The translations under genes and the position numbers were made by a program. Source: an uncultured Opitutia bacterium (GTDB lineage Bacteria > Verrucomicrobiota > Verrucomicrobiia > Opitutales > UBA953). From it: DNA of 64,000 nt. Numbering within the stretch: position 1 is the first letter of the stretch; each line of letters starts with the position of its first letter. The notes below the pieces were generated by a model, which worked only from the letters and a program-made list of their open reading frames with translations, ran no database searches and had not been told where the DNA came from. The stretch is taken from assembly GCA_945957395.1 (NCBI GenBank), contig CAMFKE010000005.1, positions 126,001 through 190,000 on the forward strand. Direction: 5' to 3'. Positions 1-64,000 of this stretch are shown here, in pieces.

Positions 1-1104
1 CGGGACAACTTCCCCTGCGGCCTCGAGGGCATTCGGGAAATCATCCCGCAATCGTTGAACCTGCATGAGAACCTGCGACGGGTCGCCATAGAACGCATCC
101 CGGAGCCGATGACCGATGACGCCCAGGTCTCGCGACTGCTCGGCGAGCGGCAGGTGCTGTGTGTGGTGAATACGCGTCGTCACGCTCGCGAGCTGTTCGA
201 AAAACTTCGCGCCGCCTCCGGCGAATCCACCGGCACGCCCGCCGGCGACCGCACCGCATACCACCTCAGCGCGCAGATGTGCCCGGCGCACCGCACGGAG
301 ATTCTTGCCGAGGTGCGCCGACGCCTCGCCGCCGGAGATCCCTGCAAACTCGTTTCCACCCAGCTCATCGAGGCGGGCGTGGATGTGGATTTCCCGGCCG
401 TCTACCGCGCACTTGGCGGGCTCGACGCCATCGCGCAGGCCGCCGGACGCTGCAACCGCGAAGGGCGCCTCGCCGCCCCCGGCCGCGTGTTCGTCTTCGT
501 CTCCGCCGAGCACAAGACGCCGGCCGGCTTCCTGCGCCAGACCGCCGACACCGCGCACGAAGTGCTCGGCCTCCCCGAATTCGCCGACGACGCGCTCTCG
601 CCCGCCGCTTTGGAAAAATACTTCCGGCTGCTCTACTGGCGGAACTTTTCGCCCGATGCGGCTCTCGACCGAACCAACTTCGTCAAACTCGCCGGCGGCG
701 ACGGCGCGCGCCGCGCGGTCGTCGGCGAGCTGTTGCCACGCGACCGTCCGAAATCCCCCGACGATTGCCTGACCTTCTCCTTCCGCACCCTGGGCGAGAA
801 CTTCCGGCTCATCGAAGAAAGCTCGGAAGCCGTCATCGTGCCCTACGGCGACACCGGCCACGACCTCGTCGAAGCGCTGCGCGCCGCCTATGCGCCGTCC
901 GAGCGAATGAAGCTGCTGCGCAAGCTCCAGCGCTACGCCGTCTCCATCCCCAAACCGGTTTTCGCCAAGGCCGTCGCCGACGGACGGATACACAAAGTTC
1001 ACGACTCCGTCGCCGTCCTGGTCTCGCCGGAACTGGCCTACTCATCCGACTTCGGCGTCGCCCTCGGCGACCGCGATGGCGCTGCCGTATTGCTGTCTCT
1101 GTAA
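1..1104 (+). CDS. cas3: CRISPR-associated helicase/nuclease Cas3, C-terminal part (5' end outside window)
   Basis: The reading frame is open from base 1, so the start lies to the left of the window. What remains is the second RecA-like helicase domain and the C-terminal domain. Visible motifs are [12 protein letters not shown] (helicase motif IV region), [14 protein letters not shown] (motif V) and [10 protein letters not shown] (motif VI, arginine finger). Cas3 is the ATP-driven helicase-nuclease recruited by Cascade to unwind and degrade the target strand. The N-terminal HD nuclease domain, if fused as is usual in type I-C, is not in the window. It is followed by cas5c after 52 bases in the same direction, the standard type I-C order. 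No frameshift is seen. Identification is firm from motifs plus context. Confidence 0.95.
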
Positions 1105-1156
1105 GCTGGCTGCGCCCGGATCATCTCCTTCGTCTCCTATCTCCCATCACTCACCC

Positions 1157-1894
1157 ATGTCCCAAGGTATCCGACTCAAAGTTTGGGGCGACCACGCCCT
1201 GTTCACCCGGCCAGAAATGAAGGCCGAGCGGGTCTCCTACGATGTCATCACGCCCTCTGCCGCGCGCGGGGTGCTCGAAGCCATCTACTGGAAACCTCAA
1301 ATCCGCTGGCGCATCACGCGCCTGCATGTCCTCAAAAAGATCCGCTTTACCAATATCCGGCGCAACGAGGTCGGCGCCATCGCCACAAAGCCCTCGGCCG
1401 CCGCCTTGGCTGGCGAACCGGTCGAGCCGCTCGGCCTGTATGTGGACGCCGAGCGCCAGCAACGCGCCTCGCTCGTCTTGAAGGATGTCGCCTATGTGAT
1501 CGAGGCGCGCTTCGACATTCTCGACCGCCGCTTCGACCGGGGCGGCCCCCAACTCTCCGAACACGAGTGCGCCGGCAAACACCTCGCGATGTTCACGCGC
1601 CGCGCCGCCGCAGGGCAGGCGTTCCAGCAGCCCTACTTCGGCTGCCGCGAATTCCCCGCCGCCTTTGAACTGCTCCCGCATGATGCGCCGATTCCCGCCA
1701 CGGAGCTGTCCGAGTCCGAGCGCACCCGCGACCTCGGCTTCATGCTCCACGACATCGCCTTCCTCGACGACAAGAAGGGCAAGATTATCGAAAGCTCCGC
1801 CGGTCGCCGCGTGCGCGCCGAGCCGCGCTTCTTCCGTGCGGAAATGAAAGACGGCATCATCGAGGTGCCCGATTTCGCCACCTCCCGCGCCTAA
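1157..1894 (+). CDS. cas5c: Cas5c (Cas5d), type I-C crRNA-processing endoribonuclease and Cascade subunit
   Basis: The 245-residue product begins [16 protein letters not shown] and continues with [21 protein letters not shown], typical of Cas5d/Cas5c. In type I-C there is no Cas6; Cas5c cuts the pre-crRNA at the 3' base of the repeat hairpin and stays on the 5' handle. The repeat here fits this: cutting after the stem leaves an 11-base handle, CGGATTGAAAC. An upstream in-frame start at 1076 would overlap cas3 and add an unconserved-looking leader, so the ATG at 1157 is preferred. The stop codon is 16 bases before cas8c, so the genes are almost certainly co-transcribed. The length matches the family. 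Confidence 0.95.
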
Positions 1895-1910
1895 CCGGAG
1901 ACACCCCTCC

Positions 1911-3677
1911 ATGATTCTCCAAGAACTGGAAAAACTCTACGGCCGCCTCGCCGCCGACCCCGCCTACGGCATCGCTGAACCCGGATACAGTCAGCAGAAA
2001 ATCAGCTTTGTCGTCCTGCTGCGCCCGGACGGCACCCTGCACGCCATCGAGGACGCGCGCATTGCCGAAGGAAAAAAGAAGCTCGCCCAACCCCGCACTG
2101 TCCCCGGCCAGGCCAAACCCTCCGGGCAAGGCCTCAACCCTTGTTTCCTGTGGGACAACTCCGCCTACATGCTTGGCTACAAAGCGGAGGACGAGAAACC
2201 CGAGCGCACAGCCAAGGCGTTCGAGGCGTTTCGCCAAAAACACCTCGATCTTGCAAAAGACATCGGCTCACCCGAGTTCGCCGCCGTTGCGAAGTTCCTC
2301 TCCGGCTGGAACCCGGCGGGCATGCCCGCCGACATCAAGGCGGTGCTGGATGATGCGGCGGCCACCGGTTTCGGCGTGTTCAAGGTCCATGGATTCGAAG
2401 GCTATGTGCATGAAGCCCAGGATGTTCGCGCTTGGTGGAATAAGCAGCAATCCGGCGACGAGACCGAGGCCCCGTCGGAAGCGGGCATGTGCCTGATCAC
2501 GGGCGCCACCGCCCCGGCGGCGCTTCTGCACGAACCCGCCATCAAGGGCGTCACGGGCGGACAGTCCTCCGGCACCAAGCTGGTTTCCTACAACTGCGCC
2601 AGTTTCACCTCGTACGCCAAAGAGCAGGGCGAAAATGCTCCGGTTTCCGATGCGGCAGCCTTCCGGTACTGCAACGCACTCAACGCGCTGCTCACCGGTT
2701 CGCGCCACCGCCTGCGACTCGGCGACATGACGGTCGTGTTCTGGACGGATGCGCCGTCCGCCATCGAAGACCTGTTCGCCGACATCTTTGACGAGAAGTC
2801 CGCCAAGGACGCGCCGGCCCAGGATAATACGCGCCTGCAAAAGCTCAGCGCGTTCTGGAAACTCGTGCAGGACGGCGCCGGATCGCCCGAGAACTGGAAA
2901 GCCTTCGGCGACGCCCCCGGCACACGGTTTTACATGCTCGGCCTCTCGCCCAACGCCGCGCGCCTCTCCGTGCGCTTCTGGCTGACCGGCACCCTCGGTG
3001 ATTTCGCGACGCGCCTCAAGGAGCACGCCGACGCCTTGGCGATGGTGCGCTCCTTCGACAGCGACCGCGAACACCCGCCCCTCTGGCTGCTCCTCGCGCA
3101 GACCGCGCGAGACAGCGACGGCATCCCGCCCCTGCTTGGTGGCGCCCTGCTGCGCGCCGTGCTCACCGGCGGCCCCTACCCGACCTCCATGGCGCAGCTC
3201 GTGATCAACCGCATCCGCGCCGACCACAAAATCGACCACCTGCGCGCCGCCTTCCTCAAAGCCTACCTCACCCGACTCCCCAACACCTCCATTCCACGCC
3301 CCCTTCCCATGAGCCTCGATACCACCCGATCCGAACCCGCCTATCGCCTGGGCCGCCTGTTCGCCGCGCTCGAAAAGACGCAGGCCGACGCGCAGCCCGG
3401 CATCAACGCCACCATCCGCGACCGCTTCTACGGCGCCGCCTCCGCCACGCCCAGCGCCGTGTTTCCGCGCATCCTTCGCACCTACCAGCACCACCTCGCC
3501 AAACTTCAGGGCGGCCTGCGTGTGAACCGCGAAAAGCTCGTCCAGGAAATCCTCGGCGAGCTGCGCGACTTCCCGGTCCACCTGAACCTGGCGGAGCAAG
3601 GCCTCTTCGCCATCGGCTACTACCACCAGACCAAGGACTTCTTCACCAAGAAGGAGCCGACCGAATCCGCCGCCTGA
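1911..3677 (+). CDS. cas8c: Cas8c (Csd1), large subunit of type I-C Cascade
   Basis: This 588-residue protein begins [13 protein letters not shown] and carries the family-typical stretches [12 protein letters not shown] near the N terminus, [15 protein letters not shown] around residue 75 and [18 protein letters not shown] around residue 340. Cas8c recognises the PAM and helps load target DNA in Cascade. The last 120 or so residues (from Met467) form the helical region that is also expected to be made separately as Cas11c (listed separately). It lies between cas5c and cas7c in the standard order, with a normal length and no disruption. The subtype assignment I-C rests largely on this gene and on cas5c. 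Confidence 0.95.
3309..3677 (+). CDS. cas11c: Probable Cas11c small subunit from an internal start in cas8c
   Basis: An ATG at 3309 lies in frame within cas8c, at codon 467, and would give a 122-residue helical protein beginning [18 protein letters not shown] and ending at the cas8c stop. In characterised type I-C systems the small subunit Cas11c is made from an internal translation start in cas8c at this place, so the position and length are as expected. No strong Shine-Dalgarno sequence is visible before this ATG (the preceding bases are pyrimidine-rich), so expression is inferred from family knowledge rather than from a clear ribosome-binding site. Confidence 0.55.
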
Positions 3678-3729
3678 TCCGCACTTTTCCCTCCACCATC
3701 CACTCTCACCTCCAAACTCCCTGCCCCCT

Positions 3730-4587
3730 ATGAACAACCGCTACGAATTCGTCCTCCTCTTCGATGTCAAAGACGGCAACCCCAACGGCGACCCCGACGC
3801 CGGCAACCTGCCCCGCGTGGATGCCGAGACCGGCCACGGCCTCGTCACCGATGTCTGCCTGAAGCGCAAGCTGCGCAACTTCGTCTCCCTCATCAAAGCC
3901 GGCACCGCCGGCCACGACATCTATGTGAAAGAGAAGGCCGTGCTCAACGAGCAGCACCAGAAGGCCTACACCGCACTCAGCAAGGACTCCAAGAAGGCCA
4001 AGGGCGACGATGTGAACGCCGCGCGCACCTGGATGTGCCAGAACTTCTACGATGTGCGCACCTTCGGCGCCGTCATGTCCACCGAGGTCAACTGCGGCCA
4101 GGTGCGCGGCCCAGTCCAGCTGACCTTCGCGCGTTCCGCCGACCCCATCGTGGCCTCCGAACACGCCGTCACCCGTATGGCCGTGACCACGGCAAAGGAA
4201 GCCGAAGCGCAATCCGGAGATAACCGCACCATGGGCCGCAAGTTCACCGTGCCCTACGGCCTCTACCGCACGAACGGCTTCGTGAATCCCTTCTTCGCAG
4301 CTCAGACAGGGTTCTCCGACGCTGACCTCGACCTGTTCCTCACCGGGCTCACGCAGATGTTCGATCACGACCGCTCCGCCTCCCGCGGCCTGATGGCCCC
4401 GCGCAAGCTCATCGTTTTCAAACACAAGTCGCAGCTCGGCGACGCCCCCGCCCACAAACTCCTCGAAGCCATCAAGGTCACCAAGAAGCCCGGAGTGGAC
4501 GCCCCCCGCGATTTCTCCGACTATGACGTGACCATCGACCGCGCCGCAATCCCTGCCGGCGTCGAGGTCATCGAGAAACTCGCCTAA
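3730..4587 (+). CDS. cas7c: Cas7c (Csd2), backbone subunit of type I-C Cascade
   Basis: The 285-residue product starts [20 protein letters not shown] and continues [11 protein letters not shown], the hallmark N terminus of Csd2/Cas7. Further typical stretches are [12 protein letters not shown] and, around residue 110, [19 protein letters not shown]. Multiple copies polymerise along the crRNA spacer to form the Cascade backbone. It follows cas8c after 52 bases. Length and motif order match the family and the reading frame is intact. Confidence 0.96.
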
Positions 4588-4655
4588 CCCACAAACCACC
4601 GGCCGCCTCGCATCATGCGGGCGGCCGGTTTCTTTTCGGCCCTTTGGACGAAATC

Positions 4656-5294
4656 ATGGACGAAGCCGACCTCATCGCGCTCTCAGCCCTCCAGCATTAC
4701 CGGTTTTGCCCGCGTCAGTGCGCGCTCATCCACATCGAGCAGGCGTGGGCGGAGAACCGGCTCACCGCGCAGGGCCGCGTGCTCCATGAAAAGACCGACA
4801 AGCCCTCTGATCACTCCGCCGGTCTCGCCGGCGGGCGCGTCGCCCGGGCGATGCCGCTGCGATGCCTGCGCCTCGGTCTTTACGGCGTGGCCGACACCGT
4901 CGAATTCCGCCCCGACGGCACACCGTTCCCCGTGGAATATAAGCGAGGCAAGCCCAAGCCCGACACCCGCGACGCGGTGCAACTCTGCGCGCAGGCCCTG
5001 TGCCTCGAAGAGATGACAGGGCGCGCCGTGCCCGCCGGCGCCCTTTTCTATGGAGAAACCCGCCATCGCCTCGCCGTCGACTTCACCCAGTCACTGCGCG
5101 CCGAGACCGAAGCGCTCGCCCGTGAAACCGTCGCCATGATACGCGCCGGCCTCACGCCGCCCGCCGTTTACGACACCGCCAAGTGCGACGCGTGCTCTCT
5201 CTTGGCCCTCTGTCGCCCCAAGCTCGCATCGCGCGCCGCGCGCTTCGAAGCCGAGTGGCTTCGCCGGCTCCACGACGACCCCGCTGAAAACTGA
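4656..5294 (+). CDS. cas4: Cas4, RecB-like Fe-S nuclease of spacer acquisition
   Basis: From the ATG at 4656 (an in-frame TTG lies four codons upstream) the product has 212 residues. Near the N terminus is FCPRQC (C18, C22) and near the C terminus KCDACSLLALC, together the cysteine set that binds a 4Fe-4S cluster. The nuclease core shows GVADTVEF and VEYKRGKPK, the latter the RecB-type E-x-K motif. Cas4 works with Cas1-Cas2 to trim prespacers and select those with a correct PAM. It lies 68 bases after cas7c and 21 before cas1, as expected for type I-C. Confidence 0.95.
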   Translation: MDEADLIALSALQHYRFCPRQCALIHIEQAWAENRLTAQGRVLHEKTDKPSDHSAGLAGGRVARAMPLRCLRLGLYGVADTVEFRPDGTPFPVEYKRGKPKPDTRDAVQLCAQALCLEEMTGRAVPAGALFYGETRHRLAVDFTQSLRAETEALARETVAMIRAGLTPPAVYDTAKCDACSLLALCRPKLASRAARFEAEWLRRLHDDPAEN

Positions 5295-5315
5295 ATACTG
5301 AAAACCTTTTCAGCC

Positions 5316-6350
5316 ATGCCCGTCCTCCAAAACACGCTCTATGTCACCCGCGACGGCGCCTACCTCTTCAAGGATGGCGAGGCCGTCGCCGTGAAACTCG
5401 AAGGCAAAGTGCTCATCCGCGTCCCGCTCATCAACCTGGAGGGAATCGTCACCTTCGGCTGGGACATCGCCTGTTCGCCCGAACTGATGGCCGCCTGCGC
5501 CGAACGCGCCATCGGCATCAGTTTCCACAACGCGCACGGCGCGTTCCAAGCCGCCGTTCATGGATACCCCACCGGCAATGTCCTCCTGCGCCGCACCCAG
5601 CACCGCGCGGCCGACGACCCGTCCAAGTGCATCGCCATCGCCCGCCGCTGCGTGCAGGCGAAACTCGCCAACCAGCGCACGCTTCTCCGCCGCGCCGCCC
5701 GCGAACACGCCGATTCGGTCGCAGCCGAACGGCTCACCCGCGCCGCCAACATCCTCGACAACCGCATTCACACCACCGACTCCGCCGCCGACATCGACTC
5801 CTTGCGCGGGCACGAGGGAGAGGCGGCCTCCGCGTATTTTGAAAACTTCAACGACCTGCTCACGCACCCCGACGCCACGCTTCGCCTAAGCGGACGATCG
5901 CGCCGGCCACCGCTCGACCCCGTGAACGCCGTGTTGAGTTTCCTCTACACCATGCTCGCCCACGACTGCCGCTCCGGCTGCGCCTCCGTGGGGCTCGACC
6001 CGCAGATTGGCTTTTACCACGCCGACCGCCCGGGCCGCGCCGGCCTCGCGCTCGACCTCATGGAAGAGCTTCGCCCCGTACTCGCCGACCGCGCCGTATT
6101 GACCCTGTTCAACCGCCGCCAGCTCGACACGAAATCCTTCAAGACCTTCGAGAACGGCGCGGTGCTGCTCACTGACGATGCCCGCAAGACCGTCCTCCAA
6201 GTCTGGCAGGAGCGTAAACAGGAGGAAATCGCCCACCCCGTGCTCGGCGAAATAATCCCCCTGGGCCTGCTGCCTCGCGTCCAAGCCCAGCTCCTCGCCC
6301 GCCACCTGCGCGGAGACCTACCCGCCTACCTTCCTTACCTCTGGAAGTAA
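5316..6350 (+). CDS. cas1: Cas1, CRISPR integrase
   Basis: The 344-residue protein begins MPVLQNTLYVTRDGAYL. Probable metal ligands are E167 in GHEGEAASAYF, H235 in IGFYHADRPGRAG, and D247/E250 in ALDLMEELRP, matching the conserved catalytic set of Cas1. It forms the integrase complex with Cas2 that inserts new spacers at the leader end of the array. The sequence looks intact, so the locus should be able to adapt. It is followed by cas2 after 60 bases. Confidence 0.96.
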   Translation: MPVLQNTLYVTRDGAYLFKDGEAVAVKLEGKVLIRVPLINLEGIVTFGWDIACSPELMAACAERAIGISFHNAHGAFQAAVHGYPTGNVLLRRTQHRAADDPSKCIAIARRCVQAKLANQRTLLRRAAREHADSVAAERLTRAANILDNRIHTTDSAADIDSLRGHEGEAASAYFENFNDLLTHPDATLRLSGRSRRPPLDPVNAVLSFLYTMLAHDCRSGCASVGLDPQIGFYHADRPGRAGLALDLMEELRPVLADRAVLTLFNRRQLDTKSFKTFENGAVLLTDDARKTVLQVWQERKQEEIAHPVLGEIIPLGLLPRVQAQLLARHLRGDLPAYLPYLWK

Positions 6351-6410
6351 GCCCGGAAGTGCAGCCACTTCGGTGCCGGCACGGAAAACTTTAATCCTGA
6401 AACCTATCCC

Positions 6411-6701
6411 ATGTATGTCCTCGTCGCTTACGATGTCGCCACCTCATCCCCGGACGGCGAAAAGCGCCTGCGTCGGGTCGCCAAGATCTGCCTCGATTAT
6501 GGCCAGCGCGTTCAAAACTCCGTTTTCGAATGCCGCGTCGACCCCGCCCAATGGGTCTTTTTCCGCCAAAAACTCCTCGACGCATATTCCCCCTCCCACG
6601 ATAGCCTCCGGTTCTATTTCCTCGGCAACAACTGGGATCGCCGCGTTGAACACCATGGCGCCAAGCCTGGCTGGCAACATGAGCAGCCCATGATCCTCTG
6701 A
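6411..6701 (+). CDS. cas2: Cas2, CRISPR adaptation protein
   Basis: The 96-residue product begins [13 protein letters not shown], with the conserved Asp8 of the ferredoxin-like fold, and continues [13 protein letters not shown], the second conserved block. Cas2 dimers bridge two Cas1 dimers during spacer integration. This is the last cas gene; the leader and array start 263 bases downstream in the same orientation. Length is typical for the type I-C form. Confidence 0.96.
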
Positions 6702-6964
6702 CTCCGACGGCGCCCCCCTCGCCCGAGATTATTCCGCGCCCCGCACATCGCCCCTCCCACAGACTTCGGGGACGCTTGATAGGCTCCGCGAACCTAATGC
6801 TCCGGACAAAACCCAGCCAGGTTCGCGACCACCACCTGACCTTTATTGTATCTCGGTTCTTTGACAGTCCCCCCCCGGCTTCCTGCGTTTCCGGAATCCG
6901 GGTTTTTGCCTTTCGCGAAATCACCTTGGCAAACCCCGTATCCATCGTGACTTACTGACAGGCG
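6702..6964 (+). promoter_or_regulatory. CRISPR leader
   Basis: This 263-base stretch between cas2 and the first repeat has no convincing gene and is where the array leader should lie. A TTGACA hexamer at 6861-6866 may be the -35 element of the array promoter; the matching -10 element is not clear. A run of eight C residues follows it. New spacers are expected to be added at 6964/6965. The leader role is inferred from position and from the orientation of the repeats, whose ATTGAAAC ends face away from it. Confidence 0.7.
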
Positions 6965-9606
6965 GTCGCCCCCTCACGGGGGCGCGGATTGAAACAAGCA
7001 ACTGGCCAGCCTTCAGCGCGCACGCCACGGTCGCCCCCTCACGGGGGCGCGGATTGAAACGAGCACGGCGATTTCCGCCGGCACCTTGTTCTGTCGCCCC
7101 CTCACGGGGGCGCGGATTGAAACGTGCGGTTGGGTCCCGGCCTATCTCGAAAAGGTCGCCCCCTCACGGGGGCGCGGATTGAAACCGTGTCCTATCAATC
7201 CGGGTACGCAACGCTCCCGCGTCGCCCCCTCACGGGGGCGCGGATTGAAACTGGCGAAGGCTGCGGAGTGGCGCGAGGCCCCCGGTCGCCCCCTCACGGG
7301 GGCGCGGATTGAAACGCCTTCTTGCCCAAGGTTATTTTTGCTGTCGCAGTCGCCCCCTCACGGGGGCGCGGATTGAAACACACGCGAGATGATCAGCGAT
7401 GAGCTTGGCGTGGGCGTCGCCCCCTCACGGGGGCGCGGATTGAAACACGCCGTCGAAGCGCCCCCGGTTGGCGTCAACAGTCGCCCCCTCACGGGGGCGC
7501 GGATTGAAACGTTTACGAGTCCACCCATGTTCGCCGTAGTCCGTCGCCCCCTCACGGGGGCGCGGATTGAAACGCGACCAATTTCCCGCGCCTAGCCGCG
7601 CTCAAGTCGCCCCCTCACGGGGGCGCGGATTGAAACCTTGGCCGAGTGTTCCAGGTTGCGCAGCACGGCGTCGCCCCCTCACGGGGGCGCGGATTGAAAC
7701 TCCCTCATCCGCGCCTACGATCGCGCGCGCGGGTCGCCCCCTCACGGGGGCGCGGATTGAAACGCGGAAAGCGCGGTGACGACGGCGAGCGGGGCGTCGC
7801 CCCCTCACGGGGGCGCGGATTGAAACATCTGATTTTAATCACGCAAAGTTCTCTTAATTGTCGCCCCCTCACGGGGGCGCGGATTGAAACATCACCCTCA
7901 AAGTCGTCGCGGAAAATTCCGCGTCGCCCCCTCACGGGGGCGCGGATTGAAACCCTGCGCGATTGCGGGGCCTTTCTCGGCTCGCCGTCGCCCCCTCACG
8001 GGGGCGCGGATTGAAACGCACAATCCCGACATGCGTCCGGATGCCCCGGTCGCCCCCTCACGGGGGCGCGGATTGAAACTCGCGCTCCAGGTCTAGCTCT
8101 CGCGTTGTGGGTCGCCCCCTCACGGGGGCGCGGATTGAAACACGCTCGTCTCAGACCAAGCCGCCGGCGACCGTCGCCCCCTCACGGGGGCGCGGATTGA
8201 AACAGGTAAAGCGCGTGGGAGAGTGAAAGGCCGGGTCGCCCCCTCACGGGGGCGCGGATTGAAACAGCCCGAGCCGCAACCCTGACGGCTCAATAGGTCG
8301 CCCCCTCACGGGGGCGCGGATTGAAACCAGCGCGAGCCGGGAGGCGCGGGCGGGGCCGGGGTCGCCCCCTCACGGGGGCGCGGATTGAAACACGCAACGC
8401 CGTACGGTGCGCGGGAATCCGCGCGTCGCCCCCTCACGGGGGCGCGGATTGAAACGGGGCTAGAACGGCGGCGACATTTTCCGCGAAGAGTCGCCCCCTC
8501 ACGGGGGCGCGGATTGAAACTCTTCCGGGCTACGAAGTCCGCCGCGAGACTGAAAGGTCGCCCCCTCACGGGGGCGCGGATTGAAACGCCGCAATCACGC
8601 GAAAAGACGCCGCAAAAGACGTCGCCCCCTCACGGGGGCGCGGATTGAAACGAGGCGTCGAAGCCAAGCGGCTGAACATTCGCGTCGCCCCCTCACGGGG
8701 GCGCGGATTGAAACAATGCCTCGACGAACAACTACCTCGGCACCGGCGTCGCCCCCTCACGGGGGCGCGGATTGAAACCGCGCCCATCCTGCGAAGGTCG
8801 CTCGCGGCGCGGGTCGCCCCCTCACGGGGGCGCGGATTGAAACCGGGCTACATGGCCGGGAACATCGCGGCCTTCGGTCGCCCCCTCACGGGGGCGCGGA
8901 TTGAAACCGGAGCGAGCGGACCCAATGACTACATGACTGCGTCGCCCCCTCACGGGGGCGCGGATTGAAACCGCCGCTCAGATCAATCCCGCCTCTTCGG
9001 CGAGTCGCCCCCTCACGGGGGCGCGGATTGAAACCCCCTTGACCCATCTCGCTGACGCCCGGCCACCGGTCGCCCCCTCACGGGGGCGCGGATTGAAACT
9101 GCATGGAGCATGACCGCCGCGCAGACGATGGTCGCCCCCTCACGGGGGCGCGGATTGAAACAACCTGCTGCTTCGCTGCGCTCGGGACGGCTCAGTCGCC
9201 CCCTCACGGGGGCGCGGATTGAAACCAACCGGAGGGCACTCTACAGGAGTATGCGCCGTCGCCCCCTCACGGGGGCGCGGATTGAAACTACAAGGCCAAC
9301 ACCGCCGCCGCGCCTCGCGTCGGTCGCCCCCTCACGGGGGCGCGGATTGAAACCACCTGCACGACTACCTTTACGCTCGCCGACCGCTGTCGCCCCCTCA
9401 CGGGGGCGCGGATTGAAACCACAGGATTTGGCCGCAGTACTCGTTGGCGCGTCGCCCCCTCACGGGGGCGCGGATTGAAACTTCCGCAGCCTACAGGGCC
9501 GGCACTCGCGCCAGTCGCCCCCTCACGGGGGCGCGGATTGAAACGATGGGTCGGCGCCCTTTGTCGGCGCCGAGCGTCGCCCCCTCACGGGGGCGCGGAT
9601 TGAAAG
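6965..9606 (+). CRISPR. Type I-C CRISPR array: 42 repeats of 31 bases, 41 spacers
   Basis: Forty-two copies of a 31-base repeat begin GTCGCCCCCTCACGGG and end GCGCGGATTGAAAC. All copies read by eye are identical except the last (9576-9606), which ends in G instead of C and runs into a G tract, marking the trailer end. The repeat folds as CGCCCCC / loop TCAC / GGGGGCG; Cas5c cleavage at the stem base would leave the 11-base handle CGGATTGAAAC. Spacers are 31-36 bases (mean about 32.7) and none looked duplicated. The first repeat is at 6965-6995, near cas2. Most spacers are GC-rich; the one at 7827-7859 is clearly AT-rich. The repeat is one base shorter than the 32-base form usual for I-C. Confidence 0.99.
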
Positions 9607-9742
9607 GGGGGGGCTACCAGAGGTACGCAGTCGCCGACGCCGAGGCGTTTTCAGCCTTGGCACACTTCAAGGGGCTCGACTGAGCGGAAGGGGAGCAGGC
9701 GCACGGGGACGTGCGCCCTCCGGCAGCCAAGAAGGGCGGCCG

Positions 9743-9791
9743 AGGACGGCCGCGCTCCGGCTATTTTGCACCAGGACGGCCGCGCTCCGGC
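9743..9791. repeat. Two direct copies of a 19-base GC-rich element
   Basis: AGGACGGCCGCGCTCCGGC occurs at 9743-9761 and again at 9773-9791, separated by 11 bases. Each copy contains the partly palindromic core GGCCGCGCTCC. The pair sits between the end of the CRISPR array and the convergent kinase gene. It resembles dispersed intergenic repeats of REP type, but other genomic copies cannot be checked here. The rest of the 9607-9822 gap holds no credible gene. Confidence 0.6.
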
Positions 9792-9822
9792 CGGACAACG
9801 CGGCGGCGCGGAGCCGCGGGGG

Positions 9823-12021
9823 CTAGCGGGAGAGGGATTCGCGGGCCTCGTCGAGCTTGCGGGAAAGCTCGGATTGGCGGCGCTCGGCGCCCTCGCCCGA
9901 GCGGTTGAGCAGACCGAGTATGACCTCGGCGCGTTGCAGCGAAGCGGCGGCCTCGTCGGTGCGCCCGGCGCGTTGCAGGGCGACCGATTCCTTCAGCCGG
10001 ATTTCCACGGCGTTCGATATGGCCGCACCCTCGCCCGGGAAATCGGCGAGCAGGCGGTCGGCCTCCTCGCAGGCGCGGCGCAGGCGGGCCGGCGCCGCCT
10101 CATCGGGCGCTCCTCGCGAGCGCACCTTGGCGAGCTGGCGCGACAGGGCCAGGCGGTGGCGCGGGTCGCGCGGCTGCTCGCGCACGAGATCCTCCAAGAG
10201 AAGCACCGGGTCGTGCGGCAGTCCGGCGGCCTCGAAACGCGCGGCGGCTCCGGCGTCGGCCGCGAGCAGGCGGCAAAGCAGGAAACGCGCCTCGACGCCC
10301 GGCTTGTCCGCGCGCAGCAGCGGCGTGAGCAGATCGGCCGCGCGGGCGAGCTCGGGGGCGCCGCGCGCCGCCCTGGCGCCGGAGACCTGGCGCGACGAGT
10401 CGACGCAGTCCAGCAGCGCCTCCACCGCGGGCAGCGCGCACCCGGGGGTACCCGCCTGAGCGGCGACCTCGCGGCGCAGCGCCTCGGCCTCCGGCCGGCG
10501 GTCGAGCCGGTCGAGCGTGGCGGCCAGGTGCAGGCGGGCGCGGGCGAGCTGAGGCGCCGCGTCGGGCAGCGCCGCATACAGGGCGAGACTGCGCTCGAAA
10601 CTCTCCAAGGCCTCGCGCGGGCGCCCGGCGCGCGACTGCAGGCGCGCCAGGATGAGCGTGACCTCGGCGAGCCGGCGCGGGGGCGTCGCGGCGCTCGCGC
10701 CGATCTCGGCGTAAGAGGGCAGCAGCTCGTCGAGCAGCCTGGCGCTCTGCGGGGACGCGAAGGCGAACCCGTCGGGCAGCCGGTCGAAATGGGCGAAGAT
10801 GCGGTCGAGCGCCGCCTGCGCGACCGCGGCGTTGGCCTCGGCGCGCCGGCGTTCGCCGTCCTCGCGACGCAGCGCCTCGCTCACGCGCCGGTAGCCGACG
10901 GCGAGGATGACCAGGCACGCGACGCCGAGGGAAAGCGAGAGCAGCCCGAGCGCGGCGGGCACGGGCTTGCGCCGCGCCCACAGGCGCAGCGTGCGCCAGG
11001 CGGAAGGCGGCCTCGCCACGACCGGTCGCCCATCCAAAAACCGGCGCAGGTCGGCGGCGAACGCGGCGAGGTCCGCATAGCGGTCGGCCGGCTCGCGCGC
11101 CGTGCTTTTCGCCAGGATGGCGGCGAGGTCGGGCGAACACGGGGCGGACGGCACGGGCTCGTCGCCGATGCGCCGTATCAGTTCGGCGACCGACGGGGCG
11201 ACGAACACCGGCAGCCCGCGCAACAGCTCGTGCAGGCTCAGCCCCAGCGCATACTGGTCGCTCGACGCCGAGGCGGGGCGGCCCAGCAGACGCTCCGGCG
11301 CGAGGTAGCGCAGCGTGCCGGCGTCCGGCTGGCTGTGCGCGGCGGCCGCGCCGCCCTCGGCCGCGGCGGCGAGCCCGAAGTCGCCCACATGCAGCAGCCC
11401 CTGCGCGTCCAGCAACAGGTTGGCCGGCTTGATGTCGCGATGGAGCACGCCGCGCTCATGCGCGTAGGCGAGCGCCTCGGCCGCCTGCCGGCCGAGCTCG
11501 GCCACGCACCGCTCGCGCGCGGCGCCGGGCGCGCCGAGTTCCGCCGGAGCGACGCGGTCGAGGCTGCGGCCCTCGATGAGCTCCATCACGAAGTAGAGTT
11601 CGTCGCCCTCGGTGCCGGCGCCGTAGATCTCGACGATGTGCGTGTGGTGAAGGCGGGCCAGCGTGCGCGCCTCGGCCGTGAAACGCTCGCGGCTGCGCGC
11701 GTCGCCGGCCCAGGCCGGGGCGAGCCGCTTGAGCGCGACGGTGCGCCCGAGCGAGGGTTGCCAGGCCTCGTAGACGGCGCCCATGGCGCCGCGCCCCAGT
11801 TCGCGCCGCAGCTCGAATTCGCCGAGGCGCGCGGGCGGCGCGGCGGGCGAGGACGGATACTTGAGGCCCTCGATGGCGATGATGCCGGGCAGCAGCGCGA
11901 GCAGGTCGCCGCGCAGCGCCGGATGCGCCTCGGCGAAAACCTCGGGCTCGGGCGCGCGGCCGCGGCGCAGGAGTTCGAGAAACTCGGCGAGGGCGGCGTC
12001 GAGGTCGTCGTGTTCGCTCAT
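9823..12021 (-). CDS. Membrane-anchored Ser/Thr protein kinase with C-terminal helical repeat domain
   Basis: The 732-residue product has a Hanks-type kinase domain at about residues 70-330: glycine loop GRGAMGAVYEA (77-86), catalytic Lys98 in VALKRL, HRDIKPANLLLD with D196, and DFG at 214-216. One membrane segment follows at about 354-377 (ALGLLSLSLGVACLVILAVGY). The remaining 350 residues are Ala/Leu/Arg-rich helical repeats, TPR-like, and would lie outside the membrane. Residues 1-65 are helical and may bind the sigma factor. Its ATG overlaps the stop of the upstream ECF sigma gene (ATGA, 12018-12021), so the two are translationally coupled. ECF-kinase pairs of this sort are known, with the kinase thought to control the sigma factor. 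The substrate is unknown. Confidence 0.93.
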   Translation of the reverse strand: MSEHDDLDAALAEFLELLRRGRAPEPEVFAEAHPALRGDLLALLPGIIAIEGLKYPSSPAAPPARLGEFELRRELGRGAMGAVYEAWQPSLGRTVALKRLAPAWAGDARSRERFTAEARTLARLHHTHIVEIYGAGTEGDELYFVMELIEGRSLDRVAPAELGAPGAARERCVAELGRQAAEALAYAHERGVLHRDIKPANLLLDAQGLLHVGDFGLAAAAEGGAAAAHSQPDAGTLRYLAPERLLGRPASASSDQYALGLSLHELLRGLPVFVAPSVAELIRRIGDEPVPSAPCSPDLAAILAKSTAREPADRYADLAAFAADLRRFLDGRPVVARPPSAWRTLRLWARRKPVPAALGLLSLSLGVACLVILAVGYRRVSEALRREDGERRRAEANAAVAQAALDRIFAHFDRLPDGFAFASPQSARLLDELLPSYAEIGASAATPPRRLAEVTLILARLQSRAGRPREALESFERSLALYAALPDAAPQLARARLHLAATLDRLDRRPEAEALRREVAAQAGTPGCALPAVEALLDCVDSSRQVSGARAARGAPELARAADLLTPLLRADKPGVEARFLLCRLLAADAGAAARFEAAGLPHDPVLLLEDLVREQPRDPRHRLALSRQLAKVRSRGAPDEAAPARLRRACEEADRLLADFPGEGAAISNAVEIRLKESVALQRAGRTDEAAASLQRAEVILGLLNRSGEGAERRQSELSRKLDEARESLSR

Positions 12022-12614
12022 GGGCGCAGGCCGGACAATCCGGACAGGGATTCCTGCAGGCGGCGCAGGGCGCGGATGTAGCGGGCGCTGGCGGCCTTGG
12101 GCTCGATGCCGAGCACGGCGGCCGCCTCCAGGTTTTCCAACTCCTCGAAATGGCGCAGCACCAGGATCTCGCGGTCAGCCTCGTTCATCGCGGCCACCGC
12201 GGCGCGCACGCCGGCGGCGCGCTCCGCGTGCACGAGGCGGCTGCGCGGCGAACTCAGCGAATCGGCCAGGCGCAGGAGCGGGTCCGCCGCCTCGTCGCCG
12301 TCGCCGGAGAGTTCGCACCCGGCGGCGCGTTTGGCGGCGCCGAGGTGGTGCCGGCACAGGTCGGCGAGCGTCTGCAGCGCGAGCGTGCGCAGGCGCACAT
12401 ACGGCGGCAGCTCCGGAGCGGCAGCGGACGAGTCGGTTCGTCGGCGCGCGGCCAGGAACATCTCCTGCAACACATCGTCGACGCTCACGCGGCGGCGCAG
12501 GGCGGCCGGCATGCGGCCTTCCAGAAGACGACGCAGACGGCCCTCATGCTCGCGCAGGAGGGCCGCCAGTTCGTTTTGTGCGTCGGGATTCACGGGCTTC
12601 GGGGATGCGGCCAA
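12018..12614 (-). CDS. ECF-family RNA polymerase sigma factor paired with the kinase
   Basis: The 198-residue protein carries region 2 (LRRRVSVDDVLQEMFLAARRR, residues about 40-60; the D-DV-LQE-F pattern contacts core polymerase) and region 4 near the C terminus (REILVLRHFEELENLEAAAVLG, helix-turn-helix for -35 recognition). The listed start is TTG at 12614; a GTG at 12593 is an alternative. It overlaps the downstream kinase gene by four bases, so both are made from one message. This architecture matches ECF groups regulated by Ser/Thr kinases, common in Planctomycetes and Verrucomicrobia. The regulon is not shown by the sequence; the neighbouring secreted sulfatases on the same strand are candidates only. 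Confidence 0.9.
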   Translation of the reverse strand: MAASPKPVNPDAQNELAALLREHEGRLRRLLEGRMPAALRRRVSVDDVLQEMFLAARRRTDSSAAAPELPPYVRLRTLALQTLADLCRHHLGAAKRAAGCELSGDGDEAADPLLRLADSLSSPRSRLVHAERAAGVRAAVAAMNEADREILVLRHFEELENLEAAAVLGIEPKAASARYIRALRRLQESLSGLSGLRP

Positions 12615-12660
12615 GCACTAGGCGCGAAGCCCCGCGATGTCCGGCCTGCAATGCCGCGCG

Positions 12661-14100
12661 TCACTTGGAGGTCGTCGCCGCCTTGGGCTCGAAGAAGAAG
12701 CCGTCGGAGGACGGGATCGTCAGCTCGCCCTGGATCGGGGCGGAGTAGATGTAGGCGGGGGCGCTGGTGTAGCCGTCGAGGTTGCGCAGCTTCATCAGCT
12801 TGGCGCGCTGTTCGGCGCTCAGCGTGCGGCCGGCCTTGGCGAAGGCGGTGGCGTAGTAGTACGACATCTCGCCGTCGAGTTCGCCGTAGCGGCGACCCAG
12901 CGCGACGACCTTGGCCTTGTCCGGCGTCTCGCCCTTGAGGAACTTGCGCAGTTCCACGGAGATGGCGCGGCGCACGAGAGCGACCTCCTTGAGCGCCTTG
13001 CGCTGCCGGTCCGGGATGGCCGTGATGGGCGCGCGCTGGGCCTCGGTGAGCGTGGCGAGGAACTCCTTGCCGCTGTCGCCGGTGACGGAGGTGCTGATGT
13101 CGTAGTCCTTTTTGCCCATGGCGGGCATGTCCTTCATGTAGAAGCCGCCGAAGTAGGTGCCGTGGCGCTCGGGGCAGAAGTACACATCGGCGTCGACGGA
13201 GCCGGCGAACCAGCTGAACATCTCGCTGGCGTAGGTCATGTAGGCGACATTCACCAGCTTCTCGGTGCCGCGGGGCATCTTGTACGGCCCGACATCCACA
13301 TCCGGCCAGGTGTTGAAGTCGCCGAACTTCATCTTCGCGAAATACGCCTTCTGCTCGGCGTTGAAGCCGGCGACGGTCTGCCCGAACAGGCGGGCGCGCT
13401 CATAGCTGAGCTCGGCGTCGAAGGCGAAGATGTCGCCGACATGGCGCACCACGGCCGCCTGGTTCAGCCCGCGGCTGCCCGCCGGGATGTCGCCGGAAAG
13501 CTCGCGGCAGAACGCCTGAATGAGCGGGAAGCGCATGCGGGCCAGCGTGTCGAGCCGGCGCGCCTCCTCCTTGGCGCGCGCGGCGAACGCCTCGCGCTGC
13601 GCGTCGGTGAGGGTCTTCAACACATTGCCGGCCACGCGGTTGAGGAACACCGGGTTGTGCCCCTTCTTGGCCGCGTCGATGTCGCGCATGTACTGGAAGC
13701 CGAAGAAGTCGCAGACCTTGCCGGGCGGGATGAAGGTGTCGGCGCCGAAATCTCCGGTGAGGAAGGCGAGGCCGTTGAAGGCGACGGTGTGCAGCTGCGC
13801 GTTGTCCGACATCGCCTGTTCCAGCGTGTAGTTCTGCGCGCCGCCCTGCCCTCCCTTGCCGCCCTGCCCGCGACGCGGGCGCTCGCCCTTGCGTCCCTTC
13901 TCCTTGGACGACGGGGGCGACGGGCGCTCCTCGTTGTCGCCGCGCGGGGGCGCGGGACGCTCATCGGCGTCGCCCTGTTCGGGCGGAGGCGGCGGGCGAT
14001 CCTCGGGGGCCTCCTGCGCGAAGGCCGGGGTGACGGGAAGCGCGACGAAGGCGAGGAGAGCCAGCGCGGCGAGGGTGAGTTTGCGGGTGTGGGCGTTCAT
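12661..14100 (-). CDS. Secreted protein of unknown function with Gly/Lys/Arg-rich linker
   Basis: From the ATG at 14100 the 479-residue product starts with a clear signal peptide (MNAHTRKLTLAALALLAFVA, cleavage near AFAQ). Residues about 25-75 are low complexity: proline/acid-rich, then basic Gly/Lys/Arg (GRKGERPRRGQGGKGGQGG). The rest is helical, with two stretches of similar pattern, LKTLTDAQREAFAARAKEE and LATLTEAQRAPITAI, recalling the LTxxQR pattern of Spy/CpxP-like periplasmic proteins. I do not recognise the family. It lies upstream of the sigma/kinase pair and downstream of two sulfatase genes on the same strand (55 bases from the nearest), which suggests a shared exported process. 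Function unknown. Confidence 0.85.
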   Translation of the reverse strand: MNAHTRKLTLAALALLAFVALPVTPAFAQEAPEDRPPPPPEQGDADERPAPPRGDNEERPSPPSSKEKGRKGERPRRGQGGKGGQGGAQNYTLEQAMSDNAQLHTVAFNGLAFLTGDFGADTFIPPGKVCDFFGFQYMRDIDAAKKGHNPVFLNRVAGNVLKTLTDAQREAFAARAKEEARRLDTLARMRFPLIQAFCRELSGDIPAGSRGLNQAAVVRHVGDIFAFDAELSYERARLFGQTVAGFNAEQKAYFAKMKFGDFNTWPDVDVGPYKMPRGTEKLVNVAYMTYASEMFSWFAGSVDADVYFCPERHGTYFGGFYMKDMPAMGKKDYDISTSVTGDSGKEFLATLTEAQRAPITAIPDRQRKALKEVALVRRAISVELRKFLKGETPDKAKVVALGRRYGELDGEMSYYYATAFAKAGRTLSAEQRAKLMKLRNLDGYTSAPAYIYSAPIQGELTIPSSDGFFFEPKAATTSK

Positions 14101-14155
14101 GGGGATTTCTTCTTTTTGGGGGTAAAAACGGGGGGTAAGGTTCGCGGCACGGGGC

Positions 14156-15643
14156 TCAGGATTCGGTGTCGGCGGACTTGCCCTTGCCGCCCTTTTTGCC
14201 GCCGGCTTTGCGGCCTTCCTTGGCGCCCTTGCCGCCCGACTTGGCATCCTCCCTGGGCGCGGAAGGGTCGTAGGCCGGGTTGGCCTGCGGCATGTCGGCC
14301 GACTCGGACTTGAGGCGCTTCATCAGCTCGGCGCGAAGGGCGGCCGCGCGCTCCTTCTCGGTGGCGGCGAGGTTGTGTTTCTCGCCGATGTCCTTGGTCA
14401 GGTTGTAGAGTTCGTCGCGTCCGTCCTCGTAGTAGTGGACGAGTTTCCAGTCGCCGGTGATGAGCGCGGAGCTCGGGGTGGAGCCCTGGTAATGCGGGAA
14501 GTGGAAGGTGAGCCCGTCGCCGGCGGCGCGTTTCACCGCCGTGGCCTTGCCGTGCAGCAGCGGAGAAAGGTCGCCGCCCGCGAGGCCGGCGGGCAACGCG
14601 GAGGCGGGGATGCCGGCGATGGCGGCGAAAGTCGGATACAGGTCCACGCCGCCGATGGCCGTGCGGCAGACCGAGCCGGCGGCGATGCCGGGGCCGCGGA
14701 TGATGAACGGCACGCGGATGCCGGCCTCGTCGAGCGAGCCCTTGCCGCCGCGCAGCACGCCGCGCTTCCCGCTCGCGCCGTTGTCGGCCATGTAGATGAC
14801 ATAGGTGTTGTCGCGCAGGCCGGCCTCGTCGAGCGAGCGGAAGAGGCGCGCGAGGCTGCTGTCGAGGTTCTCGGCGATGGCGGCGCCGTTGACCTCCTTG
14901 TCGTTGCCGTCGGGCAGCTTGGCGCGGTACTTGGCGATGGTCTCGGGCAGCGCGTTCTGCGCGACATGCAGGGCGTAGCTGCTGATCTGGATGAAGAACG
15001 GCCTACCCTCCTTTTTCATGCGCCGCATGAAGTCGGCGGCCCGGTCGGCGGTGCTGAACACCGCGTCGGGATCGGGCGCCTTCAGGTCGTCGGCGTCGCG
15101 GTTGCCGGTGTCGCCGTCGCCTTCGTCGAAGCCGTGTTTGGCGGGGCCGCCGCCGGAGACATGCCACTTGCCGTAGTGGGCGGTGCCGTAGCCGGCGGCC
15201 TTCAGCAGTTCGGCGTGGGTCGTCTCCTTGGTGGAGAGCGACTTGATGAGCGAGGGTTCCAGCAGCTTGTAACACGGGGCGTCGCCCACGCTGGGCGCGG
15301 CCTTTGTCCAATGATTTTGGGCGGGCGTCTTGCCGGTGAGCAGGCTGATGCGCGTGGGCGAACACACCGGCGCGGGCGCGTACGCCTGGCTGAACCGCAT
15401 GCCCTCCTCCGCCAGCTTCGCCAGCGCCGGGGTCTCGATCACCCGGCTTTTCGACTCGGGTATCGCGGGGTCCATCGGCACGGAAAGCCCGGCCCAGTTC
15501 TGGTCGTCCGCCAGGATGAAGAGGATGTTCGGACGCGCCGCCTTCGCCGGGGCGGCCGGTTTCGCGGCGGCGGGCGCGGCCGCGAGGGTGAACGGGCTCG
15601 CGGCGAACAGCGAGGAGAGGAGCAGAAGCCGGCGGATCAGCAT
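14156..15643 (-). CDS. Secreted sulfatase, formylglycine type
   Basis: The 495-residue product has a signal peptide (MLIRRLLLLSSLFAASPFTLA) followed by PNILFILADDQNW, with the two Asp metal ligands at 46-47. The sulfatase signature CSPTRISLLTG has Cys94, to be converted to formylglycine by an activating enzyme not encoded in this window. YVIYMADNGASGKRG and KLVHYYEDGRDELYNL are further typical blocks. It should hydrolyse sulfate esters, probably on polysaccharide; the substrate cannot be read from sequence. The C terminus is unusual: about 25 residues rich in Gly and Lys (GGKGAKEGRKAGGKKGGKG). A second sulfatase lies 62 bases upstream. Confidence 0.93.
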   Translation of the reverse strand: MLIRRLLLLSSLFAASPFTLAAAPAAAKPAAPAKAARPNILFILADDQNWAGLSVPMDPAIPESKSRVIETPALAKLAEEGMRFSQAYAPAPVCSPTRISLLTGKTPAQNHWTKAAPSVGDAPCYKLLEPSLIKSLSTKETTHAELLKAAGYGTAHYGKWHVSGGGPAKHGFDEGDGDTGNRDADDLKAPDPDAVFSTADRAADFMRRMKKEGRPFFIQISSYALHVAQNALPETIAKYRAKLPDGNDKEVNGAAIAENLDSSLARLFRSLDEAGLRDNTYVIYMADNGASGKRGVLRGGKGSLDEAGIRVPFIIRGPGIAAGSVCRTAIGGVDLYPTFAAIAGIPASALPAGLAGGDLSPLLHGKATAVKRAAGDGLTFHFPHYQGSTPSSALITGDWKLVHYYEDGRDELYNLTKDIGEKHNLAATEKERAAALRAELMKRLKSESADMPQANPAYDPSAPREDAKSGGKGAKEGRKAGGKKGGKGKSADTES

Positions 15644-15705
15644 GGGAAATTTCCTTTCGGGAGGGGCGATGTGGCGCGGGGTGCGGCGATGACGGCGAAA
15701 ACGGC

Positions 15706-17163
15706 TCAGGACTTCGACCCGCCGGCGGTGTTTGCGGAGCGGCCGCCGCGCTCGCCTCTCGGGCGCTTGGCGGCGGGGTCGTAGGCGGGGTTGGCGACGG
15801 AGGGGATCGCGGCGCCGGTGTCCTTTTGCCAGCGGTGCAGTTCGGCCAGCATGGCCTTGGCCCGGGCGGGCTCGCGCGCGGCAAGGTCGGTCGACTCGCC
15901 GGCGTCCTTGGCGAGGTTGTACAGCTCGGTGCGACGGTCCTCGAAGAACTCCATCAGCTTCCAGTCGCCGGACCGGATGGCGCTCGAGGGTTTGGAACTG
16001 CCGATATAACACGGGAAGTGCCAGAACATCGAACGCGCCGGCCAGGTCTTGCCGCGCAGCAGCGGCACCAGGCTGCGCCCGTCGAGCGTCGCCTTCGGCG
16101 TCGCCCCGGCGAGTTCGGCCAGCGTGGCGTGGAAGTCGATCGAGGCCACCGGCTCGCGGCATTCGCCGCCGGGCACGGTGACGCCGGGCGCCACCACGAA
16201 AAGCGGCACGCGGATGCCGCCCTCGTAGAGCTCGCCCTTGCCGCCGCGCATCGGCGCGCAGAAGGGCTTGGTGGCGCCGTTGTCGGAGGTGAACACGATG
16301 ACGGTGTCGCGCTCCAGCCCCTGCTCGCGCAGCGAGGCGGTGAGCCGCGCGATGTTGCGGTCCAGGTTTTCCACGGTCGCGGCGTAGGCGGGGTCGTTGG
16401 CCGGGTCCGCGGGCAGCGAGGCGGCCTTGGCCTTGTACTTCTTCAAAAGCTCCGCGGGCGGGTCGAAGGGCGCGTGGATGTCGTGATAGGGAAGATACAG
16501 GAAGAACGGCTTGTCGCCGCGCGACTTCATGAAGGCGATGCCCTCGTCGGTGAACACCTCGGCGAGCTGGCGCCCGGAGGCGTCCCGGTAGGCGTCCTTC
16601 TCAAAACCCACATCCTTCGGGTCCTTGAAAACCTCGAAACCCTGGCCGAGAGGCGTGCACGGGCCGGCCTTGTTCTTCCCGCCGCGCCCGAGGTTCCACA
16701 TGCCGAACATCGCCGTGGCGTACCCGCGGTCGCGCAGCGTCTCCGCCACGGTCACCTCCTCCGTCGGCATCTCCTCGCGACTCTCCGACGCGAGCAGCTT
16801 CTGCCAGGGCGAACCCGGTTTCTGGCGCGGGTCCGAAACCGTGTACACGCCGTGGCGCGGCGTGTACCGGCCGGTCATCAGGCAGGCCCGCGTGGGCGCG
16901 CAGTTCGGCGCCGCCGCGTAGGCCTGCGTGAACCGCATGCCGCGCCGCGCCATCTCGTCGATCGCGGGCGTCTCGATGAACTTGTTGCCCGTGAACCCGC
17001 AGTCGCGCCACCCCATGTCGTCGATGAGGATGAGGATGATGTTCGGCGGACGCGCCTGCCCGGGGACGGATGCCGGCGACCCGGGTGAGGCGGCGGGCTG
17101 CGCCGCGATAGCGGTGACCCCGGCGAGGCTCAGGGCGCAGAAAGTGGCGAGGCGTTTTCTCAT
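15706..17163 (-). CDS. Secreted sulfatase, formylglycine type (second of a pair)
   Basis: The 485-residue product begins with a signal peptide (MRKRLATFCALSLAGVTAIA), then PPNIILILIDDMGWRDCG with Asp48-Asp49 as metal ligands. The signature NCAPTRACLMTGRYTPRHG holds the modifiable Cys88. VIVFTSDNGATKPF and GDWKLMEFFEDRRTELYNL match sulfatase blocks. It differs clearly from the neighbouring sulfatase, so the pair may act on different linkages of one sulfated glycan. It too ends in a basic low-complexity tail (RPRGERGGRSANTAGGSKS). It is the first gene of the minus-strand run 17163-14156. Confidence 0.93.
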   Translation of the reverse strand: MRKRLATFCALSLAGVTAIAAQPAASPGSPASVPGQARPPNIILILIDDMGWRDCGFTGNKFIETPAIDEMARRGMRFTQAYAAAPNCAPTRACLMTGRYTPRHGVYTVSDPRQKPGSPWQKLLASESREEMPTEEVTVAETLRDRGYATAMFGMWNLGRGGKNKAGPCTPLGQGFEVFKDPKDVGFEKDAYRDASGRQLAEVFTDEGIAFMKSRGDKPFFLYLPYHDIHAPFDPPAELLKKYKAKAASLPADPANDPAYAATVENLDRNIARLTASLREQGLERDTVIVFTSDNGATKPFCAPMRGGKGELYEGGIRVPLFVVAPGVTVPGGECREPVASIDFHATLAELAGATPKATLDGRSLVPLLRGKTWPARSMFWHFPCYIGSSKPSSAIRSGDWKLMEFFEDRRTELYNLAKDAGESTDLAAREPARAKAMLAELHRWQKDTGAAIPSVANPAYDPAAKRPRGERGGRSANTAGGSKS

Positions 17164-17363
17164 GGCTTGGGATTCTCTCGTCGGTAGCCGCCCCCTGGGT
17201 CGGAAACAAACCACCGCCGAACCGTATTCCGTAAAACGCCGGCCCGAATCCACAGGCTCCTCAAAAAAACCTCACCCGCCCGATAAATACCCGCACCGGC
17301 GCCACAGCCGCCGGCGGCTTCGGGCGATTTGCCGGCGAGGGGATAGCGGACACCCTCATAAGC

Positions 17364-17936
17364 ATGAAAGCCCCGGCCCGATTCTCCCTGGCGGCGCTCC
17401 TGTTGACGGCCTCATGCGTGGCCGGGGCCAACGACGCCTACCCGCGCATCGACTCGGACCGGGAGGTGGTGCGCACGCTCCCCAAGGCCACGCTCATCGT
17501 GGGCGAGCTGCCCCCGGGCCTCGACTACTTCAACGCCGGGCTCGCCGAGTTCAGACCCTTGTTGAACTACCTGGACACGCACAACCTGCCGCGCAACAGC
17601 CCGGTGGAAGGCCGCCCTTACTGCGAGCGAACCCTGGCGCTGTACCTCGACGACGCCTCCGCCGCCAAGGCGCTGCCGGAGGCCAAGGGCATCCGCAAAG
17701 TCGTCCTGCCGGAGCGCACGGTGGCCGCACTGGCCTCGCGAGGCGGATACGACAAGGAAAAGCTGACGGGCATGACCAAGCGGCTGGAGACCTGGGTGGC
17801 CAAGCAGCCCGACCTGAAGGTCACCGGTCCGGCCTACTTCGTGTACTGGCACCCGGTCTATGTGCCTTCGTTTTACCGCAAGGCCGAGGTGCACATCCCC
17901 GTCGTGCGGGTGAAAACCGACAAGCCGGCGACCTAA
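17364..17936 (+). CDS. Exported GyrI/SOUL-like effector-binding-domain protein
   Basis: This 190-residue product has an N-terminal signal (MKAPARFSLAALLLTASCVAG); TASC may serve as a lipobox, making it a possible lipoprotein. The C-terminal stretch PAYFVYWHPVYVPSFYRKAEVHIPV has the pattern of GyrI-like/SOUL effector-binding domains, which bind small molecules or haem. KLTGMTKRLETWVAKQPDLKV matches the preceding helix in that fold. Its stop codon overlaps that of the convergent ribF gene. The family call is by pattern, so the molecular role remains open. Confidence 0.7.
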   Translation: MKAPARFSLAALLLTASCVAGANDAYPRIDSDREVVRTLPKATLIVGELPPGLDYFNAGLAEFRPLLNYLDTHNLPRNSPVEGRPYCERTLALYLDDASAAKALPEAKGIRKVVLPERTVAALASRGGYDKEKLTGMTKRLETWVAKQPDLKVTGPAYFVYWHPVYVPSFYRKAEVHIPVVRVKTDKPAT

Positions 17937-18877
17937 GCGCGGCCCGCCGCGGAGCAATCGGCCTCGATCTGCGCCTTCAGCGCGTCCAGCGAGGCGAACT
18001 TCATCTCAGGGCGGATGAAGCGGCGCAGGGAAACGCGCACGCGCGCCCCGTCACCGAGACCCGCCGCGGCCACCTCGGCGGCGCTCGCGAACAGGTGCAC
18101 CTCCAACTGCGGCGTCACCGGGGCGTTCTCCACGGTGGGTCGCACGCCGTAGTTGGCGACGCCCTCGCGCCACACGCCGTCGGGGCCGCGCAGGTGCACG
18201 GCGTACACGCCGTAGGCGGGACGCAGCTCGGGATTCCAAAAAACATTCAGCGTGGGGAAGCCGATGGTGCGCCCCAGCCGGCGGCCGGACACCACGGGGC
18301 CTTCGCCGTAGTACTCGTAGCCGAGCAGCGCGGCGGCATCGTCCACCCGGCCCTCCGCGACCAGCCCGCGGATGCGCGTGCTGGAAACGCGTTCGCCGTC
18401 GACCGCCACGCGGTTGGCCGCGAACACATGCACGCCGCAGGCCTTGCCCTGGCTGACCAGCAACGCCGCGTCGCCGGCGCGCTTGTGACCGAAGCGGAAA
18501 TTCTCCCCCACATACACGGCGGCCAGCCCGGGCGCGCGCTCGCGCAGCCACGGCAGGAACGCCTCCGCCGGCATGGCGGCGAACTCGCGGTCGAACCGGT
18601 GGTGCACCGCGAAATCCAGGCCGGCGCCGGCGAGCAGCTCGTCCTTCTGCGCCGCGTCCACGAGCAGCAAGGTCGGGTTTTCCGGACGGAACACGCGGCT
18701 GGGGTGCGGCTCGAAGGTCAGCACGCCCGCCACGCCGCCGGACGCCTTCGCGTTGCGAACGGCCAGCCCGAGCACCTCGCGGTGCCCCAGGTGCACGCCG
18801 TCGAACATGCCCACGGCCAGATGCACCGGCCCGGAAAAGGCGGGCAGGCGGTCGAAGGTGGTGACGGAGCTGAACAT
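17933..18877 (-). CDS. ribF: Bifunctional riboflavin kinase / FAD synthetase
   Basis: The 314-residue protein carries the FAD synthetase N-terminal domain (VGMFDGVHLGHREVL, nucleotidyltransferase HxGH-type motif; SSTRIRGLVAEGRV) and the riboflavin kinase C-terminal domain (GRTIGFPTLN and AYGVYAVHL). It converts riboflavin to FMN and FAD. It is transcribed toward the 17364 gene; the two stop codons overlap (CTAA at 17933-17936). No FMN riboswitch is visible upstream. Length is usual for the family. Confidence 0.95.
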   Translation of the reverse strand: MFSSVTTFDRLPAFSGPVHLAVGMFDGVHLGHREVLGLAVRNAKASGGVAGVLTFEPHPSRVFRPENPTLLLVDAAQKDELLAGAGLDFAVHHRFDREFAAMPAEAFLPWLRERAPGLAAVYVGENFRFGHKRAGDAALLVSQGKACGVHVFAANRVAVDGERVSSTRIRGLVAEGRVDDAAALLGYEYYGEGPVVSGRRLGRTIGFPTLNVFWNPELRPAYGVYAVHLRGPDGVWREGVANYGVRPTVENAPVTPQLEVHLFASAAEVAAAGLGDGARVRVSLRRFIRPEMKFASLDALKAQIEADCSAAGRA

Positions 18878-19035
18878 CGCCGCTTTTCAGTCTCCGCTTT
18901 TCGTCGCTCAGCAACGGAAATCGCCGTGGGAGCGCCGCCTCGCCGCCCGGCCCGGCGCGTCGAACACCGACACGCACCCGCGCCGCTAAAAAGACCGAAG
19001 TCGGCTTGAGCGCGGCAAGGGCGCCGCGCCGTCGA

Positions 19036-19075
19036 TAAAAAAGCAACCCCGCGCCGGAAGACTCCGGGCGGGGTT
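19036..19075 (-). terminator. Rho-independent terminator of the P-type ATPase gene
   Basis: An imperfect hairpin pairs AACCCCGCGCCGG (19045-19057) with CCGGGCGGGGTT (19064-19075), one base bulged. On the minus strand it is followed by a run of six T (19037-19042). It lies 35 bases after the ATPase stop codon. Confidence 0.8.
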
Positions 19076-19109
19076 GTTGTTTTCCCTAAGGAAAGCCGGC
19101 GGAGCGGCG

Positions 19110-21392
19110 TCAGGCGCGTCCGCCCTTGCCGAGGAGGAGGCGCAGGGAGTTGAGGCACACCAGCATGGTCGAGCCCTCGTGCGCGAACACACCGAAGGCG
19201 AGCGGGATGCCGTGCGGCGCGAACAGGCTCACGAGCATCATCACCAGGAGCGTGCCCAGCGAGATCACGAGGTTCTGCCGAATCACCGCACGCGCGCGCT
19301 CGGACAGCCGGCGCGCGTCGAGGAAGAGCTCGATGCGGTCGTCCATGAGCACCAGGTCGGATTGCTCCAGGGCGGCGTCGGAGCCGCGCGCGCCCATGGC
19401 TACGGCGATGTCGGCGGAGGCCAGCGCGGGCGCGTCGTTCACGCCGTCGCCGACCATGGCGACCTTGTGTCCGGAGCGGGAAAGGGCGCGCACATACTCG
19501 ACCTTGCCCTCGGGCTTCAGTCCGGCCTGCACCTCGGCCAGACCGAGCTTTTTGCCCACCTCGGCGGCGGCCTCGCGACGGTCGCCGGTGAGCATGACGG
19601 TGCGCACCTTCATGGCGGCGAGCGCGTCCATCACGGGCTTCGATTCGCGGCGGATCTCGTCACGCAGCAGGAGGCGACCGATGACGCCCTCGGCGACCAC
19701 CCACACCTCGGCGTGGTCGGCGGACGGCTCGGGCAGTTTCTCCGCCCACTCGCCCAGCGGGCCGGTGGCGAGCAGCTCGCGACGGCCGAGGGCGCAGGAG
19801 AGCCCCTCCACCGCGCCGCGCACGCCCATGCCGGTCATCGAGCGAAAATCGCTCACCGCGGCGGGCGCGACGCCGTTGCGCTTGCCGTGCGCGACGATGG
19901 CGCGGGCGAGCGGGTGCGTGGAGTGCGCCTCCAGCGCGACGGCCAGCCGGAGGATGTCGGCCTCGCGGCCGGCGGGGAAGCTCTCCACGCGCTCCACGGC
20001 GAGTTCGCCGGTCGTGAGCGTGCCGGTCTTGTCCAGGCAAACGCAGTCGATCTCGGCCAGCTTCTCGATGGCCGCGCCGCCGCGGAAGAGGATGCCGCGA
20101 CGCGCACCCCACGCGATGGCCGCGAGGATGGCGGACGGAATGGAAAGCACCAGCGCGCACGGGCTGGAGACGACCAGCAGCGTCATGGCGCGGTAGAAGG
20201 CGGACTTTTCGCCGGCGGGGGCGTTGAACGCCGGCATGCCGGAGACGAGCCACCAGAAGAGGAAGGCCGCGATGGTCAGGCCGATGATGCCCAGCGAGTA
20301 GGCGGTGCCGAACTTGTCGGTGAAGCGCTGCGAGGGCGCCTTGCGCATCTGCGCGTCGCGGATGAGGCGGATGATCTTCTGCAGCGAGCTTTCCGAAGCG
20401 AGCTTCGTGACGCGCACGCGCACGGCGCCCCACAGGTTCATCGTGCCGCCGAACACGCCGTCGCCGGCGGCCTTCGGCACCGGGCGCGCCTCGCCGGTGA
20501 GCGTGGATTCGTCGGCGGCGGATTCGCCCTCGATCACCTCGCCGTCCAGAGGGAATGCGTCGCCGGGTTTCACCGCCACGCGGTCGCCGACCTTGACGGA
20601 CTCCACGGGAGTCTCGGTCTCGGCGCCGTCGACGCCGATGACGCAGGCGGTCTTGGGCGCGGCCTTGAAGAGGGAGTCGATCTCCTTCTTCGTGCGGTGC
20701 ATGGCGAAATGCTCCAGCGCCCCGGCGCCGGAGAAAAGGAACAGGAGCATCGCGCCCTCGCCCCACTGGCCGATGGCGCACGCACCGGCGGCGACCACAA
20801 GCATGAGGAAGTGCACGTCGAAGCGGCCCTTCGGCAGGTTCTCCACGGAATCCATGAACGCGTCCCAGCCGCCCGCGATCACCGCGAGCGCATAGCAGAC
20901 GACGGACACCATCGGCCGCTCGGGCAGGAAGTGGGCGGTCGCCAGACCGGCGACGCCGAACACCGCGCAGGCCCCGGCGAATCCGGCGAGCACGCGCCAG
21001 TCCTCTTCCTCCTCCTCATGCCCGTGCGCCTCGGCCTCCTCGGCGCCGGGCCAGGGGATTTCGCGCCAGCGCCACAGGCGGTGCGCGGTGTCGCACGACG
21101 GCTTCTCCACCACGAGACGCCCTTCGTGACGGGCGAAACGCAGGCCGGCCAGCACGCCCTCCGGCGCCGCCGTCAGGTCGACGATCTCGCCGATGGCGCG
21201 CAGCGTGGCGGCCAGTTCGGCGCGCAGGACCGCGTCGTCGACGGGGCCCAGCGTGGCGGCCTCGATGCGCCTGCCGGCGGGGTCGATGCTCACCGCCTCG
21301 ATCCCTTCGGCGCGGCGCAGGGCGGCGGCGAGTTCGGCCGCCCAGGCGGGCGGCGGCATGGCGGGGGATTTGACCGAGTCTGAACTACTCAT
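19110..21392 (-). CDS. Heavy-metal P-type ATPase of the P1B-4 (SPC / HEGST) kind
   Basis: The 760-residue protein has the P-type ATPase motifs STLTGEA (actuator), DKTGTLT (454-460, phosphorylated Asp454) and GDGVNDAPALA (hinge). The membrane metal site has SSPCALVLS (SPC at 410-412) and, in the last membrane segment, AHEGSTMLV (HEGST at 738-742). SPC with HEG(G/S)T defines P1B-4 pumps, which in studied cases export Co, Fe, Zn or Cd. No CxxC metal-binding domain is present; instead HGHEEEEE lies at 123-130 before the first membrane helix. It stands alone with its own terminator. No metal regulator gene is next to it. The exact metal is not determinable here. Confidence 0.92.
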   Translation of the reverse strand: MSSSDSVKSPAMPPPAWAAELAAALRRAEGIEAVSIDPAGRRIEAATLGPVDDAVLRAELAATLRAIGEIVDLTAAPEGVLAGLRFARHEGRLVVEKPSCDTAHRLWRWREIPWPGAEEAEAHGHEEEEEDWRVLAGFAGACAVFGVAGLATAHFLPERPMVSVVCYALAVIAGGWDAFMDSVENLPKGRFDVHFLMLVVAAGACAIGQWGEGAMLLFLFSGAGALEHFAMHRTKKEIDSLFKAAPKTACVIGVDGAETETPVESVKVGDRVAVKPGDAFPLDGEVIEGESAADESTLTGEARPVPKAAGDGVFGGTMNLWGAVRVRVTKLASESSLQKIIRLIRDAQMRKAPSQRFTDKFGTAYSLGIIGLTIAAFLFWWLVSGMPAFNAPAGEKSAFYRAMTLLVVSSPCALVLSIPSAILAAIAWGARRGILFRGGAAIEKLAEIDCVCLDKTGTLTTGELAVERVESFPAGREADILRLAVALEAHSTHPLARAIVAHGKRNGVAPAAVSDFRSMTGMGVRGAVEGLSCALGRRELLATGPLGEWAEKLPEPSADHAEVWVVAEGVIGRLLLRDEIRRESKPVMDALAAMKVRTVMLTGDRREAAAEVGKKLGLAEVQAGLKPEGKVEYVRALSRSGHKVAMVGDGVNDAPALASADIAVAMGARGSDAALEQSDLVLMDDRIELFLDARRLSERARAVIRQNLVISLGTLLVMMLVSLFAPHGIPLAFGVFAHEGSTMLVCLNSLRLLLGKGGRA

Positions 21393-21561
21393 CCGGCGGC
21401 AGAATGCAAAATGGCCGGCAAGGTCAACCCGTCACCCTCCGGGACAATTTTCACCCCGTATCCGAAAAAATCCGACGATTGTGAACATTTCTGTCTTTAC
21501 TTTGTCGATACGGGTGCCAGACATATTGATTAAGGGGCTCCGGAAACGACCCCAACACCCC

Positions 21562-22017
21562 ATGAGCAAAACCGATTCCTCCTTCGAACGCCTGCTTACC
21601 GTCTCCATCCCCGAGACCAAGCACGGAGAACTTATCCAATACGCGAAGCGCCACGGCTTCGCCAACTTCAGCGCCCTGGTCCGCTACGCGCTGGAAAGCT
21701 TCGACGCCAGGAAAGGCCTGAGCGCCCCCGAAGCGGCCCGCCAGGTCTCGTTCCGCATCCCGGACGACCTTCGCGGCTCCATCGACAAGCAGGCCAAGAA
21801 AACCGGCGTCAGCCTCGGACACCTCATCCGGACCGCGCTGGAATCCCTGCCCGAAAAACCCGCCGTGACCGCCAAGGCGGCCGGCAAGCCCCGCGCGGCG
21901 AAACCCGCCGCCAAGGCCCCCGCCAAGAAGGCGAAGCCGGCCCCCAAGAAGGCCGCGCCCGCCAAGAAGGCGGCGAGCAAGAAGGCGACAAAACCGGCCA
22001 AAAAAGGCCGTAAGTAA
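21562..22017 (+). CDS. Tandem ribbon-helix-helix protein with histone-H1-like Lys/Ala/Pro tail
   Basis: The 151-residue product starts at ATG 21562 ([12 protein letters not shown]). Two similar units follow: residues about 11-48 ([20 protein letters not shown]...[11 protein letters not shown]) and 61-97 ([20 protein letters not shown]...[11 protein letters not shown]). Each has the strand-helix-helix pattern of ribbon-helix-helix DNA-binding domains, which normally pair as dimers; here two are in one chain. Residues 98-151 are almost only Lys, Ala and Pro, like eukaryotic histone H1 tails and bacterial HC1/AlgP-like proteins. It is probably a DNA-binding nucleoid protein. The next gene, 60 bases on, encodes a protein made only of such a tail. 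The fold call is by pattern. Confidence 0.75.
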
Positions 22018-22076
22018 AAACCATTTACCGCGGCGCCCGTCGCCGCGGCGATAATCAACCCCAACCCATAAATACC

Positions 22077-22445
22077 ATGACCGTCACCAAGAAGCCCGCC
22101 GCCAAGAAACCCGCCGCCAAGAAGGCCGCTCCCGCGAAGAAGGCCGTCGCCAAGAAGGCCGCCCCCGCGAAGAAGGCCGTCGCCAAGAAGGCTCCCGCGA
22201 AGAAGGCCGTCGCCAAGAAGGCCCCCGCGAAGAAGGCCGTCGCCAAGAAGGCCCCCGTGAAGAAGGCCGCCGCCAAGAAGGCCCCCGCGAAGAAGGCCGT
22301 CGCCAAGAAGGCCCCCGCGAAGAAGGCCGCCGCCAAGAAGGCCCCCGTGAAGAAGGCCGCCGCCAAGAAGGCTCCCGCGAAGAAGGTCGCCGCCAAGAAG
22401 GTGGCCGCCCCCGCGCCCGCCGCTCCCGCCGCCCCCCAGGCCTAA
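22077..22445 (+). CDS. Lys/Ala/Pro-repeat histone-H1-like protein
   Basis: The 122-residue product consists of repeats of [15 protein letters not shown]-type units, ending in [14 protein letters not shown]. At DNA level a roughly 30-base unit (core GCGAAGAAGGCC, GTCGCCAAGAAG) recurs some eight times, so the length can change by slippage. Such proteins bind DNA without sequence preference and resemble chlamydial/verrucomicrobial Hc-type and AlgP-like proteins. It starts with [11 protein letters not shown] and follows the tandem RHH gene in the same direction, so the two may be co-expressed. No folded domain is present. Confidence 0.75.
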
Positions 22446-22596
22446 GCGCCCAGGGCTTCCGTGACCGTATCCGGATTCCCACCTCGGGAATCCGGATGCG
22501 GGAGGACTTTCCCCAAAAGATTCGGCCGCCGCGCGCAACATAGCCCCGGCGGCTTTCGCATTTCCAGGCACCGCCCTGCGCCGCCGAGCGCACCGC

Positions 22597-22633
22597 AAAA
22601 AAAACAAAGGCCGCCGGAACCCCGGCGGCCTTT
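22597..22633 (-). terminator. Rho-independent terminator of icd
   Basis: A perfect 12-bp stem pairs AAAGGCCGCCGG (22606-22617) with CCGGCGGCCTTT (22622-22633), loop AACC. On the minus strand eight T follow. It lies 27 bases after the icd stop codon. Confidence 0.92.
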
Positions 22634-22659
22634 GCGTATTCAAAACCTCTCTTCGCGAC

Positions 22660-25998
<3,339 letters not shown>

Positions 25999-26010
25999 TT
26001 AGCCCCTCAT

Positions 26011-26045
26011 GCGGACGCGGCCTCCGGGCCGCGTCCGCTTTGCTT
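26011..26045 (+). terminator. Rho-independent terminator of the outer-membrane protein gene
   Basis: A perfect 12-bp stem pairs GCGGACGCGGCC (26011-26022) with GGCCGCGTCCGC (26027-26038), loop TCCG, followed by TTTGCTT. Confidence 0.85.
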
Positions 26046-26090
26046 CTCTCCCCTACTGAAAAAAATTGGGAAAAACCGAAGGGAAAGGTG

Positions 26091-26119
26091 TTGACACACA
26101 TGCCTTCCCGCTCAGGTTC
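26091..26119 (+). promoter_or_regulatory. Possible sigma-70-type promoter of rplM-rpsI
   Basis: A perfect -35 hexamer TTGACA lies at 26091-26096, 41 bases before the rplM start codon. At the 17-base spacing the -10 position reads AGGTTC, a poor match, so only the -35 element is convincing. Confidence 0.4.
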
Positions 26120-26137
26120 CCGCGCCTCTCTAAAGCA

Positions 26138-26569
26138 ATGAAAACGACTTTGGCAAAAACCTCCAACGACGCCGAAAAGGCCTGGTTCGTCGTTGACGCT
26201 CAGGACCAGGTGGTCGGCCGCCTCGCCGTCAAGATCGCCGCGATCCTTCGTGGCCGTCACAAGCCCACCTACACCCCCCACGTTGACACCGGCGACCACG
26301 TCGTCGTCATCAACGCCGACAAGGTGAAGTTCACCGGTTCCAAGGAGCAGGACAAGACCTACATGTTCTACACCGGATGGGTCGGCACCGCCTACCGCCG
26401 CAATGCCGCGCACATGCGCACGCACAACGAGGAGTTCATCATCCAGCACGCCGTCAAGGGCATGCTCCCGAAGAACAAGCTGGCCTTCAAGATGATCAAG
26501 AAGCTCCACATCTACGGTGGCGCCGATCATCCCCACGCCGCGCAGAACCCCGTCCCCTTCAAGGGCTAA
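26138..26569 (+). CDS. rplM: 50S ribosomal protein L13
   Basis: The 143-residue product begins MKTTLAKTSNDAEKAWFVVD and has the L13 blocks GRLAVKIAAILRGRHKPTYTP, YRRNAAHMRTHNEEF and AVKGMLPKNKLAFKMIKKLHIYGG is the expected C-terminal core. It binds 23S rRNA early in assembly of the large subunit. ATG 26138 is chosen over an upstream in-frame start because it matches the usual N terminus. It forms the standard pair with rpsI, 20 bases downstream. Confidence 0.97.
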   Translation: MKTTLAKTSNDAEKAWFVVDAQDQVVGRLAVKIAAILRGRHKPTYTPHVDTGDHVVVINADKVKFTGSKEQDKTYMFYTGWVGTAYRRNAAHMRTHNEEFIIQHAVKGMLPKNKLAFKMIKKLHIYGGADHPHAAQNPVPFKG

Positions 26570-26589
26570 TCCTTTAACGGATACAAATC

Positions 26590-26982
26590 ATGAGCACCCA
26601 AGTGTTTGACGCCGTCGGCCGTCGCAAGACCGCCACCGCCCGCGTTCGCATCGCCCGCGGCACCGGCAAGATCACCGTCAACGGCAAGGCCCTCGACGAG
26701 TACTGCTACACCGAAACCCTCGCGAAGGCCGCCACCGGCCCCCTCAAGACGGTTGATCAGGTCGGCCAGTTCGACATCGACGTGAATGTCAACGGCGGCG
26801 GCGCCACCGGCCAGGCCGGCGCCATCTCCCTCGGCATCGCCCGCGCCCTCCAGAAGTACAACGCGGAACTGCGCCCCGCCCTCAAGAAGGCCGGCCAGCT
26901 CACCCGCGACGGCCGCGCCAAGGAACGCAAGAAGCCCGGCCGCCCCGGCGCCCGCGCCCGCTTCCAGTTCTCCAAGCGTTAA
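26590..26982 (+). CDS. rpsI: 30S ribosomal protein S9
   Basis: The 130-residue protein begins [20 protein letters not shown] and ends with [17 protein letters not shown], the basic tail that reaches toward the P-site tRNA anticodon in the small subunit. [19 protein letters not shown] is the conserved middle block. It is co-transcribed with rplM and followed by a strong terminator. Confidence 0.97.
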
Positions 26983-27003
26983 TCCCGCTTCGCGAACAGC
27001 GAC

Positions 27004-27035
27004 AAAAAGACCTCCGAGCGATCGGAGGTCTTTTT
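27004..27035 (+). terminator. Rho-independent terminator of rplM-rpsI
   Basis: A perfect 14-bp stem pairs AAAAAGACCTCCGA (27004-27017) with TCGGAGGTCTTTTT (27022-27035), loop GCGA. The A and T runs make it work in both directions. Confidence 0.93.
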
Positions 27036-27193
27036 GCGTCCCCATACCGCCAGCACGTAACACATGGAGCAACGCGCGCGAACGGCGCCGCAGCCCGACG
27101 CGAACCGAAATCGTCCACATTCCGCGTTCCGACTTCCGAGTTTCCATGCTTTCCTTTTGCCAAAGCGAAGCGCAGGCCTATTTCGCCCGCACC

Positions 27194-28234
27194 ATGTCCA
27201 AGCTCAAAGTCGGCATCGTCGGCGCCTCGGGTTACACCGGGGAGGAACTCGTGCGCCTCCTGGCGCGTCACCCCCGCGTGGAACTCGCCGTCGCGAGCTC
27301 GCGCAGCCAGGCCGGCACGCCCCTGGCCAAGGCCATGCCGCAGTACCGCGAAATCATCCCGCAGGGCCTGCTCTTCTCCGGCGCCGAACCCGCCGCGCTC
27401 GCCAAGGAACCCGTCGATGTGTGGTTCCTCGCCCTCCCCCACGGCGTCGCCGCCGAGTTCGCCCGCCCGCTCGTCGAGGCCGGCAAGCGCGTGATCGACC
27501 TCTCGGCCGACTTCCGCCTGCGCTGCCCGGACCTGTACAAGAGCTACTACGACCACGAGCACCCCGCGCCCGACCTGCTCAAGGCCGCCCCCTATGTGAT
27601 TCCCGAAGTGTGCACCGACGACTGGCGCGACGCGCGCCTCATCGCGTGCCCCGGATGCTACCCCACCAGTATCCAGATTCCGCTTATCCCGCTGCTGCGC
27701 GCCGGCATCCTCAAGCCCGAGGCCGGCCGCACCGTCATCAACAGCTACTCCGGCGTCTCCGGCGCCGGGAAAAAGGCCGAGGCCGCCTACCTGTACTGCG
27801 AGCGCGACAGCTCCATCAAAGGCTACGGAATGCCCCGCCACCGCCACCTCTCCGAAATCGAGGAGAACCTCTCCCTCGCCGCCGGCCGCGAGGTCGTCGT
27901 TCAGTTCAACCCGCACCTGGCGCCCATGAAGCGCGGCATCGCCACCACCATCGTGCTGCCCGCCGGAGACGCCACCGTGGACGCCGTCTACGCCGCCTGG
28001 AACGAAGCCTACCGCGGCAAGCCCTTCGTGGGCATCCTGCCCACCGGCACCTTCCCCGACACCGCGCATGTCACCGGCACGAACCGCTGCGACATCTCCG
28101 CCGTGCTCGACAAGCGCTCCGGCAACCTGGTCATCACCTCCGCCATCGACAACCTCCTCAAGGGTGCCGGCGGACAGGCCGTGCAGATCATGAACCTCGC
28201 CTGCGGCTTCGAGGAGACCGCCGGCCTCGTCTGA
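27194..28234 (+). CDS. argC: N-acetyl-gamma-glutamyl-phosphate reductase
   Basis: The 346-residue product begins MSKLKVGIVGASGYTGEELV, the NADP-binding Rossmann loop. Catalytic Cys155 lies in IACPGCYPTS. Other family blocks are SGVSGAGKKAE and PHLAPMKRGI. It reduces N-acetyl-glutamyl-phosphate to the semialdehyde, step three of arginine synthesis. ATG 27194 is preferred over upstream starts because it fits the family's N terminus. argJ and argB follow on the same strand, but separated by repeat-bearing gaps. Confidence 0.96.
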   Translation: MSKLKVGIVGASGYTGEELVRLLARHPRVELAVASSRSQAGTPLAKAMPQYREIIPQGLLFSGAEPAALAKEPVDVWFLALPHGVAAEFARPLVEAGKRVIDLSADFRLRCPDLYKSYYDHEHPAPDLLKAAPYVIPEVCTDDWRDARLIACPGCYPTSIQIPLIPLLRAGILKPEAGRTVINSYSGVSGAGKKAEAAYLYCERDSSIKGYGMPRHRHLSEIEENLSLAAGREVVVQFNPHLAPMKRGIATTIVLPAGDATVDAVYAAWNEAYRGKPFVGILPTGTFPDTAHVTGTNRCDISAVLDKRSGNLVITSAIDNLLKGAGGQAVQIMNLACGFEETAGLV

Positions 28235-28242
28235 CGAACCAA

Positions 28243-28356
28243 GTGAGAAGTGCGAATGGAGAAGTGAGAAATAAGTCCGTCGCCCGCGCCGGCTGAACCC
28301 TCCGAAAAATCTCCGCACGCATCTCACACTTCTCCATTCACACCTCTCACTTCTTC
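28243..28356. repeat. Long imperfect inverted repeat between argC and argJ
   Basis: A polypurine arm at 28243-28270 (GTGAGAAGTGCGAATGGAGA...) is nearly the reverse complement of the pyrimidine-rich arm at 28323-28356; about 24 of 28 positions match. The arms are separated by about 52 bases. Related GAGAAGTGAGA-type sequence recurs in the next two gaps. The element ends 9 bases before the argJ start codon. Confidence 0.75.
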
Positions 28357-28364
28357 CAATCCCC

Positions 28365-29585
28365 ATGGTCACCTTCACCGACAACTCACCCGGCATCTCC
28401 GATGTGCAGGGCTTCCTCGTGGCCGGCGCCGGCTGCGATATCCGCAATAAGAATACGGACCGCCTGGACACCGCCGTCATCTATTCGAAGACGCCCTGCG
28501 TGGCCGCCGGCGTGTTCACCACAAACGACATCAAGGCCGCCCCGGTGCGCCTCTGCCAGGCCCGCCTCGCCGAAGGCAAGCCCATGCACGGCGTGATCGC
28601 CAACTCCGGCAACGCCAACGCCTGCACCGGCGACCAGGGCAAGACCGACGCCGCCCGCATGGTCGCCCTCGCCGAGCAGCTCACCGGCGCGCCCGCCGGC
28701 TCCTTCTTTGTCGGCTCCACCGGCCGCATCGGCGACCTCCTGCCCATGGCGAAGGTCGAGAAGGGCATCGCCGAAGCCGCCTCGCGCCTCGCCTCCACCG
28801 AGGCCGAATCGCGCCGCGCGGCCGAGGCCATCCTCACCTCCGACACGCGCCCGAAGACCGCCACCGCCCGCTTCACCTGGCAGGGCAAGACCGTCTCCGT
28901 CTCCGGCATCGCCAAGGGCGCCGGCATGATCGAGCCCGGCATGGCCACCATGCTCGCCTTCCTCGCCACCGATATCGGCATCGAGCGCGAGCTGCTCCAG
29001 AAGTGCCTCTGGCGCGCCAACTCCGCATCCTTCAACACCGTCACCGTCGACGGCGACATGTCCACCAACGACACCGTCATCGTCCTCGCCAACGGCGCCT
29101 CCGGCGTGACCGTCACCGCCGCCGACACCGCCCTGCTCGCGCTCTTCCAGGAGGCCCTCAACAAGGTCGCCTACGCGCTCGCCGACAAGATCGTGGGCGA
29201 CGGCGAAAAGATCACCAAGGTCGTGTCCGTGCAGATCAAGGGTGCGCGCACCGAAGCCGAGGCCGAGACCATCGCCCGCGCCATCGGCAACTCCCTCCTC
29301 GTGAAATCCTCCTGGTACGGCGAAGACCCGAACTGGGGCCGCCTCATGGACGCCGCCGGCTACGCCCGCATCGGCATCATCGAGGAGCGCATCTCCATCT
29401 GGTACAACAGCGTGCCCGCCCTCATCAACGGCCGCCCCATCCCCGAGAACAAGCCCGCCTGGAAGCAGGAGGTCAAAAACCGCCGCTTCAGCATCACCAT
29501 GACCCTCGGCCTCGGCGCCGCCGACTACACGCTGCTGGCGACCGACCTGTCGGAGGCGTATGTGAACTTCAACAAGTCCGAGTAA
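28365..29585 (+). CDS. argJ: Glutamate N-acetyltransferase / amino-acid acetyltransferase (ArgJ)
   Basis: The 406-residue protein carries the self-cleavage site of ArgJ, KGAGMIEPGMATMLAF, with Thr195 as the residue that becomes the N-terminal nucleophile of the beta chain. ANSGNANACTG near residue 80 and NRRFSITMTLGLG near the C terminus are typical. It transfers the acetyl group from N-acetylornithine to glutamate, running the cyclic arginine pathway; bifunctional forms also use acetyl-CoA. It lies between argC and argB. Confidence 0.96.
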   Translation: MVTFTDNSPGISDVQGFLVAGAGCDIRNKNTDRLDTAVIYSKTPCVAAGVFTTNDIKAAPVRLCQARLAEGKPMHGVIANSGNANACTGDQGKTDAARMVALAEQLTGAPAGSFFVGSTGRIGDLLPMAKVEKGIAEAASRLASTEAESRRAAEAILTSDTRPKTATARFTWQGKTVSVSGIAKGAGMIEPGMATMLAFLATDIGIERELLQKCLWRANSASFNTVTVDGDMSTNDTVIVLANGASGVTVTAADTALLALFQEALNKVAYALADKIVGDGEKITKVVSVQIKGARTEAEAETIARAIGNSLLVKSSWYGEDPNWGRLMDAAGYARIGIIEERISIWYNSVPALINGRPIPENKPAWKQEVKNRRFSITMTLGLGAADYTLLATDLSEAYVNFNKSE

Positions 29586-29597
29586 GCCGCACCGAAA

Positions 29598-29730
29598 GCG
29601 GAGTGAGAAGGAGAGAGAGGGTAAGGGGTGAGAAAGTTACGGTGACGCGCTTCGCGCAGGACTTTCGTTAACCACGCCGTACTCTGACTTTATCACACCT
29701 CACTTTCTCTATTTCTCACCCAGACTCCGC
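29598..29730. repeat. Dyad repeat between argJ and the S23-type gene
   Basis: The gap begins with GCGGAGTGAGAAGGAGAGAG (from 29598) and ends with CTCACTTTCTCTATTTCTCAC and ACTCCGC (up to 29730), so its ends are imperfect inverted repeats rich in purines on one arm and pyrimidines on the other. It resembles the argC-argJ dyad in composition. Confidence 0.65.
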
Positions 29731-29736
29731 GCCCCC

Positions 29737-30099
29737 ATGCTCAAGTTGCACGACATCAAGGTTTGGTCGAAAGCCGTGGAATTGAGCACGGAAGTTTATC
29801 GGCGCACTCAGTGCTTCCCGCCGGAAGAGCGATTTGGACTGACCTCGCAAATCCGGCGCGCAGCGGTATCCATCGCCAGCAATATCGCCGAGGGGTATGG
29901 GAGAAACCAACCGAACGAATTCGTCCGGTTTCTCAGCATCGCCGCCGGCTCCCTCTACGAACTGCGTACCCAGCTGATCATCGCCAAAAACATCGGCTTC
30001 CTTTCCCTGGAAAGTTTCGACGAGCTGGATGCGCGCGCATCCGAAGTCGAACGAATGCTCCTCGCCTTCATCCAATCCATCGAAAAGCCCAAGCACTAA
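29737..30099 (+). CDS. Four-helix-bundle protein, S23 / TIGR02436 family
   Basis: The 120-residue product begins MLKLHDIKVWSKAVELSTEV and contains FGLTSQIRRAAVSIASNIAEGYGR, the diagnostic block of this family. These proteins form four-helix bundles and were first noted in intervening sequences of 23S rRNA genes; their function is not known. The gene splits argJ from argB and is bordered by polypurine/polypyrimidine repeats on both sides, which suggests it entered as a mobile cassette. Confidence 0.93.
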   Translation: MLKLHDIKVWSKAVELSTEVYRRTQCFPPEERFGLTSQIRRAAVSIASNIAEGYGRNQPNEFVRFLSIAAGSLYELRTQLIIAKNIGFLSLESFDELDARASEVERMLLAFIQSIEKPKH

Positions 30100-30122
30100 G
30101 CCCCTTTCCACAAAGGCTGCAC

Positions 30123-30163
30123 ACAGGCTCTCTCACTTTCTCTCCCCTCACTTTCTCTCTTTA
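30123..30163. repeat. Polypyrimidine tract before argB
   Basis: The 72-base gap before argB holds a tract of CTCTCTCACTTTCTCT and CCCTCACTTTCTCTC units, a direct repeat of the motif CTCACTTTCTCT, which also occurs at the end of the previous gap (29700-29711). It forms the right border of the S23-type gene cassette. Confidence 0.65.
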
Positions 30164-30171
30164 AGTCAGCC

Positions 30172-31056
30172 ATGCCTCACTCCGCCCTCATCGAAAAAGC
30201 CAAGGTCCTCATCGAGGCCCTTCCCTACATCCAGAAGTTCCGCGGCAACACCTTCGTCATCAAGTACGGCGGCAGCTTCATGGACGACCCGAACCCCGAG
30301 GTGCGCGCGGCCGTGGCTGTCGACCTCGTGTTCCTGGCGGCCGTCGGCATCCGCACCGTCGTCGTGCACGGCGGCGGCAAGGCCATCACCCGCGCCGTCG
30401 AAAAGGCCGGCCTCAAGACCGAGTGGCGCGGCGGCATGCGCGTGACCGACCAGGACACCGTCAAGATCGTCGAGGCCACGCTCAACGGCGAGACCAACAA
30501 GGACATCTGCGACATCATCCGCTCCTGCGGCGGCAACCCGCAGGGCATCCACGGCAACGCCGTCAACCTCTGCGAAAAGCTCTTCGGCGAGGACGAGAAC
30601 GGCCGCCCGGTGGACATCGGCTATGTCGGCGACATCAAGTTCGTGAAGACGAAGATCATCAAGAAGGCCCTCGACGACGGCTTCATCCCCGTCATCTCGC
30701 CCATCGCCGTGGACGAGGACGACCAGCCCTACAACACCAACGCCGACGTGGCCGCCGCCGCCGTGGCCGCGTCGCTGAAGGCGCGCCGTCTGGTGTTCAT
30801 GAGCGATGTTCCCGGCCTGATGCTCGACCACAAGAAGCCCGAGACCCTCATCTCCTCGCTCAAGGTCGGCGACGTCGCCCGCCTGAAGCAGGAAGGCGTC
30901 ATCGCCGGCGGCATGATCCCGAAGGTGGACTCCGCCGTGAAGGCCCTGCAGGCCGGCGTGCGCCGCGTGCACTTCGTGGACGGGCGCATCCCGCACTCCG
31001 TGCTGCTAGAAATCTTCACCGACAAGGGCATCGGCACCGAAATCGTGCACGGCTAA
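30172..31056 (+). CDS. argB: Acetylglutamate kinase
   Basis: The 294-residue protein has the amino-acid-kinase motifs [12 protein letters not shown] (phosphate-binding Lys) and [18 protein letters not shown], then [18 protein letters not shown], which binds ATP. It phosphorylates N-acetylglutamate, the second and often controlled step of arginine synthesis. The N-terminal helix [18 protein letters not shown] is of the type that makes arginine-sensitive hexamers in other species. It ends in a shared terminator with the convergent ABC transporter gene. Confidence 0.96.
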
Positions 31057-31082
31057 GCCGACGCACCTCCGATTCCCGGATA

Positions 31083-31120
31083 AAAAAGGCGGCGCCCCAT
31101 ACGGGACGCCGCCTTTGTTC
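31083..31120. terminator. Bidirectional terminator between argB and the ABC ATPase gene
   Basis: The stem pairs AAAGGCGGCG (31085-31094) with CGCCGCCTTT (31107-31116), extended inside by CCC/GGG. Runs of A upstream and T downstream let it serve both convergent genes. Confidence 0.85.
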
Positions 31121-31136
31121 TATCCGTTCCGCACGC

Positions 31137-31832
31137 TCAGGAATGAAGCGCGCCGGCCGTCTTGATGCGGCCGTCCTCGAGCGCGAGTATGCGGTCGCAG
31201 GCGGCCGCATGACGCTCGTTGTGCGTGGAGAGGATCACGGTGATGCCGGTCTCCGTCACGAGCTTGCGGAAGAGCGCGATGACGGCCTCGCCGTTGGCCT
31301 TGTCGAGGTTGCCCGTGGGCTCGTCGGCGATGAGGATGGACGGCTTGGCGAGCAAGGCGCGGGCGATGGCGGTGCGCTGCATCTGCCCGCCCGAGATCTC
31401 GCCCGGGCGGTGGTCGGCGCGTTCCGCCAGGCCCACGGTCTCCAACACGCGCAGGGTCTCGGCGCGGTCGGCGGGGCGGCGAAGGAACAGCAGGGGAAGC
31501 TCCACATTCTCGGCCACGGTGAGCGTGGGCAGCAGGTGGAACTTTTGGAAAACGAAGCCGAGGACGCCGCGCCGGGCCGCCACGAGCTCGGACTCGGGAA
31601 GCCCGTCCACCCGGCGGCCGGCCACGCTGAGCTCGCCGGAGGTGGGAGCGTCGAGACAGGAGAGCAGGTTGATGAGCGTCGTTTTGCCCGAGCCGGAAGG
31701 GCCGGTCACGGCGAGCATCTCGCCGGCGCGGATGTCGAGATCCACGCCGTCGAGGGCCTTCACGACTTCGGCGCCGCGCCGGTATTGCCGGGTAAGGCTG
31801 CGCGCGCTGATGAGGGGAGAAAGGTTGTTCAT
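31137..31832 (-). CDS. ABC transporter ATP-binding protein, LolD/MacB type
   Basis: The 231-residue product has the Walker A motif GPSGSGKTT (44-52), signature ISGGQMQRTAIARAL, Walker B ILIADEPTGNLD and the switch His in ILSTHN. These match the MacB/LolD/FtsE group, which drive mechanotransmission permeases rather than solute channels. The FtsX-type permease gene lies upstream on the same strand; 176 bases with a purine/pyrimidine dyad separate them. Cargo unknown. Confidence 0.93.
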   Translation of the reverse strand: MNNLSPLISARSLTRQYRRGAEVVKALDGVDLDIRAGEMLAVTGPSGSGKTTLINLLSCLDAPTSGELSVAGRRVDGLPESELVAARRGVLGFVFQKFHLLPTLTVAENVELPLLFLRRPADRAETLRVLETVGLAERADHRPGEISGGQMQRTAIARALLAKPSILIADEPTGNLDKANGEAVIALFRKLVTETGITVILSTHNERHAAACDRILALEDGRIKTAGALHS

Positions 31833-31878
31833 GGAAATGGCTTTTGCGGGATGGGTTACTTCGAAGTCAGGATTTGAG

Positions 31879-31996
31879 GCAGCAGGGAGCAGGCAGCGGG
31901 AGAGCGAGGATTCGCGTTTTCATGGTCGGGAAATTCCGTTCCTCTCGGCTCACAGATCGGCGGCGCCCACTTCCCACTGCCCCCTCCTACTCCCTT
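31879..31996. repeat. Imperfect purine/pyrimidine dyad between permease and ATPase genes
   Basis: A purine-rich arm (GCAGCAGGGAGCAGGCAGCG, from 31879) faces a pyrimidine-rich arm (CTTCCCACTGCCCCCTCC, up to 31996). Pairing is partial. The style resembles the dyads between the arg genes. The 176-base gap holds no gene. Confidence 0.45.
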
Positions 31997-32008
31997 CACA
32001 AAACAGGG

Positions 32009-33253
32009 TTACTCGCCTTCGCGGATGGCTTCGACAGGGTGCAGCGAGGCGGCTCGCCAGGCGGGCCAGATGCCGGTGACCAGTCCGAGCACGACGGCGC
32101 CGAGCATGGCGGCACCGAGCAGCGCCGGAGTGATGAGCACGAGCGAATCGCTCACGCCCAGATCGATGAGCCGGCGTATCACGCCCTCCACCGCGCCGGA
32201 GCCCACGACCGCCAGCAGACAGCCGGCCGCGCCGGCGACGACGCACAGCAGAAGCGTTTCCAGCCACACGAGGCGGAAGATGTCCGCGCGGCTCGCGCCC
32301 ACGGCCTTCATCACGCCGATCTCCCCGGTGCGCTCGTACACGCTCATCACGATGGAGTTCATCACACCGATGGCGGCCACGACCACGGCGATGAGCGCGA
32401 CGGCGGCGATCATGGCCTGAGCCGTGCCCACGAGGCTCACGAGCGTGCCCTTGACCTGCTCCAGGCTCACGACCTGCACCTCGGGCAGTTTCAGCCAGCG
32501 CCCCTCGAACTCGCGCAGCTTCACACCTGAAAACTCCTTCAGCTTCACACCCACGATGGTCAGCTCGTTCGCGCGTCCGAAGAGTTTTTGAGCCGTCTTA
32601 AGCGGAACAAACACGCCGCCGTCGTCCTGCGAGCCGGTGCGTTCCAGAACGCCGACGACCTTGAACTTGTGTTGAACGGGAGCGACCGCGCCGTTGGGCG
32701 TGACGGTCATATAGAAATCGTCGCCGACCTTGCGCTGCTCGTACTCGGCGACCTCGAAACCGAGCACGATCTCGGTCTCGGCCGTATCCGAGAACCACCG
32801 GCCGCCGTCGTATCCGGCGCCCCCTTGGAATCGCACCCAGGGCTTCATCGTCACGAACGACTCGCGTTCGATGCCGTTCACGATGGCGAAACTCTTCGCG
32901 GCGTCATCACGGATGGACGACGCCTCCTTCTCGGCCACGCCGACGAAGATGGGCGTGATGGAGGAGACGGAGGCGTCGGTCTCGATTTTCGCCTTCGTGT
33001 CCTCGGGCAGGTAGAGCAGACCGGTGCCGCCCTTGAGCATCATGGTGGCCGCCTCGTAGGGGCAGCCCTTCGCCATGATCATCACCTGGAAGCCGAGCCG
33101 TTCGATACTGTTGGAGATGGCGCGCTTGTAGCCGAGGTTGAAGCCGCCGAGGCTCACCGCCACGGCCACCGCGAGCGCGACGCCCAGCACGGTGAGGCCG
33201 GTGCGCACGGGGCGCCGCCAAAGGTTTTTGAGGGCGAGATTGCCGAAATTCAT
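32009..33253 (-). CDS. ABC transporter permease, FtsX/MacB type
   Basis: The 414-residue protein has the MacB-like layout: one N-terminal membrane helix (TGLTVLGVALAVAVAVSLGG), a periplasmic domain of about 230 residues, then three membrane helices (MIAAVALIAVVVAAIGVMNS; ETLLLCVVAGAAGCLLAVVG; ALLGAAMLGAVVLGLVTGIW). GEIGVMKAVGAS is the FtsX-family coupling block. It ends in RAASLHPVEAIREGE, typical of the family. It should work with the ATPase encoded downstream and perhaps with the periplasmic and outer-membrane proteins encoded just upstream. Confidence 0.92.
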   Translation of the reverse strand: MNFGNLALKNLWRRPVRTGLTVLGVALAVAVAVSLGGFNLGYKRAISNSIERLGFQVMIMAKGCPYEAATMMLKGGTGLLYLPEDTKAKIETDASVSSITPIFVGVAEKEASSIRDDAAKSFAIVNGIERESFVTMKPWVRFQGGAGYDGGRWFSDTAETEIVLGFEVAEYEQRKVGDDFYMTVTPNGAVAPVQHKFKVVGVLERTGSQDDGGVFVPLKTAQKLFGRANELTIVGVKLKEFSGVKLREFEGRWLKLPEVQVVSLEQVKGTLVSLVGTAQAMIAAVALIAVVVAAIGVMNSIVMSVYERTGEIGVMKAVGASRADIFRLVWLETLLLCVVAGAAGCLLAVVGSGAVEGVIRRLIDLGVSDSLVLITPALLGAAMLGAVVLGLVTGIWPAWRAASLHPVEAIREGE

Positions 33254-33265
33254 GAGCGGTCGTGC

Positions 33266-33667
33266 TTAGGGCTTTTTGAAGTCCACGGACTTGCCGATGA
33301 ACATGTGCTTGTCGCCGTAGCGGATGAGGCGCCCCTCGACGGTCGCGATGTCGCCGATATGCATGGGCAGATCCGGAGTGTAGTCGCCCATCTCCACCTT
33401 CAGTTCGGCACCGGTGTCCGATTTCAGATAAAACCAGCAACCGCGAGCCGGGCACTGACGCGTGATTTCCCCGGAGATGCGCACATCGCCGGCGAGCGCC
33501 GACTCAGGATCGGCAACGATGTCGCCAAGCGCGACGGAGGGCACGGCGGGGTCGAACGGCACGCCGTGGTGTTCGACTCCGCCGCCGCGCACCAGAAGCC
33601 AGGCGGCGGCGATACCAAGGAGCACAGCGGCGACCGCCGCGATGAGGATGGAGGTTTTCTTGTTCAT
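33266..33667 (-). CDS. Exported OB-fold-like protein (DUF4920-like)
   Basis: The 133-residue product has an N-terminal membrane anchor or signal (TSILIAAVAAVLLGIAAAWLL) and then a domain with the block GEITRQCPARGCWFYLKS. A Cys-x4-Gly-Cys-Trp pattern of this kind is seen in small periplasmic OB-fold proteins such as DUF4920, and GDIATVEGRLIRYGDKHMF fits an OB strand. The paired Cys residues could bind metal or form a disulfide. It sits 12 bases upstream of the permease gene and 7 downstream of the next, so it belongs to one operon. Function unknown. Confidence 0.7.
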   Translation of the reverse strand: MNKKTSILIAAVAAVLLGIAAAWLLVRGGGVEHHGVPFDPAVPSVALGDIVADPESALAGDVRISGEITRQCPARGCWFYLKSDTGAELKVEMGDYTPDLPMHIGDIATVEGRLIRYGDKHMFIGKSVDFKKP

Positions 33668-33674
33668 AAGATCT

Positions 33675-34409
33675 TCAGTTGGATGTGGGGCGGGTCGCCG
33701 GCGCTTCCGCCGGCTTGGCGCGCGCGGCGAGCGCCTCGCGCGATTTCTCGAAGAAGGGCTCGTGGCGCAGGTCGAAGGCGAAGATGTCCAGCAGCAGCAG
33801 ATTCTTGCGCAGACCGCGCATCGACGAAGCGAAGTCAGCGGCGCCGTCGGCGGGCAGGTTGGGCGGCGGAAGAAGCACCTTGGCGAGCGGGTCGGCGGGC
33901 GAATCCGGCGCGGCGACCGCGTAGTAGTCGTGCTTGTAGAAGTCCGCCAGGGTGAGCCCGGTGAAGCGCGCGCGGAACGCCTTGTCGCGCAGCGCCTTGC
34001 CCGCCGGGCTTTCGAGCCGCTGGAAAAAGAGCGTGCGCACCTTGGCGGTGTCGGGCTCGGCGGCGACGAAGAGCTGGATGACGCCGCCCTTGCCGGGGAC
34101 ATTCACGCCGTGGACATACCCGATGCGCGCGTCGCCCTTGAAAACCGAATACAGCGTGTAGGGCGTGTCGTACGCCTCATAGATCGCGTCGAGCGGGCCC
34201 GCCCGTTCGCGCAGTTTCTCATAGTGCGCGGCGCCGTCCTTCATCCGCGGCAGCTCGCGCACCTCCTCGCGGTACGAAGTCATTTCCGGGTACAGGTATT
34301 TGAGATCGGCTGCGGGGTTGCTCAGCGTGCAGCCGATGGCGGCGAACGCCGGAGAAACGAGAGCGAGCGGAGCGGCGAGGAGGGCTGTCGTGCGGAGGAA
34401 AAGGTTCAT
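33675..34409 (-). CDS. Secreted FMN-binding-domain-like protein of unknown function
   Basis: The 244-residue product has a signal peptide (MNLFLRTTALLAAPLALVSPAFA). Its core, YTLYSVFKGDARIGYVHGVN then GGVIQLFVAAEPD and FTGLTLADFYKHDYY, recalls periplasmic FMN-binding-domain proteins of the RnfG/NosR kind, where a substrate-like loop follows two such strands. The covalent flavin motif S(T/S)GAT is not visible, so cofactor binding is doubtful. It lies between a porin gene and the OB-fold gene, 8 to 9 bases from each, clearly in the same operon. The family call is tentative. Confidence 0.6.
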   Translation of the reverse strand: MNLFLRTTALLAAPLALVSPAFAAIGCTLSNPAADLKYLYPEMTSYREEVRELPRMKDGAAHYEKLRERAGPLDAIYEAYDTPYTLYSVFKGDARIGYVHGVNVPGKGGVIQLFVAAEPDTAKVRTLFFQRLESPAGKALRDKAFRARFTGLTLADFYKHDYYAVAAPDSPADPLAKVLLPPPNLPADGAADFASSMRGLRKNLLLLDIFAFDLRHEPFFEKSREALAARAKPAEAPATRPTSN

Positions 34410-34417
34410 GGGGAGGG

Positions 34418-35647
34418 TTACCAGTAACGGTAGTATTGAAGGGTGAAGAGGGTGTCGCGCGGACCGGCGTTGCGCTGCAGCTGTTGCTCCACACCCAGCG
34501 TGATCGCGTGGATGTTGGCGTTGCCGACATCGTTGGCGAAGTACCACGAGGCGTTCACGATGACGGAACTTTCGTGGCGCCCGGGCGTGGCGCCGCCCAT
34601 GCCGGCCGAGCCGATGTCCTGCCAGAAGTGCCGGTACTGCGCCGCCACGCCCCAACGGCGGTCCGAGGAGAGCCAGTCGGCCTGCACGAGGCCGGTGAGC
34701 ACGGCGTCGTGCTCGTCCTGCCCCGCGCTGAACTCGCCGGTGAGCGTGACCGTGCCGGCGTCGGTCGCGAAGCGCTTGCGCACATCCGGTCCGACGCGCC
34801 AGGTGCGCACGACGGAGTCGCCGCGCGAAGCCGCCATGACACTCGGGCTGCGCATGACGGCCTCCATGGAGACGCGCTCGCCCGCGAGGAGGGAGAAGCC
34901 GGCTTCGAATCCGCTTTCATACAGGGAGCGGCGGCCCGTGCCCAGCCGCACGGCGGCGAGACCGGACTGGCCCTTCATCGAGCTGTCGGCGCCGGAGCCG
35001 AGCGCGTAGTAGGCGTCGTAGGAGAAATCCTCGCCGAGCGCGCCATAGGCGCCGGCGTACCAGTCGCGCTCGAAGCCGAAATTGCGCTCATTGGAGAGCT
35101 GGGTGAGCGTGCCGTGCGTGTCGGTGGCGAGGTTAAGTCCGAACGGCACATAGAAGCGGCCGGCGCGCAGGTTCAGACGGCCTCCATCACCGAGAACATC
35201 GTAGAAATCGGCGTAGGCGTTGTGCGTCTCGTAGGACCAGCCGTCATGGTCGGCGCCCATGAGGTCGGAGGACACGGGTTTGTAATTGTCGCGGCGCACC
35301 AGGCGCCCTTGGTAATTCAGCCCGAGGAAGGTCTTGGTCGCCGTGGAAAACTTCTTCTGCACCTCGAAGCCCAGCGACTGCCGGCTGTACACGGAGCTCC
35401 AACCCTCGTCCGCGCGCACCGCCTCGCGACTCGCGCTGAACTGGGAAAACACCTCGTTGCGCCACAGGAAGTTGTCCCGCGTGAATTCGGAAAACCACGA
35501 CGAGGATGCCGCTGTCTCTCCGGCGTCGCCCATCGGTTTCGCCGACACCCCGGCGAACGGATCCTCGGCCTGCGCGCCGGCGTCGGCGACCGGCAGGGCG
35601 AGCGCGGCGAGGAGCAGCGCGGCGGGGATTTTCGAAGCGTTTCGCAT
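34418..35647 (-). CDS. Outer-membrane porin-like protein
   Basis: The 409-residue product starts with a signal peptide (MRNASKIPAALLLAALALPV, cleavage near AGAQA). LNLRAGRFYVPFGLNLATD is the block common to phosphate-selective-porin-like and related barrels, and the chain ends in DTLFTLQYYRYW, with a terminal aromatic for BAM. Alternating strands throughout predict 16-18 strands. It is the first gene of the minus-strand set that continues with the secreted protein, OB-fold protein, permease and ATPase, so it may be the outer-membrane exit or entry for that system. Confidence 0.83.
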   Translation of the reverse strand: MRNASKIPAALLLAALALPVADAGAQAEDPFAGVSAKPMGDAGETAASSSWFSEFTRDNFLWRNEVFSQFSASREAVRADEGWSSVYSRQSLGFEVQKKFSTATKTFLGLNYQGRLVRRDNYKPVSSDLMGADHDGWSYETHNAYADFYDVLGDGGRLNLRAGRFYVPFGLNLATDTHGTLTQLSNERNFGFERDWYAGAYGALGEDFSYDAYYALGSGADSSMKGQSGLAAVRLGTGRRSLYESGFEAGFSLLAGERVSMEAVMRSPSVMAASRGDSVVRTWRVGPDVRKRFATDAGTVTLTGEFSAGQDEHDAVLTGLVQADWLSSDRRWGVAAQYRHFWQDIGSAGMGGATPGRHESSVIVNASWYFANDVGNANIHAITLGVEQQLQRNAGPRDTLFTLQYYRYW

Positions 35648-35809
35648 AATGGCTATAACCCCGCGGAAGCCATTCCTCCCCTTAAATTTCTCAAAATCCC
35701 GGGTCCGGAAAGGCCGCCACAGCGGGTTTCGGCACGATAACCGGGCCGCATCGCGCCGCAAGCGTCGGAACGAATGCGCATGGAGGCGCGCCCCCACCCC
35801 GCCCCGGTA

Positions 35810-38398
35810 TCACTCGCCGGCCTCGTCCGCTACGGGCTCGGGGGACTCGGACAGCGCGATCAGCGACTCGAGGGTCGGGAAGTGCGCCTTCCAGTCGGAG
35901 AGGTCGGGGATTTCGCCGACGATGCGGTCGAAGAGCTCGCGCTTGGCGTCCTTGAGCCTGGCGATGCGGTCCTCGACCGTATCCGTGGCTGTCATACGGT
36001 AGACGAACACGGTCTTCTCGCGCCCGATGCGGTGCACGCGGTCGACCGCCTGCGCCTCGACGGCGGGATTCCACCACGGGTCGAGCAGGAAGACATAATC
36101 GCCGGCCGTGAGCGTCACGCCCGTGCCGCCCGCGCGCAGGCTCACGAGGATGATCGCGGAGCCCCTGGCCTTCTGAAAATCCGACACGGGCCCGCCGCGC
36201 TCGCGCGTCTCGCCTGTCAGCTCGTACACGGGCGTGTCCGGGAAACGCGACACGAGCCCGGCCTTCACACGCCCCAGCAGCGTGGTGAACTGGCTGAACA
36301 CGACCGCCTTGCGGCCCGCCGCCGTGATCTCCGCGAGTTTGTCGAACAGGATGAGAAGCTTGCCCGACTGTTCCGGCGGCGTGTCGGCGCGCCAGGGCAG
36401 CAGGCCCGGATCGCACGCCGCCTGGCGCAGGCGCGTGAGCAGGGAAAGGAAGTTCAACGAGCTGGCCGCCTCTCCGGGCGCGGCGCCGCCGAACTCCTCG
36501 AGCCCGCCACGCACCAGACGCGCGTACTCCTCGCGCTGTAGGTCGGTGAGCGGGCATGGCAGCACCGACTCCACCTTCTCCGGCAGGTCCGTGGCGACCT
36601 CGCGCTTGGTGCGGCGCAGCACGAACGGCGCGATCTGCGCGCGCAGGCGTTCGGAGGCCTTGCCCGAGTCGGTGACAAACCCGGCCTCGAAACCTTTGCG
36701 GCGGCCGAGCAGCCCGGGCATGAGGAACCGGAAAAGCGCCCAAAGGTCGCCGGGCCTGTTTTCCACAGGCGTCCCGGACAGCGCCACGCGGTGAGCGGCG
36801 CGGATGGCGAGACACGCCTGCGTCACCTTCGCCTCGGGGTTCTTGATGAACTGCGCCTCGTCGAGCACGGCGTAGCCGAAGCGACGGGACTCCAGTTGCG
36901 CCTTGTGCCGGCGCAGTTGCGAATAGCTGGCGATCCACACGCGCGGCTCCGGCTGTTCGTCGAGCCGGCGACCGCGCGTGAGCACCGACACCGGCGTGCC
37001 CGGGAAGAATTTCTGAATCTCGGCGCGCCACACCGGCACCACGCTCGCGGGGCACACGATGAGTGCCGGCGCCTCCACCGGACGCACGGCGAGCACGAGC
37101 GAGAGCACCTGCAGCGTCTTGCCCAGACCCATCTCGTCCGCCAACAGCGGGTGCGCTCCTCGCTCGGCCTGATGCGAGAGCCAGGCGACCCCCGAACGCT
37201 GGTACGGGCGAAGGAAATCCGGGGCGGCGGCGCCGGGCCTGGGCGGCGCCAGCAACGCCTCTTTCCAGGCCAGAAGCGCGTCATCGGCGTCCACCTTGAG
37301 CGACTCGTCGCGGAACAAGGAAAGCAACAGGTAGCGGGGCAGCGCGCCCCTGCCGGCATCCGGCCAGTCGGCCGCAAGCTCGGCGCGGCGCTTGGAAAGG
37401 CGTACGAGCCCGCGCCCCGGCACGAGGGCCACGCCCTCGCCGTGGCGGAGCAGCCGCCGCGTGGTGTCGGCCTCAAACCAGTCGCCGTCGAGCCCGAGGC
37501 GCCACTCCAGCTCAAACGCGGCGTCCGGGTCGTCCACGGCCTCCGGCGCGTCCAGGTCACCCGATTCGGGACGGACGCTGGAGAGCACGGCCTCCAGGTC
37601 GAGCTCGCGCACGCCGCGCTCGAAGCAGCGCAGGGCGTCGGTCCCCTCGAGCGCGAACTTCTCGCGCCAGCGGGGAAGCTCGTCGCGCACGAAGCGCGGC
37701 AGGGTCTCCAAGGCCTCCAGGCGGTAATTCGCATGACGGGCATCGAAGGTGAAGCGGAACTTACGCGCCAGCGTGGCCAGCCGCAGGAGCGACTCGCGAT
37801 CCGCCGAGACGAGCGTCGAGGGCCCGGGTGCGCCCACGCCGTAGGCGGGACGACGCGCACGCCCCGGCTCGTCCCACTTGGCGGTGAAGAGCAAGGCGTC
37901 CTCGCGTACGGAAAAAATCAGGACGAGCCGGCGCGGCGAAGCGTCTTGCGCCGGAACCGCGGCCTTCGCCACAGGGGCGAGCGCGGGCTGCGCAGGCTCA
38001 GGCGAAGCGACGCCGGGGCCGGGGCCGGACGCGGGGGCGGGCCTGGGCGGTTCGCCCCGCAGAACCGGCGTCTCCAGAACCAGGAGTTCCTCGACCTCGT
38101 ACAAGGCGGCCACGGCGAGCGCGTTGTTGTGCATGGGCCGGTCCAGGGAGCCGCGCCAGTGAAGGCCGTCGTCCTTCCAATCGAACACCACATGCGCCGA
38201 GACGCCGTCCCAGGCGCCGGACACCACGACCTCGTCGCGACCCAGCGAAACCTCGCGAATGCACCCTTGCCGATAAAGTTCGCGGCCCGCCTCGACCTCC
38301 TCGCGCGCGAAGCGGTGCTCCCAGGGCGACGCGAGTCGGTCGAGCCAGAGCTCCAGGGCTGCGCGGGTGTAGTTTCGCCGGGAGGGACGAGGGTTCAT
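35810..38398 (-). CDS. SNF2-family DNA helicase/translocase
   Basis: The 862-residue protein has all SNF2 motifs: LLADEMGLGKTLQVLSLVLA (I), IASYSQLRRH (Ib region), VLDEAQFIKNP (II, DEAQ), ALSGTPVENRPGDLWALF (III), VFSQFTTLLGRV (IV), LVSLRAGGTGVTLTAGDYVF (V) and EAQAVDRVHRIGREKTV (VI). About 370 residues precede the helicase core, from MNPRPSRRNYTRAALELWL, with a Pro/Ala-rich linker (SGPGPGVASPEPAQPALAP). No SWIM-type cysteine cluster is evident. Bacterial members (HepA/RapA relatives) remodel protein-DNA complexes; the role here is not determined. It is divergent from the glutaredoxin-like gene. Confidence 0.93.
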   Translation of the reverse strand: MNPRPSRRNYTRAALELWLDRLASPWEHRFAREEVEAGRELYRQGCIREVSLGRDEVVVSGAWDGVSAHVVFDWKDDGLHWRGSLDRPMHNNALAVAALYEVEELLVLETPVLRGEPPRPAPASGPGPGVASPEPAQPALAPVAKAAVPAQDASPRRLVLIFSVREDALLFTAKWDEPGRARRPAYGVGAPGPSTLVSADRESLLRLATLARKFRFTFDARHANYRLEALETLPRFVRDELPRWREKFALEGTDALRCFERGVRELDLEAVLSSVRPESGDLDAPEAVDDPDAAFELEWRLGLDGDWFEADTTRRLLRHGEGVALVPGRGLVRLSKRRAELAADWPDAGRGALPRYLLLSLFRDESLKVDADDALLAWKEALLAPPRPGAAAPDFLRPYQRSGVAWLSHQAERGAHPLLADEMGLGKTLQVLSLVLAVRPVEAPALIVCPASVVPVWRAEIQKFFPGTPVSVLTRGRRLDEQPEPRVWIASYSQLRRHKAQLESRRFGYAVLDEAQFIKNPEAKVTQACLAIRAAHRVALSGTPVENRPGDLWALFRFLMPGLLGRRKGFEAGFVTDSGKASERLRAQIAPFVLRRTKREVATDLPEKVESVLPCPLTDLQREEYARLVRGGLEEFGGAAPGEAASSLNFLSLLTRLRQAACDPGLLPWRADTPPEQSGKLLILFDKLAEITAAGRKAVVFSQFTTLLGRVKAGLVSRFPDTPVYELTGETRERGGPVSDFQKARGSAIILVSLRAGGTGVTLTAGDYVFLLDPWWNPAVEAQAVDRVHRIGREKTVFVYRMTATDTVEDRIARLKDAKRELFDRIVGEIPDLSDWKAHFPTLESLIALSESPEPVADEAGE

Positions 38399-38549
38399 GG
38401 TAAAGGTAGGCGGCGCGCGCCGATGGGAAACCGGCGATTCAAGCACGCGCGACGCACCGGATTCCAGCCCTTTATCTCGCCCCCGCGACGCCTGCCGGCT
38501 TGCCCGCCCCCGGCGCCGATGTTTGAATGGAAAGGAACCCCAATCCCCG

Positions 38550-38825
38550 ATGAAACCGATTCTGTATGTAAAGAGCGGATGCCCCTGGTGCGTCAAAGCC
38601 CTGGAATTCTTCAACTCCCACGGAGTGAACCTCGATGTGCGCGATGTCCTCCGCAGCGAGGACGCCATGAGACGCATGGTGGATGTGAGCGGCCAGACCA
38701 AGTGCCCGACCTTCGAGTACAAGGACTTCGTGGTCGCCGATTTCAGCGTGGACGAGTTCCTCGACGCGCTCGACCACGAGCCAGAAATGAGGCGCGTGCT
38801 GGGCATCTCGGAAACCGAGGACTGA
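38550..38825 (+). CDS. Glutaredoxin-like protein
   Basis: The 91-residue product begins MKPILYVKSGCPWCVKALEF, with the CPWC redox motif after strand one, and has CPTFEYKDFVVADFS, including the cis-Pro that follows TKC. It should use glutathione or a similar thiol in disulfide exchange. ATG 38550 is preferred over upstream in-frame starts because the thioredoxin fold begins right there. The AI-2E family permease gene follows after 4 bases, so they are co-transcribed. Confidence 0.92.
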   Translation: MKPILYVKSGCPWCVKALEFFNSHGVNLDVRDVLRSEDAMRRMVDVSGQTKCPTFEYKDFVVADFSVDEFLDALDHEPEMRRVLGISETED

Positions 38826-38829
38826 TCGC

Positions 38830-39963
38830 GTGGAGACCGAGAAAACCGAACCGGCGCTGCTGAACCCTTGGCAGCGCCGGCTTGCCGCCTGGGCCTTGGT
38901 GGCGCTTAGCGTGTCCGCGCTCGCCTGGTTCGCGCTGGCCGTGTTCCAAGGCGTGGCGAAGTTCTTCGACACCTTCGGCGGCGTGCTTTGGCCGCTGATT
39001 GTGGCGACCGTGCTCTCGATACTGCTGGAGCCCGTTTGCTCCTTTTTGGAACGGCGGCTGAAGCTCTCGCGCGTGCCGGCGATCATCACCCTCTACCTGC
39101 TCGTGGCCGGCGTGGCCGCCGGGGTGGCGCTCACTTTGCTGCCCGCGCTGTGGGAACAGGTGCGCGCCTTGGGCGACGCGCTGCCGGGCCTGTGGCGCAA
39201 GCTCATGGACCTGGCGCAGGAGCACAACCCGCGGGCGGCCGAATGGCTGCGGGACGGGGGCGCACTGGAGTGGTTGAAATCGCACACGCAGGACCTCGTG
39301 AAGGCCGCCTCCGGTTCGGCCTCGGCGCTGGCCGGAGCGGGCTCGCAGGTCTCCGCCTTTGTCGCGAAGGTCACCGGGCTGGCGCTCGTGCCCGTCTACC
39401 TCTTCTACCTGCTCGACCTGCGGCGCGACTTCACTGCCGACCTGGACCGCGAAAGCGGTTTCCTGCCCAAGGCGCTGAGGGAGGACCTGGTCTTCCTGAC
39501 GCGCCAGTTCATCGGCATCCTCATCAGTTTCTTCCGGGGACAGCTCCTGGTCGGGCTCAGCCTGGGCGCGATACTGTCGGTCGGCTTCGGGCTTATCGGG
39601 CTCAACTACGGGTTGCTCCTGGGCCTGCTGATCGGGCTGGGCAACATCATCCCTTACCTGGGAACCATGCTCGGCCTTGCGGTGGTCGTGCCCCTGGCGC
39701 TTCTGCAGACCGGCGGAGGCGTCGGCCTGGCAGGCGCTGCGCTGGCGGTGTTCGCGGTGGCTCAGACGCTGGACGGCTACCTCATCACGCCCAGAATCAT
39801 GGGAAAAAGCACCGGTCTGCACCCGATGGTCATCATCCTCTCCATTTTCTTCTGGGGAGCCGCCTTCGACGGACTCATCGGCATGGTGCTCGCCGTGCCG
39901 CTCTCGGCCTTCTTCGTCGTGCTGTGGCGCCTGCTGCGCGAGAAGTACCTCACGGCGCGTTGA
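38830..39963 (+). CDS. AI-2E family inner-membrane transporter/permease
   Basis: The 377-residue protein starts at a GTG (METEKTEPALLNPW) just after the glutaredoxin stop. It has the family layout: helices near the N terminus (WPLIVATVLSILLEPVCSFL, ITLYLLVAGVAAGVALTLL), a central soluble segment, and a C-terminal membrane half with LGNIIPYLGTMLGLAVVVPL and the conserved TLDGYLITPRIMGKSTGLHP. Members include proven Na/H antiporters and the AI-2 exporter TqsA, so the substrate cannot be assigned. A terminator follows. Confidence 0.92.
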   Translation: METEKTEPALLNPWQRRLAAWALVALSVSALAWFALAVFQGVAKFFDTFGGVLWPLIVATVLSILLEPVCSFLERRLKLSRVPAIITLYLLVAGVAAGVALTLLPALWEQVRALGDALPGLWRKLMDLAQEHNPRAAEWLRDGGALEWLKSHTQDLVKAASGSASALAGAGSQVSAFVAKVTGLALVPVYLFYLLDLRRDFTADLDRESGFLPKALREDLVFLTRQFIGILISFFRGQLLVGLSLGAILSVGFGLIGLNYGLLLGLLIGLGNIIPYLGTMLGLAVVVPLALLQTGGGVGLAGAALAVFAVAQTLDGYLITPRIMGKSTGLHPMVIILSIFFWGAAFDGLIGMVLAVPLSAFFVVLWRLLREKYLTAR

Positions 39964-39992
39964 TAGCAGCGGACCTCGGCGACAGGAAACGC

Positions 39993-40025
39993 AAAGGCCG
40001 CCCGGGAAACCGGACGGCCTTTGTC
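39993..40025. terminator. Bidirectional terminator between permease and DksA-like genes
   Basis: AAAGGCCG (39993-40000) pairs with CGGCCTTT (40015-40022), with inner CCGG pairing and loop GAAA. It lies between convergent genes, with T-rich sequence on the plus side. Confidence 0.75.
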
Positions 40026-40062
40026 ATGCTTGAAAAACGGATACGGCCGTGTTCCGAACGGA

Positions 40063-41061
40063 TCAGGGCTCTTCGCCGTCATCCTCGCCCGAGGGACCGC
40101 CGAAGGCGCCGCCTTCAACGAGGTCGAGCATCGGGTTGGCGTTGGTGCGCCGTCCGCGACGCTTGTTCTTCTCCATCTGACGCTGCCCTTCCGCGGAGTA
40201 GCGGGTGAAGGGAACGGCGACGAGGCGCTCGGCGGGAATCGGCTGACCGGTGATTTCGCAAACGCCGTAGGAGCCGTCCTTCATGCGGTCGATGGCCTCG
40301 GCGATCTCATAGAGCGCCTCGTGCTCGTTGTTCACGAGCGAGAGCGCGAAGTCGCGGTCGAAGCTGTCGGTGCCGGCGTCGGCCATGTGCTGGGAGTAGG
40401 CGGAGACATCGCCGGTGTCCTCCTTGCCGGTCTTCTTGAGGGCCTCCTCGGTGTGCGTGGCGAGACCTTCGTTCACATGGTCGCGAAGCTCGATGAGCAG
40501 CTTGTAGTACTTGCGGAACTTCTGCGGGATGAGCTCCTCCTCGGGCGTGGAATCACCCTTCTTGGTGAAGGGATTGAAGCCGAGCAGATCGGCCACGGAC
40601 ACCGCGGTGACCTGGCGATTCTGCACCGGCTTGTCCTCGATTTTCACCGCGGCCTTGGCGACAGGCTTGGCGGAGACGGGCTCCTCCTGTCCGGGCACAT
40701 ACAGGTTGAGCTTGGCGTTGGCGCGGCTCTTGAGGTACTCGTCCACATCGGCCCAGGAGAAGGCCACGGGAGCGTTGCGTCGCGCCTTCTTGGCGGAGGG
40801 AGCCTCCTGCTTGTGCTTCACGCGATGGTCGGTGAGCGTCTTGACCGCCGCCTCGTGGCTCATCGCCGGCGCAGCGACCTTCTTTTCCACGGCCGTCGAC
40901 TTGGCCGGAGCCTTGACCGACGCCTTTTCTGGGGCCTTGGCTGGGGCGGAGGCCTTGGTGGAGACCGGGCTCTTCGCCGCCGCCTTGGGAGCGGGCTTGG
41001 CGGAGGCTTTGGGGGCGGGCTTGGCGGGCGCCTTCGGCGCGGGCTTCTTCGTTTTGCTCAT
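40063..41061 (-). CDS. DksA/TraR-family protein with long Lys/Ala/Pro N-terminal tail
   Basis: The 332-residue product has two parts. Residues 1-85 are Lys/Ala/Pro-rich (MSKTKKPAPKAPAKPAPKAS...), like a histone H1 tail. From about 195 comes a DksA-like coiled coil (KYYKLLIELRDHVNEGLATH, ... FALSLVNNEHEALYEIAEAI) and the globular end YGVCEITGQPIPAERLVAVP. In DksA the zinc finger is CxxC...CxxC; here only the first Cys remains, so zinc binding is probably lost. DksA-type proteins enter the RNA polymerase secondary channel. It starts 11 bases after the ileS stop, so the two form an operon. Its role is inferred. Confidence 0.85.
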   Translation of the reverse strand: MSKTKKPAPKAPAKPAPKASAKPAPKAAAKSPVSTKASAPAKAPEKASVKAPAKSTAVEKKVAAPAMSHEAAVKTLTDHRVKHKQEAPSAKKARRNAPVAFSWADVDEYLKSRANAKLNLYVPGQEEPVSAKPVAKAAVKIEDKPVQNRQVTAVSVADLLGFNPFTKKGDSTPEEELIPQKFRKYYKLLIELRDHVNEGLATHTEEALKKTGKEDTGDVSAYSQHMADAGTDSFDRDFALSLVNNEHEALYEIAEAIDRMKDGSYGVCEITGQPIPAERLVAVPFTRYSAEGQRQMEKNKRRGRRTNANPMLDLVEGGAFGGPSGEDDGEEP

Positions 41062-41072
41062 CAGGGAGAGGG

Positions 41073-43898
41073 TCAGCGGGTGAATGCTTCGGGGTACTTG
41101 GCTGCAAGCGCTTCGCGGCAGCGGGCGGACACGCTGCCGAACTCACCGGCACTTACAAGCTCGGGCACCCAGCGCCAGGAGCGCGGGCAACGCACCCCTG
41201 CGGCCTTCGCCGTTTCCACTTTCAATGCGGCTCCGGCGGCGGCGACGAGACTCACTTCGGAGACGATGAACAGCTCCTCCAAGGCCTTTTCGTGCTTCTT
41301 TAGCAACGCGAGCGTGGCGTCGGCGGGGTCGGCGGTGACCACGACCTTGGCGTCGAGCGACTGGCCGATCTCCTTGGACTGGCGCAGCGCTTCGAGGCCG
41401 ATGTTGACGGCGCCAAGGACGGACTGGATGGCGTCGAACTCGGCGGAGGCTTCGGCGTTGCGCCACTCGGCGGGGACGACGGGCCAGTCTTCGGTGTGGA
41501 TGGAAACGGGGGCGTACTCGGCGCCGGACTTGAAGTGGCTCCACGCCTCGTCGGTCGTGAAGGGCAGCATGGGCGAGAGCAGCTTGGCGTAGACCTCGAA
41601 GATCAGGCGGATGGCGGTCTGCGCGGAGCGGCGCTCGGGCGCGTCGGGCGCGAGCGTGTAGAGGCGATCCTTGAGGACGTTGTGGTAGGTGGCCGAGAGC
41701 GTGCTCGTGGTGAACTCGCACAGCGCGGCGTAGGCCTTGTGGAACGAGTAGGCGTCCACGGCGGCGGTGACCTCGTCGACGAGCAGGGCGGTCTTGTGCA
41801 GGGCCCACTTGTCGAGCAGCGTCATCGAGGCGACCGGCACGGCGTGCTTGGAGGCGTCGAAGTCGTAGAGGTTCGAGAGCTGGTAGCGCAGCGTATTGCG
41901 GATGGCGCGGTACTGGTTCGAGACGGTCTCGAAGATGGCGTCGGAGAGCTTGATGTCGTGCTGGTAGTTCTCGGAGGCGATCCAGAGGCGCACGACATCC
42001 GCGCCGTACTTGCTGACATAGTCGTCGGCCTTCGAGGGCTTGCCGTCGGACTTGGAAATCTTCTTGCCGTCGCCGCCGACCACGAAGCCGTGGGTGATGA
42101 CGCGCTTGTAGGGAGCGGCGCCCTTGGCGATCATGCCCGTCCAGAGGGAGGACTGGAACCAACCGCGGTGCTGGTCGGAGCCTTCGAGGTAGAGGTCGGC
42201 GGGCCAGTGCAGCTCGGGGTTGTTCGGCAGCACGGCGATGTGCGAGGCGCCGGAGTCGATCCACACGTCGAGCGTGTCGGAGCCCTTCTTGAGCTTGTCG
42301 GCGGCGGGCCAGCCGGCGGGCAGCGCGACGCCCGCGAGGATATCGGCGGCGCCCTTCTCGAACCACAGGTCGGTGCCGGCGGTGGCGATCTTGGCGGCGA
42401 CGGCGCGGATGACGCCGGCGTCGAGGTAGGCTTCGCCCTTGTCGTCGTAGAAGGCGATGATGGGCACGCCCCAGGAGCGCTGACGCGAGATGCACCAGTC
42501 GGGACGGTTCTGCACGGCGCCGCGGATGCGGTTTTCGCCGGAGTCGGGGGTCCACTTCACCTCGCCAATGGCGGCGAGGGCGGACTCGCGGGTGCCGGAG
42601 CGGTCAAGGCCGACGAACCACTGGTCCATGGCGCGGAAGATGACCGGGGTCTTGGAGCGCCAGCAGTGCGGGTAGGAGTGCGTGATGATCTCGAGCTTCA
42701 GCAGCGCGCCGTTGGCCTCGATGGTCTTGAGCACGGCGGTGTTCGCGGGGATGCGTCCGCCCTCCTCGAGCACGGAGACGCCCACGAGGTGGGCGGGCAC
42801 CTTGCCGTCGTCGGCATAGGTGCCGGCGTCGGTGATGGGCGAATACACTTCGAGGCCGTACTTGAGGCCGGTCTGGTAGTCCTCGACACCGTGGCCGGGC
42901 GCCGTGTGCACGCAGCCGGTGCCGGCGTCGGTGGTCACATACTCGGCGGTGACGATGGGCGAGTCGCGGTCGATGAAGGGATGGCGGGCCCGGACGCCGG
43001 CGAGCTTCGCGCCAAGGACGGTCTGCTCCGTGACGGTCTCGCCCGCGGCGAGCACCTTGGCCACGAAGGCGTCGGCGAGCACCTTGGCCACGAGGTAGCC
43101 CTTGCCGGCGTGGCGCAGCACGACGTACTCAAGCTCCGGATGCACGGCCACCGCGAGGTTGGCGGGCAGGGTCCAGGGGGTGGTGGTCCAGATGACCACG
43201 GAAAGGTCGTCACCGGAGAGGCCGGCCTTGGCGGCCTCGGCGGCGGGAACGGGGAAAGCGACCCAGATGGAGGGCGACTTCTTGTCCTTGTACTCGATCT
43301 CGGCCTCGGCGAGCGCGGTGGCGCAGGGGATGGACCAATAGACGGGTTTCTTGGAGCGGTAGACGAGGCCCTTTTCCACCATGGCGGAGAAGGTGCGGAT
43401 GATGTCCGCCTCGTAGGCGGGGTTCATCGTCTTGTACTCGGCGGCCCAGTCGGCGAGCACGCCGAGCCGCTTGAACTGGCCGCGCTGCTTCTCGATGTAT
43501 CCGGCGGAGAAGGTGGCGCAGGCCTTGCGGATGTCGAGGGGCGTGAGCTCCTTCTTCTGGGCCTGAAGGTCCTTCATCACCTTGTGCTCGATGGGAAGGC
43601 CGTGGCAGTCCCAGCCGGGGACATAGGGCGTGCGGAAACCGGCGAGCGTCTTCTGGCGCAGGATGATGTCCTTGAGCAGCTTGTTGAGGGCCGTGCCGAT
43701 GTGCACGTCGCCGTTGGTGAAGGGCGGGCCGTCATGCAGGACGAAGGCGGTCTTGCCGGCACGGTTGTCCTGAATGCGGCGATACAGGCCGGTCTTCTCC
43801 CAGTGGGCGATGCGCTTGGGCTCGCGATCGGTGAGGCCCGCACGCATCGGGAAATCGGTGACGGGAAGGTTAAGGGTGTCCTTGAGTTCTACGGCCAT
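41073..43898 (-). CDS. ileS: Isoleucyl-tRNA synthetase
   Basis: The 941-residue protein has the class I motifs HIGT (66-69, in NGDVHIGTALNKLLKD) and KISKS (GKKISKSDGKPSKADDYV), with the editing domain between (WTTTPWTLPANLAVAVHPEL, the threonine-rich peptide). PYVPGWDCHGLPIEHKVM is a clear IleRS block. ATG 43898 (MAVELKDTLNLPVTDFPMRA) fits the family start. The C-terminal zinc finger of bacterial IleRS seems reduced: RCPRSWRWVPELVS replaces the usual CxRCW and only one later Cys is seen, so zinc binding may be lost. It is followed by the DksA-like gene. Confidence 0.96.
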   Translation of the reverse strand: MAVELKDTLNLPVTDFPMRAGLTDREPKRIAHWEKTGLYRRIQDNRAGKTAFVLHDGPPFTNGDVHIGTALNKLLKDIILRQKTLAGFRTPYVPGWDCHGLPIEHKVMKDLQAQKKELTPLDIRKACATFSAGYIEKQRGQFKRLGVLADWAAEYKTMNPAYEADIIRTFSAMVEKGLVYRSKKPVYWSIPCATALAEAEIEYKDKKSPSIWVAFPVPAAEAAKAGLSGDDLSVVIWTTTPWTLPANLAVAVHPELEYVVLRHAGKGYLVAKVLADAFVAKVLAAGETVTEQTVLGAKLAGVRARHPFIDRDSPIVTAEYVTTDAGTGCVHTAPGHGVEDYQTGLKYGLEVYSPITDAGTYADDGKVPAHLVGVSVLEEGGRIPANTAVLKTIEANGALLKLEIITHSYPHCWRSKTPVIFRAMDQWFVGLDRSGTRESALAAIGEVKWTPDSGENRIRGAVQNRPDWCISRQRSWGVPIIAFYDDKGEAYLDAGVIRAVAAKIATAGTDLWFEKGAADILAGVALPAGWPAADKLKKGSDTLDVWIDSGASHIAVLPNNPELHWPADLYLEGSDQHRGWFQSSLWTGMIAKGAAPYKRVITHGFVVGGDGKKISKSDGKPSKADDYVSKYGADVVRLWIASENYQHDIKLSDAIFETVSNQYRAIRNTLRYQLSNLYDFDASKHAVPVASMTLLDKWALHKTALLVDEVTAAVDAYSFHKAYAALCEFTTSTLSATYHNVLKDRLYTLAPDAPERRSAQTAIRLIFEVYAKLLSPMLPFTTDEAWSHFKSGAEYAPVSIHTEDWPVVPAEWRNAEASAEFDAIQSVLGAVNIGLEALRQSKEIGQSLDAKVVVTADPADATLALLKKHEKALEELFIVSEVSLVAAAGAALKVETAKAAGVRCPRSWRWVPELVSAGEFGSVSARCREALAAKYPEAFTR

Positions 43899-43994
43899 GT
43901 CGGAAACTGAAAAAAGGTTGTCGCGGGTCGGCGCGCGGCGCGCCGGGTTTCGTGTGCGCGGGAGGGTGGAACCCAACCGGGCGGTTTCAAGTGT

Positions 43995-44687
43995 TCAGTT
44001 GCGCGTTTTCGGTGCCGACGGCAGCGACGCCAAAAACTCCACGATGGCGCCGGCGCACTCCGTGGTGCGGCACTCGGCGATCAAGTGCGGCCCCGCAACC
44101 TCCACAACCCGCGCGCCGGGCACCGATGAAGCCAGCCCGTGTTGCGCCTTGGGTGGCACAACCCGATCACGCGTCGCCACCAGCACCAAGGTCGGCGGAG
44201 CGGGGGCGCCCTCGGCATCGTCGCGCAGACGCAGCACGGAGCGCAACCGATTCACGAGGGTGCGGGCGGGTAACCCGAGGATGGCCGGCTCAAGCCGGTC
44301 GCGCAGCGAGGCGGCCAGCCCGTGGTCAAAAACCCAGCGCAACCCTGGGCGCAATGGAAGATGCCGCAAAACATACGCCAGAGGGGCGATTCCGGCCGGC
44401 ACTCGGCGAGGGCGACGCGAGAAGGTAGCCACAAGCACCAACCCACGCACCAGGTCGGGCCGTTGCCGCGCCACACGCAATACGAGCGGGCCGGAAAACG
44501 ACTCGCCCAGGAGCACACAAGGCCCGGCCCGTTCCAGCTCGCACACGAGCCAGCGCTCAAGTTCCGAATAATCGGCGAGATGCGCGGGCAACGCCGTTAC
44601 TCGGCAAGCCGTGACGCCGGAGAGCTCGGAAGCGAGAGGCTCAAGCAGGCGACCCGAACCATCCAAGCCGGGAAGAAGCATCAACAT
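43995..44687 (-). CDS. Alpha/beta-hydrolase fold protein
   Basis: The 230-residue product has the nucleophile elbow GESFSG (Ser63), LVLVATRDRVVPP for the acid residue and EVAGPHLIAECR for the catalytic His. MLMLLPGLDGSGRLLEPL is the first strand and oxyanion region. The substrate is unknown; the short form resembles small esterases and BioH/MenH-like enzymes. It stands between the 5' end of ileS and the amt terminator, on the same strand as both. Confidence 0.85.
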   Translation of the reverse strand: MLMLLPGLDGSGRLLEPLASELSGVTACRVTALPAHLADYSELERWLVCELERAGPCVLLGESFSGPLVLRVARQRPDLVRGLVLVATFSRRPRRVPAGIAPLAYVLRHLPLRPGLRWVFDHGLAASLRDRLEPAILGLPARTLVNRLRSVLRLRDDAEGAPAPPTLVLVATRDRVVPPKAQHGLASSVPGARVVEVAGPHLIAECRTTECAGAIVEFLASLPSAPKTRN

Positions 44688-45045
44688 GGCTCAATTAGAG
44701 GAATGGTTGATGCGCCACACGGCATAAAGTTGCATGCGATCCAGCCCAACGACTTCCTCCACATTTGGCAGTCCGGCCCAATCTCGCCAACTCCCCCCAC
44801 CCGTCCGAACCGGAATGAAAACGCCGATTGGCAAGGTACACGGGCGGCGGAATCTCTGGCAACATGAGGCAAATGAGAATGCTATCGAGGCCTCCGGAGG
44901 GAAGCCATTAGTCCGCAGAACAACCGATACGACAGCAGATAAACATAAAAACTCCGCCGGCATTCACCGGCGGAGGCTGAAAGCGCAATCAGTTCAAAAA
45001 ACCGCGTATGCGCACGTGGCGAAAGCCGAAGCCACCCTCGATATG
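44688..45045. other. Intergenic stretch with amt terminator; no convincing gene
   Basis: This 358-base gap holds the amt terminator (44945-44976). On the minus strand an open frame of 90 codons ends at 44691, but it starts inside that terminator and shows no known domain; only its last 40 or so residues (GGGSWRDWAGLPNVEEVV...) look protein-like. No tRNA or structured RNA was recognised. Confidence 0.5.
44945..44976 (-). terminator. Rho-independent terminator of amt
   Basis: CTCCGCCGG (44952-44960) pairs with CCGGCGGAG (44967-44975), loop of six. On the minus strand five T follow (44947-44951). It lies about 70 bases after the amt stop codon. Confidence 0.87.
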
Positions 45046-46566
45046 TCACTGAGCATTGAGGGAATAGCCTTCCTCTCCGTGGTCGCTGATATCAAGCCCC
45101 TGGGTTTCCGATTCCTCAGCGGGACGCAGACCGACAAGCCGCTTAACAACCAGGGCGATGATTGCAGTGGCCGCCAAAGACACTGCCACCGTCAACGCCA
45201 TCGCTTTCAACTGAACCCACCACAAACCGCCATTCGTAATCATGCCGGCGAGTCCATTTGAGACTGCGGCATGACCCGTAAGATTCGAATTGATGGACGC
45301 ATCGGCAAAAACGCCGGTCAACAGAGCACCCAGTGTTCCGCTCACGCCATGAACACCGAAAGCGTCGAGCGAATCATCAAGCCCAAGGCGCTTCTTTATA
45401 TACATGACAAAAACAAAGGACAGCAACGCAGCCAACATGCCCGAAACCATGGCAACACTGGGCCCGCAATAGCCGGCGGCCGGGGTGATCACAACCAAGC
45501 CGGATATGACGCCGGAGCAAAAGCCGAGAACACTGGCGTGGCCGCGAACAATCCATTCGGCCATCCCCCAAACGAAGGCGGCAGCGGCGGCGGACATGGT
45601 CGTGGCGGTGAAGGCGTTTGCAGCAATCGCATCGGCACCCAACGCGCTACCGGCGTTGAACCCATACCAACCGACCCAGAGCATCCCGGTCCCGACCACA
45701 CACAAGACCATGCTATGCGGGGAAAACGGACGGCGCCCAAAACCCGACCGAGGACCGACAATAATGCAAAGAAGCAGAGCAGACCACCCTGAGGTCATGT
45801 GAACCACCGTGCCGCCGGCAAAGTCCAGAGCCGGAATCGAAGCCGAAGGATTCCAAACCCCGTTCATGCACCCCGTAGCCCCCCAAACCATGTGAGCCAT
45901 CGGGATATAGACACAAAGCATCCAAAGTGCTGAAAAAAGCAGGACTGCGGAAAACTTCATACGCTCCGCCACAGCGCCGAAAATCAAGGCGGGAGTAATG
46001 ATGGCGAACATCAACTGATACATGGAAAAGACATTTTGCGAGACCCATGGCGCATAGTCGGCATTGGGTGCGGATAAAACCCCGCGCAGAAAAGAGTACT
46101 CCAAGCCGCCCAAATATGGGGCTACACACGTACCCTCAAAGCTCTTTCCAAATATCAAACTGTAACCAAATGCCCACCAAATCAGTGCATTCATACCCGC
46201 CAGTCCGAAGCACTGACCGGCAATGGAGAGAACATTTCTGGTTCGGACCAGGCCACCGTAGAAAAGAAACAACCCGGGCATGGTCATGAAGAGCACCAAC
46301 GCCGTATTTATCATCATGAAGGCGTTATGCCCGGGTTCCGCCAGATTTGCCAATGGACGCTCCGCCTTCCCCGCACCCGCGGGAGCGGGAACATTGGCCA
46401 CTGCTGACTCCAAATCAGATACCCTGCGCTCCAAGGTTGCAGCAGCTTGAGTGCCCGACGGCGAGCTTTCGGCTTCCGCGCCGGCCACATCCACGGCGCA
46501 AGTCAGCACCAACAAAGATAGCGTAACGCCAAGTCTTAGGAGTCGTGAGATCATGACGCCAGCCAT
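45046..46566 (-). CDS. amt: Ammonium transporter (Amt family)
   Basis: The 506-residue protein has an N-terminal signal (MISRLLRLGVTLSLLVLTCA), a short coiled-coil (ATLERRVSDLESAVANV) and then 11 membrane helices. Amt blocks visible are PGLFLFYGGLVRTRNVLS, DFAGGTVVHMTSGWSALL, with the first pore His, and LDAFGVHGVSGTLGALLTG, with the second. It conducts ammonium into the cell. Two starts are possible: ATG 46566 (MAGVM) and ATG 46554 (MISRLL). A sigma-54-like box abuts the first, which would favour the second. No glnK (PII) gene is next to it in the window. Codon use is less GC-rich than in most neighbours. Confidence 0.94.
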   Translation of the reverse strand: MAGVMISRLLRLGVTLSLLVLTCAVDVAGAEAESSPSGTQAAATLERRVSDLESAVANVPAPAGAGKAERPLANLAEPGHNAFMMINTALVLFMTMPGLFLFYGGLVRTRNVLSIAGQCFGLAGMNALIWWAFGYSLIFGKSFEGTCVAPYLGGLEYSFLRGVLSAPNADYAPWVSQNVFSMYQLMFAIITPALIFGAVAERMKFSAVLLFSALWMLCVYIPMAHMVWGATGCMNGVWNPSASIPALDFAGGTVVHMTSGWSALLLCIIVGPRSGFGRRPFSPHSMVLCVVGTGMLWVGWYGFNAGSALGADAIAANAFTATTMSAAAAAFVWGMAEWIVRGHASVLGFCSGVISGLVVITPAAGYCGPSVAMVSGMLAALLSFVFVMYIKKRLGLDDSLDAFGVHGVSGTLGALLTGVFADASINSNLTGHAAVSNGLAGMITNGGLWWVQLKAMALTVAVSLAATAIIALVVKRLVGLRPAEESETQGLDISDHGEEGYSLNAQ

Positions 46567-46581
46567 GCAGCTATCATGCCA
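46566..46581 (-). promoter_or_regulatory. Sigma-54-like promoter box before amt
   Basis: On the minus strand the bases from 46581 to 46566 read TGGCATGATAGCTGCA. The sigma-54 consensus is TGGCACG-N4-TTGCA/T; here the -24 half matches 6 of 7 and the -12 half 4 of 5, with exact spacing. It fills the space between the upstream gene's terminator and the first amt ATG. Initiation 12 bases past the -12 C would fall near 46555, next to the second ATG (46554). Nitrogen control of amt by sigma-54 is well known elsewhere. Confidence 0.5.
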
Positions 46582-46613
46582 AAAAAAGGCCCCCGACTAA
46601 AAAGCCGGGGGCC
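46581..46613 (-). terminator. Rho-independent terminator after the coiled-coil protein gene
   Basis: GGCCCCCG (46588-46595) pairs with CGGGGGCC (46606-46613). On the minus strand seven T follow (46581-46587). It ends the pilus-type operon and lies directly before the amt promoter region. Confidence 0.88.
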
Positions 46614-46636
46614 GGAAGTCCTTCAAACAGCGGACA

Positions 46637-47479
46637 CTAGGGTTCCTTACGGGTAAATACCTCCTCAACGGCGGACTTGAGCTTCTCGCGCCGAGCCTCG
46701 TTGGCCAGCAAACGCTGCTTCAACTCCTTACGCTGACCAAGCAAATCCAGATAATACTTCACATCCCGATCGGACACCTGAAAAGAATAGCCGGCCTTCA
46801 AAGTATAAAGCGCCTTGCCCGGCTCCATCGTGGCAATGAACTCGTAGGCAGGACGATCCAAGTGCAGTTTCGCCACACCTATCGGACCGGAAATCTTATT
46901 CAGCTTTTGCAGATCTTCAGCCAAAGAAATCTCCTCCTTGAGAGATGCAATCTTGAGCTTACTCTTCTCAATCTCAGTGGCGCTTCCGGCCGACTCCGCC
47001 TGCAACTCCACAAGCTTGGTCTCCTCGCGGCTCAGTTCATCGACAGCGGCAACCTTACGCTTTGCCATCGAAACCTTCAATTCATTCGACCGCTTCGATT
47101 CGCGCTGAAAGCGTTCGAGAATCGTGGCAATCGCATCAATTGAAGCATCGTCATCAGCATCAAGAAGCAGCGGCTCAACAATCGCCGCGCCCTTGAGCTC
47201 CAGCATAAAATACTCCCTGGATTTCGCAATCTCAGCATCGTACCGATTTATGGCATAGACACGCAGGCGAGCCTGAGACTTCGGATAGTAGGCGGTCACC
47301 GACCGGGCAACATCCGAAAATTCAACCTTCATGCGATCACCCTCCGAATCCACTGCCGGCGCGGACTTGGCAGCGGAGGCCCCTACGGCCGTCGCAGCAG
47401 CATCAGCCTTTTGAGCATGAGCGGCGACCGCCAGACTTAGCGCCGCAAGCGACGCCCCGTAAACCCTTAAAGGTATCAT
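46637..47479 (-). CDS. Periplasmic coiled-coil protein of unknown function
   Basis: The 280-residue product has a signal peptide (MIPLRVYGASLAALSLAVAAHA) and, in the middle, a long coiled coil (about 115-185: RESKRSNELKVSMAKRKVAA, EETKLVELQAESAGSATEIE...). The C-terminal part has KALYTLKAGYSFQVSDRDVK and another helix. I do not recognise the family. It starts 24 bases after the secretin gene and precedes the operon's terminator, so it is probably an accessory of the secretin machine. Confidence 0.75.
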   Translation of the reverse strand: MIPLRVYGASLAALSLAVAAHAQKADAAATAVGASAAKSAPAVDSEGDRMKVEFSDVARSVTAYYPKSQARLRVYAINRYDAEIAKSREYFMLELKGAAIVEPLLLDADDDASIDAIATILERFQRESKRSNELKVSMAKRKVAAVDELSREETKLVELQAESAGSATEIEKSKLKIASLKEEISLAEDLQKLNKISGPIGVAKLHLDRPAYEFIATMEPGKALYTLKAGYSFQVSDRDVKYYLDLLGQRKELKQRLLANEARREKLKSAVEEVFTRKEP

Positions 47480-47502
47480 GTTAGAAAACCTCGGCTGAGT
47501 TA

Positions 47503-49476
47503 TCAGTTAACACCATTGCGAGCCCGCTCGATATCGGCGCTCTTGGCGGCATTCGAGTTAAGGTCGCGACGATGCATAAGCTCCTTAAGAGCCTCTTTCT
47601 CGGCAGGAGAAACCTTGTACGAGCCGCTTTCAATTTCGCGACTGGAAAGACCCAGCTCATTGACCCTATCCAAGCCCAACTGATCAAGGTAGTTGGAGTT
47701 GTAAGGATCGCTGATGCGAGCCGTAATGAATGCAAGCAGGTTGGTCTTCTCCTTGCCCGTTTGCTGCGACTGGAAAAGCCGTCCAAGAACAGGAATATCG
47801 CCAATCACCGGCACTTGGAAAATATCACGACTGTCGTTATCCTTAACCAAGCCGCCAAGGGCGACAGTGTAACCATCGCGCAACAAGACTGTGGTACGGA
47901 CATCGCGATTATCGGTAATCGGCACATCACCACCTCCCGGATTGGCGACAACGCCAAACTGAGCGGTGACGGAGAGACCACCATTGCCTTCTTGAACTTC
48001 ACCGGAACCACCACCCGTGATGGCGCCACCCGCAAGATCCCTGTCAATATTAAGCTCAATGAAGTCGCTGCTCTTAATCTTCGGCTTGATGTAAAGCGAA
48101 GTTCCGATGTTGATAAACTTCGTGGTGAAAGCGGTGGTGGTAGTAGTACCCTGGGTAGCGGTAGACTCAAAGTAGGGCTGACGACGAACAACGCGAATGG
48201 CCCCCTTGCCATCATCCTTAACAACGATGGCAGGATTCTGCAGAATATTCGCAGTCTTGTCGGTCTCCAAGGCATCCATGAAGAACTTGAAATCGCGCTC
48301 AGAAAGCACCATGGAGAACGGCGCAGTGGCGCTATTGGGCGAAAGACGACCCGCGGTGATGGCCCCTGCGGACTCATTACCGGAAGCCGCATTCGAATTC
48401 GGGTTACTGGTTGCGCTCACAGAGTTGCCATTACCGGCTCCGTAATTGTAGCGGAATCCGAGCTCAAAGCCGTTAGTCCAAGTCTTTTCAACAATCTTGG
48501 ATTCAATGATGACCTGCTTGGAAGGCTGGTCAATCTGAGTAATCATGCCGAGAATTTCACTTTCCTTATTACGAAGAACATCCGGCTTGGCAGTAACAAT
48601 CACAAGCTGCTGGGTTGGCTCAAAGGAGGCCGAAACATGCTGCCCCGCCTTGGACGGATCGGCTGCACCAATATCCTTAAAGACACCATTAATAACCTTA
48701 GCAACCTTCTCCGCATCAGCAAAGTTGATGCGATAGACGCGGGTCTCACTCGGAACATCGTTAAGAACCTTTAGGGGCAGCACACGAATGATGCCGTCCT
48801 CCTCCTTGAAGCCATAGTCATAGCGCGCCAGCACCTCAGAAAGAGTGCGCTGCCACGAAACACCTTTCCACTTGATAGTAATGGTCTTGGGTGCGGCGGC
48901 AGGCTGCCCGGGCGCGGCAACGCCACCCTCAAGATCCGCAGGCAGAGGAGAGTAATTCTTTTCCATAACCTTGCAAATGGCTGCCACAACATCGACAACG
49001 GGGACCTTGTCAAAATCAACACTGATAATTCCACCCTCTCCCTTTTTGATATTTTCGGATAAGTCAGCCTTCTTCTTCTCCACCATCACAACATCATCCT
49101 GAACACGAAAAGAATACCCGCGCTTCTCCAACACAATCTTAAAGAAAGTCTTCCAAGCCATGTCCCTGCCCGTCTCCGAAACAGGCCAATTAACCTCATC
49201 AGGGATGCTAATATTGAAATTATAGAGTTCGGCAATTTGAGCAAGAACCTTATTGGCAGGCTGCCCCTGTCCATTGAAGTCCGTCGGAGTATTATCATTC
49301 ACTCCTGATTCCGAAAGCGCCGCCTGTGCCGGGGCAGCAGCGCTTTCAGAAGATGAGCCGGCAGTCGCGGCAGGAAGCGAATTACCTTCCTTTGCGACAT
49401 CTGTCGACTGCGCCATCACAAGGGGTTGAAAAGCCAGAAACGCAAGAGCCGTGCAGACAGAGGATGTGTTGGTCAT
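47503..49476 (-). CDS. Secretin of a type IV pilus / type II secretion-like system
   Basis: The 657-residue product begins with a signal peptide (MTNTSSVCTALAFLAFQPLVMA). N-terminal repeats resemble secretin N domains (NKVLAQIAELYNFNISIPDE, VYRINFADAEKVAKVINGVF, QVIIESKIVEKTWTNGFELG). The C-terminal secretin signature is VPVIGDIPVLGRLFQSQQT, followed by TNLLAFITARI. It should form a ring channel in the outer membrane. It follows pilM, pilN and pilO-like genes in the order of type IV pilus clusters, so it fills the PilQ place, but the N-terminal layout is also compatible with GspD. Base composition is clearly less GC-rich than the surrounding chromosome. Confidence 0.88.
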   Translation of the reverse strand: MTNTSSVCTALAFLAFQPLVMAQSTDVAKEGNSLPAATAGSSSESAAAPAQAALSESGVNDNTPTDFNGQGQPANKVLAQIAELYNFNISIPDEVNWPVSETGRDMAWKTFFKIVLEKRGYSFRVQDDVVMVEKKKADLSENIKKGEGGIISVDFDKVPVVDVVAAICKVMEKNYSPLPADLEGGVAAPGQPAAAPKTITIKWKGVSWQRTLSEVLARYDYGFKEEDGIIRVLPLKVLNDVPSETRVYRINFADAEKVAKVINGVFKDIGAADPSKAGQHVSASFEPTQQLVIVTAKPDVLRNKESEILGMITQIDQPSKQVIIESKIVEKTWTNGFELGFRYNYGAGNGNSVSATSNPNSNAASGNESAGAITAGRLSPNSATAPFSMVLSERDFKFFMDALETDKTANILQNPAIVVKDDGKGAIRVVRRQPYFESTATQGTTTTTAFTTKFINIGTSLYIKPKIKSSDFIELNIDRDLAGGAITGGGSGEVQEGNGGLSVTAQFGVVANPGGGDVPITDNRDVRTTVLLRDGYTVALGGLVKDNDSRDIFQVPVIGDIPVLGRLFQSQQTGKEKTNLLAFITARISDPYNSNYLDQLGLDRVNELGLSSREIESGSYKVSPAEKEALKELMHRRDLNSNAAKSADIERARNGVN

Positions 49477-49489
49477 TTTAGGATGAAGG

Positions 49490-50485
49490 TTACTTTTTTT
49501 TGGAAACTTTGATTCGATTACCAGTCGAGGTGACGACGAAAAATGCGTCCCCCTCAATTGAGGCAATCCTAAACTTGGCGATGCGCCCACGGGTCGAAAT
49601 TTCAAACTCGCTATTTACCCGCCGGGCCCCAATGCCGTCAATCTTGACAATCAATTCACCGCGGAAGGGGGTAATGGAAAAAGCCAGATTCTTCAGCAAG
49701 ACATCATCCGTTTCGACAGAACCATCCCGCCCCGCCGCCGAAGCAGCCCCCTGGGGAGAAGCGGCGGAAAACAAATCAAAAACAGTTGAGTAATCCAATG
49801 GCGAAGGAGTCATTGCAGCCACCCCAGCCGCCAGCCTTGCTTTTCGCGATGCTATCGCAGAAACAGCCTTATCGGGAACAACAGCCCCCCTGACATACTC
49901 GCCTTTTCGCCCCCAAAGGCGAAAGGCTATTGAAAATGTCTGACTTGCAGGCGAAGCATCAGCAGGCGAAGCATCAACCATACGATCCGAACTGCCAATT
50001 TGAACGCGCGTCACGGTAATCGAGCGATTCGCATTCGCCTCAATCAAAGAAACATATCTCAGCGCATCCAGAAAACCTACTTCACCATCAACGGAATAGC
50101 TCCCTACGGCCAGTGGTTTTGAAGGCAAATCCAAATGCTGCGCCTGCTGACGCGGAGCACCCGCAAGCTTTATGGTGCTAGCTTGAGTAAAGTCCGCCAG
50201 AAACGCCTGAACGGCAACAGTGGATGTGAAATCAAGAGCAAGAGCCTCCACCTTGGTCCGAAGCTCCTCAGACTGACGAACATCATCCGCAAGACGAGCG
50301 GAGTTCCTGTCATTTTCACGCATCGCATTCAAAGCGTTGACTGCGGCGTCGCGCCTTGAAAGCAATTCAGCCTCAACATCGGAACGCACATAGAGCACCG
50401 CAACGGAGACACAAGCAGCCGCAAGCGACGCGAAAGCAATCGGATATTCCGAGGCCTTTTGCTTAAGAGTTTCGAGCGTTATCAT
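49490..50485 (-). CDS. PilO-like inner-membrane assembly protein
   Basis: The 331-residue product has one membrane helix near the N terminus (YPIAFASLAAACVSVAVLYV), a coiled coil (about 45-80) and a periplasmic domain, as in PilO. The last 80 residues (VLLKNLAFSITPFRGELIVK, FRIASIEGDAFFVVTSTGNR) look like an added beta domain, perhaps standing in for PilP, which is missing from the cluster. It overlaps the preceding gene by four bases (ATGA at 50482-50485). The assignment rests on layout and gene order. Confidence 0.65.
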   Translation of the reverse strand: MITLETLKQKASEYPIAFASLAAACVSVAVLYVRSDVEAELLSRRDAAVNALNAMRENDRNSARLADDVRQSEELRTKVEALALDFTSTVAVQAFLADFTQASTIKLAGAPRQQAQHLDLPSKPLAVGSYSVDGEVGFLDALRYVSLIEANANRSITVTRVQIGSSDRMVDASPADASPASQTFSIAFRLWGRKGEYVRGAVVPDKAVSAIASRKARLAAGVAAMTPSPLDYSTVFDLFSAASPQGAASAAGRDGSVETDDVLLKNLAFSITPFRGELIVKIDGIGARRVNSEFEISTRGRIAKFRIASIEGDAFFVVTSTGNRIKVSKKK

Positions 50486-51135
50486 TTGTCCAGAAAAAGT
50501 TCGAAAGTAAAATCGATTGTTTTGTCATTTGTCTGAATGCCCAGCGGTGCAGGCGTCATCACAAGCGCCTTATCCCGACGCCACAGGGGCAAGCCTATAA
50601 ACCGCTTATAGGCGGCATCAACTTCATAAATATTTGCAGGCGTAACACCAGACTTAGAGCCACTCAGCATGACCCTAACACGCTCTTTTTTCGTCTTTAA
50701 ATCCACATGAGCGGAGTCCACAAGAACTCCGCTAACCCTAAGCCCCTCAGGGCGAAACTTACCCAATTCAGCCAATATCTCCGCACAGCCAACACTCCTG
50801 GTCTTAAATTTAACAAACGCATCCACTACGCTCATATTGGCAGAAAACTGACCCGAATCGCGCAAGCACTTAGAATCCTGTACGCGACGAGAGTTCATCT
50901 CCGATTCGCAAGCCTCAATTTCTTTATTCAAACTCCAATTGCCATACTCAACAAAACCCGCATACGAAGCAAGCAGAACCGCGAGCGCAAGCAGCCCGTA
51001 ATTTATAAGAAAGTCCGTCCTGACTACTTTCAAATCAGGAAGGCGAGAAACATCTCGGAAATCAGCACGCCATGGAGAGCTCAAAGACTCCGTCGACTTG
51101 CTTGAAGCCAAAAATGAAAAGGGTTTCTTACTCAT
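50482..51135 (-). CDS. PilN-like inner-membrane assembly protein
   Basis: From ATG 51135 (MSKKPFSFLASSKSTESLSS) the 217-residue product has a cytoplasmic tail of about 50 residues, a membrane helix (YGLLALAVLLASYAGFVEYG) and a periplasmic domain with a Cys-containing helix pair. This is the PilN layout, where the tail binds PilM. It overlaps the pilM gene by 8 bases and the PilO-like gene by 4, so the set is translationally coupled. A start six codons upstream is possible. No strong sequence motif is visible; the call rests on position and topology. Confidence 0.65.
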   Translation of the reverse strand: MSKKPFSFLASSKSTESLSSPWRADFRDVSRLPDLKVVRTDFLINYGLLALAVLLASYAGFVEYGNWSLNKEIEACESEMNSRRVQDSKCLRDSGQFSANMSVVDAFVKFKTRSVGCAEILAELGKFRPEGLRVSGVLVDSAHVDLKTKKERVRVMLSGSKSGVTPANIYEVDAAYKRFIGLPLWRRDKALVMTPAPLGIQTNDKTIDFTFELFLDK

Positions 51136-52138
51136 ACTTTCCAGCAAAGGCAAAAAGGTTCCACATTACAGGTTCAACACCGGAAAAATCAACATTCTCC
51201 GGCAACTCCACGCCAACAACAGGCGCCCATCGGTCGCAAGCAACCGTCATAACATCCAAGCCCATTGAACGCGCCAAGTGCGCCCCCATCCACTGAAACC
51301 TTGAGGACAGGTTACCAATAAATACCTGGCCAATGGCGGCACCGGTCTGTACCTCATAAAAGCCAACGGAAGCCTGGAGCTCCTTAACAAGCCGCCGAAG
51401 CAAAACGGGCGCCATCTCCGTAAAGTCAAATGTATTGGCCTGAAGAATCTTACGCGCAACCGCTTCATCCGCCAAACCCAACTCAGCCTTCACATGCGGC
51501 AGCATAGACGCCATCCCAAAAGAAATATTGCGAGTCATATCAACGCCGGCCTCACTAACAATATAAATAAAGGACTGAATTTCACCAACTTCGAGAACCA
51601 GCGTCGGACTCTTGCGACCCTCAGCCCTCGCCACCATGCGAATCGAAGCAAGCATGCTCAAGGTCCCGATTTCAAGCCGCAACGGGTACACCCCCAAAGA
51701 CAACAGGCGATCCTGCATCTCTTCGATTTCAGCGGTCTTGGCACCCACAAACATAAGCTCCTTACCCGCAGGACGATCCGGCTCAAACTGAGCCCCCGAG
51801 CCCAAGAGAACCGCAGTCTCATTCTCCTGCGGATTAACCTTACAAACCGAACTCAAGATCTCCATGAGCGCAGCCGAATCCTTCACCTTCGAAGCCGAGT
51901 CGAGCGTAGCTCTCTTTATAAATCTCGAAGAAGGGAGAAATGAGCAATAAGCCCTAACATACTGCCCTTTTTTTCGCCCAAGATAGGTGGAAAAATCCAC
52001 CTCAAACGAGGGTTCCGACTGATCAAACATCTTGAAGTCAACAATCCTGGCGGAATCCTCCGTCGAGGCCTTTGCGACCATCACATGGTTGTCAACTATC
52101 GCAACATGACAGTGCTGCGCATTTCCAGTTTTAAGCAT
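51128..52138 (-). CDS. PilM-like actin-fold protein of type IV pilus machinery
   Basis: The 336-residue product has the general PilM/GspL actin-like pattern: LVLEVGEIQSFIYIVSEAGV (second phosphate loop region), EAVARKILQANTF, LVKELQASVGFYEVQTG and the closing MWNLFAFAGKYE. The first loop (normally GIDIGSSSVK) is replaced by CHVAIVDNHVMVAKA, so nucleotide binding may be weak. It is the first gene of the coupled set. Upstream, TTGGGG-N17-TTTAAA (about 52218-52190, minus strand) is a possible promoter. No pilB, pilC, pilT or pilin gene is in the window. Confidence 0.7.
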   Translation of the reverse strand: MLKTGNAQHCHVAIVDNHVMVAKASTEDSARIVDFKMFDQSEPSFEVDFSTYLGRKKGQYVRAYCSFLPSSRFIKRATLDSASKVKDSAALMEILSSVCKVNPQENETAVLLGSGAQFEPDRPAGKELMFVGAKTAEIEEMQDRLLSLGVYPLRLEIGTLSMLASIRMVARAEGRKSPTLVLEVGEIQSFIYIVSEAGVDMTRNISFGMASMLPHVKAELGLADEAVARKILQANTFDFTEMAPVLLRRLVKELQASVGFYEVQTGAAIGQVFIGNLSSRFQWMGAHLARSMGLDVMTVACDRWAPVVGVELPENVDFSGVEPVMWNLFAFAGKYE

Positions 52139-52239
52139 CGTGTGAGGCGGACATCATCCGCACATCCCGCTAGATGGAAAGGATTATTCTTTAAAAAACC
52201 CCTCAAACCCCGCCCCAACTTGAGAGCCAGGGGGGCTCT

Positions 52240-52273
52240 AAAAACAAGCGAAGCGCCCAGGAGGGCGCTTCGC
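52240..52273 (-). terminator. Rho-independent terminator of prs
   Basis: A perfect 11-bp stem pairs GCGAAGCGCCC (52248-52258) with GGGCGCTTCGC (52263-52273), loop AGGA; on the minus strand TTGTTTTT follows. An 11-base G tract lies just beside it at 52277-52287. Confidence 0.87.
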
Positions 52274-52320
52274 CAAGGGGGGGGGGGAGGTGCCACCGAA
52301 GAACACCCTGGAAAACAAAA

Positions 52321-53271
52321 TCAATATCCCTTTACCTTAAAGAGGCCAGTCACGCTTTCATTGTTGTGAATACGACCAATTGCCTCTGCCAGAAGGGGAG
52401 CAACAGACAGCACGGTAATGGGCATACCATTCGGATTAACAGGGGTCGAATTCGTCGTAATCAGCTCGTCAATCACCCCTTCCGCGAGGCGCTGATAGCC
52501 GATATCGCCCAACATGCAGTGTGAGACGAGGGCTCGAACGCTCTTAGCGCCATGTTGCTTGAGCAGGTTTGCTGCAGCCGTAAGGGTGCCCGCAGTCTCG
52601 GTCATGTCATCCACCAGGATGATATTGCGCCCCTCCACTTCGCCGACGAGGCTGGTTGCCTGAACCTCCGTTGCACTTGTGCGACGCTTGGCAACAAAGC
52701 CCAAAGGCAACTGAAGCATGTCAGCCACCGCAGACGCAGCCTTCATGCCGCCCACATCGGGAGAGAAGACCGTGGCGTTGTCCAACCAAGGCATTTCCTT
52801 GATGTGCGAGTAAAAGACGGTGGATGCAAAAAGATGGTCAACAGGGATGTCAAAGAAGCCCTGAATCTGCTGCGCGTGCAAATCAAGCGCCAGTACGCGA
52901 TTGGCCCCGGCTGCGGTGAGAAGGTTCGCCACAAGCTTGGCGGTAATGGGAACACGAGGCTTGTCCTTTCGATCCTGGCGGGCGTAGCCATAGAAAGGCA
53001 TGACGGCCGTGATGCGATTGGCGGAGGCGCGGCGCATCGCGTCGATCATAATGAGAAGCTCCATCAGATTGTCATTCGCGGGGAAGCAAGTCGGCTGCAC
53101 CACAAACACATCGCAGCCGCGAATGTTCTCATTGATCTGAGCGAAGGTCTCACCGTCGGGGAACCGCTTGACGGTGGCGGAGCCGAGGGGCACGCCGAGC
53201 TTTTCGCAGATTTCCTGCGCCAGCGCCGGGTGAGCGTTGCCGGTAAAGACCTTGATGGGAGGGTTGTTCAT
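52321..53271 (-). CDS. prs: Ribose-phosphate pyrophosphokinase
   Basis: The 316-residue protein has the PRPP synthetase blocks FPDGETFAQINENIRGCDVF, YGYARQDRKDKPRVPITAKL (catalytic flexible loop region), LDLHAQQIQGFFDIPVDHL and IILVDDMTETAGTLTAAANL (PRPP-binding loop). It makes PRPP from ribose-5-phosphate and ATP for nucleotide, His and Trp synthesis. It starts 3 bases after the lpxD stop, so it is expressed with the envelope genes, an unusual partner. Confidence 0.97.
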   Translation of the reverse strand: MNNPPIKVFTGNAHPALAQEICEKLGVPLGSATVKRFPDGETFAQINENIRGCDVFVVQPTCFPANDNLMELLIMIDAMRRASANRITAVMPFYGYARQDRKDKPRVPITAKLVANLLTAAGANRVLALDLHAQQIQGFFDIPVDHLFASTVFYSHIKEMPWLDNATVFSPDVGGMKAASAVADMLQLPLGFVAKRRTSATEVQATSLVGEVEGRNIILVDDMTETAGTLTAAANLLKQHGAKSVRALVSHCMLGDIGYQRLAEGVIDELITTNSTPVNPNGMPITVLSVAPLLAEAIGRIHNNESVTGLFKVKGY

Positions 53272-53274
53272 GAA

Positions 53275-54333
53275 TCAGCGGGGGGCTTGGTTTCCTGAGA
53301 GGGCTTCGACTTGTTTTTCGAGAGAGTCCACTTTCTTGAAAAGATCGGGTAGGCGCATCTTGAGCACCATTAATTTCTTAGCCAAACCGAACGGTATGGC
53401 TGGAGCATCGAGCAGAATTGCGCCCGGTTCGACATCGGCTAGCACGCCGGCCTGGGCGCCAATGCGGGCGCCCCTGCCGATTCGAAGGTGGCCGGCCAAA
53501 CCGACCTGGCCGCCCAAAACCACATAATCCTCCAGCACGCAGCTTCCAGCGATGCCAACCTGGCCGACAACAATGCAGTGTCGGCCAATGGATACATTGT
53601 GCGCAATTTGAACAAGGTTGTCGATTTTTGAGCCCTTGCCCACCCGGGTAACGCTGAAGCGCGCGCGGTCGATCGTGGTGTTTGCGCCAATCTCGACATC
53701 ATCCTCGAGAACGACGGAGCCCACCTGGGGAACGCGACGATGCTCCCCCTGCACGGTCTCATATCCAAATCCATCCGAGCCGATAACCGCTCCGCTCTGA
53801 ATGCGAACGCGATCCCCGATCACACAGTAATCCGAAACAACCACCCCGGGCTTAAGCCTGCACCCCTGACCAACCCGAGCCTGCCGCCCGATAAATGTCC
53901 TCGACTCAAGCACAGCGTCATCGCCGATCACAGCACCATCCTCAATCACACAAAGCGGCCCGACATGAACGCCCTGCCCCAAGACTGCGGACGGCGAGAT
54001 TACTGCGGAGGGATGAACCCCTGCAGCCGGGCGAGGCCAGAGTGAAGCCTCGATTTCACCACAGATGAGAGCGAGAGTGTAAGAAGGGTTTTTTACACGC
54101 AGAAAAACCTGCCCGGACGCAGGATTCCCCTCATAATCCGCAGGCAGCAGAATGATCCCGGCCTTCGAGGAAAGAACCTCCCCTTTGTACTTGGCGTTGC
54201 CCAGGAACGACAAATCACCCGCCTCAGCCTCGGCGAGCGACGCGATGCCGGTTACGACATCCGGACCGGAACCGACAACGGACACCGGCTCGGCGATTTC
54301 AACTATGCGAACGAATGGAAGAGAAACGGCCAT
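53275..54333 (-). CDS. lpxD: UDP-3-O-acylglucosamine N-acyltransferase
   Basis: The 352-residue product has an N-terminal LpxD domain ([20 protein letters not shown]) and then a left-handed beta-helix made of hexapeptide repeats ([40 protein letters not shown] with the catalytic His in IAHNVSIG). It adds the second acyl chain in lipid A synthesis. The C-terminal helix ([21 protein letters not shown]) is typical. It follows bamA and ompH as in many Gram-negatives, though fabZ and lpxA do not follow. Confidence 0.96.
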
Positions 54334-54370
54334 GCGCTTTCCGAAAGTTTTGTGAGAGAGTCAGTGGGGA

Positions 54371-54408
54371 GAACGAAACGGCCTCCGCAGAAGCGGAGGC
54401 TCGTTCGT
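54371..54408 (-). terminator. Hairpin terminator after ompH
   Basis: GCCTCCGC (54381-54388) pairs with GCGGAGGC (54393-54400), loop AGAA, with flanking AACGA/TCGTT pairing. The T tract is weak, so lpxD may still be reached by read-through. Confidence 0.65.
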
Positions 54409-54423
54409 CAGGTTCTCCGAAAA

Positions 54424-55020
54424 TCACTTCTTCGCGGGCTCAGCGGCGGGCGTGACGGGCGCAGAAGGATTTACAGGATTCGCGGCATAGGCCTCGTTGA
54501 GGCGCTTCACCACTTCCTCGGAAATATCCAGCGAGGGAGCGGAATAAAGGGTGCCGCCCTTGGCGAGAACGAGATCAAGTCCCTTTTCCTTCGCCACGAG
54601 CTCAGCCTTCGCGCTCACATCCTTGACGATTTCAGCCTCAAACTGTTGGGCGCGCTGACGAAGCATCATGCCCGCCTGCTGATCGACGCGCATGGCCTCT
54701 TCGCGAGACTTTAGAAACTCCTGAATTTTCTGGTTCGCCTCAGCCTTCTTGGCAGAGCGAGCAGCCTCGGCGAGGGTGGGGTTTTCGGCATCCTTGTTGG
54801 CGGATTCAGCCTCCCCCTGCAGCTTCTTCAGCTTATCGCCTCGCGCGGAGAGGTCGGCCTTCACGCCTTCGACGGCGCCATTGAGCTGCTTCTCATTATC
54901 AACCGCCTTGGCGTACTTCTGCTTGATGACGAGAAAATCGACCACACCGACCTTCTGCTGAGCAAAGGCGGGGACGAAAGCGATGCCGGCAAGGGCGATG
55001 GCGAGAAGGGACTTTTTCAT
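54424..55020 (-). CDS. OmpH/Skp family periplasmic chaperone
   Basis: The 198-residue product has a signal peptide (MKKSLLAIALAGIAFVPAFA) then QKVGVVDFLVIKQKYAKAVD, the usual OmpH start. A long alpha-helical coiled part (about 50-140) forms the tentacles, and GLDLVLAKGGTLYSAPSLDI closes the body. It holds unfolded outer-membrane proteins on their way to BamA, whose gene lies just upstream. The ending is Pro/Ala-rich (NPSAPVTPAAEPAKK). Confidence 0.93.
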   Translation of the reverse strand: MKKSLLAIALAGIAFVPAFAQQKVGVVDFLVIKQKYAKAVDNEKQLNGAVEGVKADLSARGDKLKKLQGEAESANKDAENPTLAEAARSAKKAEANQKIQEFLKSREEAMRVDQQAGMMLRQRAQQFEAEIVKDVSAKAELVAKEKGLDLVLAKGGTLYSAPSLDISEEVVKRLNEAYAANPVNPSAPVTPAAEPAKK

Positions 55021-55141
55021 GGAAGTGGGAAGGGGAAATGAGAGTATCGGAAGAGTTGGCAACAAAGTTCAGGCGATGAAGCGCAGGCAAGCACTGGCAA
55101 GAAAGGGGACAGGGGCGCCCCGTCGGAGGGGGGGGGGGCAA

Positions 55142-57676
55142 TCAGAAGACGGTGCCGAAGGAGAAGTTAAACCTAACCCCATCGTCGTTGTACTTCGAGG
55201 TCGTGATGGGGAAGCCGACATCAATTCGCATGACGGCCCCCATCACAAGGATGCGGAAGCCAAAGCCGGCATTGTCATTATACTCCGAGGTATTGAAGTC
55301 AAACCCACTGGAATTCACAAAGCCCCAGTCATAGAAAACGGCAAACCTAAGCTGCTCAATGATTTTCACCGTGTATTCCGCCGTGAACAAACCATAAGTG
55401 TTACCACCGGTGGGTTCGCCATCATCAAACGGCCCGACGTGACCGAACTTGAATCCGCGCATCGTATAAGCGCCACCCAGCATAAAACGCTCATAGAAGG
55501 GGATGTAATTGCCATCAAAGGGAACCATCGCCCCGGCTCGACCAAGGAGCATCAAGGTCTGCTCACCGGCCTCAAACATCGGAATCCATTGAGTGGCCCG
55601 CATGTCGAGCTGGTAGTAATCGACCTCTCCGCCAAAAGGCCCGCCGGCGACCCAATTGTCAATCTGGATGCGATTTCCGCAAGTTGGGAATATGACATTG
55701 TCACGAGTATCCCGAGTAAGGGAGAGACCGCCTGCAGAAATAAGCCTGTTGCCGCGTTCCTTTTGAATAAAGGAAGGCATGCTTGGATCAATATCAGTTA
55801 TTTCAACATTCTCCAAGCGATACGAAGGCTGCGCATAGATATTCTCAACGACGCGCCTGCGGAAGTAAGGGGTGATGCCGGAGCGCACCACATCATAGCC
55901 GGAGCTCACAAACCCCGAGCTGCGACGGTAGGCGGTATAGCCGAAGGCCAGCTCTCGCTCATAAACCCAGGGCTCTTCGAACGACTGTTCGATGGCGCTG
56001 GAACGAGTACCCACCTGAACACGGAAGCGGAACTTCTGGCCGCCGCCGCGGAAGTAGTTCTTGTAGTTAAACAGGTCGAAGTTGGATTCCGAGTATTCCG
56101 CGAAACCGACCAGATTCTCGACCGTCGAAAAGCCGGCGCCGAAGGTGAGGCTGCCCGTACTGCCCTCCTTGATCTGAACTCGCAGATTTTTCTGATTGGG
56201 GATGTTGGTGCTCTCGGGAGAGAGTCGGGATTCTTCGAAGAACCGGGTGTTCTTAAGTCTCGCCTCAGAATTCTTCATGCGCACGAGGTCGAACACCTCG
56301 CCCGGCGCGAGCGCCAGTTCGCGAACGATGACACTCGTACGGGTCTTGGTATTGCCGGCGATGTTGATGGAGCGCAGGTAGGACTTCTCGCCCTCCCTCA
56401 CCTTGAACACCAAATCGATTTTACCAGTCTCGAGATTGGGATGACGCTCGACGCGAATCTGCGCATCAAGATAGCCGACCTCCCCATAATAATCGCGCAA
56501 TTTCTCCACCGCCTGATCGACGGCCTTTGGAGAATACCAGTCGCCGGGTTTCAGATAATCGAACTCCGTTCGACGATTCGCCTCGTTGTCCGACTCGGCT
56601 TGCTTGCCGAACAGGAAGTCGAGAACGCGATCGCCGTAGGGATACGGCTTATAGACATCGCGACGACGGCGAGCCAAGACCTCAAGAATGGCGCTCGACT
56701 TAAAGCGCGCGAACTTCTCGCCCAAGGCATTGCCTTCAATCCCCATGGTGCCCACGGCATAGCGTCGCCCCTCGGTGATCTTTATTTTCACATCAAGGCG
56801 TCCCTTTTTATCAGACTCCCACTTTTGAACATAGTTGGTCTGGGCGGCCTTGTCGGGAATCTCGACATCCAAAAAGCCCTGATCGCGATAGTACTCGCGC
56901 AGCTTTTCCAAGTCCGTGCGAAACTCTTCCTTATGAAAACGACCCCAACCGGTCAGCCAAGAGAACTTAAGGAAGCGCCCGGAGGGGAAATACGAGGTAT
57001 CGAAGGTCCACGCCCAGGTGGAGGTATCCACGACAAGGCGCAGTTCCTTGTCACTCATCACCTTGTTACCCTCAAAAAGGATATGCTGCACCTTGGTGGC
57101 ATAGCCCTCGTTGAGCACGAAAGTAATCTCAGCGCCGCCCTTGCCATCCTCGGCCACCTTGGAGTCGACCGTGGCGAAGGGGTAGTACTTGTCGTACTTC
57201 TTGATAATTTTCTCCTTGGAACGCTTGATGAGCACATCGTTCACGGGATCGCCGACCTTGAATTGCAATTCCTCGACAAGGTCGCCCCACACCATGCTTT
57301 CCGAATCCCACTCCGTGTTGCCCTCAAACTTGATGGCCGTCACGCGCAGGTAGGGCTGAAGACGCACATGCAGGATCACCTTGTCGGAGCCGACGCGCTC
57401 CGGCTCGATGGCCACATGGCGATAAAAACCGGTGCCGTACAAGGAGCGCACCGAGGCGTCCGAAGCGGCTTGGGTAAACTCCGACCCCGGGATGAGCTTA
57501 AGGTGCCCCTTGACCGCCGAGATATCCACCTTGCGACCGCCCTCGAAGTGGTAGCGAACCTCGCTGACGACGGGCCGTTTTTCCTCCGGCAAAGCTTGGG
57601 CGATGAGAGCGGCGGGCAGGGTCGCCGCCAGCGCAAGACACAGCGGGCGAAGACCGAGATTGGATAGGGAGGCCAT
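55142..57676 (-). CDS. bamA: Outer-membrane protein assembly factor BamA
   Basis: The 844-residue protein starts at ATG 57676 with a signal peptide (SLSNLGLRPLCLALAATLPA). POTRA domains follow (VVSEVRYHFEGGRKVDISAV, RVTAIKFEGNTEWDSESMVW, RSINIAGNTKTRTSVIVREL), then a 16-strand barrel. FMLGGAYTMRGFKFGHVGPF is the conserved VRGF-type loop, here MRGF. The C terminus GVRFNFSFGTVF ends in Phe. It inserts barrel proteins into the outer membrane. A 91-codon in-frame extension upstream lacks family features and was not used. An 11-base G tract lies right after the stop. Confidence 0.96.
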   Translation of the reverse strand: MASLSNLGLRPLCLALAATLPAALIAQALPEEKRPVVSEVRYHFEGGRKVDISAVKGHLKLIPGSEFTQAASDASVRSLYGTGFYRHVAIEPERVGSDKVILHVRLQPYLRVTAIKFEGNTEWDSESMVWGDLVEELQFKVGDPVNDVLIKRSKEKIIKKYDKYYPFATVDSKVAEDGKGGAEITFVLNEGYATKVQHILFEGNKVMSDKELRLVVDTSTWAWTFDTSYFPSGRFLKFSWLTGWGRFHKEEFRTDLEKLREYYRDQGFLDVEIPDKAAQTNYVQKWESDKKGRLDVKIKITEGRRYAVGTMGIEGNALGEKFARFKSSAILEVLARRRRDVYKPYPYGDRVLDFLFGKQAESDNEANRRTEFDYLKPGDWYSPKAVDQAVEKLRDYYGEVGYLDAQIRVERHPNLETGKIDLVFKVREGEKSYLRSINIAGNTKTRTSVIVRELALAPGEVFDLVRMKNSEARLKNTRFFEESRLSPESTNIPNQKNLRVQIKEGSTGSLTFGAGFSTVENLVGFAEYSESNFDLFNYKNYFRGGGQKFRFRVQVGTRSSAIEQSFEEPWVYERELAFGYTAYRRSSGFVSSGYDVVRSGITPYFRRRVVENIYAQPSYRLENVEITDIDPSMPSFIQKERGNRLISAGGLSLTRDTRDNVIFPTCGNRIQIDNWVAGGPFGGEVDYYQLDMRATQWIPMFEAGEQTLMLLGRAGAMVPFDGNYIPFYERFMLGGAYTMRGFKFGHVGPFDDGEPTGGNTYGLFTAEYTVKIIEQLRFAVFYDWGFVNSSGFDFNTSEYNDNAGFGFRILVMGAVMRIDVGFPITTSKYNDDGVRFNFSFGTVF

Positions 57677-57913
57677 GCGGCGTTGGTTCCGGAAAAAGAA
57701 AGATACGGGGACTTTCCCGAAGCGAGAAAGACGGCCAAACCGTCTGACGCACGCCCCCCTGATGGCAACGATTAACTCGCTGCAACCAACCCTTGCGCCA
57801 CCCCGAAGGGGCCGAGCCGGAAAGAGGAAACCAGAGCCGCAAAACCTCAATGCACGCGGACAGGCGCACCCAATAATCCGGCGGCGCCCGTCGCCATACA
57901 TGAATGCCGCCAC

Positions 57914-57944
57914 AAAAAAGCCGCGCCACCCAAGGTGACGCGGC
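57914..57944 (-). terminator. Rho-independent terminator of fabF
   Basis: GCCGCGCCACC (57920-57930) pairs with GGTGACGCGGC (57934-57944) with one mismatch. On the minus strand six T follow (57914-57919). It is 20 bases after the fabF stop. Confidence 0.88.
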
Positions 57945-57964
57945 CTCATTGCAACCTTCGTCGC

Positions 57965-59224
<1,260 letters not shown>

Positions 59225-59330
59225 GGAGGGTTCCGATAAAAAGGAGCCCCGAAGGCAATGGGTTTACCCGGACTGGCAAGGATGAAACGCAAAGCTTCCC
59301 CTCCCCGTCCCGAGGCGGCCCGGGATATGA

Positions 59331-59364
59331 GAAGCGGCGTCCCTCTGAGGGACGCCGCGACTTC
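59331..59364 (-). terminator. Hairpin terminator after hldA
   Basis: GCGGCGTCCCT (59334-59344) pairs with AGGGACGCCGC (59348-59358), loop CTG, extended by GAAG/CTTC. The following T tract is weak. Confidence 0.7.
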
Positions 59365-59393
59365 ACTCACTTATGATTGGCGCCCGGCGCAAA

Positions 59394-60359
59394 TCAGGGC
59401 TGAAAACTCAAAATCTCCTCGGGGGAGGCGGTGGCGGTGCCGAACTTGCCCACCACGACGCCCGCCGCGGTGTTGGCCAGGTGCGCGGCCGCCTCGATAT
59501 CGGCCCCGGCGGCGAGAGCCGCGGTGAGCGTGGCGATCACGGTGTCACCCGCACCGCACACATCAAACACCTCCCGCGCATAGGTCGGGATGGTCTTTCC
59601 GGCGCGACCATCCTCGGAAAGCAACATGCCGTCGGCACCCAGCGTGACAACGAGGTGCTTCGGCCGATACTGCTCATGGATGCGACGGCAGACCTCGGCG
59701 GCGGGGAACTTGCCCGCGCAGTCTTCGGGCGTGAGCCCGGCAAGCTCGAGCGCCTCGGCCTTGTTCGGCGTCATGAGCCCCACGCCCGAGACGGCCAGCT
59801 TGCGGCGCGGCTTCGGGTCCAGCGCCACGAGCGTGCCGCGCTTGGCGGCTTCCGCCAGGACCTCGACCACGAGGTCGGATGCGATGGCGCCCTTGGCGTA
59901 GTCGGAAAGGATCACGGCGTCGGCACGCGCGACCTCGGCGAGAAGCGCGGCGCGCGCGGCGGCGTCGAAGGCGTAGTGAGCGGACTCGCGCTCGCGGTCG
60001 ATGCGACACAGCTGCTGGTTGCGCACGACCACGCGCGTCTTGATGATGGTGGTGACGCCCTCGCGACGGAACGCCTCCGGATACGACACGCCCGAGCCGG
60101 CCAGCAGCACGGCGAGCTCGTCGCCGGCACTGTCCCGACCGGCCATGCCGCACAGCACGGCGTGCGCCCCCAGGGCGCGCAGGTTGATCGCCACATTGGC
60201 GGCGCCCCCGGCGACATGGCGCTCCCTGTCCACATGCACGACCGGCACGGGAGCCTCCGGCGAGATGCGCGTGGCGTCGCCGTGCAGGTAATGGTCGATC
60301 ATCACATCGCCGATGACGACGACGCGGCGGCCTTTGATTTTGTTCAGGAGCTCCTGCAT
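59394..60359 (-). CDS. hldA: D-glycero-beta-D-manno-heptose-7-phosphate kinase (HldE-1/RfaE-1 domain)
   Basis: The 321-residue PfkB-family protein begins MQELLNKIKGRRVVVIGDVM and has ATRISPEAPVPVVHVDRERH and AGGAANVAINLRALG, typical of RfaE domain I. The catalytic base lies in VCGAGDTVIATL. It makes heptose-1,7-bisphosphate for the LPS core. The adenylyltransferase domain (HldC) is not fused and not adjacent, so this is the split form. It has its own hairpin downstream. Confidence 0.92.
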   Translation of the reverse strand: MQELLNKIKGRRVVVIGDVMIDHYLHGDATRISPEAPVPVVHVDRERHVAGGAANVAINLRALGAHAVLCGMAGRDSAGDELAVLLAGSGVSYPEAFRREGVTTIIKTRVVVRNQQLCRIDRERESAHYAFDAAARAALLAEVARADAVILSDYAKGAIASDLVVEVLAEAAKRGTLVALDPKPRRKLAVSGVGLMTPNKAEALELAGLTPEDCAGKFPAAEVCRRIHEQYRPKHLVVTLGADGMLLSEDGRAGKTIPTYAREVFDVCGAGDTVIATLTAALAAGADIEAAAHLANTAAGVVVGKFGTATASPEEILSFQP

Positions 60360-60494
60360 GAGGTGAAAACGGGTGCGGCGGTTTGTGCCAACTCCCTCAC
60401 GAGGAACAACACGAAAACCGGCCGGAGAGGCACAAAGCGGGCGATCGGGACTCGACCTGCGGGTCGCCGCCCCATCGCCCCTTTCGCCGACGCG

Positions 60495-61649
60495 TCAGGC
60501 GATCTCCCACTTGTAGTGGAACTTCGACAACATCTCGCAACCGTCCTTGGTCACCCACACGACATCCTCGATGCGCACACCACCCTGCCCCGGATAATAA
60601 AGCCCGGGCTCGACGGTCACGACCATGCCGGCGCGAATGGCATGCGCGTTGGCGGCCCGCATGCGAAGGGGCTCGTGGATTTCCAACCCGAGCCCGTGCC
60701 CGGTGCCATGATAGAAGCCGAAATAGCCCTTGGCGTCGCGTCCTGTCTCGTACCCCAGGCTCTTGAAATACCCGGCGGGGACCGCGTGCACCTCGGTGCC
60801 GTGAACACCGTCGCGCACAGCCTCGATCGCCAGCTTTTGCGCCTCCCTCACGGCCGCATACTGGCGGCGCTGCGCGGGCGTGGCCTTCCCCTTGAGGAAG
60901 GTGCGCGTCATGTCGCCATGGTAGCCGGTGGCGTTGATGCGCGGAAACACATCCACGATGATGAACTCGTCGGCGCGCAGCGGACCGTGCCCGCGCTCGT
61001 GACAATCCACCCCTTGGTCGCCCCCGGCGACGATGGTTCCGACCGCCGTCCCTCCCGCGTCGATGCAGGCCTTGTTGACCTCGGCGCGCAGGACTTCCGA
61101 GGTGAGCGTGCGTCCGTTCCACCTGAGAACACCGCCTCGGCCGATATCGGCTTCACGCAGCACGCGCTCCGCGGCGCGCAGGCCGGCCGCCGAACAGGCG
61201 TTGCCCTCGCGAACCCGCTCGGCCTCCTCACGCGTCTTGATGAGGCGCTCCGGCACGAGCGTCGCCGGGCCGGGAAGGATTTCCACGCCATGCTTCACGA
61301 GATCGAAGGCGATGCCCGCGGGAAAATCATCGGAAACCGCGAAGGACTTCGCCCCGTGGCGCTCGGCCAGCAGACGGACCAAGCGCGCGACGGGGTGCCC
61401 CTCCGAACCGAAGCGGGCGAGCGCCTCCGCCTCCAGAGTCTCCAGGGCAAGCACCTCGTCAAAAGCCGACTCGCGCTTGCCGCGGGCGAACTCCAGCGGG
61501 CTCAGCGCGGCGATTTTCCGTCCGTCGATGCGCACCGCCAGGAACGGATCCGGCGCGGCGAACTTGCCCAGCCAAAGCAGATCGGCGCTCTGCTCGGGGT
61601 TGGCGTAAAAGAGGAGATCGGTCCGGGCTTCGGCGGTCTTTCGTGACAT
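60495..61649 (-). CDS. M24-family aminopeptidase (Xaa-Pro peptidase-like)
   Basis: The 384-residue product starts at ATG 61649 (MSRKTAEARTDLLFYANPEQ). The C-terminal pita-bread domain shows the five metal ligands: two Asp in IIVDVFPRINATGYHGDMTR, His in FYHGTGHGLG, Glu in VTVEPGLYYPGQGG and Glu in VRIEDVVWVT. The N-terminal domain is of creatinase/prolidase type. It should cleave N-terminal residues before proline, or dipeptides. It is divergent from the DUF192 gene. Confidence 0.9.
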   Translation of the reverse strand: MSRKTAEARTDLLFYANPEQSADLLWLGKFAAPDPFLAVRIDGRKIAALSPLEFARGKRESAFDEVLALETLEAEALARFGSEGHPVARLVRLLAERHGAKSFAVSDDFPAGIAFDLVKHGVEILPGPATLVPERLIKTREEAERVREGNACSAAGLRAAERVLREADIGRGGVLRWNGRTLTSEVLRAEVNKACIDAGGTAVGTIVAGGDQGVDCHERGHGPLRADEFIIVDVFPRINATGYHGDMTRTFLKGKATPAQRRQYAAVREAQKLAIEAVRDGVHGTEVHAVPAGYFKSLGYETGRDAKGYFGFYHGTGHGLGLEIHEPLRMRAANAHAIRAGMVVTVEPGLYYPGQGGVRIEDVVWVTKDGCEMLSKFHYKWEIA

Positions 61650-61713
61650 GGGAAAAGGTTGATTGGCCGTTGACCGTATGCGGGCGCGCGTCGAATTGTC
61701 ATGCGCAATCCCC

Positions 61714-62250
61714 ATGCGACACGCCGCACCACCCGCCCTGCTCGCCGCCTGCGCGCTCGCCCTCACCGCCTGCGGCGACAGCGCCAAGCCGACGCCGGCC
61801 TCGAACGCCGCCCGCCCCATCGCCGACGCCTCGACGCGATTCCCCATCGGCATCGCCGGCAAGACCCTGCGCATGCGCCTCGCCCTCACCGAGCTCGAAC
61901 AGGCCACGGGCCTGATGGGCACCACAGGACTCCCGCCCGACGAGGGCATGCTCTTCGCCTACCGCGACGCCGCCCCGCGCGCCTTCTGGATGGCCAACGT
62001 ACCCTACGACATCGACCTGGGCCACTTCGACGCCGACGGACGACTGGACGAAACGCAGCGCCTGCGCGCCAACGACACGACGACGGTGCCCTCTCGCGCG
62101 AACAACATCCGCTATGTGGTGGAGGCGCCCGCCGGCTGGTTCCAGGCACGGGGCATCCGCCCCGGCGACCGCCTCGACCTAGCGGCGCTCGCCAACGCCA
62201 TCCACGACCGGGGTTTTCCGGAAAAAGCCTTCGTGGCCCCCATCCGCTGA
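61714..62250 (+). CDS. DUF192 lipoprotein
   Basis: From ATG 61714 the 178-residue product has a lipoprotein signal ([20 protein letters not shown], lipobox LTAC). The DUF192 core follows: [40 protein letters not shown] and [23 protein letters not shown]192 proteins are small beta barrels of unknown function, often exported. An in-frame start 17 codons upstream would hide the signal peptide, so 61714 is chosen. thiD follows after 9 bases. Confidence 0.92.
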
Positions 62251-62259
62251 ACCACTCCG

Positions 62260-63051
62260 ATGCGCCCGATTCCCGTAGCGCTCACCATCGCCGGCTCCGA
62301 CAGCGGAGGCGGCGCCGGCATCCAGGCCGACCTGCTGACCTTCGCCGCCTGCGGCGTGTACGGCACGACCGCCATCACCTGCCTCACCGCCCAGAACCCC
62401 GGGGGCGTCTCCGGCGTGCACGCCGCGCCCGGAGCCTTCGTGCGCGAACAGGCCGAGCAGGTCGCGCGATTCTTCCCCGTGGCCGCGGTGAAGTCCGGCA
62501 TGCTGCTGAACGCCGACATCATCGGCTCCGTCGCGGACTTCCTCAACGCGCATCCGAAAATCCCCTACATCCTCGACCCGGTGATGGTCGCCACCAGCGG
62601 GGCGCGACTCCTCGACGAAACCGCCCTTTCCGCCCTGCGCGAAAAGCTCGCGCCGCGCGCCGCGCTGATCACGCCGAACCTCGACGAGGCAGCCGTGCTC
62701 CTGGGCCGCCGCCCCGCAGGCTCGCCCCCGGGCCAGACCGACGACGCGCTCGCGCTGGCGCAAAAGCTGGGGGTCGCGGTGCTGGTCAAGGGCGGCCACG
62801 CCACCGGCACGGACACGCTCACCGATGTGCTCGCCACGCCCACCGGCGCCGCGCGCATCTTCTCCGCCCCCCGGCACCCGCGCATCGACACGCATGGCTC
62901 CGGATGCACCCTGGCCTCGGCCATCGCCGCGCACATCGCGCTAGGCCTGCCGCTTGGCGACGCCGTGGCCGAAGCGCACGCCTACCTGCACCGCGCCATC
63001 GGCGAGCCCGTGCGCGTCGCCGGTCACGAGTATATCGCGCACCTGCGCTGA
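62260..63051 (+). CDS. thiD: Hydroxymethylpyrimidine / phosphomethylpyrimidine kinase
   Basis: The 263-residue protein begins [20 protein letters not shown], the substrate loop of ThiD, followed by [33 protein letters not shown] and [15 protein letters not shown] (anion hole) complete the ribokinase-fold motifs. It phosphorylates HMP and HMP-P in thiamine synthesis. It is co-transcribed with the DUF192 gene; no TPP riboswitch was seen. Confidence 0.96.
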
Positions 63052-63066
63052 GACGCGCGCCGAGAA

Positions 63067-63558
63067 TCAGAAACCGCTCAGGTCTCGGCGGCCGTTTTTG
63101 ACCCGAGCAGCTTCATCCTTGGCGACACGGGAGGCCTCCGCGCCGTCCTCGATGCGCAGGTAAAGCCCGTCGATGAGGCGGGCGGTGAGCTCGCCGCCCT
63201 TGGTGCGCCAGCGTGCGCCGCCTTCGCCGTCGAGCGCAGGAGACTCCCACACGAGCGTGCCCGCGTTGGCGTTGAGCAACGCGGTCGTCTCCTCGGCGTC
63301 GAGCTTCAGGTTCTCGTTCACCTTGGAGGGATTGGGCTCCTTGGAGTAGGTCACGGCCACAGCGACCTTGTCGCGAAACTCGACCACCACGCGCACACCG
63401 TTGCGAATGAACACCGCGGTGCTGCCGATGGAGGTCGGCTTGTTCTGCTTGGGCGAACCGTAACGCGCGACACACGCGTCGAGCGACTCGAACACGCGAG
63501 CCTGAAGCGGGGCGGCGGCGAGGGTGAAAAGGGCGAGAAGAGAAAGGGAAAGTCTCAT
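63067..63558 (-). CDS. Small secreted protein of unknown function
   Basis: The 163-residue product has a signal peptide (MRLSLSLLALFTLAAAPLQA) and then VFESLDACVARYGSPKQNKP, which resembles the start of small Opitutales-type exported proteins where a helix with Cys is followed by a beta sandwich; I cannot name the family. It is convergent with thiD and lies downstream of the comM-like gene. Confidence 0.7.
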   Translation of the reverse strand: MRLSLSLLALFTLAAAPLQARVFESLDACVARYGSPKQNKPTSIGSTAVFIRNGVRVVVEFRDKVAVAVTYSKEPNPSKVNENLKLDAEETTALLNANAGTLVWESPALDGEGGARWRTKGGELTARLIDGLYLRIEDGAEASRVAKDEAARVKNGRRDLSGF

Positions 63559-63675
63559 GGATGGAGAAAGTGCGGTAGGTCGTGGCTAACCGACTCGCGC
63601 GCCGAGGCAAGCGAGCCGCGCCGGCTGCGAATATGTCGCTCGGTCGACCCGGAAAAACCGGGTAACGGCCCCCAC

Positions 63676-64000
63676 TCAATCCGGCCTGGCGCGGTCAAGG
63701 GACCGGTACTGGATGGCCTCCATGAGATGGGCGCGCCCGATGCGCGCAGTCCCCTCCAGGTCGGCCAGGGTGCGCGACACCTTCAGGATCCGGTCGTAGG
63801 CGCGCGCCGACAGCCCCAGGCGCTCCATCGCGCAGCGGAGGGTGCCCGAGAGCTCTCCGTCCAGCACGCAGTGCTCGCGAAGGGCCTTGCTCGACATGCG
63901 CGCGTTGCACAGGCCCGGGCCCAGGCGGGCCTCCTGTATCCGGCGGGCGCTCACAACGCGCGCCCGAATGGGCGCCGACGCCTCGCCGGGTTTCGCCGCC
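63676..64000 (-). CDS. YifB/ComM-type Mg-chelatase-like ATPase, C-terminal part (5' end outside window)
   Basis: The frame stays open to the right edge of the window (AAKPGEASAPIRARVVSARR), so the start lies outside. The visible 107 residues match the C terminus of YifB/ComM: RIQEARLGPGLCNARMS, then LGLSARAYDRILKVSRTLAD and HLMEAIQYRSLDR. ComM is an AAA+ helicase that helps branch migration in natural transformation. No conclusions can be drawn on the ATPase core. Confidence 0.93.
   Translation of the reverse strand, partial: AAKPGEASAPIRARVVSARRIQEARLGPGLCNARMSSKALREHCVLDGELSGTLRCAMERLGLSARAYDRILKVSRTLADLEGTARIGRAHLMEAIQYRSLDRARPD

Follow-up and report, generated by a model that had tools for sequence, protein, structure and literature searches.

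According to the accessible portions of the respective papers, TraY of the F plasmid is a monomer in which one polypeptide adopts the ribbon-helix-helix (RHH) dimer fold (PMC12117103), and VirC2 of Agrobacterium and MJ0366 carry a duplicated RHH in a single, trefoil-knotted chain (PMC2848546); these portions describe no histone-H1-like tail for any of the three. CdbA of Myxococcus xanthus, which has one RHH unit per chain and binds c-di-GMP, has been proposed to be a nucleoid-associated protein that binds globally with moderate sequence specificity (PMC7156744). In mycobacterial HupB/Hlp and in Streptomyces HupS, a folded DNA-binding head precedes a long tail of lysine repeats (PMC11229371); the head is HU rather than RHH, and no nested start is described, as far as the available part of the source extends. 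Finally, lysine-rich pentamers account for length variation in chlamydial Hc2 (PMC2848022).

The gene analysed here, located in a 64,000-nucleotide stretch of DNA from an uncultured Opitutia bacterium (hereafter, the window), encodes a protein with the same head-then-basic-tail design as HupB and HupS, built instead on a predicted RHH head (Table 1). The initial annotation held that such a design was not known from a characterised family. This stands for the combination, which we did not find in the literature searched, but not for its components, as single-chain RHH proteins were already known (F TraY, VirC2 and MJ0366), and so were DNA-binding heads with a basic tail (HupB and HupS). Searches of the open-access literature returned no paper on an RHH protein under names beginning with Opitut and none on an H1-like/RHH fusion. 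Thus, although the parts are known, three things appear to be undescribed: the union of an RHH head with an H1-like tail, the conservation of this union throughout the order, and the putative nested start considered below. The initial annotation did not touch on the spread of the gene through the order, on the differing lengths of the tail, on the junction start codon of relatives or on the separate HC2-like gene that follows in the window.

Table 1. Features of the RHH gene and of the region downstream of it (positions in the window)
Feature	Position	Strand	Basis
Tandem RHH head and lysine-rich tail, whole gene	21562..22017	+	Translation of 151 aa; orthologs
Predicted RHH unit 1, residues 8-48: strand LTVS, helices 18-31 and 36-46	21583..21705	+	AlphaFold2 model; match between unit 1 and unit 2 profiles
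Predicted RHH unit 2, residues 58-97: strand RQVSFR, helices 68-81 and 85-94	21733..21852	+	Pfam RHH_1, 27 bits; invariant Q61, S63 and R65; model
Histone-H1-like tail, residues 98-151, with no internal ATG here	21853..22014	+	Composition, 83% K/A/P
Separate HC2-like (histone H1-like) ORF, 122 aa	22077..22445	+	Pfam HC2, 56.7 bits (cut-off 40)
Inverted repeat TCCGGATTCCC/GGGAATCCGGA after the HC2-like ORF	22470..22496	+	Read from the sequence; no T run

Predicted fold and DNA-reading residues of the head

The start codon at 21562 is supported by the relatives, which start at about the same position, and by the fact that a longer ORF, from 21193, would overlap the divergent ATPase gene. The initial annotation had suggested that two RHH-like units lie in one chain, and several lines of evidence agree with it. 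Unit 2 (residues 62-95) matches Pfam RHH_1 above the cut-off of 20.5 bits. Unit 1 alone gave no confident match in Pfam, and a family profile over this unit searched against the PDB weakly matched the RHH antitoxin MazE9 (E 0.013). The profiles of the two units match each other (hhalign probability of 94%, E 1.5e-7), which makes duplication the most likely origin of the head. Furthermore, structure prediction yielded the expected tandem fold, with beta-alpha-alpha occurring twice (strands at residues 12-15 and 61-64, each followed by the two helices listed in Table 1). The AlphaFold2 model, built from 20 sequences, has a mean pLDDT of 78.6 and a pTM of 0.40; the local pLDDT is good, whereas, given this pTM, the packing of the two RHH units is no more than moderately sure.

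When the model was compared with known structures using Foldseek and VIA-align, the top match was F-plasmid TraY (Z 9.8, rmsd 2.5 over 90 residues, 11% identity), a plasmid relaxosome protein from a different genetic setting that likewise holds both RHH units in one chain. Engineered single-chain Arc ranked next (Z 7.6), and MJ0366, with its duplicated RHH, matched at Z 5.2. Ordinary RHH proteins cover half of the model; CopG is among the structural matches, and CdbA chains match either half. Since VIA-align re-examines the Foldseek matches alone, nothing follows from VirC2 not being listed. The model, the Pfam match of unit 2 and the matches to TraY, Arc and CopG together place the predicted head in the RHH (MetJ/Arc) superfamily and, more specifically, in the TraY type, in which both units would form one dimer-like fold within a single chain. 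Such a head may act as a monomer.

Ten residues are invariant across families: T13, S37, R41, A43, Q61, S63, R65, S84, G86 and R90. Three of these (Q61, S63 and R65) occupy alternating positions in strand 2. In Arc, Gln9, Asn11 and Arg13, also alternating in the strand, contact DNA, and we take the two sets to be in register, judging from the motifs QxSxRxP and QxNxRxP. Strand 1 carries T13 and S15, position 15 being Asp in many families. The two strands thus present different residues, and the predicted DNA site is therefore probably asymmetric, with unlike halves. The constancy of the residues on the reading strands across the order suggests that the site, too, would be conserved over the order. 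The head probably functions as a DNA-binding module. In genera g2 and g5, the heads have accumulated many synonymous and few amino-acid changes. This pattern, like the spread of the tandem head through the order and the basic tail on most of the orthologs read out, goes beyond what chance would give.

The basic tail

With 18 Lys, 19 Ala and 8 Pro among its 54 residues, the tail consists almost entirely of these three amino acids, as had been noted initially. It has the make-up of H1-like and HC2 proteins, that is, a low-complexity basic chain rich in Lys, Ala and Pro; the Pfam HC2 model gave no match to the window protein itself (P0001). The fusion recurs in related genomes: most of the orthologs read out have a basic tail. 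Across orthologs, tail length ranges from 4 to 254 residues and the composition is nearly always basic, so that a tail is the rule and a fixed length is not. In part of family f14, tails are short (4-9 residues), and a long tail is therefore dispensable in some members. The tail may condense DNA.

Both the Lys/Ala/Pro repeat make-up, evident above all in the ORF downstream of the gene (Table 1), and the variable length recall Hc2. However, low-complexity likeness of this kind is weak evidence of common descent, and Hc2, to our knowledge, has no RHH head.

Distribution and gene neighbourhood

A profile of the head detected an ortholog in 215 of the 373 Opitutales genomes, belonging to 61 of the 100 genera, nearly always as one copy per genome, which bears out the expectation that residues 1-97 would be conserved. 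A sample of 338 genomes from the phylum gave 42 matches, all within Opitutales and none in the sampled genomes outside this order. The names of matching records refer to Opitutae, Opitutales, Puniceicoccales or Verrucomicrobia, the few exceptions looking like misnamed bins, and it is from these names that the order is taken to be Opitutales. The plasmid and phage records searched contained no match.

In the window's family, the gene is flanked by a divergent heavy-metal P-type ATPase gene on one side and an isocitrate dehydrogenase gene on the other; further downstream come a gene judged by eye to be porin-like and then rpsI. Other families, judged by eye, have a SecG-like gene upstream and an aminotransferase-like gene downstream. 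The retained gene order indicates that the gene is old, chromosomal and vertically inherited rather than mobile. These observations point to an uncharacterised chromosomal family of predicted DNA-binding proteins across a whole order of Verrucomicrobiota.

A putative nested start at the junction of head and tail

Among 76 distinct tail-bearing orthologs, 63 have an in-frame Met near the front of the tail, nearly always where the basic part begins; elsewhere in the tails, Met accounts for 1 in 6109 residues. The junction contexts include MAKKK, MPKKK, MADTKK and MPAKK, with Met usually followed by Ala or Pro. The count of 63 takes in genus g3 (GMPEQKK, GMPTPKK) and family f8 (RMAAGSL), whose junction Met we rejected as a nested start because start-site features are absent. 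Without them, the junction ATG is found in 12 genera of 7 families, between which the linkers are dissimilar.

Several properties of the surrounding sequence resemble those of a start site. AAGGA or GAGGA stands a few bases upstream of the junction ATG in many orthologs from the window's family, although a Shine-Dalgarno sequence is rare at the neighbouring gene starts examined. Among 43 sequences of genera g2 and g5, synonymous divergence reaches its minimum in the linker (0.051 over 11 codons) and is at least 0.148 in each of 73 windows outside it. The mean predicted RNA folding energy is -4.1 kcal/mol around the junction ATG versus -11.5 kcal/mol over the head coding region, and A and C make up 72% (versus 53%) of the 24 bases upstream of this ATG. 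A control in which the sequences were recoded synonymously attributes most of this weak structure to the encoded amino acids; the excess that remains has a mean z of +0.73 for linkers with the ATG (42 non-independent sequences) and of 0.01 for those without it (13 sequences). A conserved internal start codon and an accessible initiation region are thus found in relatives, with no more than moderate support after the recoding control. Given these hallmarks, many relatives probably produce the tail by itself as well, and we consider it likely that the nested start is real where the junction ATG is present.

Tails without a usable nested start occur in genera g83, g68, g92 and g86 and in those of families f6 and f8, and the nested product of genus g2 would measure about 16-22 aa. 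The absence of the ATG from several genera, as well as the free H1-like ORF adjoining the gene in the window, would suit the main rival to a nested start, namely, that the junction ATG is a relic of a separate H1-like gene which was fused in frame, the fusion protein being the sole product today. A relic of this kind, however, is less easily reconciled with the retention of the ATG in 12 genera of 7 families despite the lost similarity of their linkers, with the constraint on synonymous sites in g2 and g5, which is stronger in the linker than anywhere else in the gene, and with the weak RNA structure retained at the ATG. We therefore regard this explanation as doubtful.

A separate HC2-like ORF in the window

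The window's own gene lacks the junction ATG. The ATG of the HC2-like ORF lies 59 bases past the stop of the RHH gene, and such a neighbour was found at only one of 88 distinct loci, that of the window. This ORF is likely the counterpart of the nested product of the relatives, and the arrangement is most simply read as giving the second product a gene of its own in the window's genome, a split seen once. The inverted repeat after the ORF may mark the end of the transcription unit.

As a point against this reading, the leader of the HC2-like ORF and the linkers of relatives are only weakly alike: only some pairs score above shuffled sequences (p 0.014-0.51), and we claim no similarity from them. 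An HC2 search of genome G000 gave one further weak match, at G000:C1:375656 (E 1e-6), which is interrupted by a stop codon.

Proposed role

The reading that we prefer, with a probability of roughly 55%, is that of a nucleoid-associated or architectural factor made of a TraY-like head and a basic tail, with a nested start freeing the tail in relatives and the two products split in the window. One chain would form a complete RHH DNA-reading sheet, as in TraY, and this sheet would read a short, probably asymmetric site, while the disordered Lys/Ala/Pro tail would add non-specific affinity for DNA and condense or bridge DNA nearby. In Opitutales the protein would most likely shape the nucleoid, as an associated or architectural factor, and it might regulate genes globally too; a nucleoid-associated or architectural role is favoured because the design is that of HupB and HupS and because CdbA provides a precedent for an RHH protein of the nucleoid.

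In many relatives, initiation at the junction would most likely yield a free H1-like protein, the tail, from the mRNA that also encodes the full-length protein. The window's genome appears to have relocated this second product to the ORF at 22077-22445. We give even odds to the specific proposal of a second gene nested in the same frame, yielding a full-length site reader plus a free tail, and split into adjacent ORFs in the window. If this is true, one mRNA would determine how much condensing protein is site-bound relative to how much is free, and the split ORFs would be a natural and directly testable case of the two-product idea. A nested start, if real, would also let a single gene supply, in a compact way, both a site-specific protein and one that condenses DNA generally. 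Mechanical annotation would give a CopG-like protein alone and overlook the second product.

The main rival for the function of the head is local transcriptional repression, acting on the promoter of the divergent P-type ATPase gene or on the gene's own promoter, with the tail merely raising affinity. The adjoining heavy-metal ATPase gene in the window's family makes this conceivable, as do GTATCC/GGATAC elements upstream, which are found in many genomes of the family (at 21458 in the window and, relative to the gene start, at -116 in L021 and -121 in L002); the L021 element is a perfect inverted repeat, GTATCCATAAAATGGATAC. These elements are possible candidate operators of the RHH gene or of the ATPase gene. 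However, the neighbours differ in other families while the reading residues remain unchanged, the alignments contain no conserved Cys/His metal site, and in the search for upstream operators poly-A words dominated and gapped palindromes were no more numerous than in shuffled sequences. Local repression thus seems unlikely, somewhat more so than the relic origin of the junction ATG. That the protein is the antitoxin of a type II toxin-antitoxin system, with a basic tail, is highly improbable: the matches to CopG, BrnA and RelB antitoxin models are weak and score below the curated family cut-offs, the gene is single-copy and chromosomal with old synteny, and it is surrounded by conserved genes of metabolism and of the ribosome, none of the loci inspected showing a toxin-like partner.

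Other observations at the locus

Orthologs of genus g3 (L132, L133 and L022-L026) have strongly diverged heads and no convincing nested start, and in L132 and L133 the upstream neighbour is a different gene, FtsY-like by eye. Within the window, many long ORFs, including 16928-19009 and 19074-21383 on the forward strand, resemble antisense shadows of real genes; the latter runs opposite the ATPase gene, the genome is GC-rich, and such shadow ORFs are probably not genes. The isocitrate dehydrogenase gene downstream of the RHH gene, on the opposite strand (22660-25674), encodes the monomeric NADP enzyme (TIGR00178), and relatives carry the other NADP-dependent type (PRK07006) at the same locus (L062:5550-6605); the enzyme appears to have been swapped in place for one of a different type.

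Follow-up and report, generated by a model that had tools for sequence, protein, structure and literature searches.

The ammonium transporter gene amt of an uncultured Opitutia bacterium follows so closely on a terminator and a sigma-54-like promoter sequence that the locus raises three questions: where its RNA starts, which ATG opens the reading frame, and whether the message carries a leader at all. The window analyzed here is the whole 64,000-nucleotide stretch of DNA that contains the locus. From sequence comparison we consider it very likely that the site upstream of amt is a working sigma-54 promoter, which would fire the gene under nitrogen shortage with RNA starting at, or within about two bases of, the AUG at 46554. 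The features concerned are as follows.

45046..46554, minus strand: amt, ammonium transporter with an N-terminal signal-like segment (PF00909, 2.6e-103); promoter geometry and a comparison of N-termini move its start to ATG 46554.
46555, minus strand: predicted +1, 12 nt past the C of the -12 GC, with an uncertainty of about 1-2 nt.
46564..46566, minus strand: upstream in-frame ATG (ATG 46566), whose A is promoter position -11.
46566..46581, minus strand: predicted sigma-54 (-24/-12) promoter TGGCATGATAGCTGCA, 10/12, GG-N10-GC; unique exact genome match to TGGCAYGNNNNYTGCW, with the same element before amt in relatives.
46588..46613, minus strand: intrinsic terminator stem-loop after the coiled-coil gene, 11 bp, nine G-C, loop of 4; T run on to 46581.
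46637..47479, minus strand: upstream gene for a 280-aa protein without a Pfam match, read as a coiled coil in the sequence-only reading, downstream of a secretin gene.

The genes upstream of amt run in the same direction as amt, and the stop codon of the coiled-coil gene (46639-46637) is separated from ATG 46566 by 70 nt and from ATG 46554 by 82 nt. The terminator in this gap has its stem-loop at 46613-46588 and a run of seven Ts at 46587-46581, and folds at -39.2 kcal/mol (z -2.7); the minus-strand context of terminator, promoter and amt start is GGCCCCCGGCTTTTTAGTCGGGGGCCTTTTTTTGGCATGATAGCTGCATGGCTGGCGTCATGATC. A 70-base gap and a terminator at 46581-46613 between the two genes had been claimed by the sequence-only reading, and both are borne out by the coordinates and the fold. 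The terminator would close the preceding secretin-type unit. Intrinsic terminators leak, however, and with co-directional genes ending 70-82 nt before amt, read-through or an unrecognised upstream promoter could make most of the translated amt mRNA longer, such that the leaderless species would be minor even though the sigma-54 promoter works. We regard this as unlikely, given that the terminator is strong, with its seven Ts, and that no sigma-70-type site, i.e., no acceptable -35/-10 pair, was found between 46500 and 46900, for which reason a sigma-70 promoter for amt was rejected. Moreover, neither ATG is preceded by a Shine-Dalgarno (SD) sequence, so a longer leader would bring no obvious benefit, and five loci of the same family (L007, L011, L012, L015, L020) also have a terminator-like hairpin shortly before the site.

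The promoter site reads TGGCATGATAGCTGCA on the minus strand (46581-46566) and was scored against the consensus TGGCACG-N4-TTGCW, of whose 12 conserved positions it matches 10, with the GG-N10-GC spacing exact. The first T of its -24 element (46581) is the last T of the terminator T run. Match, spacing and shared T had all been claimed beforehand, and each was confirmed. In the whole 2.79-Mb genome, the single mismatch-free match to TGGCAYGNNNNYTGCW is the amt site. Taken alone, nevertheless, this site is not significant and is weak evidence, because for the loose core TGGCAYRN5TGC chance alone predicts 0.47 occurrences in the window, against one seen. Genome-wide enrichment of the motif was rejected as support, since the loose core is rarer in the genome (5 matches) than in the reversed control (38 matches). 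A hexamer inside the site, CATGAT, fits a -10 element at four of six positions, as might be expected if a sigma-70-type or other promoter occupied the same bases, with RNA from ATG 46566 and an incidental sigma-54 match. The lack of an acceptable -35/-10 pair, and the fact that the -24/-12 bases are the ones conserved in relatives, make such an overlapping promoter most improbable.

With the C of the GC taken as -12 (46567), the sigma-54 promoter would set +1 at 46555, leaving one base before ATG 46554; if +1 lay one base further on, the RNA would begin exactly at the AUG. This follows the placing of the GG and GC boxes at -24/-12 relative to the transcription start (PMC4842269). Since the A of ATG 46566 is promoter position -11, that codon would be absent from a sigma-54 transcript. 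The earlier claim that ATG 46566 is the wrong start is upheld by its position inside the promoter and by the N-terminus read from 46554, which is in line with the signal-peptide-like N-termini of the relatives (compare MISRLLR... with MNSLLRT...). The near-leaderless geometry that had also been proposed recurs in relatives and at an NtrC-type activator gene. By this geometry the amt message, with a predicted leader of 1 nt, an AUG start and no SD upstream of ATG 46554, probably has almost no leader.

Among the amt genes of relatives the start codon is well fixed, because in 8 of 10 genes of the amt1 type no in-frame start other than the proximal ATG is listed ahead of the conserved core, and in genes of the amt2 type this ATG directly precedes the signal-like N-terminus. 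These observations bear on the possibility that the promoter works and the true start codon of the window gene lies further downstream, the first TTG/GTG being about 40 nt past +1, behind an ordinary leader. In-frame TTG and GTG codons at +40 to +46 would allow for this, and SD sequences cannot mark starts in the window's genome. A downstream start would, however, delete the signal-like N-terminus that relatives keep right after the proximal ATG, and with no second in-frame start listed in those eight amt1-type genes we find it barely credible.

Of 40 first starts called crudely in the window, 3 had an SD tetramer, as compared with 11.6% of random 13-nt windows, and the assembly was searched for an SSU (16S) rRNA gene, which was not found. 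Verrucomicrobia bacterium IMCC26134 and Akkermansia are listed in one study among SD-scarce organisms that keep CCUCC (PMC10783764). Because SD sequences are scarce in the lineage, we infer that a promoter touching the start codon would cost little in the window's genome.

To place the amt site in a wider setting, we collected amt loci from 95 related genomes (71 matched, with loci for the best 30) and from a genome collection (best 80 of 588, with records from Opitutae, Opitutaceae and other Verrucomicrobiota), a sample that leans to close relatives. Of the matches, 12 lacked the N-terminal core, 10 were duplicates and 13 stood at contig ends; removing these left 118 non-duplicate Verrucomicrobiota amt genes, 76 of which are preceded by a -24/-12 site (TGGCA..GC, at least 9/12). 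The other 42 have no such element in the scanned region, often where a PII gene precedes amt. For 114 of the 118 rows, 300 nt or more of upstream sequence was available; the site, scored in the same manner, occurred in 74 of these 114 upstream regions on the sense strand, but in only one of 114 in each of the antisense, coding sense and coding antisense controls. The placement of this promoter next to amt is thus widespread among related bacteria, as judged from their sequences. Two figures speak for a chance match without function: the 0.47 loose cores expected per window, and the 38 to 5 by which the reversed control outnumbers the core in the genome. Such a match is nevertheless contradicted already, and practically negligible as an explanation, given that the sole exact genome match stands at amt and that the site occurs in 74/114 upstream regions of relatives but in 1/114 of each of the three controls.

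The distance from the predicted +1 to the first in-frame ATG was exactly 4 nt in 39 of the 76 genes, i.e., in 31 amt2-type and 8 of the 10 amt1-type genes. The two paralogue groups are split by a long, well supported branch and their spacers are unlike, e.g., aaaggggtat followed by CGCC-ATG versus taataaaaag followed by CATT-ATG. On a tree of 74 of the 76 genes (one without an in-frame ATG and one under 50% identity were left out), predicted leaders measured -1 to 14 nt in 61 and 24-91 nt in 13, and three changes are needed between the short and long states. By record titles, the long-leader genes belong mostly to Verrucomicrobiaceae, Akkermansiaceae, Prosthecobacter, Spartobacteria or unplaced Verrucomicrobia and mostly fall outside Opitutae; the one exception within Opitutae is L103, with 75 nt. 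For the amt of Opitutaceae bacterium EW11 the predicted leader is -1. The window amt, with its leader of 1, sits on a lone long branch (0.56). In four amt1-type loci (L088, L094, L100, L121) another motif, GCAAGCGA(C/G)TTG, is conserved some 30 nt ahead of the -24 element.

Whether the genome has the factors for such a promoter had been left by the sequence-only reading as a check on its proposal. A single copy of rpoN is present with its AID, CBD and DBD domains (PF00309, PF04963, PF04552), as are two NtrC-type activators with strong PF00158 matches and the REC-AAA-HTH_8 arrangement (Response_reg and HTH_8); the genome also has one PII gene and one amt. Among the relatives, rpoN was found in 89 of 95. 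The eight genomes of genus g3 (G002, G006, G010, G014, G018, G022, G026, G029) all have rpoN and none has an amt match. The idea that rpoN is kept for amt alone was accordingly rejected.

We then searched the window's own genome for GGCAYRN5TGC-N11-21-ATG, and obtained 10 matches (reversed control, 7). Long frames followed from just two of these ATGs, i.e., those of amt and the NtrC-type activator gene at G000:C9:135096, and both frames run to 501 aa behind a predicted leader of one base; the remaining eight, with frames of 2-132 aa only, were set aside. The activator site, CGGCATGCGGCGTGCA, matches at only 9 of 12 positions. Among 30 loci of activator orthologues, predicted leaders of 1-7 nt were found in 20, all in the window's family (20/23, versus 0/7 outside); of the other ten loci, three have a distant site only and seven have no site. 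Most of the genus-g2 activator loci have a common spacer, ctacttttact followed by CA, and the ATG shifts by 1-4 nt; a fixed RNA start near the AUG would predict this pattern. At L002, where the activator is encoded at 1051-2559, positions 1024-1051 hold the sigma-54-like site and the one-base predicted leader of this NtrC-type gene, an arrangement that suggests autoregulation. The product of the gene at G000:C9:135096, which carries the same promoter geometry as amt, is most likely the activator that would act on amt.

From the elements found in the DNA, namely promoter, terminator, rpoN, activators and a conserved element close to the start codon, we infer promoter function, exact RNA start, acting activator, nitrogen signal and ribosome loading as follows. 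RNA polymerase-sigma-54, opened by an NtrC-type AAA+ activator, would set the RNA start on AUG 46554 or no more than about two bases from it. Such a message would be leaderless or nearly so, and its translation would begin without SD contact, as seems usual in this genome.

Sigma-54 promoters are activator-dependent, and an upstream activator sequence is usual, although not universal. Upstream activator sites within the coiled-coil gene had been named as a point to check, and the search near the window amt and inside that gene yielded none better than chance. Many amt2 genes of relatives have an 18-bp palindrome, TTGC-N10-GCAA, whose start lies 81 nt upstream of the -24 T; loci with the palindrome at this fixed distance include L013, L026, L100 and L109. 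It is perfect in 8 of 73 upstream regions (the rows, out of 76, that had a listed start and 200 nt of upstream sequence), as compared with 0.5% of shuffles, and is a candidate activator operator. The nearest such site in the window has one mismatch and lies 343 nt upstream, inside the preceding gene; sites of this kind are not enriched in the window (17 seen versus 30.9 expected). The activator site of the window amt would either have diverged or lie elsewhere, at a distance, and this is the main gap in the case.

A wider site search in relatives, with loci for 30 of 48 sites, identified a similar sigma-54 site before a PII gene in G001 (predicted leader 42) and before a protein that by its N-terminus we take to be glutamine synthetase in G001 and G013 (predicted leaders 38 and 34). 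No matching site was found for the PII gene of the window genome among the genome-wide motif matches. By its predicted sites, the sigma-54 regulon looks like a nitrogen regulon in which not all leaders are short. The best reading of these sequences is a sigma-54/NtrC-type nitrogen circuit whose mRNAs would have little or no leader, in a lineage scarce in SD sequences. With predicted leaders of exactly 4 nt predominating in two amt paralogue groups and leaders of 1-7 nt at the activator gene, the distance from -12 to the AUG may be under selection. We offer more tentatively, as a possibility short of an even chance, the proposal that the whole activator-dependent circuit, NtrC-type activator and ammonium transporters together, is kept on such mRNAs under this selection, with starvation messages read by the leaderless route and others with longer leaders.

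Leaderless mRNAs and sigma-54 control of amt are each known already. Enteric glnK-amtB is under NtrC/sigma-54 control and has a leadered mRNA with an SD site. The window locus resembles it in having an ammonium transporter behind a -24/-12 promoter, a REC-AAA-Fis activator and rpoN, but differs in that its amt has no room for a leader or SD and no adjoining PII gene. The nearest published parallel is Leptospira interrogans, with a sigma-54 promoter at amtB, two activators and many mRNAs with 0-10 nt leaders (PMC5243855). That organism belongs to a different phylum and has a different binding motif, and neither leaderless amtB nor conserved spacing is stated in the sections of that source drawn upon. 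Sinorhizobium meliloti has leaderless AUG starts, as predicted here, and many RpoN promoters, but the two are not linked in the sections drawn upon (PMC3616915). The wider finding here is that amt and the NtrC-type gene, as two sigma-54 targets, share a conserved layout predicted to give messages with no leader or almost none. In the open-access literature we found no description of a conserved leaderless sigma-54 mRNA layout, of which single cases may be in print, nor of sigma-54 control of amt in Verrucomicrobiota.

Few bacterial promoters are as easily recognised as those of sigma-54, and the fixed geometry of the latter lets DNA alone give the leader length. For dozens of mostly uncultured Opitutae, the prediction is a starvation regulon expressed from leaderless messages, in which start-codon calls need care. 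Such a regulon would be a clean system for asking whether translation without a leader is in its own right an element of a stress response.

Two further observations were made. In G001, the gene of a signal-peptide-like 496-aa protein (L198, G001:C4:113090) resembles the window locus: a terminator-like hairpin is followed closely by a sigma-54 site, from which a leader of 1 is predicted. Secondly, G+C drops from about 0.66 to 0.50-0.58 between 44500 and 58000 of the window, with third-position G+C of 0.55-0.69, versus mostly 0.8-0.95 elsewhere. This block contains amt, secretin-type genes and the genes for PRPP synthetase, LpxD, OmpH-like and Omp85 proteins, and the housekeeping genes within it argue against a simple foreign island.
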